A program made the translations under genes and the position numbers. Below are positions 1 to 42,375 of a stretch of 42,375 nucleotides of DNA, piece after piece. Below the pieces are notes generated by a model. It made no database searches. It worked only from the letters and a program-made list of their open reading frames with translations, and had not been told where the DNA came from. How positions within the stretch are numbered: position 1 is the first letter of the stretch; each line of letters begins with the position of its first letter. The stretch comes from a virus: positions 1 through 42,375 of IMG/VR virus record IMGVR_UViG_3300042876_001157. One strand, 5' to 3'.

Positions 1-110
1 TTCCAATTCCTGCGCGTCTTGCGCCAGCGGAGGAAGGACAGGTGGCAGACGAAAAGGAAGCCCGCCGCCATCCCGATGACTCCGAGCACGATCCAAAGCA
101 GCGTCTTCAC
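1..110 (-). CDS. Small membrane protein, 3' end cut by window edge
   Basis: A GTG start at 110 follows a strong AGGAGG ribosome site six bases upstream. The visible 36 residues begin with a Lys, then a hydrophobic helix of about 20 residues (LLWIVLGVIGMAAGFLFVC), then a basic stretch (RWRKTRR). The stop codon lies outside the window. One N-terminal membrane helix with positive charge after it fits a small holin-, spanin- or accessory-type phage membrane protein. It is the last visible gene of the lysis and moron end of the late operon. No family can be assigned from this fragment. Confidence 0.6.
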   Translation of the reverse strand, partial: MKTLLWIVLGVIGMAAGFLFVCHLSFLRWRKTRRNW

Positions 111-136
111 GGCGGGCCTCCTAGCTGATTGCTGCG

Positions 137-337
137 TCAGACTTCCGCCGCGCAACCCATGATCGCGGAGGCGATCGCGCGGGCCTGTCCCTTGGAAAGC
201 ACGATCTGCGAGGTGGGGGCGCGTTCGTGGAGCGGCCTTTCGTACTCGGCGCCTTCGTAGACGCGGAGGGCAATTCCACCGTGCACTTTCTCCACCGAAA
301 CCTTCAGGTCGCCAGCCAGGTCGAACTTCGCCATCAT
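137..337 (-). CDS. Small hypothetical protein, 66 aa
   Basis: The ATG at 337 (a second ATG follows directly) has a GAGG ribosome site about eight bases upstream. The product is soluble and mixed alpha/beta in pattern, with short beta-like segments (LKVSVEKV, IALRVYE) followed by a helix (GQARAIASAIMGCA). I do not recognise a family. It sits between the Acb2-like gene and the truncated membrane gene, in the part of the genome where phages often carry accessory genes. Confidence 0.6.
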   Translation of the reverse strand: MMAKFDLAGDLKVSVEKVHGGIALRVYEGAEYERPLHERAPTSQIVLSKGQARAIASAIMGCAAEV

Positions 338-405
338 CGGAACCTCAGTACGCCCACGTTCCCCGGGCGGCGGGCGCGCGCCATGCGCGGAAGCTTTTCA
401 ACGCC

Positions 406-615
406 TCAGACCTCCTGCCGCTCCGTGAGGCGCGCGCGGACGTAGCAGTCCTTCGCCTCGAGGAGCTTCCGAAGCGCCGTCGTGGTCTCCGGGCCCGAGG
501 TACCGCCCGTGGCGATCGCATGCGCGAGTTCGCAGAAGGGCTTCGACGCCTCCTGGAGGTGCGGCGGGAGGTGCTGGTACCGGAAGTGCTGGAGCTTCTG
601 CTCGATTGGGGTCAT
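406..615 (-). CDS. Acb2/Tad1-hairpin-like protein (candidate cyclic-nucleotide sponge)
   Basis: The 69-residue protein starts at an ATG with a clear GGAG site. It reads as two helices: a first segment with FRYQHLPPHLQ (11-21) leading into a helix SKPFCELAHAIA (24-35), a short Gly/Ser turn, then ETTTALRKLLEAKDCYVRA (43-61). The aromatic-His/Pro opening, the 'F.ELA' helix and the 'ALRKLLEAKD..VRA' helix match what I recall of the Acb2/Tad1 hairpin family. Members of that family bind signalling cyclic nucleotides and so block CBASS or Thoeris immunity. Family membership is inferred by eye; the ligand-binding residues are not verified. Its place in a cluster of tiny genes at the end of the late operon suits an anti-defence gene. 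Confidence 0.6.
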   Translation of the reverse strand: MTPIEQKLQHFRYQHLPPHLQEASKPFCELAHAIATGGTSGPETTTALRKLLEAKDCYVRARLTERQEV

Positions 616-666
616 GGGTCTCCTTTCAGCGCCGCGGCCTTCGCGCGGCGTGGATTCGGAATGGGG

Positions 667-813
667 TCACCGCGTGACGCCGGGGGGCGCGGGCGGCAAC
701 GGGCCGGGGCCTTTGGCGCGAGGGTGGGACTGCCGCCACTTCGATCGGTACCAGCCGAAGCCGGCGATCGCGACGACGACGAGAACGATCAGGATCCAGC
801 CCGTGGTGTCCAT
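667..813 (-). CDS. Small single-span membrane protein, 48 aa
   Basis: ATG at 813 with AAGGAG about eight bases upstream. The protein opens with a short polar start, then one hydrophobic helix (WILIVLVVVAIAGFGW, residues 6-21), then a basic and Pro-rich tail (YRSKWRQSHPRAKGPGPLPP). It begins 18 bp after the stop of the 37-residue gene upstream. This kind of one-helix, proline-tailed protein is common in phage lysis cassettes (holin or outer spanin partners), but no family is certain. Confidence 0.55.
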   Translation of the reverse strand: MDTTGWILIVLVVVAIAGFGWYRSKWRQSHPRAKGPGPLPPAPPGVTR

Positions 814-831
814 CGTGACTCCTTCGCGCGT

Positions 832-945
832 TCAGCCGCGCAGCTTCGAATCGACCTTCTTTCGCTTTCCGTGGAGCAGTCGCCGGTTCGCCCTCGCGGC
901 CAGCAGTTGCAGGACGGACACGGCGCCGAGGAAACCGAGCGCCAT
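832..945 (-). CDS. Tiny hypothetical protein, 37 aa
   Basis: Starts at ATG 945, nine bases after the stop of the upstream membrane gene, with no strong ribosome site, so translation may depend on coupling. The first 17 residues are hydrophobic (LGFLGAVSVLQLLAA) and the rest is strongly basic (RANRRLLHGKRKK). It could be a small membrane-anchored lysis accessory. The open frame fits the spacing between its neighbours, but it is so short that chance cannot be excluded. Confidence 0.4.
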   Translation of the reverse strand: MALGFLGAVSVLQLLAARANRRLLHGKRKKVDSKLRG

Positions 946-954
946 CGGCGGCGA

Positions 955-1218
955 TCAGAAGTGCAGCGGCCAGGCGAAGCCGCCGATGACTGCCTTGTGA
1001 ACCACCATGGTCGCGACGCCTTCCGGGTCGGTCCCGGGTCGGAACGCGTTCTGGGCGTTGATGCCGACCAGGCCCCACAGTCGGCGCAGGAGCGGGTTCT
1101 TCTCCCAGATCCCGAGGCGCCATCCGTGGTAATCGTCGAGGATCGCGCGCTTCGTGGTGTAGACGTCTGCGGCCGCGGTGATGACGTAGAGAACGAGGAG
1201 GATCACGAGAAGGCTCAT
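955..1218 (-). CDS. Membrane protein, DUF5658-like, 87 aa
   Basis: The start ATG (1216-1218) overlaps the stop of the upstream membrane gene in an ATGA junction. Residues 1-17 form a hydrophobic helix that ends in D-V-Y-T-T. This is followed by a G-x-x-L-G-I-W-E-K-N-P-L-L-R segment and a second weak hydrophobic stretch at the C terminus. The 'D..(T)T...E.NP' pattern recalls small DUF5658-like membrane proteins; this is a resemblance only. Together with the two genes before it, it forms a membrane-protein cluster straight after the endolysin, so a holin or holin-regulator role is the natural guess. Confidence 0.65.
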   Translation of the reverse strand: MSLLVILLVLYVITAAADVYTTKRAILDDYHGWRLGIWEKNPLLRRLWGLVGINAQNAFRPGTDPEGVATMVVHKAVIGGFAWPLHF

Positions 1219-1547
1219 GGCTCGTCTCCCAGGCCGCTGCGGCGGCCGACCAGGCGCACGACACCGTGCGCGAAGAAGGTCAGGGCGGCGCCGGCGACGA
1301 TCGACATTCCCCCGGTGAACGGGAGCGCGTCCGGGAGGTGCGCCGCGAGGCTCCCCTCGGACCAGAGCAGGCACGCCGCGCCGGCGACGCACGCGGAGAG
1401 CAGGGCCGACGGCCACTGCTCGAAGACGTACCGACGGGCCGGGGTACCGGCGGGCTGCTTGAGGCCCCACGCGGCGAAGAGCGCGAGCTCGCCGATCACG
1501 AACCCGACGAGGTACAGCCCGGCGTGAAAGAGGATCTTCGCGTCCAT
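1215..1547 (-). CDS. Multi-span membrane protein (candidate holin), 110 aa
   Basis: ATG at 1547 overlaps the upstream stop (ATGA). The protein has three or four hydrophobic segments: about residues 8-27 (AGLYLVGFVIGELALFAAW), 47-62 (ALLSACVAGAACLLW) and 78-101 (TGGMSIVAGAALTFFAHGVVRLV), with a short charged C terminus (RRSGLGDEP). Size and layout match holin-like proteins, which time lysis by opening the inner membrane. It lies two genes after the endolysin. Assignment rests on topology and context, not on a recognised family. Confidence 0.6.
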   Translation of the reverse strand: MDAKILFHAGLYLVGFVIGELALFAAWGLKQPAGTPARRYVFEQWPSALLSACVAGAACLLWSEGSLAAHLPDALPFTGGMSIVAGAALTFFAHGVVRLVGRRSGLGDEP

Positions 1548-1849
1548 CAGTTCCTCCCTTCGCCCCGGTGCTGCCTCTCGACCGCTCGGGCGATTCGCTC
1601 GCCGACCTCAACCCCCTTCGAGACCAGCGTCTCGAGCTGCCGCTCGACGGTGGTCAGGCGCTGGTTGAATCGACCGACGAGGTAGAACCCAGGCCCGACG
1701 AAGGCGACGATGCCCACGATCACGCCCACGGCTTCGATGGTGAGATGGACCTCGCCGTCTCGGACAACGGAGGCCTGAGCCCAGGCGACACCGACGGCGA
1801 GCGCCAGGACGAACCACAGCGCCACGAGGACGTGCGACAGGCGGCGCAT
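1547..1849 (-). CDS. Two-span membrane protein with C-terminal coiled coil, 100 aa
   Basis: Start ATG at 1849 overlaps the endolysin stop (ATGA). Residues 1-25 look like a signal or first membrane helix ending in A-W-A-Q-A. A second helix follows (IEAVGVIVGIVAFVGPGFYLVG), then an amphipathic heptad-like segment (RFNQRLTTVERQLETLVSKG) and a charged tail. An N-terminal membrane anchor followed by a coiled coil is typical of spanins and some holins. Which of these it is cannot be settled by eye. Confidence 0.6.
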   Translation of the reverse strand: MRRLSHVLVALWFVLALAVGVAWAQASVVRDGEVHLTIEAVGVIVGIVAFVGPGFYLVGRFNQRLTTVERQLETLVSKGVEVGERIARAVERQHRGEGRN

Positions 1850-2331
1850 CACGCCACCCTCGCGTAGGCCGCCTCGACCTTGGCCCGGTACTCGGGGACG
1901 CGGTTCGCGTCCCGGTGGGTCCCGCTGTTCCAGGCGTCCGCGATGTCCCCGACGGTCACGGCGCCGCGGTCGATGATCTTCTGCAGACGTCTGCAGACCC
2001 ACGGGCCGGACTCCTGCGGGGTCCAGAGGTCCCACGGGGCGCCCTGGAAGCCGAGGTCCGCGGCGGTGTGGTAGAGGATCTGCCACGGGCCCCAGCTCGA
2101 GGACGTCGGGAGCCACCCGAAGCGGCGCGCGCGCTCGAGGACGATCGCGTTCACGTTCCGTCCCGTGCCGACGACGATCCGGCCCTCGACCGTGAACCGC
2201 TCCCCCTCCGCGATCCACGACGGCTCGACGTTCGGCCAGTTGTTGCGGCCGTTCTCGGTTTCGACGTCGGCGATCGCACGCAGCAGGCGCGCGCCGTCGA
2301 TGCCGGGGGGCGGTGTGAGCTCGGCGATCAT
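1849..2331 (-). CDS. Endolysin, lytic transglycosylase/lysozyme-like
   Basis: The start chosen is ATG 2331, which has AAAGGAG just upstream; a longer frame exists but lacks such a site. The 160-residue product has the landmarks of an SLT or lysozyme-like fold. A helix LLRAIADVETENG carries the likely catalytic Glu (E24). An R-R-F-G-W segment leads to SWGPWQI (79-85), which stands where the 'G.mQi' motif lies in SLT enzymes. A C-terminal DAWNSGTHRD...VPEYRAKV resembles the 'YN.G....YV.kV' motif. It would cut the peptidoglycan glycan chain at lysis. There is no signal peptide, so export would need a holin from the genes just downstream. Confidence 0.75.
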   Translation of the reverse strand: MIAELTPPPGIDGARLLRAIADVETENGRNNWPNVEPSWIAEGERFTVEGRIVVGTGRNVNAIVLERARRFGWLPTSSSWGPWQILYHTAADLGFQGAPWDLWTPQESGPWVCRRLQKIIDRGAVTVGDIADAWNSGTHRDANRVPEYRAKVEAAYARVA

Positions 2332-2525
2332 GCGATCTCCTTTCGGCGGATCCGCTCCAGCTCGATCGCGCACCCGATCTCGGTGAGCTTGTCGAGCAGG
2401 CGGCGCCGGGCTTCGGCCAAGGGAAGGCCGGACTCCATGGCGGTGATGATTCGGTCGAGCGCGTCGGCGGCGTCGTGGTGGGCCTCGACGATCGCCTGTG
2501 ACCGACGGTTCCGGGGGTAGGTCAT
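2328..2525 (-). CDS. Small helical hypothetical protein, 65 aa
   Basis: ATG at 2525 overlaps the stop of the FN3-like gene (ATGA), and its own stop overlaps the endolysin start region by four bases. The product is almost all helix, with many charged residues (HDAADALDRIITAMESG, EARRRLLDKLTEIGCAIELERIRRKE). No family is recognised. Its position between tail and lysis genes is typical of small phage accessory proteins. Confidence 0.6.
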   Translation of the reverse strand: MTYPRNRRSQAIVEAHHDAADALDRIITAMESGLPLAEARRRLLDKLTEIGCAIELERIRRKEIA

Positions 2526-2956
2526 CGCGAGGCGACCTCGTCCCCGACGTAGCAGGCGACCTCTCGGCCGTCCTGGTAGCAGGCGTAGTCGGCGCCCCGG
2601 TACTCGACCGGGTCGTTCCAGGGCCCGCAGCCGGCAGCGTTGCACGCGCGGATCCGGTACCGGTATAGCGTCCCGGCCCGCGGCATCACGCTGTCCCGGC
2701 CGAACCACCAGAATCGCGGACCGTCGACCTCGCCCTCCTCGGCGGGGATCCGCGCCGGGACCGCGCCTACGTCGACGAGGCTCCCCGTCGAAACCGTCTC
2801 GCGCTGGAGCTCGTACCGCTCCGCCCCGGGAACCGCGTCCCACGTCATCCCCTCGGAGCACCCGCAGGCCACGGCGGGGCGATCGCACACTGGCCCCTCG
2901 AGGTCGAACGTCGGCGCCTCGAGGCAGACGGCAGCGAGGATGAGGCCGGCGAGCAT
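2522..2956 (-). CDS. Secreted or virion fibronectin type III-like protein, 144 aa
   Basis: The start ATG 2956 overlaps the upstream tail gene stop (ATGA). A hydrophobic N terminus (MLAGLILAAVCLEAP) looks like a signal peptide, with Cys11 in a poor lipobox. The rest resembles one fibronectin type III fold: MTWDAVPGAERYELQRE is the classic 'W....A..Y.v...' strand pair, and TLYRYRIRACNAAGCGPWN matches the 'Y.yRVrA.N..G.S.ws' end strands. Several cysteines (GPVCDRPAVACGC, YACYQ, VACYV) may form disulfides. FN3 domains are common on phage tails and bind carbohydrate or host surfaces. It could be a tail-tip decoration or a secreted moron. Confidence 0.65.
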   Translation of the reverse strand: MLAGLILAAVCLEAPTFDLEGPVCDRPAVACGCSEGMTWDAVPGAERYELQRETVSTGSLVDVGAVPARIPAEEGEVDGPRFWWFGRDSVMPRAGTLYRYRIRACNAAGCGPWNDPVEYRGADYACYQDGREVACYVGDEVASR

Positions 2957-3414
2957 CACCACGTCCCCGTGTTGATCGCGGGCACCTGATCGAGCAGGTC
3001 GACGGCCCGCAGGTGCAGCTCGTACCGGCCGCCGGAGTAGGTCTTCTCCTTGTTCGGCTCCGGCCCCTTGTAACCGTTCGGCTGCAGACGGACCTCGCGG
3101 TAATTCGAGCCCCCGTCCAGCGACAGGTAGCAGGTCCAGTCCTCGGAGGTCAGGCGGTTGACGATCAGGGCGATGTAGGCGTGAAGCTCCATCGTGACGA
3201 GCTCGAAGACGAGACGGGCCTCGCCGCGATGGCCCCAGGAGATCGGTACGTACCGCCGATTCACGTCCTCCCGATCCGTCTGGATCGCCGGATGCGACGC
3301 GCGGATGGTGCCGGGCCCGCCGGTGTCCGTGAACACGGCCTTGAGGTCGATCGTCTCTTCGTACCCATCGGTGGGCACGAACTTCATGACGGGGAGCCAC
3401 GCGTATTGGACCAT
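2956..3414 (-). CDS. Tail or tail-tip protein of unknown family, 152 aa
   Basis: ATG at 3414 overlaps the stop of the 918-residue tail protein (ATGA), so the two are probably made together. The sequence is beta-rich with few helices (MVQYAWLPVMKFVPTDGYE, ARLVFELVTMELHAYIALIVN, RYELHLRAVDLLDQVP). It includes a YLSLDGGSNYREV turn that resembles structural phage proteins. No domain is recognised. The position after the large tail protein supports a role in the distal tail. Confidence 0.65.
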   Translation of the reverse strand: MVQYAWLPVMKFVPTDGYEETIDLKAVFTDTGGPGTIRASHPAIQTDREDVNRRYVPISWGHRGEARLVFELVTMELHAYIALIVNRLTSEDWTCYLSLDGGSNYREVRLQPNGYKGPEPNKEKTYSGGRYELHLRAVDLLDQVPAINTGTW

Positions 3415-6170
3415 CAGGGAACCTCGAAGAGGCGGAGCGTCAACTCGCGCTCCACCGGGTCCATCCGGGAGTCGGCGACCAGCCAGGTCCGGTCGTCCAT
3501 GGTCACGAGGTCGAGCGGGCGAACGGTCTCTTCGCCTTCCCGCACGAGCGCCTCTGCCTGCGCCCGAAGCTGGCTCACGTAGACCAGGTAGAAGGCGCCG
3601 ATCGAGTCCGCGAGCGCGTCGTTGTCGACGAGCTTAGGATCGACGTCGAGCCGGGAACCCGACGCGCCGCGGTCGCCGGCGATGCGCTCCTGCTGGACCC
3701 CGGCCGCGTCGGTGAACGTCACCCGGACGCTGCGGTAGTAGTGCTCCCAGATCGTTCTCTCGGGACGATTCAGCGGCGTGCCGAGGTCCGCGACCACGGT
3801 GCCCGCTTCGACCGCAAGCCGCTGCAGCAGGCTGCCCGAGTTGTACCGATCGACCGCGAGGTACGAGACGGTGATCTTCGCGAGCTCCTTGAGCGCCCCC
3901 GCGATGGAGAGTCCGTCCCAGTTCGCGTACGGCACCACGCCGGCGTACCCCTTCGAGAACACGAGCCACCGATTGAGCGCGGAGACGATCAGGACGTTCC
4001 CGAAGATCGGATCGGGGAAGACGGTCGAGAAGAGGTTCTGGGTATACGGCCCCGGAATCGTGACGCTGGAGACCAGATTCCACGTGGCGGCGTCGAAGAG
4101 GTGGACGAAGGCGTTCGTCACGGTGGGCCGGGCGACGATGCCGATCACCGTATCCCAGCCCCGGAGGGTCCAGAGCAGACACCCCGCCGGAAGCGTGCGG
4201 GTCGCGAGGAGCGCGGGCGTCGTCGCGAGGCTCCATTCCTTGACCGTGGTGCTGGGCGACGTGACGGTCCCCGCCGAGAACATCCGGTTCAGCTTCCGGG
4301 AGACGCGGAGCGAGCCCTCGTAGGTCGAGACGATCACGTTCTTGGTCCAGGTGCCGACCTGGTACCAGACCGTCTCCTCGAGCGCGGAGGGGGCCTCGGG
4401 GGCGCGCTTGTAGGTGACCCAGACCCGGTCGTTCACCGGGTCGTACTCCACGGCCGCGACGTGGCCCCCCGAGGCGTTGCCCACCCAGGTGTCGACGGTT
4501 GCGAGCACGGTCCCGAGATGGTTCTTGAGCTCGAGGAAGTGCGACTGCGTCGGAGGCGCCCCGCTCGCCCTGGGCACGACCTCGTACCAGATGCCGGCGG
4601 CGTGGTTCCAGGCCTGCGCCCCGGCGTCTTGCACGGAGCCGAAGGTGCCGGAGCGCGACGCCAGCGTGCCCGGCTCGGTCAGGTGGTACGCCGACCAGTC
4701 GCCGATGATCGCGGTCGTAGCGGCGTCGAGCACGAAGGCCGAACGCGGATCGGCCGCCTTCATCCGCCCCGGCACTGTGTGGGTCTTGAGCAGCCCGCCC
4801 TGGGACAAGAGCGTCACCGGGGTGTATCCCCCGAGTCCGAGGCTGCAGGCCGGCGTCGGCACCGGGTACGCCGCGAGACTCGCGCTCATGTCGATCGTGG
4901 GCTGCTCGATTCCGCCCCCAGAGAACAGATCGATCGCGAGCGATTCGGGGGAGCGCTGGCGGTAGTAAGGCGTCGCGAGCGTCGCGGCGGCGTTGGTGAA
5001 GGCGCTCGTGAAGTTCGACGCGGCGGTCCACTGCGTGGCGCTGTTCACGCGGAGCACCGTCTGGGTCTCCGTCGTCCCGCTCCCGTTGTCGAGGGTGACC
5101 TCGTCGCCTTCCACGAGGTCGGTGGTGCTGTTCATCGTCACGGTTGCGGAGCCGGCCGACACCGTCCCCGTGCGCCCCGTGAACGATCGTTGGATCGCCT
5201 CGGCCGACGCCCGTTCGAGGAGCTTGGTGTACGAGAAGACCTGGAACGTGATCGTTTTCTCGCGCGGGTCCTTCGTGACCGACCACGGAAGATCGAGGAC
5301 GCCGGCGAACAGGCGGTCCCACTTCAGGCGGCGCTTCCCCGTCTCGCGTTCGATCACGATCTCCCACCGATCGGTCGCTTCGGAGCCAGCGAGGAGTCCC
5401 GCGAGGAAGCCGTCCGTGTCGCGGCACGTCAACGAAAGGTCGCCGTGGGTGATCTCGAGGAGCGACTCCTCGGCGGCTTCGGTGATGGACCCGATCCCAC
5501 CCTTCGCGATCCGGCTGGTGATGTCGTACTCCGCGCCGGTCGGGGAGATCAGCGTCACCATGAACTGAAGGCGAGTCGGGACGATCAGACCTGCGGCGCT
5601 CAATCCCAGGACGTTGAGCGGGCGAATGTACGGGCCCTTGAGCGAGACGCCGTCGAACCACGATGAGCCGAACACGCTGTTCGTCGTGAACAGCCCATTC
5701 CGGATCTTCCAGTCATCCGAAGGGCCGTAGGTTTCCGGGATTCGGAACCAGAGCGAATAGGCCTTGAAGAAGTTCGACGGAACCTGCGCCCAGATCGCGG
5801 TCACCCCGGTGCTGAATTGTGCGTTGGAGAACAGGGACGAGTTCCTGGTCACGTTGACGAGGCGTGCACCCTGCGAAGCGGGGCCACCCATCGCCGCCAG
5901 CGTGCCGACGACCCGGGTCATCCTAGACAGCTGGATTCGGTAGTACATCCCTGGGATCAGCGGCTGCCGCGGCGTCTGCTCGACGTACGCCGTACCCGCC
6001 GAAGTGGTCCGTTCACACCGAAGCGACGACGCGCCGTCCACCTTCTCCGTCGTGTCCTGGTTGATCGTCGTCCCGGTGCCCGACGTCACGACCGTCCAGT
6101 GACGTGGCGTGCTCGGGTCGTCCCAGATCTCGTGGGACCCATCGACGACGTGCTCGAACTCGGCCGGCAC
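3414..6170 (-). CDS. Large tail protein (distal tail/baseplate hub-like), 918 aa
   Basis: GTG at 6170 is preceded by GAGG and lies 2 bp after the tape-measure stop, the place where distal tail and hub genes sit in siphoviruses. Residues 1-170 look like a carbohydrate-binding-module sandwich (EKVDGASSLRCERTT, MYYRIQLSRM, WFRIPETYG). Residues about 200-330 (RLQFMVTLISPTGAEYDITSRI, WEIVIERETGKRRLKWDRLFAGVLD, TITFQVFSYTKLLE) resemble hub domains, where the phrase 'LF.G.ld' and a frame of beta-strands are usual. The middle has repeated beta-propeller-like or fibre-like segments. The C-terminal part (VRPLDLVTMDDRTWLVADSR, ELTLRLFE) returns to hub-like strands. Receptor binding is likely but inferred. 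Confidence 0.75.
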   Translation of the reverse strand: MPAEFEHVVDGSHEIWDDPSTPRHWTVVTSGTGTTINQDTTEKVDGASSLRCERTTSAGTAYVEQTPRQPLIPGMYYRIQLSRMTRVVGTLAAMGGPASQGARLVNVTRNSSLFSNAQFSTGVTAIWAQVPSNFFKAYSLWFRIPETYGPSDDWKIRNGLFTTNSVFGSSWFDGVSLKGPYIRPLNVLGLSAAGLIVPTRLQFMVTLISPTGAEYDITSRIAKGGIGSITEAAEESLLEITHGDLSLTCRDTDGFLAGLLAGSEATDRWEIVIERETGKRRLKWDRLFAGVLDLPWSVTKDPREKTITFQVFSYTKLLERASAEAIQRSFTGRTGTVSAGSATVTMNSTTDLVEGDEVTLDNGSGTTETQTVLRVNSATQWTAASNFTSAFTNAAATLATPYYRQRSPESLAIDLFSGGGIEQPTIDMSASLAAYPVPTPACSLGLGGYTPVTLLSQGGLLKTHTVPGRMKAADPRSAFVLDAATTAIIGDWSAYHLTEPGTLASRSGTFGSVQDAGAQAWNHAAGIWYEVVPRASGAPPTQSHFLELKNHLGTVLATVDTWVGNASGGHVAAVEYDPVNDRVWVTYKRAPEAPSALEETVWYQVGTWTKNVIVSTYEGSLRVSRKLNRMFSAGTVTSPSTTVKEWSLATTPALLATRTLPAGCLLWTLRGWDTVIGIVARPTVTNAFVHLFDAATWNLVSSVTIPGPYTQNLFSTVFPDPIFGNVLIVSALNRWLVFSKGYAGVVPYANWDGLSIAGALKELAKITVSYLAVDRYNSGSLLQRLAVEAGTVVADLGTPLNRPERTIWEHYYRSVRVTFTDAAGVQQERIAGDRGASGSRLDVDPKLVDNDALADSIGAFYLVYVSQLRAQAEALVREGEETVRPLDLVTMDDRTWLVADSRMDPVERELTLRLFEVP

Positions 6171-6172
6171 GG

Positions 6173-8710
6173 CTACCTCACCAACCGATTGGAGTCGAGG
6201 CGCTGCATCCGGTTCAGATCCCGCTTCAGCTGACGGAGACCTTCCTGGCCGCCGTAGAACGGGCCGTTGAGGTTGATGGTGTCCCCGCCGCCTCCTCCGG
6301 CCGCCGCCGGCGCGTCGCGCAGGGCGTCGCGGAACTGTTCGCCGATCGCCGCCGCGAGCTCCGTCCGCGATCGCGGGTCCAGCTCGATGGCGCCAGCCGC
6401 AGCCGAGGATCCGCCGCCGCCCGACGCGCTCCGAATCGCCGGCACGAGACCGGGGATGAGACCTCCGCCTCCCACCGACGCGGTGCGTGCGATCGCGCGC
6501 GTGATGGAGTCGGCCAGGAGCGTCCGCGAGCCCCCCGAGGTGTCGCCGCCGGTATCGCCGAGGCGCTCACGCATGCCCATCGAAACGCCGGCGAGCATCT
6601 CCCGGGCGAAGTCACGGCCCCACCGTTGCGAGCCGACGTAGGCCGCCCGGTCCGCGACGGGGTCGTCGAACCCCTTCCCCGACGTCGAGGGGGGCTTGGC
6701 CGAGGCGATCTTCGCGATCTCGGCCGCGGTGGTCGCGACCGTGAGCGCCGTTAAGGCGGCGGACACCGCGGGGTTCCACGCCCAGTGCGCCTGGATCCCG
6801 ATGATCGCGGACGCGGCGTCGATGACGGCCTGCGCCATCGCGATCGCCTTCGACTGTCCGAACGCCGCCCCGAGGAACTGCGACGTCGCCGCCAGGACCG
6901 CCTGCTGCGCGCTCACCCGCCTCTGCTTCTCCAGCTCGACGAGGTTGATGGACCTTCCCGCCTCGTCGGCTCGGATCTTCTTTCGGAGCGCGGCGTACTT
7001 CGCGAGGATCTCCGTCTTCGCGGCTTCGGTGAGGTTCTCCCTGGCGAGGGCTTCCGCCTGCTCGCGATCGAGCTCCGCGAGCCGCTCCTGCGTCTCGACC
7101 TCGAGGGCCCGGCGCTCGAGGGCGGCGCGCTCGTCGAGCGTTCCGCGGAAGGTGAGGAGCCGGTTGTTGAGTTCGGCGAGCTCGAGATCCGACTCCGCCC
7201 GCCGCGCCTCGGCGAACGCCTGCGACTCTTGATCGACGCGCGCCTTCCCGTGCGCCGTGACCATCAGCGTGCGGAGGATCTGGTAGGCCGCCTCGATGTT
7301 GGTGCGGGCCTCCTCCGTCAGCTTCGTGTTGGCGAGGGCGGCGTTCTTCCGGCGCTCGAGGAGCTCCAGCTCGAGCCGGAACCGCTCCTCGCTCCCCTCG
7401 GCGGCGGCGTCGCGCTGCGCCTCGAGGAGCAGCTGCTCCGCCTCCGCGCCCGCCTTCTCGATCTCGGCCTCTTCCTTCGCGCGCTCGACAAGGTCGCGGT
7501 ACTTCCGGTTGTAGCGGTCCTCCTCGATCTTGGCCTTCTTGTCGGCGGCCGACTTCGCGTCCTGGGTGGCCTTCTCCTCGGCGGCCTCGTTCGCCTTGAG
7601 CCAGTCGGCGATCAGGCCCTTCCGGCGTTCGGTGAAGATCTGATCGATCTGGGCACGCGAGAGGCCGGTCTCCTTCGCGTTCTCGATCGCCGCGGCCTTC
7701 TCCTGCTGCCAGAGCCGGAGCTGGAGGTAGAGCTGGTCGCGCGAGCCCTGTTCGACCTGGCGGAGGCGGGCTTCGAGGACCTCCTTCCCGGTCGTTTCGG
7801 CCGCCTTGCGCTCGGTCTCCTTGAGGGCCAGGGCCGCCTGCGCCTCGAGCTTCTGGCGCCCCTCGATCATGGCCCTCGTCTGGCCCATCGTCCGCGCGGC
7901 GATGCTCCGGGCGGACTCGTCATCACCGAAGAACGCCCAGAACTTCTCGCCCCACTGGCTGGTCTTCTCGATCGCGCCGTCGATCGCGTTCAGGACGGCG
8001 TTGATCTGGTCGCCGAGCCCCTGCCAGACCCGAGCGAACGTGCCCTTCCAGCGGTCGACCCGAGAGGTCGAGTCGTCGACCTTCTCGGAGTACCCCTCCC
8101 AGCGCTTGATGACCTCCTGGAGGATCTCGCGGCTGTCGCGGAGGTTCCCGTTCTGGTCGCGGATCGCGACGTTCAGGCGGGTCGCGGCGCTGAGGACCCG
8201 CCCCTGCAGGATCTGCGCGAGAAGGTCCGCGCCCTCGGAGACCGACCCGAAACCGGCGTCGGAGAGGTCGGCCGAGAGCTTCGTTCCGTAGAGCGCCGCG
8301 TTGACGTCGCCGGTCAGGCCGAGGAGCTTCTGGAACGCCGGGATCGTCTCCGCCTGGAGCCCGTTCCCGGCGAGCTGCATCGCCTCCAGCGTCGCCCGAA
8401 TGCGCGGCGCGAGGCGCTCACCGGCGAGCCCCATCGCGTTGAGCTGCTGGACGACGCCGCCGTAGCGCCGCTCGAGCTCCGCGCTCTCGGCAGCCGCGCT
8501 CCGGAGCGCCGCCGTGACCGCGCCGATGGTGACGATGCCGGCGAGCGACTTGGAGAACGCCGACCAGGAGCCCTTCGCGTCGTCGGCGGTCTTCCGCGAC
8601 CGCTTCGTCGCCTCGTCGAGCTTGCCGACCTCCTCGGCCGCTTCCTTGGGGACGTTCTTCCCCTCCAGGAGGAGGCGGAAAATCATCTTGACGACGTTCT
8701 CGACGGCCAC
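6173..8710 (-). CDS. Tail tape-measure protein, 845 aa
   Basis: This long, mostly helical protein carries a short hydrophobic region (SLAGIVTIGAVTAALRSAAAE, about 55-75) and very long charged coiled-coil stretches through residues 270-600 (repeated EARLRQVEQ, RRKGLIADWLKANEAAEEKA and similar). A hydrophobic segment follows (AMAQAVIDAASAIIGIQAHWAWNPAVSAALTALTVAT, near 610-650), then a Gly-rich C terminus. It is the second-largest gene and sits between the chaperone-like gene and the distal tail gene, as tape-measure genes do. It sets tail length and passes into the host with the DNA. GTG start at 8710 with AAGGTG upstream. Confidence 0.9.
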   Translation of the reverse strand: MAVENVVKMIFRLLLEGKNVPKEAAEEVGKLDEATKRSRKTADDAKGSWSAFSKSLAGIVTIGAVTAALRSAAAESAELERRYGGVVQQLNAMGLAGERLAPRIRATLEAMQLAGNGLQAETIPAFQKLLGLTGDVNAALYGTKLSADLSDAGFGSVSEGADLLAQILQGRVLSAATRLNVAIRDQNGNLRDSREILQEVIKRWEGYSEKVDDSTSRVDRWKGTFARVWQGLGDQINAVLNAIDGAIEKTSQWGEKFWAFFGDDESARSIAARTMGQTRAMIEGRQKLEAQAALALKETERKAAETTGKEVLEARLRQVEQGSRDQLYLQLRLWQQEKAAAIENAKETGLSRAQIDQIFTERRKGLIADWLKANEAAEEKATQDAKSAADKKAKIEEDRYNRKYRDLVERAKEEAEIEKAGAEAEQLLLEAQRDAAAEGSEERFRLELELLERRKNAALANTKLTEEARTNIEAAYQILRTLMVTAHGKARVDQESQAFAEARRAESDLELAELNNRLLTFRGTLDERAALERRALEVETQERLAELDREQAEALARENLTEAAKTEILAKYAALRKKIRADEAGRSINLVELEKQRRVSAQQAVLAATSQFLGAAFGQSKAIAMAQAVIDAASAIIGIQAHWAWNPAVSAALTALTVATTAAEIAKIASAKPPSTSGKGFDDPVADRAAYVGSQRWGRDFAREMLAGVSMGMRERLGDTGGDTSGGSRTLLADSITRAIARTASVGGGGLIPGLVPAIRSASGGGGSSAAAGAIELDPRSRTELAAAIGEQFRDALRDAPAAAGGGGGDTINLNGPFYGGQEGLRQLKRDLNRMQRLDSNRLVR

Positions 8711-8713
8711 GAG

Positions 8714-9364
8714 CTACACCTTGTGAACGCCGATCCCGATGCCGAGACCGGCCAGCTGGGACAGATCCACCTCGGTCGCCGCCTCCACCGAGGCCCCCAC
8801 GGTCTGCTTGGGGTCGAGCAACGGGAGCGACTTCGCGGCGAGGTCGAACGCCTCCCACGGCCACTGGGTGACGTCGTGGGGGGCGCAGCCGAAACGCTCG
8901 GCCACCATGCAGATCACGAGTTCGAGCTGGGAGATCTCCTCCCGCGGCTCATCCTGCGCGGCGCCTCCGCCGGCGAGCTTCTCGATCGCGTCGGCGTCGA
9001 TGCCCCCGGCGAGGCTGGACAGGCCGATGACGTGCGCTGCGAGCCACGCGGCCAGCTCCGCATCTCGACTGGCCAGATCGCGCAGCTCGCCGACCCTGCC
9101 GCCGACGACGTCGCAGCAGGTCTCGAGGACCTCGCCGGCGCGATCGTCGAGGCGCTCCCGCAGGATTTTTGCGAGGGCCTGGCCCATCCCCACGGGCGTC
9201 CGCAGGTCCGCGTCGACGAGCGCCGCTTGGACGTACCCACGGATCTCCTCTTCGTACCTCGTGCTTGCGAAAAGGACCGTGGCCAGGGTCGGGGGACGCA
9301 CGACGAAGACGCGGCCGCCGCGCTCGACGAAGACGCGGCGGCCGCAGAGCGAGTCGATCCGCAC
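8714..9364 (-). CDS. Probable tail assembly chaperone, 216 aa
   Basis: The start chosen is GTG 9364, four bases after the stop of the major tail gene; longer frames upstream are out-of-frame readings of that gene. The protein is helical, with an N-terminal strand pair (RRVFVERGGRVFVVRPP). It ends in a second part with ICMVAERFGCAPHDVTQWPWEAF, which matches the 'ma..fG..P.ev..lp...f' pattern of second chaperone domains (the G-T type pair). Both halves are in one frame here, so no programmed frameshift is needed to join them. Location between the major tail protein and tape measure supports the call. Confidence 0.65.
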   Translation of the reverse strand: MRIDSLCGRRVFVERGGRVFVVRPPTLATVLFASTRYEEEIRGYVQAALVDADLRTPVGMGQALAKILRERLDDRAGEVLETCCDVVGGRVGELRDLASRDAELAAWLAAHVIGLSSLAGGIDADAIEKLAGGGAAQDEPREEISQLELVICMVAERFGCAPHDVTQWPWEAFDLAAKSLPLLDPKQTVGASVEAATEVDLSQLAGLGIGIGVHKV

Positions 9365-9368
9365 GGGA

Positions 9369-9914
9369 TCAGGCCCCGCCGGAGTCGACGATCTTGCCGA
9401 ACTTGTCGTTCGTCGCGACGGTGTCGTCGAAGAGGATGTCGAACGTCGGCCCCGGGCTCTGCTCCTTCGTCTTGGTCCACGCGAGCTCGTCCGTCGCGTC
9501 GACCGCTCCCCTCCAGAAGGTCGCCGTCCGGGTCGCGGTCGTGGTCGCACCCGTGCCCTTGGTGACCACCTGGATCTGGTGGTACTGCTCGACGAAGCTC
9601 CCGATGAGCAGCGTCTGGTTCGGCACCGAGCCCGTCTTGTTGGCCGCGGGCTGCCGGTAGACGATCCGGAGGTTCTCCATGAAGGTCTCGGCCATGGGCA
9701 CCTTGAGCTTCACGGTGGCGTCGATCGGGATCTTCCGGAGGATCCCGAACGACTGCTCGGACTTCAGCCCGTAGTCGTTGTAGTTGACCTGCAGGCTCGA
9801 GGGCCCGTTCGTGTGGCCGACGTCGACGAGGGAGCTGGCTCCGCCGCCGGTGACCCACGGGCCGACGCTCACGACCGCGTTCGCGACCGCGATATTCGAC
9901 GTGACCTGTGCCAT
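9369..9914 (-). CDS. Major tail (tube) protein, 181 aa
   Basis: ATG at 9914 has a strong GGAGGA site. The sequence is a beta-rich tube-protein pattern: an N-terminal SLVDVGHTNGPSSLQVNY segment, then SFGILRKIPIDATVKLKVPMAETFMENLRIVY, where major tail proteins commonly show 'v...l.e.t.enl...', then GSVPNQTLLIGS and strands to the C terminus. It lies directly before the chaperone and tape-measure genes and behind a terminator-like hairpin, so its expression may be set separately from the head genes. The product would polymerise as the tail tube. Confidence 0.8.
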   Translation of the reverse strand: MAQVTSNIAVANAVVSVGPWVTGGGASSLVDVGHTNGPSSLQVNYNDYGLKSEQSFGILRKIPIDATVKLKVPMAETFMENLRIVYRQPAANKTGSVPNQTLLIGSFVEQYHQIQVVTKGTGATTTATRTATFWRGAVDATDELAWTKTKEQSPGPTFDILFDDTVATNDKFGKIVDSGGA

Positions 9915-9953
9915 CCGCGTGTCCTCCTCCGGCGACTTGCCGGGTTGATCCCT

Positions 9954-10009
9954 GAAAAGCGAAAGGCCCGCCCCCCAGTCCCCCCTGATCAGGGAAGGGG
10001 AGCGGGCCT
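9954..10009 (-). terminator. Strong hairpin, rho-independent-terminator-like, before the major tail gene
   Basis: An 8-bp outer stem (AGGCCCGC with GCGGGCCT, arms 9964-9971 and 10002-10009) encloses C-rich and G-rich runs and an inner 12-bp perfect palindrome at 9983-9994 (CCCTGATCAGGG). Read on the minus strand it is followed by TTTCGCTTTT, so it can act as a terminator for transcription arriving from the neck genes. Because the tail genes continue downstream with no obvious promoter, partial termination or an RNA-processing site is as likely as a full stop. Confidence 0.65.
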
Positions 10010-10079
10010 CTCTTCGTTGCCGGATCCCGGGGAGCTACCCCGCGCCGGCGAACTGTCGACGGGGCAGGCGCCCCGGTTG

Positions 10080-10490
10080 CTACTGCAGCGGTTCCTCGCT
10101 CACGGGCTGTTCGACCGGAGCCTCTTCGATCGGCCCGCCTTGACGCAGCACCTCGAACGCCGCGATCGCGCGGTCGTCGTCGGACTTCACCTTGCGCGCG
10201 GCGTTCACGATCTCGTCGAGGCTGAAGGTCGTGGGATCGCCGGTGATCAGGCCGTGCCTGAGCGCGACGGCGCGGAGGTCGTCGAGGAGCGCCTGCGTCT
10301 TGCCGGTGGAACCGTCCTCCGCACCTTCGTCCACCGCCATGCCCTTCTCGATGTAGTAGTCGGGGTCCTGGATCTCGGCGCGGGGGAAGAGCCGCCCGGG
10401 CTCGGCGCGTACGATCGCGCCTCGGAAGTCCTCGAACCAGGTGTGCGAACCTCGGGGGAGGTTCGGGCCGCCGAATCGGAGCATCTTCAT
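10080..10490 (-). CDS. Small virion-module protein of unknown function, 136 aa
   Basis: I place the start at ATG 10490, six bases after an AGGA site; a GTG three bases earlier would leave the ribosome site too close. The N terminus is beta-like and polar (MKMLRFGGPNLPRGSHTWFEDFRG). The middle has DPDYYIEKGMAVDEG and a helix QALLDDLRAVALRHG, and the C terminus is acidic and Pro-rich (EEAPVEQPVSEEPLQ). The opening resembles short tail or neck proteins that begin 'MK.l.f..p...' but no family is certain. It lies between the neck genes and the terminator. Confidence 0.6.
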   Translation of the reverse strand: MKMLRFGGPNLPRGSHTWFEDFRGAIVRAEPGRLFPRAEIQDPDYYIEKGMAVDEGAEDGSTGKTQALLDDLRAVALRHGLITGDPTTFSLDEIVNAARKVKSDDDRAIAAFEVLRQGGPIEEAPVEQPVSEEPLQ

Positions 10491-10503
10491 CACGAGTCCT
10501 CCC

Positions 10504-11454
10504 TCACGGCCCGAGCACGTCGGCGCCGAGGTAGAGCGTCAACTTCAAGGGGATCCGGATCTGTCCCCACGGTTTCGAGTCGATGCCGGCAAGGCAGCCA
10601 CCGCCGTCGAGAATCTCAAGGCTCTGCACGGCGTCGCCGAGCGTGGGGTTCTGGAGGAGCGCAAGGGTGATGTCCTCCCAGGCGTAGTAGCAGTCGCGCT
10701 TCGCCAGCGAGTCGATCCCCGACGTGCTCGGCTCGCCCACGAATCCCCAGACGTCCTGGATCCACTCGAGCACCAGGAAGTTGTTTTCGTTCCTCCACTT
10801 CGGTGCGTCGCCCATGAGCGGCAGACAGATGTACGGGGTCTTCTGCTGCGTCGGCCCATCGGGGAGGATCATCCGAGTGCCGACGCGCTGCCCGAAATCG
10901 AGATGGAAGTTCGGGGGGCCGTTGATCCCCTTGAGGACGTTCACGAGCGCCTGGTCCGCGATCCAGCGGCTGCGCTTAGCCATGGCGGCCGCCGGGGAGT
11001 CGGCCGACGCGTCGTCCCAGAGGAGCTGCGCGGAGTGCCCGAGTGCGCTCGCCGTGGACTTCAGCGTGATGAGGTGCGAGCCGGCCGACGCGACGTACGA
11101 ACCGAGCTCGAGCCACGTCCACCCCGCTCCCACGTCCGGAACGTCGAGCGGGACGCCGATCGGAATCCCGTCGACGCTCACCTGCGCCCGCACCGTGCCG
11201 ACCTTGTCGAAGGTCTGCACCCACGCCGAGATGACCTCCGTCTGCCCCGGCACAGCCGGCTTCGCCTGCTCGTGCCACGACGGGAAGTTCGTCGGGATCC
11301 CGAAGGGAGCCGTGAACTGAGGCCACTGGAACACCGCGAAGGATCCCGTGCGCGCACCCAGCACGTCGGTCCGGATCGCCTGCGCCAGGCCGACCCCGCC
11401 GTAGATCCAGGCCAGGTCGAGCTCGTGCGAGGGATCGATGAACTGCGTCGCCAT
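10504..11454 (-). CDS. Tail terminator/neck-type protein with internal jelly-roll-like domain, 316 aa
   Basis: Two parts can be seen. Residues about 30-155 look like a beta-sandwich (GQTEVISAWVQTFDKVGTVRAQVSVDG, GWTWLELGSYVASAGSHLITLKST), as in carbohydrate-binding modules. The flanking and C-terminal parts (RSRWIADQALVNVLKGINGPPNF, DITLALLQNPTLGDAVQSLEIL, QIRIPLKLTLYLG) match the strand and helix order of tail terminator proteins, which cap the tube and join it to the head. The sandwich would be an insertion exposed at the neck. Neighbours on the head side are neck proteins. Confidence 0.6.
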   Translation of the reverse strand: MATQFIDPSHELDLAWIYGGVGLAQAIRTDVLGARTGSFAVFQWPQFTAPFGIPTNFPSWHEQAKPAVPGQTEVISAWVQTFDKVGTVRAQVSVDGIPIGVPLDVPDVGAGWTWLELGSYVASAGSHLITLKSTASALGHSAQLLWDDASADSPAAAMAKRSRWIADQALVNVLKGINGPPNFHLDFGQRVGTRMILPDGPTQQKTPYICLPLMGDAPKWRNENNFLVLEWIQDVWGFVGEPSTSGIDSLAKRDCYYAWEDITLALLQNPTLGDAVQSLEILDGGGCLAGIDSKPWGQIRIPLKLTLYLGADVLGP

Positions 11455-11457
11455 ACA

Positions 11458-12156
11458 TCACGCGCCCCCGCTGAAACCGCGAAGCACGACGCCCGCGGTG
11501 GGTGCCTTGGCGTCGCGGGCGAGAACCTCGAACGCCGAGTCCGCGAGCCGGGTGAACAGGTCGTTTCCCTCCTCGAGGGTGGACTTCAGGTAGAACTTCG
11601 CCGGGATGTTCATGCGTCGGGAGTGGCCCTTCACGGGGCGGCGCTCCTGGCCGATGCCCCAGACCTTCTTCTTGAGCCGACGCTCGTAGCTGTAGGCCTT
11701 GATGAAGTTCGCGTATCCCTCCGCGATCCGCTGGTGGGGGCTGACCTCGATGCGCTCGATGAAGTTCGACCAACCCTCGAAGACGCGCACGCGCCGGAGC
11801 GCCTCGTGGGCCGGGACCTCGACGGTCCCCTCGAACCCCTCCTCGTGCGCGATCCCGTAGTCGAGGCTCGTCCCCCAACGGGCCTGCACCTCGGCGTCGT
11901 TCGCGCCGTCGCGCAGCTGCGCCTCGGGAGAAGCGAGAACGTCGCGCCGCAGCGTCCCGGTCGTCGGCTTCCCGGTGCGGACGCTGATCCCGCCGCTGGT
12001 GAGCACCTGGCCGGCGAGCTTCTGCTCGGCCGTGCGCTTCGCCGCGGCGATCGAGATCGCCCGCCCCGCCGACACGAGCGTCTTCACGGCCTCGTCTCCG
12101 TACTCGCGCAGGAGCTTGGCCCCCTCGGCCGGGGTGTACGTGCGCTCCGCGCTCAT
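11458..12156 (-). CDS. HK97 gp10-like neck/head-tail joining protein, 232 aa
   Basis: ATG at 12156 overlaps the stop of the preceding adaptor gene (ATGA). The N-terminal half is helical (GAKLLREYGDEAVKTLVSAGRAISIAAAKRTAEQ). It is followed by TGTLRRDV and a VQARWGTSLDYGIAHEEGF segment, which is the 'v.vgt...Ya..vE.G' signature of the gp10/virion-morphogenesis neck family. Near the C terminus, MNIPAKFYLKSTLEEGNDLF corresponds to the family's 'aR.Fl.pal.e....' end. It would form part of the ring joining head and tail. A basic insertion (YSYERRLKKKVWGIGQERRPVK) makes it longer than usual. Confidence 0.75.
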   Translation of the reverse strand: MSAERTYTPAEGAKLLREYGDEAVKTLVSAGRAISIAAAKRTAEQKLAGQVLTSGGISVRTGKPTTGTLRRDVLASPEAQLRDGANDAEVQARWGTSLDYGIAHEEGFEGTVEVPAHEALRRVRVFEGWSNFIERIEVSPHQRIAEGYANFIKAYSYERRLKKKVWGIGQERRPVKGHSRRMNIPAKFYLKSTLEEGNDLFTRLADSAFEVLARDAKAPTAGVVLRGFSGGA

Positions 12157-12791
12157 GCGGCCTTCCGATGCTTCAGGATCCGCTTCGCGTAGTCGGAGAG
12201 GTCATGGGTGTGAAGGGACCACGTTCCACCGCCGCCTACCGAGCCCACGCCGAGGCGCCTGGACTCCGTGAACATCAGCCACGCCCACTCGGCGCAGACC
12301 TCGCGGATGTCTTGCGGGATCTGGCCGTCCTCGAATCCCGCCTTGTAGCTCACCGCGATGTTGCGGACGCCCGGGGCCCAGCCCTGAGCGACGCCCGGGT
12401 TCCAGGACGCTCCGGCGGGCGCACCACCGACACGGATCAAGCGGCAGCGTCGATCCTCGCCGGCGCCGTCGACGATCACGTGCGCGCTCGAAGGGGTCGA
12501 CGTCCCCACGACGAGCGAAGTTCCGTTCTCGGACACGGTGACCAGGTCAGGACCCGAATGGACGACAGGACGATGGGCGCGCGGCAGGAAGAGGATCTCT
12601 CCGTAGCGCCCCATCGCCCTGTCCCCGTCGAAGTAGGTGGTCACCGCATTCGCGGTCTTCTCCCAAATGCGCTCGGTCTCGCGCACGATCGCGTCCCCGG
12701 CCGCGGTGATGCACCGGTCCACCACCGCCGTGTCGACGTCGGTGAGCGGGCCGGGTGCCCAGGCGAGGACTTCCGCGCGCGTGATGAGCAT
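12153..12791 (-). CDS. Head-tail adaptor (gp6-like connector), 212 aa
   Basis: ATG at 12791. The N terminus (LITRAEVLAWAPGPL, DVDTAVVDRCITAAGDAIVRETERIWEKT) is the helical opening usual in gp6-type adaptors, where two helices sit around a 'I..A...ie..t.r' pattern. It is followed by strands (LFLPRAHRPVV, VTVSENG) that match the 'lp.pPv.sv..v' region. A final helix carries IPQDIREVCAEWAWLMFTESRR, also family-like ('P.dl..A....a...y..r'). The protein would sit on the portal ring and receive the tail. Confidence 0.7.
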   Translation of the reverse strand: MLITRAEVLAWAPGPLTDVDTAVVDRCITAAGDAIVRETERIWEKTANAVTTYFDGDRAMGRYGEILFLPRAHRPVVHSGPDLVTVSENGTSLVVGTSTPSSAHVIVDGAGEDRRCRLIRVGGAPAGASWNPGVAQGWAPGVRNIAVSYKAGFEDGQIPQDIREVCAEWAWLMFTESRRLGVGSVGGGGTWSLHTHDLSDYAKRILKHRKAA

Positions 12792-12794
12792 GGG

Positions 12795-13028
12795 TCAGGC
12801 CGCCTCGAAGCCGTGCTTCGCGACGAGCTCCGCCGCGATCGCGTGGTCGACTTCGACGGCGCCGCCTTCGGGAACCGCGACCTCGACCCACTGCCCGCCG
12901 ATCTCGACGCCGACGGAGCACGTGTCCTTCGGGGCCACGAGCTTGACGGTCTTCGGAGCGACGACGGCTACCGTCAGGCTCGGCGCGGCCGCCTTCTCTT
13001 CGGCCTTCGGGTCCTTCTTTTCGGCCAT
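12795..13028 (-). CDS. Small head-module protein, 77 aa
   Basis: A charged Lys/Glu/Ala N terminus (AEKKDPKAEEKAAAP) leads to a compact beta-rich part (VKLVAPKDTCSVGVEIGGQWVEVAVPEGGAVEVDHAIAAELVAKHGFE). The last segment resembles small proteins next to capsid genes, whose ends read 'G..v.V.e..a..L...G...'. The role may be head decoration or head-tail joining. It lies directly between the capsid and adaptor genes. Confidence 0.6.
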   Translation of the reverse strand: MAEKKDPKAEEKAAAPSLTVAVVAPKTVKLVAPKDTCSVGVEIGGQWVEVAVPEGGAVEVDHAIAAELVAKHGFEAA

Positions 13029-13092
13029 GAGACCTTCCTTCCGCTTGGGTGGCTGAAAGGAGGCCGGACCCTCGCGAGCCCGGCCCCCTCGA

Positions 13093-14532
13093 TCAGAACT
13101 GCCAGATGTCGTGGATCACGCCCTGCAGCGCCGGGGCGTAGCCGGCGAGCGCGCCGAACGCACGGATTTCGTACTCGTTCTTCGGCGCGACCATGCCGTA
13201 GTCGAGGCGGGTGAGATCGGACCCCATCCACATCTTCCAGGCGGCGGGGATCTCGGAGTTCGCGTAGGGCACGGAGTCGATGAGGCCGAGGATCATCCCG
13301 CCCGGCAGGTTGGGGTTCTCCTCGATCTTGATCCGCTTCCCGCGCGGGCTCTTGTACCACTCGACGCGAGGCAGGCCGCCGTTCTCGGCGTCGGTGGGCG
13401 AGATGGTGATGGACACGCGGTCGTTGGCGACCGAGATCAGCTTCTGGCTGATCCCGTTCGTCTCGGTCCAGCCCATGACGAGCCGGTCGGGCTCGGTCTT
13501 GGTCCGGTCGTAGATGTCGTCGAGCATCGCCTGGATCTCGGGGATCTGGTTGCCCGCCGCGGACGAGAGCGGAGCGCTGAGCGCCTTCAGGTAGGCGTTC
13601 GAGCCCGCCGCGAACAGCTGCGGGATGATCCCGTCGAAGGCCGCCGAGTTCGCCGAGGTGTCGCCGCCCGTGGGATCGGCGGCGCCGGTGGTGTTCATCG
13701 CGGTGAGGACGACCTTCGACTGCGAGACGACGCACTGCAGCTTCTGGTTGCCCGCGCCGGTCGTGGTCGAGACGTACACGGCGTACGCGACCGCCCCCGC
13801 CTTCGGGGTCCAGGTGATGGTGATCGTGCCGAGGCCGCCGCCTCCGGTGACGGTCGCCGAACCTTCGGCGGACGCCACGGAGAAGCCCACCGAGGTGTCG
13901 ACCGTCGGCGGCACCGTGCCGTCGAACTTGTTGCCCGTGGTCGGCCGCGAGATCTTGCTCGCACGGCCGGCCGCCTCGAGGGTGAGGGCGAAGACGCGCA
14001 CGCGATAGGTCGCGTCCGCGAGGGCCCCGCCGGAGGTCTGGGCGGTCACCGCGAGCCCGGCGACGGCGCCGAGGGCGGTGCGGTTGCCGCCGATGATGAC
14101 GAGCTCCTCCTCCTTGAGGACCTGAAGCATCAGCAGCGCCTCGTCCCGCGAGCGCACGTCCTCGAACGAGCGGCCGCCGACCTGGGCTTCCCAGGTGACG
14201 TTCGACCCGCGGCCGTACGACCGGAACGTGATCGACGGGTTGTCGGTCTGGAGGGTGAAGAGGTTCGCCTTCGTGCCTTCCGCCGGGAAGAACCCTCCGG
14301 ACGGCGTCACGCCGGTGATGCGCTTGTAGGCCTGGGTCTTCGCCCCGATGACCTCGCGCGCGATCGACTGGCGGAACGGAGAAAGCAGCGGGACGAGGAG
14401 CTTGGCGGGCGCCTCGAGCGGCGTCCCCTGCAGCCCCGTGCCGAGGTCGATCGACTTCTGCAGCGCGGGGAGGCCTTTCACGGCCTCCTGCGTCTTCGTG
14501 ATCGTGTCGTTGATCAGAGCCTGGATGTCCAT
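13093..14532 (-). CDS. Major capsid protein with internal FN3/Ig-like insertion, 479 aa
   Basis: The start is placed at ATG 14532 (MDIQALINDT); a 20-residue longer frame from 14592 has no better ribosome site. Residues 40-155 and 300-479 carry HK97-fold hallmarks: a helix with LLVPLLSPFRQSIARE, SFEDVRSRDEALLMLQVLKEEELVIIGG, then NQIPEIQAMLDDIYDRT, PDRLVMGWTETNGI and a C-terminal YGMVAPKNEYEIRAFGALAGYAP. Between them, residues about 160-290 read as a fibronectin-like domain (TYRVRVFALTLEAAGRAS, ITITWTPKAGAVAYAVYVS). The insertion would project from the capsid surface. The position after the protease-scaffold gene agrees. Confidence 0.85.
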   Translation of the reverse strand: MDIQALINDTITKTQEAVKGLPALQKSIDLGTGLQGTPLEAPAKLLVPLLSPFRQSIAREVIGAKTQAYKRITGVTPSGGFFPAEGTKANLFTLQTDNPSITFRSYGRGSNVTWEAQVGGRSFEDVRSRDEALLMLQVLKEEELVIIGGNRTALGAVAGLAVTAQTSGGALADATYRVRVFALTLEAAGRASKISRPTTGNKFDGTVPPTVDTSVGFSVASAEGSATVTGGGGLGTITITWTPKAGAVAYAVYVSTTTGAGNQKLQCVVSQSKVVLTAMNTTGAADPTGGDTSANSAAFDGIIPQLFAAGSNAYLKALSAPLSSAAGNQIPEIQAMLDDIYDRTKTEPDRLVMGWTETNGISQKLISVANDRVSITISPTDAENGGLPRVEWYKSPRGKRIKIEENPNLPGGMILGLIDSVPYANSEIPAAWKMWMGSDLTRLDYGMVAPKNEYEIRAFGALAGYAPALQGVIHDIWQF

Positions 14533-14644
14533 CGCGTCTCGCGATGGGTGCCCGAGTCCCGAATGCCCGTGGTTTTGGATCCGCGGCAGCACGCCCGGGC
14601 GAGCGTGCGTTTCGGCTGCGCTGGCCTAGCCGCGGAATGCTCTG

Positions 14645-15961
14645 CTACATCGCTCTCAGCACCTCGGCGACGAGGTGGATCCGCATGCGATCGACCTGCT
14701 CCTTCGGGACGCCCTCCTCGACGGCCTTCGAAAGCGCTCCGCTGATCGCCTCGGTCACCTTCGCCACGTTCGGGTCGCCCCCGGATCCGTTCACCCCGAG
14801 GGTCTTGTCGACGCGCCTGCCCAACGGCTTCGGCTCGTCCTCGATCGCCTTGACGCGCTTGTCGAGGCCTTCGACGGCCTCCTTCGGCGCCGCCGCCTCC
14901 GCGACCTTCTTGACCGCGTCCACCGCGGCGTCCGCGGCCGTCTTGGCCGCCTCCGACACCGCCGTCTTGGCCGCCTCGAGGATCGCCTCCGGAGACGTGG
15001 CCTTCGCCAGCGCGTCCTGCAGTTCCTCCAGCTTCTTCAGCCCCGCGGCGAGATCTCCCGCGAGCTTCGTCAGACCGTGCGCCTCGACCACCGACTTCAC
15101 GAGGGCGTCGACGTCCGCGCGCTTCACGAGATCGCCGACGTCTTGCGTCTTCGTCGGCTCGTCGGGTCCCGCACCGGGAACCTCGACCGGGTTCGCCGCC
15201 TCGTACTCGGCGGAGATCTTCCCGGTGATGGCGCCCCGGATCGCGCTCAGGATCGATTCCAGCGTCCAGGTGTCCGGCTCCCCCGGAAGGCTGAGCAGCT
15301 CGATCGCCAGCTGCTTGAGGGCCGCGATCGCGTCGTTCGCGGAGCCGATCGCCGCCATCGCGTCCTTCCGGAGCGAACCCTCGGCGTCGTCGTAGGCCTT
15401 CAGGGCCGCCTCGATCCGACCCCGCACCTCGTCGGTGAGCTCGACCTTCCAGGCGCTGGCGAACTTGCGAAGCTCGGAGCTGCCGTCCGCCTTCACGACC
15501 TGGAAGGTCGCCCCGTACATGCACGGGTTGTCGACGAGCGACCCCTCCGCGGGCACGGCCGTGTAGCGGGTCAGGTCGCCGTCCTTCCACCGCTTCGCGT
15601 ACGCGCCGCCGATCGAGAATCCGGTGTAGACGCCCTCCTGGACCTTGGCCCACTCCTGGTCGTCGACCACCTTGGCGCCGGCGAGCACCTTCTTCGCGGC
15701 GTCGTCGTACTCGATCGCGATGAACTTCCCCGCCGCGATCTTCTCGTGCATCGAGCGGAGGTTCCCCTTGCTCTCCTCCTGGCCTGCCGCGACGGTGGCC
15801 TTCTGGAACTGCTCGGACCACGCTTTGAAGTGCGGCACGGAGCTGGCGTAGTCGAAGATCTCCCGGCTCTTGTCCGGCGCCTCCTCGGCCAGCACGCCCC
15901 AGACCTCGCGCTTCACGGCATCGACCTTGGTGATGGGAACGAAGATCTTCATCGGGTCCAT
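14645..15961 (-). CDS. XkdF-like prohead protease fused to scaffold-like helical region, 438 aa
   Basis: Start at ATG 15961, six bases after GGAG. Residues 1-165 match the XkdF (peptidase S78-type) pattern. The opening (MKIFVPITKVDAVKREVWGVL, EEAPDKSREIFDY) is typical. GKFIAIEYDD, VLAGAKVVDDQEWAKVQEGVYTGFSIGGAYAKRW and ARYTAV-like EGSLVDNPCMYGATFQVV follow; the 'G.S.GG.....' and 'EvSlVd.P....a.f' segments are characteristic. Residues 230-438 are almost wholly helical and rich in Ala, Lys and Glu, as in scaffolding proteins. A single polypeptide would therefore scaffold the procapsid and later process it. It lies immediately before the capsid gene. Confidence 0.75.
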   Translation of the reverse strand: MDPMKIFVPITKVDAVKREVWGVLAEEAPDKSREIFDYASSVPHFKAWSEQFQKATVAAGQEESKGNLRSMHEKIAAGKFIAIEYDDAAKKVLAGAKVVDDQEWAKVQEGVYTGFSIGGAYAKRWKDGDLTRYTAVPAEGSLVDNPCMYGATFQVVKADGSSELRKFASAWKVELTDEVRGRIEAALKAYDDAEGSLRKDAMAAIGSANDAIAALKQLAIELLSLPGEPDTWTLESILSAIRGAITGKISAEYEAANPVEVPGAGPDEPTKTQDVGDLVKRADVDALVKSVVEAHGLTKLAGDLAAGLKKLEELQDALAKATSPEAILEAAKTAVSEAAKTAADAAVDAVKKVAEAAAPKEAVEGLDKRVKAIEDEPKPLGRRVDKTLGVNGSGGDPNVAKVTEAISGALSKAVEEGVPKEQVDRMRIHLVAEVLRAM

Positions 15962-15971
15962 CTGGATCTCC

Positions 15972-16325
15972 TTACCGCAGCGTGGGCATGCGGAACGCCC
16001 CGAGGGCGAGGGCAGCGTTCGAGACGTCCACGTAGAGACGCCCGAGGTCCTGTTCCTGGAAGAAGAAAGCGGGCTCCCAGCCACTGAAGTAGAGGCGCTG
16101 GTTGCCGGGAATCGCGACGGCCTTGGGCGGAACGACGGCGCCGTCGAAGGTCCGTGCGAACACGAAGCTGACGGTGTGCGGCGTTCCGCCCGTGTTGAAC
16201 ACGTGCAGGACGCAGTTCCCCGGGTCGCTCAGGTAATGCCCGTTGAGCGGGTCCCCGACGACGTTCGTGTACGTCACCGGCGCCGTGCGGATCATCGCGT
16301 TGATGGGAACCGCGCCCCTGGCCAT
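15972..16325 (-). CDS. Decoration-like beta protein, copy 1 of a local family, 117 aa
   Basis: Shares a clear pattern with the next two genes: a V-x-G-D-P-x-N-G-H-x-(L/I)-S block (here 23-33), then (C/V)-x-L-H-V-x-N (VLHVFNTGG) and a strand end with IPGNQRLYFSGWEP. The protein is beta-rich and lacks cysteine pairs or membrane helices. Position between the gp7-like and protease genes points to a virion surface or head-fibre role, but no named family is recognised. Confidence 0.6.
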   Translation of the reverse strand: MARGAVPINAMIRTAPVTYTNVVGDPLNGHYLSDPGNCVLHVFNTGGTPHTVSFVFARTFDGAVVPPKAVAIPGNQRLYFSGWEPAFFFQEQDLGRLYVDVSNAALALGAFRMPTLR

Positions 16326-16326
16326 C

Positions 16327-16683
16327 TCATCTCCTCGGAACGCGCACGGCGTAGCAGGTCATGGCGAAGTCGGCGGTGACCCAGACGAACCCGACGTCCG
16401 CGGGATCGCCCGTCGGCTGGGCGTAAGCCTCGGCGGGGAACGGTCCGAAGGCCTGGATCAGGCCCGCCGGGATCGTGATCACGCGATCGACAGCGTCCGC
16501 GAGGTCCGGCGGGGGTGGGAGGTGGAGGGTCACGTTGTGGGGTGAAGCGTCGGAGTTGAAGAACCGGATGAACACGTCGTCGCCGGGCGGGAACTTGTTC
16601 CCGTTGACCGTGTCCGCTGCCCCAGAGCTCGGCTGCACGCCGCTCGAGCTCGCCGTGTAGAAGTTCATGAGCGTCCGGGCCAC
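16327..16683 (-). CDS. Decoration-like beta protein, copy 2 of a local family, 118 aa
   Basis: GTG start at 16683. It shows the family pattern in a more diverged form: DTVNGNKFPPGDDVFIRFFNSDASPHNVTLHLP, then ITIPAGLIQAFGPFPAEAY, matching the IPxxxxxxFGPxP block of copy 3 and the first gene. Its stop is one base from the start of the next copy. Probably a head or virion surface component made by tandem duplication; function inferred from position only. Confidence 0.6.
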   Translation of the reverse strand: MARTLMNFYTASSSGVQPSSGAADTVNGNKFPPGDDVFIRFFNSDASPHNVTLHLPPPPDLADAVDRVITIPAGLIQAFGPFPAEAYAQPTGDPADVGFVWVTADFAMTCYAVRVPRR

Positions 16684-16687
16684 GGCG

Positions 16688-17449
16688 TCACTCCTGGTAC
16701 GGGAGGCGATAGGCCTTCACGCGGCCGTTCGCGCTCGTGACGTTCATGAGAACTTTTCCTTTGCGGTGGTCATCGGTGTCGTGGTTGTAGAGCTTCGGGT
16801 CCCAGCTCCCCGCGATCTCCTCGGGCGCAGCCGCTTGGACGACCGCCACGTAGTCGGAGATCGGCTGGCCGTCGAGCGTGAGCGGCGAGGCGAAGTTGTA
16901 GGAGATGTCCGAGCCCCCGACGTTGCGCACGTGAAGGACGACGTTGCCGTCGTTGTCGAAGGAGTGGTCGTTGGTCGCGTCGAAGGTGACCTCTCCCGTC
17001 CCCGAGCCAACCGCAACGCCGTCTCGAGTGATCGTGGTGACGGGGATGCCGATCCGAGGCGAGGCGCTGACGCCCGGCGCGAGAGGGCCCGACGGACCGC
17101 CCTGCCAGCTGAGGACGTATGCGCGCATCCGGAGCTGCGCGGAGTCGACGTTGAAGTCGGGACGCGCGCCGTACATCGACACCGGGTACGGTCCGACGAA
17201 GACCTGCCCGCTCGCGGGGATCGTGCACCGCTTGTTCGGGAGGGTGACGCCGTCCCAGTTGATCGCGGGGACCGCCTCGAACCAGTGCGAAGCCCCGGCG
17301 TCGAGGTTACGCACGTGGAAGAAGACCCGCCCGTTGTTCGGGGAGATGAAGTGCCCGTTCACGGGATCTCCGGTCACTTCCGAAGCCGACGCCCCGGCGA
17401 CGACGCCGCCTCGGCCGAGGAAGTTCACGGGGACGTTCACGGTTCCCAT
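16688..17449 (-). CDS. Decoration-like beta protein with two copies of the domain, 253 aa
   Basis: The first half (residues about 20-110) has GDPVNGHFISPNNGRVFFHVRN, VTLPNKRCTIPASGQVFVGPYP. The second half (about 130-245) has TNDHSFDNDGNVVLHVRNVGG, then the end of the fold. Both follow the same order of 'N-G/D-H', 'V-(F/L)-H-V-R-N', so the gene is an internal duplication. Together with the two neighbours there are four copies of the domain in a row. The function is probably virion decoration, by analogy with other repeated beta proteins in head modules. Confidence 0.65.
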   Translation of the reverse strand: MGTVNVPVNFLGRGGVVAGASASEVTGDPVNGHFISPNNGRVFFHVRNLDAGASHWFEAVPAINWDGVTLPNKRCTIPASGQVFVGPYPVSMYGARPDFNVDSAQLRMRAYVLSWQGGPSGPLAPGVSASPRIGIPVTTITRDGVAVGSGTGEVTFDATNDHSFDNDGNVVLHVRNVGGSDISYNFASPLTLDGQPISDYVAVVQAAAPEEIAGSWDPKLYNHDTDDHRKGKVLMNVTSANGRVKAYRLPYQE

Positions 17450-17452
17450 GGG

Positions 17453-17848
17453 CTACTTCGCCGTCCCGAGGGCATCGAACGTGAGCGACGGGGTGGAGCC
17501 GCCGGTGAAGGCCCACACGAGCCGGCCCGCGCCCGCCGGGGTGTGCTTGAAGACCCCGGAGTACTTCTCCGCGGTGATCGAGGCCTTGTTGTTGACGATG
17601 TTGACCTGGTTGGTGGCGACCACGAGGCTCGGGGGGATCACGAGGTCCGCCGGGAACGGATACCAGATCGTGCTCGCCTTCGAATCCGCGACCTCGAGCC
17701 AGAGGTCGAAGTCCGCCACGGTGCCGCTCCCCGCGGTGATGTTCACGGCGATCCAGAGCATCGTCCCCGTGAGGAGGTCGAACGGCTCGCTGTTCCCGCC
17801 GGAGGTGCGGGCCGCGGACTGGAGGATCTGGAACAACTTGAGCGCCAC
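17453..17848 (-). CDS. Beta-rich head-module protein, 131 aa
   Basis: Reads as alternating strands (MLWIAVNITAGSGTVADFDLWLEV, NQVNIVNNKASITAEKYSG, GRLVWAFTGGSTPSLTFDALG). It lacks the 'N-G-H' motif of the neighbouring duplicated family, so it may be a separate fold. GTG start at 17848, three bases after the stop of the gene before. Likely a virion surface protein; no family is recognised. Confidence 0.6.
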   Translation of the reverse strand: MALKLFQILQSAARTSGGNSEPFDLLTGTMLWIAVNITAGSGTVADFDLWLEVADSKASTIWYPFPADLVIPPSLVVATNQVNIVNNKASITAEKYSGVFKHTPAGAGRLVWAFTGGSTPSLTFDALGTAK

Positions 17849-17851
17849 GGC

Positions 17852-18070
17852 TTACCTCTCGCACCAGGTGTGCGCGAGCCTCGCCTCCGTCGGCGCGTGC
17901 TGCACCCACCCGCGGTAGACCGCGCCGCCCGGGGCCGTGAAGGCGACGAGCTCGAGGTCGTTCGGCCTGCCGGGAAGCTCCGCCTCGCGCTGGTCGAGGA
18001 TGATCGCCGGGTATGCGCGGATCCCGTCGGGGGTCAGGAGCTTGTAGAGGACGACGTCGCCGGTCTTCAT
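17852..18070 (-). CDS. Small SH3-like protein, 72 aa
   Basis: ATG at 18070 follows a GGAGGAA site after the gp7-like gene. The opening (MKTGDVVLYKLLTPDGIRAYPAIILDQREAE) is a pattern of a small beta-barrel: 'GDvVly......g....pAiv...'. The end has an HT-W-C motif. Similar short proteins lie near the head genes of many phages, but the role is unknown to me. Confidence 0.6.
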   Translation of the reverse strand: MKTGDVVLYKLLTPDGIRAYPAIILDQREAELPGRPNDLELVAFTAPGGAVYRGWVQHAPTEARLAHTWCER

Positions 18071-18082
18071 GCGTTCCTCCCG

Positions 18083-18994
18083 TCAGATTCCGGGCGCGTA
18101 GACGACCGCCCCGCGCACACAGTGCGGGTGGCCGAGGAGGTGCTGCTCGTACTGCTCGACGGTCCAGACCTGCCCGTTCGCCTGGCGGTCAAACTGGACG
18201 ACACCGATCGCGTCGCCATCGGGCTCGAGGGCGTCGTCGTCGTGCCCGTCGGGAATGCACCCGGGACCGTCGAGGATCCCGAGAAGATCGACGCCGGCGT
18301 CGCGGTAGACGACGGCCGCGCCCTTGCCGTACGCGAAGCCGGTCTCGGTACGCGCGATCTTCTCCGCCCGGGCCGTCCCGAACTGCGGGGCGAGCGTGCT
18401 GGCCAGCTTGCCGGGCGACCAACCGTCGTTGATGGCCTTCGTAACCGTCTCCCGGACGAAGGTGCGCGTGGTGTCGTCGATCGCGAGGAACGGGTTCGGG
18501 CTGTCGATCCACTGCCCGCCGATCCACTTCTTGCCGACCAGGTCCCCCGCGCGATCGCGCGCGTAGTCGAGCGCCGCCTTCGGGGGCTCGCCGAGCTTGA
18601 TCCCGAGGCTCGCGGCGGTCTCGGCCGCGCCGGCTCCGGCCGCCTTCATCGCGGCGTCCGCGAGGTCGTCCGCCAGGTCGCCGGGATCGTCGATCGGGAC
18701 CTCGCCGCTCGCCTTCTCCAGCCTCGCGACCGCCGCATCGAGCGCGGCTTCGTCGTCGTCGAGGAGCTTCGCGGCCCGCACCCACATCTCCAGGGCTTGG
18801 GGCGCGTCGGCATCATCGGGGAGCTGCTTCATCGCCCAGGTGATGACCATCGCCCCCTGCAGGGCGAGCCACCGCTCGAGGATCTTGCGCATCGCCGCCG
18901 CGGCCGCGTCGAGCGTGGCGGACGGCTCGAGCTCCCCCTTGCAGAGGTGGGCGTCGAACACCGATCGGACCTGTTCGGCCGTCGCCGGGCTCAA
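18083..18994 (-). CDS. SPP1 gp7/Mu F-like head morphogenesis (minor head) protein, 303 aa
   Basis: A long N-terminal extension in this frame is antisense or out of phase with the neighbouring gene, so I start at TTG 18994. That codon overlaps the upstream stop (TTGA) and has GAGGAG eight bases before it. The C-terminal half carries the family signature: EKIARTETGFAYGKGAAVVYRDAG, then LGILDGPGCIPDGHDDD, and HLLGHPHCVRGAVVYAP. The 'ARTE..., D.G.C..., G.p.HP.CrR' order is the classic gp7 domain. The N-terminal half is helical. Such proteins sit with the portal inside the head and may be ejected with the DNA. Confidence 0.8.
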   Translation of the reverse strand: MSPATAEQVRSVFDAHLCKGELEPSATLDAAAAAMRKILERWLALQGAMVITWAMKQLPDDADAPQALEMWVRAAKLLDDDEAALDAAVARLEKASGEVPIDDPGDLADDLADAAMKAAGAGAAETAASLGIKLGEPPKAALDYARDRAGDLVGKKWIGGQWIDSPNPFLAIDDTTRTFVRETVTKAINDGWSPGKLASTLAPQFGTARAEKIARTETGFAYGKGAAVVYRDAGVDLLGILDGPGCIPDGHDDDALEPDGDAIGVVQFDRQANGQVWTVEQYEQHLLGHPHCVRGAVVYAPGI

Positions 18995-19392
18995 TGGAGG
19001 AACTCCTCGACCGTGACGGGGGTCGGGACGAGCAGCGGCCTGCGCGTCGGGCAGCACTCGGGGCAGCCGCAGTGCGGACAGACGCCGCACGCGGCGCAGC
19101 AGGCGTCGTGCAGACGTGTGCACTTCGGACAGCGCGGCGCGGGGTCCTTCACGAACTGCTCGAACAGCCGCACCGCGTGCCCACCGTCGTGGTGCACCGG
19201 ACAGAGCGAGATCAGTTGGGGCTTCCACGGCCTACGAAGGCGGCGCCCCTTCCATCGGATCGCGCCGCGCCACTCCGGGTCGAACCGGACCCACGCGAGG
19301 CGCGTGGTGGGGACGGCGCAACCCGGCCAGTCGCACGGGAGCTCGCCGCTCGTCAGGCGGTCCGTGAGGTCGATTTGAGAGCGGACGATCAC
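18991..19392 (-). CDS. Cysteine-rich zinc-binding protein, 133 aa
   Basis: GTG at 19392 overlaps the upstream stop (GTGA). The N-terminal part has CDWPGC and CPVHHDGGHAV, and the end is packed with cysteines (RCPKC, DACCAACGVCPHCGCPECC), at least ten in the last 45 residues. Several zinc ions could be bound. The pattern could be a degenerate zinc-finger array for DNA or protein contact. It is embedded in the head operon, which is unusual for a regulator, so a role in portal or head assembly is possible. No named family. Confidence 0.6.
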   Translation of the reverse strand: MIVRSQIDLTDRLTSGELPCDWPGCAVPTTRLAWVRFDPEWRGAIRWKGRRLRRPWKPQLISLCPVHHDGGHAVRLFEQFVKDPAPRCPKCTRLHDACCAACGVCPHCGCPECCPTRRPLLVPTPVTVEEFLH

Positions 19393-19835
19393 GCCGCCTC
19401 CTTATCGACGACCGTCGTGAACGCATGGTGGGCCTCGTCGAACCATGCGTGGACTCGGAGCCTGCCTGAGGCGGCGGCCCGGTCGTGGTCGACCTGGAAA
19501 CACTCGGCGCGGGGGAAAACGATCTCTCGGACACCGAATCGGAAGGTGCTCTCGATCTCGATCCGGATGTGCTCGCCCGCCTTCCCGCCTTCCGTCACGA
19601 GTCCGAGCAAGTTCTCGTTGCACTGGGTGAGCGGGATCGTGACGTCCGCGTCGAACGCGCCCATCCACACCGGGTCGACAGAGTGGTCGTAGAAGACCTT
19701 CTGGACGTTGGGGGCGACGTAGAGCAAGGCATCCGCGGCCACCATCCCTAGGACGGTCGCGAGATCCCCACGGCGCATGCGAACGACGCCCGGATTCGGA
19801 GTGTGGATCCGGTTTCCTGCGAACTGGACGATCAC
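19389..19835 (-). CDS. Hypothetical head-module protein, 148 aa
   Basis: GTG at 19835 overlaps the portal stop (GTGA), and the stop overlaps the start of the Cys-rich gene. The protein is beta-rich and polar: VIVQFAGNRIHTPNPGVVRMRRGDLATVLGMV, DADVTIPLTQCNENLLGLVTEGG, HIRIEIESTFRFGVREIVFPRAEC, VHAWFDEAHHAFTTVV. Position directly after the portal points to head assembly. No recognised domain. Confidence 0.55.
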   Translation of the reverse strand: MIVQFAGNRIHTPNPGVVRMRRGDLATVLGMVAADALLYVAPNVQKVFYDHSVDPVWMGAFDADVTIPLTQCNENLLGLVTEGGKAGEHIRIEIESTFRFGVREIVFPRAECFQVDHDRAAASGRLRVHAWFDEAHHAFTTVVDKEAA

Positions 19836-21514
19836 GCTGTCACCCCCAGCGCCTTCTCGATCCGCTCGCGCACGTGCGCGGGGATCGCGGTGGACTCGAA
19901 TCGCCGCTGCGGCTTCCCCTCCTTCGCCCGCTTCAGCGCCATCCGGCGCCACTTCAGAAGGTCTTCGCGGAGGGCGACAGCGCGGCGCTGGAGCTCGGCC
20001 TGGAAGAGCTTCTCCGTCGGGGGCGGAGGCGCGTCCTCCTCCTCGGCATCGTCGGCAGGCTCCTCGCCGCCCTCCCCCGATCCAGGCGCGCCGCCGGCGG
20101 CGAGGAGTGCGGCCATCAGGTCCGCCTGCTCCTCCTTGCGCTTGAGGTCCTCCTCGATCGTGTCGAGGAAGATCACCTGCCCGGCCTGGGTGACGAGCAT
20201 CGGGCGCTTCGCCCACTCGCCCTCGTAGGGGTCTCCCCCGATCGCCTCGCGCCACTCGTTGAAGGTCTGGCCGCCTCCGTGGGTGTAGGCGACGTTCCGG
20301 CGGGCCACGACGTCTGCGTCCTCGACCTCATCCTCGAGCCAGCGGAATTGGACCTTGGTGAGGGCGAGACACCGCTTCAGGTACCGGTTGATGAACGACG
20401 CGATGAACTGTGCGACGGGGCGGACGCCGCCCTCGATCCCGGCCTGCTCCGAGGTCTCCGCGGTGCCGCGATTCATCAGCCGCACGAGGGGGAGCGGCGA
20501 GACCTGGAACGCGTAGCAGATCACCCGCGCGAGCCACTCGTTGAACTCGGGAGCCCAGTCACGGGTCTTCAGGATGTGGAGGGCGGCTCCCTCGCCCCCG
20601 GGCACGAACTTCAGCGCCCCGGCTCGCTTGTCCGTTCTGCCCTCCAGGAGCGCGTCGAAATACGCCTGGTATTCCTCGATCTGGTTCTGGTTCCAAGCCG
20701 CGGGCGCCGCGAAGAGCGCGTCCGGGAGGTTTCCCGACGTGTAGTAGCTGAGGTCGTCGAGGTAGCGCCGGAGCGCGAGGTTGACGGTCCACAAGACCTG
20801 CTCGACGTTGGACCGGCCGTACGGGACGTTCGGGCGGGCGTTGCGGGGCAGGTACCAGATCTCTCCAAGCAGGAACTCCGTCTCCGCGCGGCCGTGGGCG
20901 ACCTGCTGGAACGCGGGGTTCGGGGGGAGCGCGGGCTTCCCGCGGTCGTCGAGCAGGACCGCGATGGTCGCGCCGTCGATCTGTTCGAGGCCGATGGGCT
21001 TGCCCGCGCGCGTCATCCGTGGCGCGAGCGTCAGGGCGTCGGTGACGTAGATCTCCTCGATGATCTTCCCGAGCCAGGTGTCGAAGTCGACGTCGGCGAG
21101 CGGGTCGGGCATGTCGAGCCACGCCCGGGCGGCGTCGATCTCGGTCTGGACGTTCTGCTTCGCGAACTCCTTCCGAACTCCGACCTCCCACTCCATGCCG
21201 AGGATCTGCCCGCGGCAGTCCTGGAGCGCGATCTGCACGAGGTCGAACTCGGCGAGCGCACGCAGCTGCTCGAACGGGGTGAGCTTCGCGCCGGAGAAGA
21301 CGCGCGGCCGCGCCATGACGTTTCCGAACGGGGGCGGCACGAGCGCCCGCGGGGGCGTCCCGGGCTTGAGCGCCGGCTCCATCGGCTCGCCGGCGGGGAA
21401 CGGGTACGTGCCATCCGGGGTGATCACCGACACCGGGAGGCCGTTCGCCCCGAAGATTACGGGGTACCGCTCCTGCATCGAGGTGCGCGCGACGACGCCG
21501 GCGGGCTCACGCAT
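19832..21514 (-). CDS. Portal protein, 560 aa
   Basis: The length and order fit a phage portal (after the terminase, before the gp7-like gene). Visible hallmarks include MARPRVFSGAKLTPFEQLRALAEFDLVQIALQDCRGQILGMEWEV (helix bundle of the clip and wing), then ARAWLDMPDPLADVDFDTWLGKIIEEIYVTDALTLAPR and GRSNVEQVLWTVNLALRRYLDDLSYYTSGNLPDALF, where 'G.S.ve.v...v..al' is a portal signature. Near the C terminus, YAFQVSPLPLVRLMNRGTAETS and FNEWREAIGGDP also agree. The acidic end (GEGGEEPADDAEEEDAPPPP) is a flexible tail. It forms the DNA-entry ring. Confidence 0.85.
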   Translation of the reverse strand: MREPAGVVARTSMQERYPVIFGANGLPVSVITPDGTYPFPAGEPMEPALKPGTPPRALVPPPFGNVMARPRVFSGAKLTPFEQLRALAEFDLVQIALQDCRGQILGMEWEVGVRKEFAKQNVQTEIDAARAWLDMPDPLADVDFDTWLGKIIEEIYVTDALTLAPRMTRAGKPIGLEQIDGATIAVLLDDRGKPALPPNPAFQQVAHGRAETEFLLGEIWYLPRNARPNVPYGRSNVEQVLWTVNLALRRYLDDLSYYTSGNLPDALFAAPAAWNQNQIEEYQAYFDALLEGRTDKRAGALKFVPGGEGAALHILKTRDWAPEFNEWLARVICYAFQVSPLPLVRLMNRGTAETSEQAGIEGGVRPVAQFIASFINRYLKRCLALTKVQFRWLEDEVEDADVVARRNVAYTHGGGQTFNEWREAIGGDPYEGEWAKRPMLVTQAGQVIFLDTIEEDLKRKEEQADLMAALLAAGGAPGSGEGGEEPADDAEEEDAPPPPTEKLFQAELQRRAVALREDLLKWRRMALKRAKEGKPQRRFESTAIPAHVRERIEKALGVTA

Positions 21515-23051
21515 CGCGCTTGTCCCCCGCGGGCTGCGTGCGATCCCGGATCCAGGTCATCAGCCCTTCGTGCGTCTGCTGGCCGAAGGCGCGCGGGAGG
21601 TAGGTCAGGGCCTTGATGCCGTCGATGTGCAGCCCCGTGGATCCGGTGCCCTTGGGCTTCACGAGCCGCATCTGGTCGTGGTTCCGGATCTCGTACCGGG
21701 TGTGGAGCGCCTGCGCCTGGACCTCCCGCAGATCTTGATCCTGCGCGGGGTCGCCCCTCCAGAACTTGACCTTCCCGGCGTTGATCCAGGCGAGAAGCCC
21801 GTAGCAGTCGCTGGAGACCTCGGGCGCCGTCGCCTTGTACGGCTGGACCGCGGGAACCTGCTTCGCGAGCCCGAGCGAGACCGCCTCGCCGACGCCGCGG
21901 GCATCGCTCACGCCGCGACTGACGTTCCACCGCCTGCAGTAAGCCGCGAGTTCGGGAAGCACCGCCTGGTGCGAGCGGCCGATCCACCAGATGCCGTCGA
22001 CGATCCGGATCGACCGCCGCTCGAACTCGTCCGGGCGCTCGCGCGGATCCCACTCGAAGATCCACGCCATCGTGTAGTCGCGACCCGGCTCCTCGAGGAG
22101 CGCCTCGGCGTCTTCGAACTGCGCCTCCGACTCGCCGCCGAGGTCGATCACGACGCCGTAGCTCATCCCGGGGCGCGGGGCCGCAAGGCGGGGGTGGTCG
22201 CCGTTGAAGAGGGCGGAGCGCTGAAGGGCGTTGAGGTACGCGCCCATCGCGTCGACGGCGATCAGCCGGTACTGCGTGAGGATCACGGGGTGGTCCTCCC
22301 CCAGGTCCTTCACACGGGCCTCGTAGTGGCCGGCGTATGCGCGCGAGAGTTCGCACCAGATCTCGGCGGGGTAGACCATCAGGCGGTCCGTGCCGGCGTT
22401 CTTCTCGCGGTACTCCTGGAGCAGGTCGAGCTTGTCGCCGGCGACACCCCACAGGACCGTGGGAGCGTTCGTCGACGCGGTGAACGGTGCGAGATCCTCC
22501 TGGAACTTCCCGCAGTCGATCTTGTGGGCCTCGTCGACGGACAGCGCGATCGAGGCCGTGCCGCCGACGACGTTGGCGGTGGGGCCTCCCGACAGGAACT
22601 GGATCTGCGCGCCGCCGGACTCGTAGATGAACCCCTCGCGCTTCGACCAGCGCCCGAGGACGAGCGGGTCGTTCAGGAGGTGCTTTTCCAGCCGCAGCTT
22701 CGAGTTGATCAGCTGCGGGCGTAGCGTCGGCGCCGTCCGCACCCAGACGCTGCCGGGGATCCCGCGCCAGATCGAGAGCGCTCGGGCCTCGAGGAAGCCC
22801 TCGCACTCGTTCTTCCCGGTCTGCCGGGCCATGAGGACCGCGAGGATCTCGCCGTCGCGGTCGGCGACCGCACGCTCGACGCGGCGCACGATCTCGAGCT
22901 GCGGCAGCGGCAGACGTGAGTTCGCCTCGTGGGCCTCGAGGGGTCGGCCGAGCTGCGTCTCGCGCACGCGGTCGGCCTTCCCGAACATCAGGTGCCGGTG
23001 GTACTCGGGATCCGTGACGGCGGCGAGGCGCGTCGCGCGCGGCAGCGGCAT
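21507..23051 (-). CDS. terL: Terminase large subunit, 514 aa
   Basis: The start is set at ATG 23051, nine bases after GGAG and 2 bp after the stop of the small-subunit gene; 21 extra residues are possible from 23114 but would overlap that gene. Walker A is ARQTGKNE (75-82) and Walker B is IALSVDEAH (168-176), with HK in the following positions. A nuclease-type acidic residue lies in VIDLGG (301-306) and a second in SDARGVGEA (about 395). It is the ATP-driven motor that packages and cuts phage DNA. The portal starts 8 bases before this stop. Confidence 0.93.
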   Translation of the reverse strand: MPLPRATRLAAVTDPEYHRHLMFGKADRVRETQLGRPLEAHEANSRLPLPQLEIVRRVERAVADRDGEILAVLMARQTGKNECEGFLEARALSIWRGIPGSVWVRTAPTLRPQLINSKLRLEKHLLNDPLVLGRWSKREGFIYESGGAQIQFLSGGPTANVVGGTASIALSVDEAHKIDCGKFQEDLAPFTASTNAPTVLWGVAGDKLDLLQEYREKNAGTDRLMVYPAEIWCELSRAYAGHYEARVKDLGEDHPVILTQYRLIAVDAMGAYLNALQRSALFNGDHPRLAAPRPGMSYGVVIDLGGESEAQFEDAEALLEEPGRDYTMAWIFEWDPRERPDEFERRSIRIVDGIWWIGRSHQAVLPELAAYCRRWNVSRGVSDARGVGEAVSLGLAKQVPAVQPYKATAPEVSSDCYGLLAWINAGKVKFWRGDPAQDQDLREVQAQALHTRYEIRNHDQMRLVKPKGTGSTGLHIDGIKALTYLPRAFGQQTHEGLMTWIRDRTQPAGDKRDA

Positions 23052-23053
23052 CG

Positions 23054-23608
23054 TCAGGACTCCGAGGGCGAGTCCGACGGCGGCACCAAGCGCGAGCGCA
23101 CGGCGGCTACCCATTTCTCGTAGCTCTCCAGGTCATCGTCGATCGGAGGGGCTTGCTCGAGGCGAGCGATCCGGGCCTTGCGTTCGCGGAGCATCCCGAT
23201 CGTGTCGAGGTAGGCGCGGACGATGCGGTCGTAGCTCTCGATCGAGACGCTCGTCCCGCCGTTCCCGACTGAGGTCGGGATCCCGTTACGCTCGCCCGCC
23301 TCGAAGCGACCGAGGAAGCGGACGAGGTTCGTCTCCGCCAGGGCGATCTGACGATCGAGGTTCGTGATGTCGCCGAGGAAGGCCTCGTAGAGCGCTCGGT
23401 CGCTCTCCTCCCGAAACAGCTGCGAGTAGAACCCGTGGATCGGAGGTCGGCCGCCTCGCTCGGGGTCCCCAGGGGGCAGGGCCTCCTGTTTCCCGCCGTG
23501 GTGCCAGCAGTGGCGGGTGAGGCTGCCATCGGGGAGCTCGATGCACCGCGACTGGCAGCGGCGGCCGGTGCGCTTGCTCCGGGCTTCACAACAGCGCGCA
23601 TCACGCAT
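23054..23608 (-). CDS. Terminase small subunit-like, HGG-type zinc protein, 184 aa
   Basis: The N-terminal 42 residues carry CCEARSKRTGRRCQSRC with a later HCWHHGG, which matches the 'C.a.tk.G..C.....C..HGG' motif found in many phage small terminase-like proteins. The next part (PPIHGFYSQLFREESDRALYEAFLGDI) is also typical ('HG.Y...l..ee...'). The rest is helical with charged heptads. Placement directly before the large subunit supports DNA-recognition for packaging. The protein could instead be a zinc-binding accessory. Confidence 0.7.
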   Translation of the reverse strand: MRDARCCEARSKRTGRRCQSRCIELPDGSLTRHCWHHGGKQEALPPGDPERGGRPPIHGFYSQLFREESDRALYEAFLGDITNLDRQIALAETNLVRFLGRFEAGERNGIPTSVGNGGTSVSIESYDRIVRAYLDTIGMLRERKARIARLEQAPPIDDDLESYEKWVAAVRSRLVPPSDSPSES

Positions 23609-24071
23609 GCCCCACGCTCAGCGGCACGAGCGGCTGCTCCACGGACCGGTAGGTCTCGGGGTCGCTCAGGTTGACGACGCGGCACCAGCAAGTGCCGCAG
23701 CAGATCGGCGGGCGGTGGTAGTGGACGACGGGGATCCCGCCCTCGGGGGTCGCGTAGGCGAGGCGGTATCGGCTCGAGCGCCGGATCGAGACGACGGCCT
23801 GGTCGATGGGCTCGCGTCGCTTCGGCTTCGCGGCGTCGAGCTGCGCCTGCGACCAGAGATCCGTGGTGGCGAGGCCGAGCGCCGCGGCGATCTTCGCAGC
23901 GGTCTTCGGGCTCGGCGCCGCGTTCGCCTTTCTCTCGGCTGCCCGGAGCGTTTCGCGCGAGAGCCCCGCACGCTCCGCGAGCTCGCCCTGCGTGAGCCCG
24001 GCCGCGAGGCGGGTCTCGGCCAGGATCGTCGAAGCAACCCCGGCGCGAGGACGACGCGGCCCCTGCCTCAC
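23601..24071 (-). CDS. XRE-family HTH regulator with Cys-rich C terminus, 156 aa
   Basis: GTG at 24071 overlaps the methyltransferase stop (GTGA). Residues 17-68 are a clear helix-turn-helix: AETRLAAGLTQGELAERAGLSRETLRAAERKANAAPSPKTAAKIAAALGL. The C-terminal half has SRYRLAYATPEGG and PPICCGTCWCRVV, with four cysteines that may bind a metal. It is translationally coupled to the methyltransferase and lies upstream of the terminase genes, so it may regulate late or packaging transcription. Confidence 0.75.
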   Translation of the reverse strand: MRQGPRRPRAGVASTILAETRLAAGLTQGELAERAGLSRETLRAAERKANAAPSPKTAAKIAAALGLATTDLWSQAQLDAAKPKRREPIDQAVVSIRRSSRYRLAYATPEGGIPVVHYHRPPICCGTCWCRVVNLSDPETYRSVEQPLVPLSVGHA

Positions 24072-25327
24072 CGCCGCCCCCGCTTCGGCCGCTTCGCCTT
24101 CTGGCCCGTGAACTTCTCCCAGCGCGAGACGACGACGTCGGCGTAGCGCGGATCCAGCTCGAGCCCGACGCACGTCCGGCCGAGCAGCTCCGCGGCGATC
24201 AGGGTCGATCCCGAACCCAGGAACGGGTCGAACACGACGCCGCCGTGGGGCGTGCTGTTCCGCAGACACCGCGCGACCAGGCCGAGGGGCTTCACCGTGG
24301 GGTGCTGGTCGGCCGACCGCGGCCGCGGTGCCTCGATCACGGATGCCTGACGGTTATCGCCGAACCATCCGCGGCCACCGCGCCCCCAGCGCCCCGGCCC
24401 CGGCCGGTAGCCGAACAGGATCGGCTCGTGCCGGTAGTGATAGTCCGCGTGCCCGAGCGCGATCGCGTCCTTCAGCCACACGAGGGTCTGGTGGAGGCGC
24501 CAGCCCTGGGCGACGAAGCAGCGGGCGAACTCGATCGAGAGCTCGCCGGCGGGATGCGCGACGTAGACCGCAGCGCCAGGTGCGAGGACGGCGTCGGCGT
24601 TCGCGAATGCCGCGGGGAGCAGGGACGAGAGGTCAGCGGCGGTGTCGTTCGCGATCGAGAGCTTCCGCTTGCCCTTGGACTCGTAGCGCACGCCGTACGG
24701 CGGGTCGGTCCACATGCACGTCGGCTTGAGGTCGCCGACGACGCGATCGATCGCGCCGCGGTCGGTGGAGTCGCCGCAGAGCAGGCGGTGGCGGCCGAGC
24801 TCGATCAGGTCGCCCAGGCGGGATGTCGGCTTCGAGCGCAGGTCCGGGACGTCGTCGTCGGGGACGTCGGCCGCCGGCGCCGCGCTCGTGAGCAGCTCGG
24901 AGATCTCGCGCTCCGTGAACCCGGTGCCGGAGAGATCGGCGCCGGCGGAGCCGAGGTCACGCAGAAGCGCCTCGAGCTTCTCGGGATCCCACTCCCCCGA
25001 GATCCGGTTGAGCGCGACGTTCAGCTGCCGCTCGCGGACCTCGTCGAGGCGGACGTGCACGACGGGAAGGCGTTGGATCCCCTCCGCCTGGGCAGCGCGA
25101 ATCCGCTGGTGCCCACCGACAACGCGCTTCGTGGCGACGTTGACCACGATCGGCTGGACGGCGCCGAACTCACGCAGCGAGCGGCGCAGCGCCTCGAAGT
25201 CGTGGTCGGAGATCGTTCGTGGGTTGTACGCCGAGGCCATCTCGAGCAGGCGCTTGGTCGCAACGGTGGAAACTGAGAAGCCGGCGTGGCTCCGATCGTT
25301 CGAGCGGGCTGTCGCGACCCTCGCCAC
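24068..25327 (-). CDS. Orphan DNA methyltransferase with N-terminal ParB-like domain, 419 aa
   Basis: GTG at 25327 has GGAG five bases upstream. Residues 25-130 are ParB/Srx-like (NPRTISDHDFEALRRSLREFGAVQPIVVN, KRVVGGHQRIRAAQAEG). The C-terminal domain has the methyltransferase motif IV DPPYG near 208-212, and FLGSGSTLIAAELLG with GLELDPRYADVVVSRW near 369-395, the FxGxG motif placed last as in beta-class N6-adenine or N4-cytosine enzymes. There is no restriction endonuclease beside it. It could protect phage DNA from host restriction or mark sites for regulation, and the linked ParB fold may help find DNA. The target site cannot be told by eye. Confidence 0.88.
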   Translation of the reverse strand: MARVATARSNDRSHAGFSVSTVATKRLLEMASAYNPRTISDHDFEALRRSLREFGAVQPIVVNVATKRVVGGHQRIRAAQAEGIQRLPVVHVRLDEVRERQLNVALNRISGEWDPEKLEALLRDLGSAGADLSGTGFTEREISELLTSAAPAADVPDDDVPDLRSKPTSRLGDLIELGRHRLLCGDSTDRGAIDRVVGDLKPTCMWTDPPYGVRYESKGKRKLSIANDTAADLSSLLPAAFANADAVLAPGAAVYVAHPAGELSIEFARCFVAQGWRLHQTLVWLKDAIALGHADYHYRHEPILFGYRPGPGRWGRGGRGWFGDNRQASVIEAPRPRSADQHPTVKPLGLVARCLRNSTPHGGVVFDPFLGSGSTLIAAELLGRTCVGLELDPRYADVVVSRWEKFTGQKAKRPKRGRR

Positions 25328-25404
25328 GCCGGCTCCTCCGTCCCCCGTTCACCGATCCGTACAGGAGTGGGCGCGGCGAGGGTGGGACGCGGGCTGGGAG
25401 GGCT

Positions 25405-25659
25405 TCAAGGGGTCGAGGGCGTTTTTCCCGCGTGGTGTAGTACAGGTTGTGTTTTTTCTTCGTCGAGGTCCAGGTAGTCGACCCTCCCGCGCCGCTCGTA
25501 GGTCGTCCAGCGAACGGGACACGCGCGCTTCCCTGCGGCGATCTCCTCGTCGGTCGGCTTGCAGAACCGGCGACGCTTCGCACCCCATCCGCCAGCGGGA
25601 CGAACGTCGGCGACGCCGGAGGGGCCGTGGCAGATCGGGCAGCAGCGGGGGTCGTTCAC
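25405..25659 (-). CDS. Small zinc-ribbon-like protein, 84 aa
   Basis: GTG at 25659 overlaps the ASCH-like gene stop (GTGA). It starts with RCCPICHGPSG and later FCKP and ACPV, so two Cys pairs could bind zinc. The rest is polar and basic with the string DYLDLDEEK. The following 77 bases before the methyltransferase start contain only its ribosome site. No named family. Confidence 0.55.
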   Translation of the reverse strand: MNDPRCCPICHGPSGVADVRPAGGWGAKRRRFCKPTDEEIAAGKRACPVRWTTYERRGRVDYLDLDEEKTQPVLHHAGKTPSTP

Positions 25660-26051
25660 CGTTGCGGCTCCAGATCGACGACCTCGAAGCGGATGACCCA
25701 CAGGTCGCGGGGCTCCTCGATCCAGCCTTTCCAGATCTCGACGGCGCGAAGCAGCTCCTTCGACGGGCTCGTCCCGATCTGGTCCTGCGCGCGGAACCAC
25801 CCGAACCCCTCGCGGTCGAAGTCCTCGATTGGGATTTCCTCCGTGGACTCCCTCACGGGCCGGTGCGTCTGGCAGATCCACGCGACCCGCTTCCCGCCAG
25901 CCCGCGGGCTCTTGTCCCAGGCCTCGAGCCACGCCGTGTTCTCGAACGCGCGGATCGCAGCCGCAGCCGTGCGGTCCTTCCAGTCCCGCCGGGTGACGGT
26001 CTTCGCTCCAGCCAGCAACGCCGGCGTCGTCCAGGCGAACGAGATGATCAT
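25656..26051 (-). CDS. ASCH/PUA-like protein, 131 aa
   Basis: The start is ATG 26051, overlapping the stop of the 58-residue gene before it (ATGA), with a GAGG site just upstream. The opening IISFAWTTPALLAGAKTVTRRDW is an ASCH-domain signature ('isf....p.ll.G.Kt.t.R.w'). It is followed by GKRVAWICQTHRP and FGWFRAQDQIGTS. ASCH domains bind RNA or nucleotides. The motif-rich N terminus gives good support for the family, though the ligand is unknown. Confidence 0.7.
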   Translation of the reverse strand: MIISFAWTTPALLAGAKTVTRRDWKDRTAAAAIRAFENTAWLEAWDKSPRAGGKRVAWICQTHRPVRESTEEIPIEDFDREGFGWFRAQDQIGTSPSKELLRAVEIWKGWIEEPRDLWVIRFEVVDLEPQR

Positions 26052-26224
26052 CGCTGCCTCGGCCAGATTACCGCGTCCGCCCGTCCCGTCAGCACGAGCC
26101 ACGCAGCGCGTACACGAAGCACGAACGGGCCAGGGAGTGGACGAGCTGGGACCCACAAGCCGTCTGCGTTGATGAGTCGAACGTCGTGTGCGTGCACGAT
26201 CAAGTCCGAAAGTCGCCAGATCAT
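26048..26224 (-). CDS. Small conserved phage protein with VPARP/AW..WP motifs, 58 aa
   Basis: The frame fits exactly between its neighbours: ATG at 26224 overlaps the upstream stop, and its own stop overlaps the next ATG. The sequence has DLIVHAHDVRLINADGLWVPARP followed by LRVRAAWLVLTGRADAVIWPRQ. The 'dGrWVPARP' and 'AW.Vl.GrADAv.WP' segments are ones I recall from many small phage and plasmid proteins of unknown function. Both junctions are ATGA, which strongly suggests it is translated. Confidence 0.7.
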   Translation of the reverse strand: MIWRLSDLIVHAHDVRLINADGLWVPARPLPGPFVLRVRAAWLVLTGRADAVIWPRQR

Positions 26225-26667
26225 CTCGCCTCCTCAACCGAACCCATGAGGGTTTTCTCGCCCGCGAGCGCGCCCCCCTCCCCCACCGTGTCCGCCCGCC
26301 GCACGAACACGACGTCGTCCCCGCTCAGGACCGCGTGCAGACGTCTGCACGTCCAGCGCACGCGTCGGCCGACCATGCGTTTCCCCCAGGTGTTGATCTC
26401 GAATCGGTTCCGCGCGAGCAGCCACGTGCGGAGGCGCGGCTCGGCGAGGCACTTCAGCACGTGGTCTTTCTCGCCGCTCATCGCGCAGAACTGCAGGCCG
26501 AGGGTGTGCGGGTCGTCGCCGGCGATGATGGCGATCGCGTCGATGATCCCGAACAGGTCCTGGCGGATCCCGTGCGGTCCGACGTGGGGGTTGAACCGCT
26601 CGACGCGACCGATCTCGTAGCCGAGGTACCGGTAGAGCTCGAGTCCGCGCTGGGTCGGGCTGCTCAT
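26221..26667 (-). CDS. PD-(D/E)XK-like nuclease candidate, 148 aa
   Basis: ATG at 26667 overlaps the upstream stop (ATGA). It opens with a helix (GLELYRYLGYEIGRVERFNP), then RQDLFGIIDAIAIIAGDD with an Asp in 'FG.iD' and a strand LGLQFCAMS. Then come KDHVLKCL and WGKRMVGRRVRWTCRRL. The order 'D.fG..D......Q.......K' is that of small PD-(D/E)XK endonucleases such as Holliday-junction resolvases, found in many phages next to replication genes. The metal-binding residues are only tentatively placed, so this remains a candidate. Confidence 0.5.
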   Translation of the reverse strand: MSSPTQRGLELYRYLGYEIGRVERFNPHVGPHGIRQDLFGIIDAIAIIAGDDPHTLGLQFCAMSGEKDHVLKCLAEPRLRTWLLARNRFEINTWGKRMVGRRVRWTCRRLHAVLSGDDVVFVRRADTVGEGGALAGEKTLMGSVEEAR

Positions 26668-27686
26668 GGGGCGAGATCTCCGGATGCCCCGCTGCGTCGC
26701 TTCGCGTTGAACTCCTGCACCGCTTTCGCTCGCGCCTCGTGGTACTCCAGGCCTTCCGCCTGGTAGTGCTCGGTGCGGTCGTCGAGCCACTGCCGGTCCG
26801 CTGCGTACTGTTCGAGTCTCTCGAGTTGGAGGGTGGGGTCGGTGCTGGTACGCCAGGGGTCGCCCGTGACCTCCGGCTTCGGGGGTGGGACGTCTCCAAA
26901 CTCGTCGGTCCATCGCTCGTTCCGGATCCAACGGACTGCGTCGGCGAACTCGGGCCGGAACTTGCCGATCCGGTCGCAGGCCTCGGCGTGGTCCCGTTGC
27001 CGCTGGATGGCGGAGACGAGTTCGTCCGCTCGGGTCTCGAGCTTCTTGGCGAGCCAGAGCTTCCTGGCCTGGGCCTTCCCGGCCTTCGAGCCGTTGCGAG
27101 GTGGATAAGCCTCCCAGAACCGGTCGAACCCGGGGAGGCCGGTCGAGCGAGCGGCGCGTGTCGGCGCAGCCGACCGCGCGAAGCTTTTGTCTTCCTGAGC
27201 CTGAGTAAGAGTAAGAGCCTGAGTAAGAGGGGGGGTTTTCGTATCCCCCCGGAGGGGGGTTTTAGAAACCCCCGGGTGGGGGGTTTCGTCTTTCTTCGGT
27301 CGCCCGCCCAGTTTTCCGAACTCTGCGCCCTTTTTGCCATGCTCCTTGCCGAGGTCGCCGTTGCTTCTCGCCCTAACAGACCAATCCAGGCGTCCGGAGC
27401 CCCCCTTGATTCGCAGCCGCTTCCCGCCCGAACGAGGTTGTACTTCGACGAGTTCGGCGTCGATCATCGCGGCGGCGAGTCCACGGTGAAACGCGTCGAG
27501 GTCTCGACGGTGAACCACGAGCAGCCCACGGTCGGAACAGTAGTCCCAGACCTGGAGGGCCATGTACAAACCGACGGCCCGGTGAACGATTCCCTCTTCC
27601 ATCTTGTGTAGGGGATCGAGGTGCGATCCCAGTACGGTGAATCTGGGGTCGGTGAGTGCCTGCTTCTCGACGCTGGTGCGTGCCAT
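26664..27686 (-). CDS. Replication initiator/organiser-like protein, 340 aa
   Basis: ATG at 27686. The N-terminal 95 residues resemble winged-helix organiser proteins of phage replisomes (FTVLGSHLDPLHKMEEGIVHRAVGLYMALQVWDYCSDRGLLVV). A linker of about 40 residues, repetitive at the DNA level, follows. The C-terminal part has GFDRFWEAYPPRNGSKAGKAQARKLWLAKKLETRADELVSAI, the 'fd.FW..YP.k..k..A...w..' domain seen in DnaT- and DnaD-linked phage initiators. It probably recruits the helicase to the origin. A final helical segment with many charges follows. It lies between ParB-like and nuclease-like genes. Confidence 0.7.
   Translation of the reverse strand: MARTSVEKQALTDPRFTVLGSHLDPLHKMEEGIVHRAVGLYMALQVWDYCSDRGLLVVHRRDLDAFHRGLAAAMIDAELVEVQPRSGGKRLRIKGGSGRLDWSVRARSNGDLGKEHGKKGAEFGKLGGRPKKDETPHPGVSKTPLRGDTKTPPLTQALTLTQAQEDKSFARSAAPTRAARSTGLPGFDRFWEAYPPRNGSKAGKAQARKLWLAKKLETRADELVSAIQRQRDHAEACDRIGKFRPEFADAVRWIRNERWTDEFGDVPPPKPEVTGDPWRTSTDPTLQLERLEQYAADRQWLDDRTEHYQAEGLEYHEARAKAVQEFNAKRRSGASGDLAP
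27197..27289. repeat. Repeat-rich linker of the initiator gene (candidate origin)
   Basis: A 15-bp direct repeat (GAGCCTGAGTAAGAG at 27197-27211 and 27215-27229) is followed by three runs of six or seven G plus T (GGGGGGTTT at about 27230-27238, 27254-27262, 27278-27286) with C-run partners between them. The strand is highly asymmetric and could fold into hairpins or a G-quadruplex. The position within the initiator gene resembles the lambda O gene, where iterons for the initiator sit inside the coding region. That this is an origin is inference. Confidence 0.45.
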
Positions 27687-28211
27687 CTACCGGGTCTCCT
27701 GACGGGTATGGAGGCGGCTCTCCAGGCGAGCGATGAGGGTCCGAAGGAAGGCTTCGTCGTGTCGCCGCAGGAGGCGCTCCGCGAGGCTCTCTGGGGTCTC
27801 GGGGGAATGGGCCCGGGCCACCGGAAGGACGCGACGTAGCCGGTCCGGTGCGGCCGTGGGGGCCAACGCGCGCCGGGCCTCGGATTCGTTCGCCGGTGGG
27901 GGCACGCCGGCGGCCTCGCAGGTCGTGGCGAGATCGGCCGCCGCGATCAGCTGGTACGCGCGGGAACGCCCGATGTCCCACCGGTCGCGGGCGTAGGCGT
28001 CGAAGGTGGCGTGGGTCTCGCGGTAGAGGCGCCGGTCGCGGATGGTGGCGAGGGCGTCCCCGACCTCGCGCCAGGTGGCGACGCCGCGACGGATGATCCC
28101 CTCGCAGTCCGCCAGGACATGCTTCTCGCTCTGCGTCAGCGGGGCGGGCTGGTGGCTCGTCGCGACGGTCAAGAGGCCCTCAAGTTCGTTCGGCTGGGCT
28201 GGGGCCTTCAC
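27687..28211 (-). CDS. ParB/KorB-like DNA-binding protein, 174 aa
   Basis: A GTG at 28211 is taken as the start; an upstream GTG (28328) and an in-frame TTG with GAGG at -9 (LTVATSHQPA) are alternatives. The recognisable part is VLADCEGIIRRGVATWREVGDALATIRDRRLYRETHATFDAYARDRWDIGRSRAYQLIAAAD, which matches the 'f..c...i..G...f.e.G.aL..Ird..LYr....tFe.Y...rW......A.qli.aa' pattern of phage and plasmid HTH proteins. It likely binds DNA for replication or partition control. It ends directly before the initiator gene. Confidence 0.6.
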   Translation of the reverse strand: MKAPAQPNELEGLLTVATSHQPAPLTQSEKHVLADCEGIIRRGVATWREVGDALATIRDRRLYRETHATFDAYARDRWDIGRSRAYQLIAAADLATTCEAAGVPPPANESEARRALAPTAAPDRLRRVLPVARAHSPETPESLAERLLRRHDEAFLRTLIARLESRLHTRQETR

Positions 28212-28440
28212 CCCATGTCGGAGTCGGATCCGGGCGGGCACAATCGGCGACAGCCAGGCGCGGGCTCTTGCCCGTCCGCCCTCTGTGCCGCCTGCTGTGC
28301 ATCGTGCTCTCCGTGGTTTGGGTGCCACCTCTGGTGGCCGTCACGCCTGGTGCTGGGTCGGGGACCTTCCCCGCGCCTTGACTTCCCAGCTCCCGCCGCG
28401 GCGTTCCGGCTTCCTGGTGTGCCCCGTAGGGGCGTGGTAT

Positions 28441-28791
28441 CTACGCGGCCGCCTCTTCGGCGTCGATGAACTTCACCGAGACCTTCGTCTTCGTCGGCTT
28501 CAGCTTGACCACGAGCTTCGCCGTCCGGTACTCCTCGATCTGGTGTTCGCGCATCTTCTCGGCGACGCGCTGTTCGATCGTCGCGCACTCGGCACCGAGC
28601 TCGTGCCACTCCCCGCGCTTCGCCTGGAGCGCGTTCGCGAGGCGCTCGACGTCGGGGTACTGGTGCACTTCGTCCACGACGCCGGGGAGCCCCGGCTGCG
28701 CACCGCGGCGCTTGCGCTTCCCCTTTTGCGGCTGGCTCTCGGGATCCTCCGGGTTGGGGTTGAAGTCGCGGTTCTTTCGGCTCTTCGTCAT
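28441..28791 (-). CDS. Charged helical hypothetical protein, 116 aa
   Basis: ATG at 28791. The N terminus is basic and Pro/Asn-rich (SRKNRDFNPNPEDPESQPQKGKRKRRG). The centre is helical (DVERLANALQAKRGEWHELGAECATIEQRVAEKMREH) and the end beta-like (TAKLVVKLKPTKTKVSVKF). A 229-base stretch without a certain gene follows before the ParB-like gene. It contains a GCCCC-TAC-GGGGC hairpin at its start and no clear promoter. Confidence 0.6.
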   Translation of the reverse strand: MTKSRKNRDFNPNPEDPESQPQKGKRKRRGAQPGLPGVVDEVHQYPDVERLANALQAKRGEWHELGAECATIEQRVAEKMREHQIEEYRTAKLVVKLKPTKTKVSVKFIDAEEAAA

Positions 28792-28825
28792 GCTCCGATC
28801 CCTCCGTGCCGCGCGGGGCGGCGTC

Positions 28826-29194
28826 TCATGCGATGCGCTCGAGCGAGAGCAGCTCCTCGAGGCGTTGGGTGGTCTCCTCGCGGTCGAGGTCCTCGCCGAG
28901 GTACTTCCAGGCGTAGAAGCCCGCGGCGTAGGGCTTGAACCAGTCCTTGTGCTCCAACATCCACCGCTGGTGCATCCGGACCTTGTTCTGAATCTGGAGG
29001 TGGCAGCGCTGGCAGAGCGCGGCAAGGTTCCACCAGCGGCTGTTCGACGGGTCCATGTCGAGGTGATGGACCGTGAGTGTGTGGCCCGACGGCGTGTCGT
29101 GGGGATGGCCGCAGCGGATGCACCGCCAGCCCGCCGCGTCCTTCACGGCGCGCGCGATCTCGGGCCAGTCGTCGGGGTAGCCGCCGGGCCTCAC
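28826..29194 (-). CDS. HNH endonuclease, 122 aa
   Basis: GTG at 29194 overlaps the stop of the previous gene (GTGA). The order is typical for an HNH fold: WRCIRCGHPHD, LTVHHLDMDPSNSRWWNLAALCQRCHLQIQNK. The HH-x-D-x-D-x-S-N-x-x-x-x-N-L segment is the beta-beta-alpha metal site, and the two C-x-x-C pairs hold a structural zinc. It lies away from the terminase genes, where packaging HNH proteins usually occur, and is in the operon that carries the guide-RNA-like array. A free-standing homing-type role is also possible. Confidence 0.85.
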   Translation of the reverse strand: MRPGGYPDDWPEIARAVKDAAGWRCIRCGHPHDTPSGHTLTVHHLDMDPSNSRWWNLAALCQRCHLQIQNKVRMHQRWMLEHKDWFKPYAAGFYAWKYLGEDLDREETTQRLEELLSLERIA

Positions 29195-29406
29195 AGGACC
29201 TTCCGGTCGTCCAGCTGCTGACCGATCCACTTCTCGGCGGCGTCCGTGGGCTCCGGCGTGTCGTCGACGGCGATCACCATGACGAGCTGGCCACCGTGGG
29301 ACGTGATGGAGTGGTGGCGGGCGTGGAGGCGCTCCGCTGCGAGCCAGGCGTTCGCCCGCTCATCGAGCGCCTGCGGGGTGCGTGCAGTCAGGACGACGTA
29401 CCTCAC
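29191..29406 (-). CDS. Small hypothetical protein, 71 aa
   Basis: ATG at 29406 overlaps the stop of the preceding zinc gene. The sequence opens as a strand and helix (MRYVVLTARTPQALDERANAWLAAERL), continues with ARHHSITSHGGQLVMVIAVDD, and ends with a helix AAEKWIGQQLDDRKVL, in the pattern of a small alpha/beta protein. No family is recognised. Confidence 0.6.
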   Translation of the reverse strand: MRYVVLTARTPQALDERANAWLAAERLHARHHSITSHGGQLVMVIAVDDTPEPTDAAEKWIGQQLDDRKVL

Positions 29407-29654
29407 AGCGTGATCCTCCGGGCGGCCTGCGCCTCGAGCTGTTCGAAGAGCCAGGGCCGCCCCGTGGCGTGGGCGTAGGAGATCTCGGCGATCGTCCTGC
29501 AGCGGGAGCAGATCTCGGGGGCGACCCAGTGGCAGGTGATGGGGAAGCCGTCGCGCATCCCCTCGCAGCAGGCGTTGTCGTCGGTGCAGCCGCAGCCGAT
29601 GCAGCGGGGCCGCGGGGTCAGTCGCTCAGACTCTACGGCGCTCTCCAGGACCAT
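29403..29654 (-). CDS. Zinc-binding protein (CxxC-rich), start inside the repeat array
   Basis: The body is clear: PRCIGCGCTDDNACCEGMRDGFPITCHWVAPEICSRC has the 'C..CGctd..aC.......pC.W......C..C' pattern of small phage zinc proteins. The N terminus is less sure. ATG 29654 has AGGTGGAG six bases before it, but any start upstream of about 29610 lies within the 36-bp repeat array, so the first dozen residues (MVLESAVESERL) are translated array. A longer reading from 29687 is also open. Translation through the last repeats is implied in either case. Confidence 0.6.
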   Translation of the reverse strand: MVLESAVESERLTPRPRCIGCGCTDDNACCEGMRDGFPITCHWVAPEICSRCRTIAEISYAHATGRPWLFEQLEAQAARRITL

Positions 29655-30338
29655 GGCTCGCTCCACCTGTATGGCTCTCTCGGTCATCTCGGCTCACTCC
29701 AGCAACACGGTGCTCTCTCAAGAAACGGTTCGATCCTCGTACTCGGCGCCCTCTGGTACGACGACTCGCTCTCCTGCAACGGCGCTGTCTATCAACACGG
29801 CTCGCTCTGAGTCGGCGGCGCTCTCCGATCTCTCGGCTCGCTCCGCGTGTGCGGTGATCTCGTTCCTGTCGGCTCGCTCAAATGCTGCGGTCCCCTCAAC
29901 GTCTACGGCTCGCTCCCGGTAAGCGGAACCCTCTCTTACCGCGGCTCGCTCATCGGGTACGGTTCCCTCTGACGAATCGGCTCGCTCCGGCGTAACGGTG
30001 CTCTCATGGTGCACGGCTCGCTCACGCTGGGAGGTGCCCTCATCTTCTTCGGCTCGCTCATTGTGGACGGAACTCTCTCGATTCGCGGCTCGCTCGTCGT
30101 CATCGGTACGCTTCGGCGGCTCGGCTCGCTCGCGTTCGTCGATGCGCTCAGTTGAGTCGGCTCGCTCATCCTTGTCGGTGCTCTTTCCTTCCGCGGCTCG
30201 CTCGTTTCCATCGGCACTTTCGATAGACGCGGCTCGCTCGGCAGATGCGGTGCTCTCGTGCACGCTGGCTCGCTCGCGGGCCACGGGACTCTCGGGTGAG
30301 CCGGCTCGCTCCCCTTTAGCGGCACCCACAGTGGACAG
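29619..30338 (-). repeat. TIGR-like tandem guide-RNA array, 20 units of 36 bp
   Basis: Twenty units follow in exact 36-bp phase. Given on the plus strand, each is GGCTCGCTC (edge), nine variable bases, a looser block of form GGnnnnCTC (loop), and nine more variable bases. Read in the transcription direction the edge is GAGCGAGCC and the loop GAGnnnnCC, both usually followed by G, so true spacers are eight or nine bases. Fourteen of 20 edges are identical from 29799 to 30311, plus one at 29655; the edges at 29619, 29691, 29727 and 29763 differ. Forty spacers are nearly all different. The layout (two short spacers per 36-bp unit, two repeat types, directly after a Nop/IS110-like gene) matches tandem interspaced guide RNA arrays. 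Conservation at every base of the 9-bp edge, including third codon positions in all frames, argues against a coding role. Confidence 0.85.
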
Positions 30339-30340
30339 GG

Positions 30341-31180
30341 CTACTCGCACGGCCACAGCGGCGGCGCGAGGAAATGGGTATGGTCGTCTTTGGTCAGGAT
30401 GTACGGCTTCGGCGGCGGCTCCCCGAACCGGCTCTCGTACATCACGTGGTGCAGGTGGCTCAGGAACAGCTTCACCGCGTAGCGTTCCGCCCGCAGCTCC
30501 AGCCGACCCGCCGGCAGCTTCCCGGCCTCGTAGGTCGCGCGCGTGTCCTTGTCCCGGATCGCCTTCGCTTCGAGCGTGCGCTTCGCCGTCTCCGCGAACG
30601 TCCCGGCCTCGTTGCGCGCCAGCTCCAGCGCCTTCCGTTCGGCGTACACACGGCCGTAGACGTCGTTGGGGGAGTTGCGGAGCTTCATGAAGCTCTGCCC
30701 GGTCTTCCAGCAAAGCACCTTCAGCTTCGCGTTCCACGGGCGCTTCTGGCCCTTCCCCCACGTCACCGTCGGGTCGAGCCCGGCGAAGCGCCAGATGTGC
30801 CCGACCGTCGGCGCCTTCTCGATGTCGATGTGCGCGAGGAGCCCGGACGCGATCACCGGGCCGATGCCGTGGATCGAGAGCGCCCAGCGCCCCGCACGAT
30901 GGGACTCGGCGTAGTCACGGAGCGCCTTCCGGATCTCGTTCTCGACCGTCTCGAAGGCCTCGAAGCCCCACAGCAGAAGACCGTGAGGCTCCACCGGCTC
31001 GCCCTCCTTCGGGGAGGTGGCGGACCGGACCTGGTTGGCGGTGCTGATCCGATAGTCCTGCACCTGGTAGTAGAGATCGACAACGAACCGGACCTCCGCT
31101 TTCGTCAGCTCGCCCGCGCGCTTGCGCAGGTCGCGGGAGACCTTGGAGATCGGGTGGGCGTTCTCGAGGATGGAGCTCAA
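30341..31180 (-). CDS. tas: Tas-like protein (Nop/IS110 C-terminal domain, no nuclease), 279 aa
   Basis: ATG at 31180 overlaps the upstream stop (ATGA). The protein has a helical N terminus (1-95: DLRKRAGELTKAEVRFVVDLYYQVQDYRIS and EAFETVENEIRKALRDY) and then the region shared by IS110-family transposases and Nop domains. It has LSIHGIGPVIASGLLAHIDI (101-120), HIWRFAGLDP (128-137) and WNAKLKVLCWKTGQSFMKL (149-167), with a long helical end. The N-terminal DEDD/RuvC domain of IS110 is absent, and where IS110 has its Ser-Gly the sequence reads TWGKGQKRP, so catalysis is unlikely. TIGR-associated Tas proteins of the nuclease-less kind are Nop-only RNA-guided DNA binders, and the adjacent array fits that. 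The alternative is a domesticated IS110 fragment. The stop is 2 bp from the array. Confidence 0.8.
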   Translation of the reverse strand: MSSILENAHPISKVSRDLRKRAGELTKAEVRFVVDLYYQVQDYRISTANQVRSATSPKEGEPVEPHGLLLWGFEAFETVENEIRKALRDYAESHRAGRWALSIHGIGPVIASGLLAHIDIEKAPTVGHIWRFAGLDPTVTWGKGQKRPWNAKLKVLCWKTGQSFMKLRNSPNDVYGRVYAERKALELARNEAGTFAETAKRTLEAKAIRDKDTRATYEAGKLPAGRLELRAERYAVKLFLSHLHHVMYESRFGEPPPKPYILTKDDHTHFLAPPLWPCE

Positions 31181-31668
31181 CGGACACCTCCAGAGGTGAG
31201 CATCCGCGCCGCCGGCGCCCCCATGAGCTTCGGGAGCTGCGGCAGCACGGCCTCGGCGACTGTCTGACCGTCATCGCGAAGGAAGAACGGGAGGAAGATC
31301 GCCTCGAAGGGGACGATGCCGTCCTCGACGGCCTCGAGCGCGGCCTTGATCCACAGGTGGAGGACCCGGTGCTCGCGGCGACCGCGCTTCGCCATCAGGT
31401 CGGCGTAGCGGACGTCGGAGAAGCCCCGCGCGCCCGTCGCGTGTTTCGTGATCTCCGCCTCGAGCGGGAGCCCGATCGAGAACTGGACCTTGTAGGCGAC
31501 CGCGCGATCACCAACGAGCCGAGGGACGATGAACTGCAGGATGACGCGGTCCTTGGCGAAGTCGTCGTACCAGCCGATCCCTTCGCACTTCCAGCGGCGG
31601 AGGATCTCGCCGATCTGCTCGCGCGAGCGCGAGATCGCGACCTCGGTGTCCTCGGCGTAGCGCCTCAT
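31177..31668 (-). CDS. Conserved phage protein, coupled upstream of tas, 163 aa
   Basis: ATG at 31668 overlaps the upstream stop; its own stop overlaps the tas start. The protein opens with RRYAEDTEVAISRSREQIGEILRRW, followed by YDDFAKDRVILQFIVPRL and AYKVQFSIGLPLEAEI. Later it has RREHRVLHLWIKAALEAVEDGIVPFEAIFLPFFLRDDGQTVAEAVLPQL. The phrase pattern 'R..a..tsV...rS..Ei...L...g', then 'R..wr.l.l.iKakLe.ve.gi.t.e.eFl....l..g.tv.e....l' is familiar from many phage and plasmid proteins of unknown function. I do not know its role. Its coupling to tas makes it worth checking as a partner. Confidence 0.7.
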   Translation of the reverse strand: MRRYAEDTEVAISRSREQIGEILRRWKCEGIGWYDDFAKDRVILQFIVPRLVGDRAVAYKVQFSIGLPLEAEITKHATGARGFSDVRYADLMAKRGRREHRVLHLWIKAALEAVEDGIVPFEAIFLPFFLRDDGQTVAEAVLPQLPKLMGAPAARMLTSGGVR

Positions 31669-31874
31669 GGGGTTCCCTCCTTCTTCGGCTTCGCGAGTTC
31701 GCGCAGGGCCCGAACGAGGTCGGGAACGCTCTCCGGGTTCACGAGCAGCACTCGATCCCGCTGCCTTATCTCGAGGACGTCCGAGTAGGCCTTCAGCGCC
31801 AGAGGCGCCTCGGCGATGCCGTCTTTACCGCACTCCTGCCACAGGAAAAGGTCGTGTTGGGTGCGGTCGATCAT
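31665..31874 (-). CDS. Small hypothetical protein, 69 aa
   Basis: ATG at 31874 overlaps the stop of the preceding gene (ATGA). The sequence has IDRTQHDLFLWQECGKDGIAEAPLALKAYSDVLEIRQ, then DRVLLVNPESVPDLVRALRELAKPKK. A strand-helix-helix pattern is likely. No family is recognised, but its position in a chain of overlapping genes supports translation. Confidence 0.6.
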   Translation of the reverse strand: MIDRTQHDLFLWQECGKDGIAEAPLALKAYSDVLEIRQRDRVLLVNPESVPDLVRALRELAKPKKEGTP

Positions 31875-32188
31875 GCCCCGCCCCCCTTCTCCCGCGCACG
31901 CAGCAGCCGGTCGATCTCGGCTGTGATCAGCGCTCCGGCCTTTTCGAGGTTGCGGATGGGGTCGGGGGAGGGCTTCCAGTAGTCCTTGACCCACGGCCAC
32001 GCCCCCATCGTGTAGCCATCCTCGCTGTCGTCCCCGCCGCGGACCTGCCGGAGGCCCTGCTGGAGGTAGCAGTCCGCTGCGTCGAGGAGAACCCCGTCGC
32101 TCTCGTAGGTGTCGTCGTGCTCGGCGTCGTACTCCTCGACGTCGATCTGCCGTTGGCGCTCGGCGGCGATCCGTTCGGCGCCGCTCAT
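31871..32188 (-). CDS. Small conserved phage protein (AERxRQ...AGALIxAEIDR), 105 aa
   Basis: ATG at 32188 overlaps the upstream stop (ATGA). Motifs I know from many phage proteins of unknown function are visible: RIAAERQRQIDVEEYDAEHDD, VLLDAADCYLQQG, AWPWVKDYWKPSPDPIRNLEKAGALITAEIDRLLRA. The order 'i..ER.rQ...eg.d..hDd......l..Aa..Y.......PW....wkp..d..r.l..AgALi.AEidR' is distinctive. The function is not established to my knowledge. Confidence 0.7.
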   Translation of the reverse strand: MSGAERIAAERQRQIDVEEYDAEHDDTYESDGVLLDAADCYLQQGLRQVRGGDDSEDGYTMGAWPWVKDYWKPSPDPIRNLEKAGALITAEIDRLLRAREKGGGA

Positions 32189-32439
32189 GCGGTACCTCCC
32201 GGCGCGAATCCCGCGAAGCGCCCGTTCTCGACGAGGATCTCGTCCTTCCGGCCCTCGCTGTCGATGTAGAAGAGGCGGCGCCCGTCGGGCAGGTCCCCGT
32301 TCGCGACGAGCTGCTCGACGACGGCCTCGACGTCGTTAGTGACCGTGGCGAAGCGGTCCCACGGGCCGACGTCCTTGATGACGAGGGGCTCCTCGGAGAG
32401 GAGGTCGTCCTCCAGGATGACGTAGGCGGCGCCCCTCAT
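32185..32439 (-). CDS. Small acidic hypothetical protein, 84 aa
   Basis: ATG at 32439 overlaps the upstream stop. The product is acidic and beta-like: AYVILEDDLLSEEPLVIKDVG, FATVTNDVEAVVEQLVANGDLPDGRRLFYIDSEGRKDEILVENGRFAGFAP. The junction with the upstream gene lies in a 24-bp direct repeat. No named family. Confidence 0.6.
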   Translation of the reverse strand: MRGAAYVILEDDLLSEEPLVIKDVGPWDRFATVTNDVEAVVEQLVANGDLPDGRRLFYIDSEGRKDEILVENGRFAGFAPGGTA

Positions 32440-32459
32440 GCGGCACCCGCCTTCTTCGC
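32436..32459 (-). repeat. 24-bp direct repeat at gene junction, copy 1
   Basis: Identical to 32774-32797: it covers the end of one gene (KKAGAA, stop) and the ATGA junction. It suggests gene insertion or duplication by recombination between the junctions. Its second copy lies 338 bp away. Confidence 0.75.
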
Positions 32460-32777
32460 TCGGCGTTGCCCAAAGCTCGTATCGCCGCCGCAGGCCGCAT
32501 CGAGCAAGGAGACCCTCCCCGGCCGTCGAGGTGCCTTGTACTTCGGCCACGGCCGGTCGATCTCCACAGCCGTGATCTGCATCAGCGCGATCCTCGATCG
32601 GCCGGGCACCCTCTCGATGCTGAGCTGCCGGACCGCGAGGCCCTTCACCCGCGTTATCGCGCGTCCCATCGAGAGGGGCGACGTCCAGGTGTAGAACCTT
32701 CGCTCGCCGTTGTAGAGGTTGAACATCACGGTCACCTCCCGATGCGAGACCTCGCCGGGGTTGGGCTTGCGCTTCAT
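32436..32777 (-). CDS. Hypothetical protein with basic C terminus, 113 aa
   Basis: ATG at 32777 overlaps the stop of the zinc-ribbon gene. The body is beta-rich (EVTVMFNLYNGERRFYTWTSPLSMGRAITRVKGLAV, RIALMQITAVEIDRPWPKY) with a basic tail ending KKAGAA, the same last residues as the next gene upstream. That shared tail corresponds to a 24-bp repeat in the DNA. No domain recognised. Confidence 0.6.
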   Translation of the reverse strand: MKRKPNPGEVSHREVTVMFNLYNGERRFYTWTSPLSMGRAITRVKGLAVRQLSIERVPGRSRIALMQITAVEIDRPWPKYKAPRRPGRVSLLDAACGGDTSFGQRRAKKAGAA

Positions 32778-32797
32778 GCGGCACCCGCCTTCTTCGC
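32774..32797 (-). repeat. 24-bp direct repeat at gene junction, copy 2
   Basis: Second copy of the repeat at 32436-32459, at the end of the zinc-ribbon gene, again spanning KKAGAA, the stop and the ATGA overlap with the following start. Outside the 24 bases the two sites diverge at once. Confidence 0.75.
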
Positions 32798-32968
32798 CCG
32801 GGCCTTCTTCGGCGGCGCCGCCGACGCCGATTTGGCGATCATCGGTGAGTAGCACCTGGGGCACCACGGCACCTCGTCCTTGGGAACCTCGCCGGGTCCG
32901 ATGCGCTTCTCGAGTCCGCAGCCGATACACTCGGCAGTCACGTAGGCGGTAGGTGTGCTGACGTTCAT
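32774..32968 (-). CDS. Zinc-ribbon protein, 64 aa
   Basis: ATG at 32968 overlaps the Rad50-like gene stop (ATGA). The start is TAYVTAECIGCGLEKRIGPGEVPKDEVPWCPRCYSPM, with two C-x-x-C pairs in zinc-ribbon spacing. The tail is Ala/Lys-rich (PPKKARAKKAGAA). It may bind DNA or act as a partner of the recombination ATPase encoded just upstream. Confidence 0.65.
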   Translation of the reverse strand: MNVSTPTAYVTAECIGCGLEKRIGPGEVPKDEVPWCPRCYSPMIAKSASAAPPKKARAKKAGAA

Positions 32969-34944
32969 GCCGCCTCCCCCGCCTCGACAGCGCCGGGGCT
33001 GGAGATCTCCCCCGCCTGGACGTGGTAGTAGCGCGTGCCCGCCCGTCCTTCGTCGACGGCGGCGTTCTGCTCGATCGCCAGCTGCTCGAACTCATCGGCA
33101 TCCATCGTCCGCACCGCCAGCGCGAACCACTGGCATCCGGAGTCCTCCAGCATCGTGAGGGTCGAGTCGAGCGATTCGGGGGCGAGGGCCTCGAAGTCGT
33201 CGATCACGACCAGGCCGAGGCCCGTGAACTTCGCGACCGCGATCGCGAGCGCCGCGCCGAACCGGATTCGCCCCGAGTTCGACAGATCGCCCGCCGCGAA
33301 GGTGACGCCGGTGTCGAGGCGCGTGATCCGGGGATCACCCTCGAGGTCGACGACGGGCCGCAGGTCCACCTTGAACCCGAGCGGCTGGAGCGTGGCGTTG
33401 AGATCCTCGTGGAGGCGGAAGAGCCCGTCGCCCCCGCCGATAGCCTTGCGGATCCCGTTGGGCCCGAGCGCCTCGAGAAGCTGCGTGAGGGCGGCGTAGC
33501 GAGCCTCGACGGCCGCCTTCCTGGCGAGCCCCTGGGCGTGCGTCCGCCGCGCGCCGGCGTACTCCCGGAGCGCTTCGATGAGGGCGTTCCCTCTCTCGAT
33601 TCGCTCACTCAGCTCGTCGGCCTCGATGTCGGCCTTCGCGTCGCCGGGCGTCTCGGGGGCGGCCTGCGCCTCGTCGAGCTTCGCGCGCGCGGCCTTCAGA
33701 TCCTGCTCGAGGCGGTCGGCCTCCGCCTCCAGCTCGTGACGCCGCCTGGCCTTCGCGTCGACGCCGTCCGCTTCCCTCTGGATCTCGAGCGTCGAGAGCG
33801 GATCCGGCACCGTGTCCAGCTCCACCTTGATCCGCTGCGCCTCGCGCTCCCCCGATTCCCACTGCTTCGTGAGGGTGTCGAGGACCGTCTTCAGCGTCGC
33901 GGCCTTCAGCTTGGTCGCACAGATCGGGCAGTCCGACGCGTCCTTCGGCTGAGCCTTCAGGGTGTCGAGGGCCTGCTTCGCGCGAGCCGCCGTCCCCTTG
34001 GCCTCGCCGTGCCGCGCACTGAGATCGCGCCGGCGATCGTCGAGAGCCTGGTTTTCGGTCTCAGCCTCGACGCGCTTCTTCGCCAGCTCCTTCGCGCGCT
34101 TCTGGAGCGCCTCGGGAGTCGGGATCCCCTCGATCTCCTTCAAGACGCCGGCGAGCGCCCGGTCGAGGCGCATGACCTCCGCCTGGGGGCCGGCGGTATC
34201 CGGCTTCACCGGTCGCGATCGCGCGAGGGCAGCATCCCGCTCCCGCGCGAGGTCGGTGATCTGCGTCCGCATTTCCGCCGCCTCAGCGTCGAGATTGGCG
34301 AGCGAACTGCCGGCGAGATCCTCGAAGCCCTCCGGCGGCGCCGGCGCCTCGAGAGAGCCGTGGGCCTTCACCTCGCGGCCTGTCGCCTCGCGCTCCGCGT
34401 AGACGGCCTTGTGGAGCCGGTCGAGGGTGTCGACGTCGGCCGACGCGTGGTCCTCCGCGAGCGCCGCCTTGATCGCGGCCCGGACCTCGGCGGGGATCTC
34501 GATCGACGCGCGCGGCGCCAGGTCGAGGATGAGGCGCTGCCTGGCCTTGGCGTCGAGGTCGAGGAGCGTCCCGGTGTACAGGCACGCCCTCGCCTTCGGG
34601 CCCGGGCAGCCGGTGAGGGACTCGATCAGATCCTGCGCCTTCGACCGCGGGCCCTCGTCGTCGCGGCGCTGGAACGTGTGGACCTCCCCCTTGGCGTCCA
34701 CGAACTCCATCTGCAGGCCCCACTTCTTCGAGGGGTCGCCGTGGGTCGAGCGGAGCTTCGCTAGGCCCTGGCCGCTCTCGTAGCCGTCGCAGGTGCCGGT
34801 CAGCAGCAGCGAGAGCGCGCGGCGGAAGGTGGACTTCCCGGCGTCGTTGGGGCCGACGAGGATGTTGCCGCCGTCGAAGAACAGCGGGGAGTCGAGGTGG
34901 ACGAGGGGGCCGAGGTTCCTGGCGCGGAGGCGACGGAGCTTCAT
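32965..34944 (-). CDS. Rad50/SbcC/RecF-like recombination ATPase, 659 aa
   Basis: All main landmarks are present. The N-terminal Walker A is GPNDAGKST (31-39). Coiled coils flank a zinc-hook DCPICATKL (338-346, C-P-I-C). The signature-type LSNSGRIRFG lies near 554-563 and Walker B GLVVIDDFEA near 574-583. It is short for SbcC but right for phage homologues. It probably tethers and processes broken or replicating DNA with the exonuclease encoded nearby. Its start is ATG 34944, ten bases after the RDF-like stop. Confidence 0.88.
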   Translation of the reverse strand: MKLRRLRARNLGPLVHLDSPLFFDGGNILVGPNDAGKSTFRRALSLLLTGTCDGYESGQGLAKLRSTHGDPSKKWGLQMEFVDAKGEVHTFQRRDDEGPRSKAQDLIESLTGCPGPKARACLYTGTLLDLDAKARQRLILDLAPRASIEIPAEVRAAIKAALAEDHASADVDTLDRLHKAVYAEREATGREVKAHGSLEAPAPPEGFEDLAGSSLANLDAEAAEMRTQITDLARERDAALARSRPVKPDTAGPQAEVMRLDRALAGVLKEIEGIPTPEALQKRAKELAKKRVEAETENQALDDRRRDLSARHGEAKGTAARAKQALDTLKAQPKDASDCPICATKLKAATLKTVLDTLTKQWESGEREAQRIKVELDTVPDPLSTLEIQREADGVDAKARRRHELEAEADRLEQDLKAARAKLDEAQAAPETPGDAKADIEADELSERIERGNALIEALREYAGARRTHAQGLARKAAVEARYAALTQLLEALGPNGIRKAIGGGDGLFRLHEDLNATLQPLGFKVDLRPVVDLEGDPRITRLDTGVTFAAGDLSNSGRIRFGAALAIAVAKFTGLGLVVIDDFEALAPESLDSTLTMLEDSGCQWFALAVRTMDADEFEQLAIEQNAAVDEGRAGTRYYHVQAGEISSPGAVEAGEAA

Positions 34945-34953
34945 CGTCCCCTC

Positions 34954-36054
34954 CTAGAACCGCCGCCGGGTGGCGGGCTTGGCCGCGGGGGCCGGAGCAG
35001 CGGCGGGCTGCGGCTTGCCGCTCAGCGCGGCCTCGGCCGACGCGGAGACGGGGGCCTTCCCGAACGGGTGCTCGTCGGTCGAGGGGTCGGGGTCGGCCGG
35101 AGCGACGGCTATCGCCGCGGGCGTGGCGAGCTTCGTGGTCAGGGCGTCGAGCTTCCCCTGCCCCGGCGCGGGCGCGAGGCTGGCGGCAGCCGGCTCCGGC
35201 GGGTGGAACTCGCTGCTCACGTCGTCCGCTTCGATCTCGTCCTCGTCAACGCCGGGGGCCTTGAGCAGCGCGCGGTACTGGCGTTCCGTCGCCGCCATCT
35301 CCTTCGCGTAGTCGAGCTCGTGGCGCCGCCGCTCGAGCGCGAGGCGCTGGACCTCGCCGAGGTCCGTCCCGGCGAGCTCGAGGTGGACGACGTAGACGGT
35401 CGTAGGCTTGCCTTCGGGGGTGACCTGGATCGGACGCACGACGAGCCGGAGCGGTACGCCCCGGAGGACGCCGCACGTCAGGTCGCGAACGTGCATGAGC
35501 GATCCGAGCAGCTGCTCGCCCGTGATCTGCGAGGTCGTCCGGAGGAAGTAGACCCCGCCCCAGTTCGCGCTCTTCGATGCGATCACGCACGCGAACTTCG
35601 TGTGGAGCTTCCAGATCGGGCCGCCGCTTGAGTTTTTGAGCGCCAGGAATTCGTCCCGCCACGGCTCCTCGATCGGCGGGTCCAGGAACTTCCCGTCCTT
35701 GACGAACCGCGTGACCGTCTTCCCGTCCTCGCACCGCGCGAGACAGGTGCGGCCGTTGGAGGCGACGTAGGACGCCTGGATGATCTCCTCGACGTCGTTG
35801 GACAAGACCGCGACCGGTAGCCGTCGGATCTTGCCGTCCTCGTCTCCGTGCTCCTCGCGGAGCTGCGCCATCAGGGCTTCGTCGAGGACCAGGTCGTCCT
35901 TCGCGTCACGCTGAAGCGTCGTGATCAGGAAGTGGTCGAGCTTCTCGGGGATCCGGTAGGTGCCGCCGCCCTGCTTCTGGCGCTCGGCGCCCTTGCGACC
36001 GATCTTGATCTTCCCGAGCTCGCAGAGCCGCGGGCGAAGAAGTGCGACGCTCAC
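34954..36054 (-). CDS. Recombination directionality factor-like (gp3-type) protein, 366 aa
   Basis: ATG at 36054 overlaps the exonuclease stop (ATGA). The opening GKIKIGRKGAERQKQGGGTYRIPEKLDHFLITTLQRD resembles the 'G.IrlG......g...rP..ld.fr.T' start of gp3-like directionality factors. YVASNGRTCLARCEDGKTVTR matches the place of the C-x-x-C/D-G region, and DLTCGVLRGVPLRLVVRPIQVTPEGK the later strand pattern. The C-terminal 100 residues are a low-complexity Pro/Ala tail. Such proteins control integrase direction in serine-recombinase phages, but in other phages they travel with exonucleases. A recombination accessory role is the safer reading. Confidence 0.6.
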   Translation of the reverse strand: MSVALLRPRLCELGKIKIGRKGAERQKQGGGTYRIPEKLDHFLITTLQRDAKDDLVLDEALMAQLREEHGDEDGKIRRLPVAVLSNDVEEIIQASYVASNGRTCLARCEDGKTVTRFVKDGKFLDPPIEEPWRDEFLALKNSSGGPIWKLHTKFACVIASKSANWGGVYFLRTTSQITGEQLLGSLMHVRDLTCGVLRGVPLRLVVRPIQVTPEGKPTTVYVVHLELAGTDLGEVQRLALERRRHELDYAKEMAATERQYRALLKAPGVDEDEIEADDVSSEFHPPEPAAASLAPAPGQGKLDALTTKLATPAAIAVAPADPDPSTDEHPFGKAPVSASAEAALSGKPQPAAAPAPAAKPATRRRF

Positions 36055-36926
36055 TTGCTCCTCCTGAGCTCGCGGAACTCGGTCGCGTTCACCGAGTAGG
36101 CGCGGCGCTTTTGCAGCTTGAAGGTGTAGCGGCCGATGCCGCCGGGAAGGACGCCGACCTCGGCATCACCGATCAGGAACTTCAGCTTGGCCTCGGCCTC
36201 GTCCTTCAGTTTCTCCAGGCGGTCGATTTCGCTCTTGGCCGAGAGGCGCTGGCGGTCCATCTCGATCGCCTCCTCGGGAAGGTCGATGCTCCGGCCCTCG
36301 ATCGCCGCGAAGATCTTGCCGATAACCTTCACGTCGCCGGCCTGCGGCTCGGGGGGCGTGTCGTCCTGGACGAGCTTCCAGAACGCGCGCTCGCGCGAGA
36401 TCAGCGCCGCGATGAACTCGTCGTTCCGCTCGACGTCCTGGTACTTGAACTCGATCCCGCCGAGGAGTCCCGCCACGGACCCCCAGGTGGCGCCCGTGAC
36501 GGCGAGGTAGTGCTGGAGCTGCACCTGCGCGGGGAGCGGCGCCTCGTCCTCCCACTCGCGGATGCGGAAGACGTTGGCGGCCTTCGCCTCCAGGATGCCG
36601 GGCGTCTCGTGCTGCATCGCCTCGATCGCGCGGTCGGGGTGACCGATCATCCAGTCGTGTTCCGGGTGTCGCGCCAGGCCCGGAACCGTCACGACCTTTC
36701 GGCCGGTCTCGATCTCGTACTCCGACGCGACGACCACTTCGAGCTTCCTGCCGCGGCGGAGGATCGGGCTCTCCTTGGTGTCGGCGGTGCGGCCGGTCTT
36801 CTCCATCCAGAGCTGCAGCGGCGTCTTCCACGTGCTCAGCCCGAGAATCACGGGGGCGTCGCTGCCTCCGATGCCGAGGAGCCGCTCCGCCAGGAACGCC
36901 TCCCGGGCCTGTTCTGCCTGTTCCAT
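36051..36926 (-). CDS. YqaJ-type viral recombinase exonuclease, 291 aa
   Basis: Start ATG 36926 has AAAGG eight bases upstream. The N terminus GIGGSDAPVILGLSTWKTPLQLWMEKTG is the family opening. The active-site residues can be followed: E63 (in RGRKLE), D98 (GHPDR), and E113 and K115 (ILEAK). The later region QVQLQHYLAVTGATWGSVAGLLGG also matches lambda-exo-like enzymes. It would digest the 5' strand for annealing recombination. A helical tail follows. The 93-base gap upstream has a GGCCGGG/CCCCGGCC hairpin but no T-run. Confidence 0.9.
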   Translation of the reverse strand: MEQAEQAREAFLAERLLGIGGSDAPVILGLSTWKTPLQLWMEKTGRTADTKESPILRRGRKLEVVVASEYEIETGRKVVTVPGLARHPEHDWMIGHPDRAIEAMQHETPGILEAKAANVFRIREWEDEAPLPAQVQLQHYLAVTGATWGSVAGLLGGIEFKYQDVERNDEFIAALISRERAFWKLVQDDTPPEPQAGDVKVIGKIFAAIEGRSIDLPEEAIEMDRQRLSAKSEIDRLEKLKDEAEAKLKFLIGDAEVGVLPGGIGRYTFKLQKRRAYSVNATEFRELRRSK

Positions 36927-37019
36927 GTGTTAGCCTTTCGTCGTCTCGAATCAGCGGCGTTCCGCGCCGCGCGGTTCACGGGAGGCCGGGGTCACATCCC
37001 GGCCTTCTGTCTCTCAGGC

Positions 37020-37253
37020 TCAGAACTTGGCGAGCTGGTCCTCGCGCCACCACGCGGTGACCTGGCGGCCGTCGGCGGCGCGGTACTGCACGTGGTACTG
37101 CGGCATCCCGTCGGTGTAGAAGGCGACGCCGATCACGGTGCCGTGCTCTTCCGACTCGACGAGCTTCACCACCTGGCGCAGCTCGAACGCCCCGACCACT
37201 GGCACGACAGCGCCGGCGTCGGCGTCGAAATCGCTGATCAGCTTGCAACCCAT
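37020..37253 (-). CDS. Small SH3-like hypothetical protein, 77 aa
   Basis: ATG at 37253 with GGAG six bases upstream. The sequence looks like a small beta barrel: AFELRQVVKLVESEEHGTVIGVAFYTDGMPQYHVQYRAADGRQVTAWWREDQLAKF. 'V.g.V.......Y.V.Y...dG....wv...el' is a pattern in many small phage proteins. The function is unknown. Confidence 0.65.
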   Translation of the reverse strand: MGCKLISDFDADAGAVVPVVGAFELRQVVKLVESEEHGTVIGVAFYTDGMPQYHVQYRAADGRQVTAWWREDQLAKF

Positions 37254-37280
37254 GAGAACTCCTGGCGGCGTGCGCCGCAG

Positions 37281-37688
37281 TTAGAGAGCGTCTTCGGAAA
37301 GGCACGCGCCTGCGGCGATGCCGGTGGCCAACACGCGCGCCTGCCGCTCCATGACCGCTCGCTGGTCCGGTGAGAGCCAGTCGCGGTCGGCCTCGGCGAG
37401 CAGACGCTGCGAGTCGTCGAGGAGCTTGTGGAGGCGGGCGTTCTCCTCGAGCGCACCCTGGAATCCGCGCAGGCGCTCTACCTCGGCGGCGAGTTCGGCG
37501 GCGCGGGGCGAGACGGCGTTGCGGCGGTCCGCGTTGCGGCGGTCGACGTTCCACACGCCATCCGACGTCCTTGCGTACAGCCGCACGCACGTCAAGACCT
37601 CGCGAAAGCTGCGAGCGGAGTGCTGCCGCCTCTCCCCTCCCTCGCGGATCCGCACCTCGCCCAACGCGGCGATCTCGCGGGGAGTCAT
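37281..37688 (-). CDS. Helical hypothetical protein, 135 aa
   Basis: ATG at 37688 overlaps the DUF7352-like stop (ATGA). It is charged and helical (AAELAAEVERLRGFQGALEENARLHKLLDDSQRLLAEAD), with a short DNA repeat (GTTGCGGCGGTC, twice) that gives RRNADRRNA. A coiled coil is likely. No family recognised. Confidence 0.6.
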   Translation of the reverse strand: MTPREIAALGEVRIREGGERRQHSARSFREVLTCVRLYARTSDGVWNVDRRNADRRNAVSPRAAELAAEVERLRGFQGALEENARLHKLLDDSQRLLAEADRDWLSPDQRAVMERQARVLATGIAAGACLSEDAL

Positions 37689-37951
37689 CGGGAGACCTCG
37701 AAGACGTGCCAGACGTAGATGCCGTCGAAGACGACACCGAGGTACACCGCGTCCGGCGGGACACCGGCCTGACCGGTGCCGAACACTACGAACCGGCGAG
37801 TCTCCTCTTCGGCGTCGGGATCGCAGACGGCCCAGAGCTGCATGCGACCCGCCTGCCGGCCGACCGCGACGACGCGCGCCCCGCGCGGCATCCTCACGTC
37901 GATCGCATAGGGAGGCTCGCAAAGCCCGAACTTCCACACCACGCGGGTCAT
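37685..37951 (-). CDS. DUF7352-like small protein, 88 aa
   Basis: ATG at 37951 overlaps the stop of the next upstream gene. WKFGLCEPPYAIDVRMPRGARVVAVGRQAGRMQLWAVCDPDAEEETRRFVVFGTGQ and YLGVVFDGIYVWHVFE match a widely found small phage protein pattern ('W.f.l......v.mP.ga.il.v..q.....lWa..d....e.r.f.v.gTG......yiGt.....fvWHvFe'). The function is not known. Confidence 0.7.
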   Translation of the reverse strand: MTRVVWKFGLCEPPYAIDVRMPRGARVVAVGRQAGRMQLWAVCDPDAEEETRRFVVFGTGQAGVPPDAVYLGVVFDGIYVWHVFEVSR

Positions 37952-38238
37952 CCGCGCACCTCGTAGACGCGCGTCTTCGCCTTCCGCAGGAACTTGCGCC
38001 GCTCGTTGGACCGCTCCGCCTCCACGTTGAGTCGGAACAGCGTCCGAAGCGCCCGCTTCGGGGAGGCGTGGATGTCCTTGTAGCGGTACCCCATCGCCCC
38101 CGCGAGAAGGCGCGCGACCGGGTAAGGCCGAACCTTGCTCTCCGCGGCGGCGCGCCGCGCCTGCTTCTGCGCGCGGGAGAGCTGTTCGTACGGGACGTCG
38201 GGGCCGAGCTGCGGACGGAGGCGGTCGAGCGGCTTCAC
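37948..38238 (-). CDS. Small basic protein, 96 aa
   Basis: GTG at 38238 overlaps the membrane gene stop (GTGA). The product is very basic: SRAQKQARRAAAESKVRPYPVARLLAGAMGYRYKDIHASPKRALRTLFRLNVEAERSNERRKFLRKAKTRVYE. It could bind nucleic acid. No family is recognised. Confidence 0.55.
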   Translation of the reverse strand: MKPLDRLRPQLGPDVPYEQLSRAQKQARRAAAESKVRPYPVARLLAGAMGYRYKDIHASPKRALRTLFRLNVEAERSNERRKFLRKAKTRVYEVRG

Positions 38239-38540
38239 CGCGCCACCTCGACTTCGCCGGAGCTGTCGACGGTGACCAGCTGCTCCCTGTCCCACGCGTC
38301 GACGAACGACGCGACCACCGAGGCGAGCATGATCAGGATCGCCAACCGGACGGCCCACTTCCCGATCGCGTCCTGCAGGTCGCGGTGCGCGGCAAGCCAC
38401 CACGCGATCCGCTGCCGCACGGTCGGCCGCTCCGGCTCCAGGTCTCGGGCTTGAAATCGAGCACCGTGGTTCGTGGCGGGCAGTCGGCGCGACGGCCGAG
38501 AGCGGCGGCGCGCATGGTGGTAGGACAGCAGGTCGCTCAC
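38235..38540 (-). CDS. Single-span membrane protein, 101 aa
   Basis: GTG at 38540 is preceded by GGAGG at a good distance. A basic N-terminal half (HHARRRSRPSRRLPATNHG) leads to one hydrophobic helix (WAVRLAILIMLASVVASFVD, about 62-81) and a short acidic tail. This small early membrane protein could be an exclusion or superinfection-immunity factor, but nothing specific is seen. Confidence 0.55.
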   Translation of the reverse strand: MSDLLSYHHARRRSRPSRRLPATNHGARFQARDLEPERPTVRQRIAWWLAAHRDLQDAIGKWAVRLAILIMLASVVASFVDAWDREQLVTVDSSGEVEVAR

Positions 38541-38542
38541 CG

Positions 38543-38791
38543 CTACACCTCCAACGGGGTGATCCGCGAGCGCTCGAGCAGCCGCTGCACGGACCGAACG
38601 GTCACGCGGATCGCTCCGCGCGTCGTGGACTTCGCGGTCTTGATCTGGAACGCCTCGAGCTCCCCGCGCTGGGCCATCTCGTAAACCGTGCTCTGGCCGA
38701 GGTGCAGGAGCACCGCGACCTCCTTCACGGTCATGACCTCGGGGAGGCCGACCGGCCGGGGTCGACGCGCGCGATCGCCGATTGCGCTCAT
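38543..38791 (-). CDS. Excisionase-like helix-turn-helix protein, 82 aa
   Basis: ATG at 38791 overlaps the upstream stop (ATGA). The core VMTVKEVAVLLHLGQSTVYEMAQRGELEAFQI is the HTH-17/excisionase pattern ('ltv.evA..L.v...tvy.l...G.l.a.ri'). The rest (STTRGAIRVTVRSVQRLLER) is the DNA-binding wing end. It could be the excisionase for the integrase at the right end of the window, or an early regulator. Position in the early operon fits. Confidence 0.75.
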   Translation of the reverse strand: MSAIGDRARRPRPVGLPEVMTVKEVAVLLHLGQSTVYEMAQRGELEAFQIKTAKSTTRGAIRVTVRSVQRLLERSRITPLEV

Positions 38792-39255
38792 CGGCGTCCC
38801 TTCAGCGGCCGCGGCTGGACGTCGGGCCAGAGCGGACGTACCCCGAGCGCTTCGCGGACGGCATCGCCGATCTGAGCCCCGGCGGCGACGCGCTCCTCGA
38901 TCAGCGCCGCGACCTGGTCGGGCGTCGGCTCGAACATCCGATCGAGGAAGTCGCGGAGTTGCTCGCGGAACGGGTCCTTCGGCCCGGCGAGGCGCATGAA
39001 CAGCAGGATCTGCTCGAGGTTCGGAAGCGCTCCGTCCCCCGACAGCCTCCGGATATGGGGGTACGAAAGCGGGACGAGTCCCCCGGCGAGCCCCTTGGCC
39101 CCGCCGTTGGCCGCGCAAACCCGCTCGAAGAGATCGCCGACGGCCGCGTGCCAATCGACGGCGGGGGGAGTCGAGAGGGTGTCGCGAGATTCTCTCGTGT
39201 CCTCTCGACTCCCCCGCCCCGTAGCGTTCAGGGGTGCGGCACCCGAGCGGTTCAT
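38788..39255 (-). CDS. Early helical regulator-like protein, 155 aa
   Basis: ATG at 39255 (or GTG 39258) lies six bases after the repressor stop. The protein is helical (PLSYPHIRRLSGDGALPNLEQILLFMRLAG, FREQLRDFLDRMFEPTPDQVAALIEERV) with an N-terminal Ser/Arg-rich stretch. It has a weak similarity to XRE-type folds (P.....iR.l..g...P.......l), so it may be a second regulator, but no specific family is sure. It is the second gene of the early operon. Confidence 0.5.
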   Translation of the reverse strand: MNRSGAAPLNATGRGSREDTRESRDTLSTPPAVDWHAAVGDLFERVCAANGGAKGLAGGLVPLSYPHIRRLSGDGALPNLEQILLFMRLAGPKDPFREQLRDFLDRMFEPTPDQVAALIEERVAAGAQIGDAVREALGVRPLWPDVQPRPLKGRR

Positions 39256-39260
39256 CACGG

Positions 39261-39485
39261 TCAGGCCGCCTGGCCCGACCGGAAGAAGAAGTCGAGCGAC
39301 TTCCCGGTCGCGACGGCGATCGCCTCGAGTTGAGTGGCATCGGGGACGGAACGCCCCGTCTCCCAGTTCCAGACCGTGCGCGCGGTTACGTCGGCGATGA
39401 GCCCGAGGTCTTCGCGGGAGCGATCCCCGCGGGCCTCCCGAAGGCGGGAAGGATCGAAGGGGCGGGGCTGGGTGTTTTCCGACAT
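39261..39485 (-). CDS. Small XRE-family repressor (Cro/CI-like), 74 aa
   Basis: ATG at 39485 has no ribosome site and lies next to a predicted transcription start. The helix-turn-helix is PSRLREARGDRSREDLGLIADVTARTVWNWETGRSVPDATQLEAIAVATG (12-61), with the 'R....s..dla...gvs..tv..WE.G...p....l..la...g' pattern. At 74 residues it is Cro-sized, without a dimerisation or cleavage domain. It opens the leftward early operon and probably binds the 13-bp operators in the region next to it. Confidence 0.85.
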   Translation of the reverse strand: MSENTQPRPFDPSRLREARGDRSREDLGLIADVTARTVWNWETGRSVPDATQLEAIAVATGKSLDFFFRSGQAA

Positions 39486-39486
39486 C

Positions 39487-39522
39487 GGCGCAAACAGTAC
39501 CGTTGTCGGAAAACGGTTTCAA
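39487..39522 (-). promoter_or_regulatory. Leftward early promoter, leaderless for the repressor
   Basis: On the minus strand a TTGAAA box (39517-39522) is followed after 17 bases by TACTGT (39494-39499). The first operator (39502-39514) fills the spacer, so a bound repressor would block the polymerase. Transcription would start about 39487, one or two bases before the ATG, which agrees with the lack of a ribosome site. Confidence 0.65.
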
Positions 39523-39572
39523 GCGATTTCGGAAAAAAAGTTCGGTTGTCCGATAACTCTTTTTCCGACAAA
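39502..39572. promoter_or_regulatory. Four 13-bp repressor operators
   Basis: Four sites share the palindrome GTTnTCnGAnAAC: GTTGTCGGAAAAC (39502-39514), GATTTCGGAAAAA (39525-39537), GTTGTCCGATAAC (39545-39557) and TTTTTCCGACAAA (39560-39572). The first and third fit best. Centre distances are 23, 20 and 15 bp. They fill the 96-bp gap between two diverging regulator genes. The fourth lies just upstream of the plus-strand gene's ribosome site. Binding by the XRE repressor is inferred. Confidence 0.75.
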
Positions 39573-39581
39573 GATTTAGGA

Positions 39582-39935
39582 ATGGCTAATGCGCGCGGAA
39601 AAGTCGATGTTCCGATCGACGGGGAGTTGCGGACCTGGGTGGAGACCCAGGCGGCACGCCTACCGGATACGGGCCGCCCCGGGCGCAAGGGCCGCATGGC
39701 GGAGTTCATCCGGCAGGTCCTCGCTGCTCAGAAGGCGGGCGAGGCGTGGAAGCCGCCGGAGGTCGATCCCTCGGTGCTCCGCGTTGCGGAAGCCCTGCTG
39801 GCGCTCAGCTCTGCTGATCGCGCGGTGCTGTCCGCGCTAGGGGAACGACTCGCGCAGGCGCCGAAGGGCCGTTCCCCTCGAGCGCGCGCACGGCGTCACA
39901 GGGGATGGGACACGCTCCGAAGTGATCACACCTGA
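39582..39935 (+). CDS. Ribbon-helix-helix-like regulator, 117 aa
   Basis: ATG at 39582 follows TTAGGA. The N terminus KVDVPIDGELRTWVETQAARLPDTGRPGRKGRMAEFIRQVLAAQKAGE resembles an RHH fold: a short strand, then two helices separated by a long loop ('v.vpid.eL...v...a.......r..aefiR..l'). The rest is helical (DPSVLRVAEALLALSSADRAVLSALGERL). It stands divergent from the XRE repressor in the place of the second immunity regulator. The last 40 residues read against a gene on the other strand and may be poorly conserved. Confidence 0.65.
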   Translation: MANARGKVDVPIDGELRTWVETQAARLPDTGRPGRKGRMAEFIRQVLAAQKAGEAWKPPEVDPSVLRVAEALLALSSADRAVLSALGERLAQAPKGRSPRARARRHRGWDTLRSDHT

Positions 39936-40011
39936 GACATAGCCATCCCGCGGCGGCGTCGTGATGCGGCGCTGCTTGGCGCTGGGGGAACTGGATGATC
40001 TTCGCGGCCAC
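39805..40011 (-). CDS. Small Cys-containing protein, convergent overlap, 68 aa
   Basis: GTG at 40011 has GGAG six bases upstream. The opening AAKIIQFPQRQ is of a kind seen in small phage and plasmid proteins, and LCLRCDHFGACPIPCDAV has four cysteines in zinc-like spacing. It overlaps the 3' end of the plus-strand RHH-like gene by 131 bases, so one of the two ends may not be real. I give it even odds. Confidence 0.45.
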   Translation of the reverse strand: MAAKIIQFPQRQAAPHHDAAAGWLCLRCDHFGACPIPCDAVRALEGNGPSAPARVVPLARTAPRDQQS

Positions 40012-40346
40012 TTCGGACTCCGGTGGGATTCGGCGCGCGACGTTGGTCGCCTCGACCGCGATCGCGGCCCCGCCGCGGCCCGTAGCACGGCGGGGACCTG
40101 CAAGAAGCCTAACGGCAGTTGGACGGGGTGCGTCTAGCCGGTTGCCCCAGGCAATCGTTTCTGCTGTTCCGAATGCAGCGGGGATCGGTGGGCCATCAAC
40201 GACTCAGCCCGTGGTCGGAACATCGACGACGTTGGCCGTCGGTCCCCTGTCGGCGGGTCGCTGCGGCAGGGGGCGTTGAGCTGTCCGACCGGGTTTCGGT
40301 CTCAAACCGTGCGCGCGTGGTATACCGCGAACAGGAGACGAAGGCA
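40012..40346. other. Intergenic region before the lipoprotein gene
   Basis: About 335 bases with no convincing gene on either strand. The region holds a GGTATACC palindrome at 40319-40326 and the lipoprotein's ribosome site near its end. It is a plausible place for the phage attachment site and for a promoter of the integrase arm, but I find no clear -35/-10 pair and no repeat that would mark an att core. Confidence 0.4.
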
Positions 40347-40742
40347 ATGAGAAAGCTCGCGGCCGTCGCTGTCTCGCTCTCGCTGCTCTGCGCATGTGGC
40401 CCGAGTTCGGCGGAGCTTCGAGCCAAGCGCGAATCTGATGAACGGGCCCGCGCGGAAGCTACCTGTCGCGAGATCAAGGGGGAGGCTCGACTCCGTGATC
40501 CGGACTGCGTCTGGCTCGACTGTCCAGGCATTTCCCGTGAACAGGCCACTGACGCCGCGCGGGGAGTCATCGCGGTCGGGATGGGACCGTGCGCCGTCGT
40601 CGCCGTCATGAAATCTGAACCTCGGCGGAAAAACGTCTCCTCGAACGGCCACCGTACGCAGGAGCAGTGGGTCTGGGGTGACGATCTCTACGTGTACCTC
40701 GAGGACGGGAAGGTCACTTCGTGGAGCTACTCGCAACGATGA
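40347..40742 (+). CDS. Lipoprotein, 131 aa
   Basis: The start is ATG 40347, eight bases after AGGAG; the frame is open further upstream but without a ribosome site. A signal peptide MRKLAAVAVSLSLLCAC ends in a lipobox-like L-C-A-C, so Cys17 would be lipid-modified. The mature part has CREIKGEARLRDPDCVWLDCPGISREQATDAARGVIAVGMGPCAVVAVMK and ends WGDDLYVYLEDGKVTSWSYSQR. The last segment looks like small host lipoproteins (SmpA/BamE-like 'W.Y'). It could be a lysogenic-conversion (moron) gene acting at the cell surface. Confidence 0.7.
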   Translation: MRKLAAVAVSLSLLCACGPSSAELRAKRESDERARAEATCREIKGEARLRDPDCVWLDCPGISREQATDAARGVIAVGMGPCAVVAVMKSEPRRKNVSSNGHRTQEQWVWGDDLYVYLEDGKVTSWSYSQR

Positions 40743-40918
40743 CTGTCCCCGAGGTCTTTGGCTGCCCCCGCTGCCGGCGAAGCGTTCCCCGTCACGTGCA
40801 GACCTGCCCGAAGTGCGGGTCCTCGATCGGCCTGATCCGGATCAAGGTGAAGATCGGGGAGCGGACGAACGTGATCGACAAGCTCGTCGCGGCGCCTCCT
40901 CCACGCAGGAAACCGTGA
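40739..40918 (+). CDS. Zinc-ribbon protein, 59 aa
   Basis: ATG at 40739 overlaps the lipoprotein stop (ATGA). FGCPRCRRSVPRHVQTCPKCGSSIGLIRIKVKIG has two C-x-x-C pairs in zinc-ribbon spacing. The tail is short and basic (PPPRRKP). The next gene is also a zinc ribbon, so the two may be duplicates. The function is unknown. Confidence 0.65.
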   Translation: MTVPEVFGCPRCRRSVPRHVQTCPKCGSSIGLIRIKVKIGERTNVIDKLVAAPPPRRKP

Positions 40919-41139
40919 GCCCCCGGGACATCCACCCGTGCCCGCGGTGCGGCCGAAGCCTGCGGAGAACCGCTCCCCGGTGTCCCGCGTGCGGGGCCGT
41001 GCTCCGGCTCGTCCGCTTCACCCTTCGCGGGGAGCCGATCGAGGTTCTCGTGCCGTTCGACAGCGAGGCCGACGCCGAGGGGTTCAACGATCAGACGCCC
41101 GTCGAGGTGATCGACACGGATGGGGACGGCGAGGAGTAG
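40915..41139 (+). CDS. Zinc-ribbon protein, 74 aa
   Basis: GTG at 40915 overlaps the previous stop (GTGA); an upstream frame is not supported. It opens SPRDIHPCPRCGRSLRRTAPRCPACGAVLRLVRF with two C-x-x-C pairs, followed by EPIEVLVPFDSEADAEGFNDQTPVEVIDTDGDGEE, an acidic end. The pattern parallels the gene before it. It sits between the lipoprotein and integrase genes. Confidence 0.65.
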   Translation: MSPRDIHPCPRCGRSLRRTAPRCPACGAVLRLVRFTLRGEPIEVLVPFDSEADAEGFNDQTPVEVIDTDGDGEE

Positions 41140-41145
41140 GGGCCA

Positions 41146-42375
41146 ATGCCCGGGATCCGGCGCCTGAAGTCCGACCACCCCACGAAGGGGGGAGTCTTCG
41201 CCTACACCGCGCGCGGCCGCCTTCGCTGGGGCGTGGAGTATCGGGATCCCGGTTCGCGTCGGATGCGGCGGAAGGTGGGGTTCGAGAAGAAGAGCCAGGC
41301 CGACGCCTTCGCGCTGAAGCAGGAGCGGAAGCGGCTGGGCCTGTTGCCGCTGGAGCCGGCGCCAAAGTCCTTCAAGGAAGCCGCCAAGGAGTACGTCGAT
41401 CACAGGACCGCCCAGGGCAAGGTGAACGCGAGCTACGCCCAGCTGCTCCGCCGGTGGGTGCCGGAGTTCGACGACCGTCCGCTTCACACGATCACGACCG
41501 CGGAGGTCCGCGCGCGCCTGGATTCCTGGACAAAGGACTTCCGCTGGTCGCCGGCGACGCGGAACAACGTGCTCAACCAGCTGACCGGCCTGTTCTCCTT
41601 CGCGCTCGCGCAGGATCCCCCGTGGCTCGGGAAGCACCCGACGGAGCGCGGACGCGTTCCCCTCCTCGAGGTGGACAACGCGCGCGAGCGCTGGCTGCAG
41701 TTGGACGAGGTCAAGGCGATCGCCGCGAAGTGCGAGCCGTGGCTCGCCGACATCGTTTGGTTCGCCGTCGCCTCCGGCTGGCGCCTCGAGGAGGTCTGCG
41801 AGGTCCAGAAGTCCGACTACCGGGAGGACCGGGACGGGAACGCCTGGCTCGAGCGCCGGAAGAGCCAGACGAAGACCGGCGAGCCGCTTCGCTTCCCCCT
41901 CGAGGGCTGGCTCGCGACGTTCGTGAAGGCGCGCGTCGACCTGAGGAAGTTCCCCGCTTCGAGAGTCTTCCCGGGTCCCAAGGGCGGGAACGCCCGGATG
42001 TCGATCCGCCGGGATCTCCCGGCAGCCGTCAAGAAGGCGAAACTCGTCTGGGGCCGATACGAGACGGACGCCGAGGGCGACCGGGTCCTCAACCCCGCGG
42101 GGATCACGTTCCACACGTTCCGGCACACGATGGCGTCCCAGGCCCTGCAGGCGGGGCTGGACGTCCGCCGTGTCCAGGAGCTCGGGAACTGGAAGGACGA
42201 ACGGATGGTCCGGCGCTACGCCCACCTCGCAGATTCTGCGCGTCGGGATGCGGCGCGCGCCCTCGCGGACGCACTCGATCCGAATCCCCAGTCGAGATCC
42301 GGGGATTCGGAGAGTTCGCGGAGAGCTGTCGCGAAGGCATCGGCGCGGCGGGCACGATCAACCAAGAAGCGTTGA
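41146..42375 (+). CDS. int: Tyrosine-recombinase integrase, 409 aa
   Basis: ATG at 41146 has GAGGAG upstream. The N-terminal 65 residues (GGVFAYTARGRLRWGVEYRDPGSRRMRRKVGFEKKSQADAFALKQ) are an arm-binding type domain. The core-binding helices run about 75-165 (KSFKEAAKEYVDH, LNQLTGLFSFAL). The catalytic domain shows GWRLEEV with Arg near 211, the Lys of KSQTKTGE, HTFRH near 323-327 and the nucleophile in MVRRYAHL near Tyr358. It inserts and excises the phage chromosome. The gene ends at the window edge with the stop codon present; the last 50 residues are a basic low-complexity tail. Confidence 0.93.
   Translation: MPGIRRLKSDHPTKGGVFAYTARGRLRWGVEYRDPGSRRMRRKVGFEKKSQADAFALKQERKRLGLLPLEPAPKSFKEAAKEYVDHRTAQGKVNASYAQLLRRWVPEFDDRPLHTITTAEVRARLDSWTKDFRWSPATRNNVLNQLTGLFSFALAQDPPWLGKHPTERGRVPLLEVDNARERWLQLDEVKAIAAKCEPWLADIVWFAVASGWRLEEVCEVQKSDYREDRDGNAWLERRKSQTKTGEPLRFPLEGWLATFVKARVDLRKFPASRVFPGPKGGNARMSIRRDLPAAVKKAKLVWGRYETDAEGDRVLNPAGITFHTFRHTMASQALQAGLDVRRVQELGNWKDERMVRRYAHLADSARRDAARALADALDPNPQSRSGDSESSRRAVAKASARRARSTKKR

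What the first reader, a model, noticed from the sequence alone, without database searches (positions are those of the whole stretch)
29619..31180. A TIGR-Tas-type RNA-guided system in a phage: Tas-like gene followed by a 36-bp dual-spacer array
Seen: 20 units in exact 36-bp phase, each with two conserved 9-bp blocks and two variable 9-base blocks, starting 2 bp after the stop codon of a gene with an IS110/Nop-like C-terminal domain and no nuclease domain. Known: TIGR-Tas systems, described in phages and small bacteria, have tandem interspaced guide RNAs with two short spacers per unit and Nop-domain Tas proteins related to IS110. Inferred: this phage makes short guide RNAs from the operon transcript and uses the Tas-like protein to bind DNA sites set by pairs of spacers.
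Basis: partly seen in the sequence, partly recalled or inferred. Interest (0 to 1): 0.95.

Follow-up and report, generated by a model that had tools for sequence, protein, structure and literature searches.

The report
Phage RNA-guided TIGR-TasA system
This phage carries a TIGR-TasA system, a recently described kind of RNA-guided DNA-binding machine with 20 two-part guides and no DNA-cutting domain; the kind is known, but comparing its relatives gives a first, unproven hint of what such systems target: early genes of rival phage-like elements.

Summary
On the minus strand, a 279-aa gene (31180-30341) is followed at once by 20 units of exactly 36 bp (30340-29621): edge repeat GAGCGAGCCG, 8-nt spacer, loop repeat GAGRGYRCCG, 8-nt spacer. 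The protein folds as a solo Nop-domain Tas protein (pLDDT 90.6; the 11 best PDB fold hits are all TasH or TasR, then IS110 recombinases) without RuvC, HNH or DEDD domain, so it is a TasA. Some 65 relatives were found, mostly viral; nearly all have the same dual-repeat array. Edge and loop repeats covary, with Watson-Crick covariation at positions 3-8 (both) and 4-7 (edge). Close relatives gain and lose whole edge-delimited units. All six frames carry stops. It is a new member of a known kind (Faure et al. 2025). Additions: the tasA stop codon is built into the first edge repeat (29 of 41 loci); no self-targets; and in a related prophage one of six guides matches 16/16, and another 14/16, excisionase-like and replication-O-like genes of another integrated phage-like element in the same bacterium. 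That lead is suggestive only; a second host gave nothing.

The parts
30341..31180 (-). tasA: 279-aa solo Nop-domain TIGR-associated protein (TTG start overlaps the stop of the upstream gene as TTGA; TAG stop at 30343-30341)
   Evidence: (PHROG 4285, E 2.4e-47)
29621..30340 (-). TIGR array: 20 units of 36 bp, edge repeat (10) - spacer A (8) - loop repeat (10) - spacer B (8)
30338..30343 (-). 5'-truncated first edge repeat (TAGCCC = positions 5-10) that contains the tasA stop codon
   Evidence: stop codon inside the first edge repeat in 29 of 41 loci
29618..29627 (-). 3'-truncated last edge repeat (GAGCGA kept, then CTGA)
31177..31668 (-). upstream gene (163 aa, PHROG 17260, unknown), overlapping the tasA start, probably translationally coupled; not a conserved partner (1 of 66 loci)
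29403..29655 (-). downstream small cysteine-rich ORF whose likely ATG (29655-29653) and ribosome-binding site (GGTGGAG) lie in the last array unit; another possible ATG is at 29687
   Evidence: ORF; start choice is inference

Best explanation
A phage-borne TIGR-TasA system. tasA and the array form one transcript. The array is cut in the middle of each edge repeat into about twenty 36-nt tigRNAs. A TasA dimer holds each tigRNA by the matching box C/D-like ends of edge and loop repeats, and the two 8-nt spacers pair with opposite strands of adjacent DNA, reading 5'-spacerA-(0-2 nt)-revcomp(spacerB)-3', about 16 bp in all. TasA has no nuclease, so it acts by binding and bending: the most likely use is to block early transcription or replication of competing mobile elements, much as nuclease-free CRISPR types do. 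Shown here: protein family and fold, array architecture, RNA-level covariation, unit-wise inheritance, no self-targets. Inferred from studied relatives: processing, dimer, two-strand targeting, bending. Inferred with weak evidence: what is targeted (about even odds for interference with rivals). The confidence given is for identity as a TIGR-TasA system that works as the studied ones do.
For: Sequence: phmmer to TasR 9mty 6e-14 and TasH 21kl 1.5e-9. Profile search: TasR 4.9e-29, TasH 2.9e-17, ahead of IS621 2.4e-4 and ISCro4 2.8e-3. Fold: AF2 pLDDT 90.6, pTM 0.87; Foldseek ranks 1-11 are all TasH or TasR complexes (E 9e-7 to 6e-4), ranks 12-22 IS621/ISCro4. Array statistics. 63 viral relatives, nearly all with a 33-37 bp array, and all but one detected chain on the tas strand. 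Last base of edge and loop: A/A 44, G/G 13, discordant 1. Positions 3-8 have the highest mutual information of all pairs in both repeats and covary as G-C, A-T, T-A; edge 4-7 covaries too, as described for TasR repeats in PMC12045711. Between close relatives, spacers flanking a loop are co-inherited (114 both, 72 one) more than spacers flanking an edge (87, 132), Fisher p 1.7e-5. No self-targets against a mispaired null. Target lead in a related prophage.
Against: No RNA or binding data. No target found for this phage's own 20 units. The target lead rests on one host; in the second host (L066 in G002) 5 of 6 units had no exact match. No intrinsic terminator or sigma-70-type promoter was found, while published arrays typically end at a terminator. 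The last units of the array are more degenerate (for example edge GATCGAACCG). Related loci are not independent, so the p-values are optimistic.
Confidence: 0.88

Rival explanations
1. The same TIGR-TasA system, but used on the phage's own or its host's DNA: gene regulation, or bending DNA to help integration, rather than interference with rivals.
For: TasA lacks a nuclease; Faure et al. propose DNA bending as a possible aid to phage integrases (PMC12045711). The phage has an excisionase-like gene.
Against: No A-revcomp(B) site in the 42-kb genome beyond the mispaired null, and none in excess for 1107 family units against their own flanks. Twenty different guides suit many targets rather than one att site.
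Confidence: 0.25
2. A decaying, no longer working TIGR-TasA locus.
For: Loop repeats and the last units are imperfect; no terminator found.
Against: The tasA frame is intact with the conserved residues of the family and a confident fold; edge repeats are near-invariant over 16 units; 20 units is above the usual 5-15.
Confidence: 0.08
3. A protein-coding tandem repeat (12-residue repeats, 36 bp = 12 codons).
For: 36 is a multiple of 3, and a mechanical 347-aa ORF covers most of the array.
Against: Stops occur in all six frames over the array (6, 12, 2 sense; 4, 4, 1 antisense). Relatives have 34-, 35- and 37-bp units. Covariation follows base pairing within the repeat.
Confidence: 0.01
4. An IS110-type transposase with a bridge RNA or fortuitous repeats.
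For: Pfam names the C-terminal match Transposase_20; PHROG 4285 is labelled 'transposase'.
Against: No DEDD catalytic domain; the full-length match is to Tas proteins, with IS621 far behind; the array has 20 units, not one two-loop RNA.
Confidence: 0.02

Closest known systems
TIGR-TasA of Flavonifractor plautii (FpTIGR; Faure et al. 2025, PMC12045711)
   Same: Solo Nop-domain protein next to a dual-repeat array; FpTasA binds 36-nt tigRNAs.
   Different: FpTIGR has 18 variable nt per unit, this one 16 by our reading; its repeat sequences were not compared (not in the text read).
TIGR-TasH of Salicola phage CGphi29 (SpTIGR)
   Same: Phage-borne, 16 variable nt per unit, homologous Nop domain (E 2e-6 by tblastn; fold hits).
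   Different: TasH has an N-terminal HNH nuclease; the window protein has none.
TIGR-TasR (PDB 9mty)
   Same: Same Nop fold (Foldseek E 1.9e-6), same edge/loop box C/D-like pairing logic.
   Different: TasR has a RuvC nuclease and boxes UG/CCA; here the repeats begin GA and end CCG.
IS110-family recombinases (IS621, ISCro4)
   Same: Related RNA-binding domain.
   Different: DEDD catalytic domain and a single bridge RNA; no array.
Type IV and type V-M CRISPR (works like, not a member)
   Same: Nuclease-free RNA-guided interference carried by mobile elements (as cited in PMC12045711).
   Different: Different proteins, guide architecture and origin.

Membership tests
TIGR-Tas, dual-repeat type | Nop-domain Tas protein related to IS110 and Nop | tested here: met
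   TasR 4.9e-29, TasH 2.9e-17; top 11 fold hits are Tas
TIGR-Tas, dual-repeat type | adjacent array of two alternating 8-12-nt repeats with about 9-nt spacers | tested here: met
   10-nt repeats and 8-nt spacers (as in SpTIGR), 20 units
TIGR-Tas, dual-repeat type | edge and loop repeats share covarying end motifs (box C/D-like) with Watson-Crick pairing | tested here: met
[quoted passage not shown]
TIGR-Tas, dual-repeat type | rho-independent terminator after the array (typical, not required) | tested here: not met
   none found by a simple consensus scan; the array runs into the next gene
TIGR-Tas, dual-repeat type | array processed into 36-nt tigRNAs bound by Tas | not testable with these tools
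   needs RNA sequencing
TIGR-Tas, dual-repeat type | two spacers pair with opposite strands of adjacent DNA | not testable with these tools
   only indirect: the target lead in L065's host uses that geometry with gap 0
TasA subtype | no nuclease domain | tested here: met
   the upstream in-frame extension is short and shows no domain
IS110 transposase | N-terminal DEDD catalytic domain | tested here: not met
   residues 1-100 are helices only; Pfam finds only Transposase_20 at 101-139

The most novel reading that the evidence does not exclude
TasA arrays in prophages carry guides against the excision switch and replication genes of competing integrated phage-like elements, and TasA works there as a nuclease-free RNA-guided repressor. 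The TasA prophage of Acidobacteriaceae bacterium KBS 96 would be the first natural example: unit 2 matches the start of a Cox-like excisionase gene 16/16, and unit 5 an O-like replication gene 14/16, of another element in the same genome.
Probability: 0.3. Interest if true: 0.85.

Novelty: new member of a known kind. Interest (0 to 1): 0.5.

Why it matters
TIGR-Tas systems were described in 2025, and their natural targets, the origin of their guides and the use of nuclease-free TasA are open questions in that paper. This locus and its 60-odd relatives give a large, clean comparative set: they show that units, not single spacers, are gained and lost; that the tasA stop codon doubles as part of the first guide's repeat, which ties guide processing to the tasA message; and they yield one concrete, testable target candidate in a bacterium whose genome is sequenced.

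Tried and rejected
Self-targeting by the window's 20 units in four layouts and gaps -2 to 6: no excess over mispaired controls. Targets of 1107 family units in relatives' sequences: 5 exact hits at gaps 0-2 (3 of them one homologous site) against about 1-2 expected, and no mismatch-tolerant excess. The window's third unit (A GCGTGCAC, B CATCTGCC) in IMG/VR: 23 exact hits, no co-hits of other units above null. The L065 unit-2 sequence is not rare in IMG/VR as a whole (94 stretches), so only the small host genome makes its match notable. A hit of L065 unit 4 in the unrelated genome G002 lies in what looks like a housekeeping gene and is taken as chance. A too permissive array finder was discarded and replaced. 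No conserved partner gene near tasA: upstream gene in 1 of 66 loci, ParB-methyltransferase within 1.5 kb in 1. No relatives in plasmids, no DNA-level relatives of the locus in phages, no PADLOC match for TasA. Relatives of the target element's O-like gene in viral contigs: none.

Full report
The observation. The window is a virus record of 42,375 bp. On the minus strand a 279-codon gene (31180-30341) is followed without gap by a repeat block, 30340-29621. Cut in 36-bp steps it gives 20 units with no indel. Column statistics give an edge repeat GAGCGAGCCG and a loop repeat GAGRGYRCCG, each 10 nt, and two 8-nt stretches with almost no conservation; summed information is 33.8 bits against 7.7 +/- 0.6 in shuffles. 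One array was found in the window.

The protein. Pfam finds only Transposase_20 (IS110 C-terminal domain) at residues 101-139. phmmer against PDB chains finds TasR 9mty (6e-14) and TasH 21kl (1.5e-9). A profile of 48 family members finds TasR at 4.9e-29, TasH at 2.9e-17, IS621 at 2.4e-4 and ISCro4 at 2.8e-3. The AlphaFold2 model is confident (pLDDT 90.6, pTM 0.87). Foldseek against the PDB ranks eleven TasH and TasR chains first, then IS621 and ISCro4. No RuvC, HNH or DEDD domain is present, so it is a TasA in the terms of Faure et al. 2025 (PMC12045711). PHROG 4285, labelled 'transposase', covers the whole protein.

The family. A scan of IMG/VR returned 63 loci with relatives at 35-59% identity, and bacterial genomes three more: Acidobacteriaceae bacterium KBS 96 (whose prophage L065 has the same array as viral locus L011), Candidatus Propionivibrio aalborgensis and an uncultured Pelomonas. 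Nearly all have a period of 33-37 bp next to the gene, and detected array chains lie on the tas strand in all loci, with one extra opposite chain in L016. In the phage collection, Salicola phage CGphi29, source of the published TasH, is found.

RNA-level evidence. Across 58 loci the last base of the edge and loop repeats agrees in 57 (A/A 44, G/G 13). In both repeats, positions 3 and 8 have the highest mutual information of all position pairs examined and vary as G-C, A-T and T-A; in the edge repeat positions 4 and 7 covary as well. That is the pattern reported for TasR repeats, where both repeats hold box C/D pairs and the edge an extra pair. The loci are related, so the counts are not independent events. 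Stops in all six frames over the window's array exclude a single coding reading.

Unit-wise inheritance. Close relatives share spacers in the same order with block gains and losses. Two spacers around a loop repeat are inherited together more often (114 both, 72 one) than two spacers around an edge repeat (87, 132; p 1.7e-5), and keep adjacency in 111 of 114 against 70 of 87. So the evolving unit is edge-A-loop-B, the same unit that is cut out as tigRNA in studied systems. This result uses no assumption about function.

The stop codon. In 29 of 41 loci with an array close downstream, the tas stop codon falls at positions 4-7 of the first edge repeat (phase 11 or 12 of 18; binomial p about 4e-19, ignoring relatedness). 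In the window TAG-CCC is that repeat. The part kept at the start (positions 5-10) and at the end (GAGCGA, positions 1-6) brackets the likely cut between positions 4 and 7. Inference: cutting the first edge repeat would cut the tasA message at its stop codon, a possible negative feedback.

Targets. From the published 8-nt 3' overhangs and C-5 rule a target should read spacerA-(0-2)-revcomp(spacerB); this reading is our derivation. The window's genome has no such sites beyond mispaired controls, nor do relatives' sequences in general. The KBS 96 prophage (L065) has six units. All were searched as exact patterns in its 6.7-Mb host and two other genomes. Unit 2 has one exact hit in the host, at 6,329,962, where 0.04 hits were expected for the six units together. 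It lies about eight codons inside a small gene with an HTH_17 domain, weakly similar to Cox-like excisionases, divergent from a HTH_3 repressor gene and a tyrosine integrase, with phage capsid and prohead protease genes nearby. Unit 5 has a 14/16 match, mismatched only at the first two bases of spacer A, 0.9 kb away inside an ORF weakly similar to O-like replication initiators (E 0.004). Of 977 units of other TasA phages none matches this 7.8-kb element exactly and 1.4% match with two mismatches or fewer. The element was chosen because of the exact hit, so these numbers are a lead and not a test. A second host (G002, 5 of 6 units of L066) gave no hit, and one chance-like hit of unit 4 fell in an unrelated genome.

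Mechanism proposed. tasA and array are co-transcribed; the array is cut in edge repeats; a TasA dimer with one tigRNA binds a 16-bp site on both strands; without a nuclease it blocks or bends. The most plausible use is interference with early genes of rival elements, by analogy with type IV and V-M CRISPR and with the target lead; own or host gene regulation is the main rival. Identity as TIGR-TasA is nearly certain; function is about even odds for interference.

Verdict. The kind is already published, including in phages, so this is a new member. What lifts it above routine are the comparative observations and the testable target candidate.

Noticed in passing
window 30341-31180 and PHROG 4285: PHROG 4285 ('transposase', integration and excision) matches this TasA over its full length; the family is probably mislabelled and would find further TIGR-TasA phages.
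   Followed up: partly
L068 7963-7978 and 7053-7068 (G001 C1 6,329,962 and about 6,329,052): Exact and near-exact matches of two guides of the KBS 96 TasA prophage in excisionase-like and O-like genes of a compact phage-like element (integrase, repressor, capsid, protease), possibly a satellite or prophage remnant.
   Followed up: partly
window 29403-29687: The next gene's likely start codon and ribosome-binding site lie inside the last TIGR units, so array and gene overlap.
   Followed up: no
window 24068-25327: ParB-like domain fused to a DNA methyltransferase (PHROG 498 and 620); relatives occur in 5 of 66 TasA loci, one within 1.5 kb of tasA. Faure et al. report tasA-parB operons.
   Followed up: partly
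window 32965-34944 and 36051-36926: SbcC-like or LmuB-like ATPase and a RecE-like exonuclease just upstream of the TIGR locus.
   Followed up: no
window 27230-27286: Tandem 24-bp repeat GGGGGGTTTTAGAAACCCCCCGGA, 2.4 copies, each containing an inverted repeat.
   Followed up: no
L044, L051 (37 bp); L045, L062, L067 (34 bp); L052 (35 bp); L057 (33 bp): Related TasA loci whose best local period is not 36 bp, so loop or spacer length seems to vary within the family.
   Followed up: no
L066 9743-9950: Two units differ by a single base in spacer A and share spacer B, which looks like unit duplication followed by mutation.
   Followed up: no
window array units 12 and 17 (from the tasA side): In unit 12 spacers A (CGGTAAGA) and B (CTTACCGG) are nearly reverse complements of each other, as are parts of unit 17 (TCGTACCA and AGTACGAG).
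   Followed up: no
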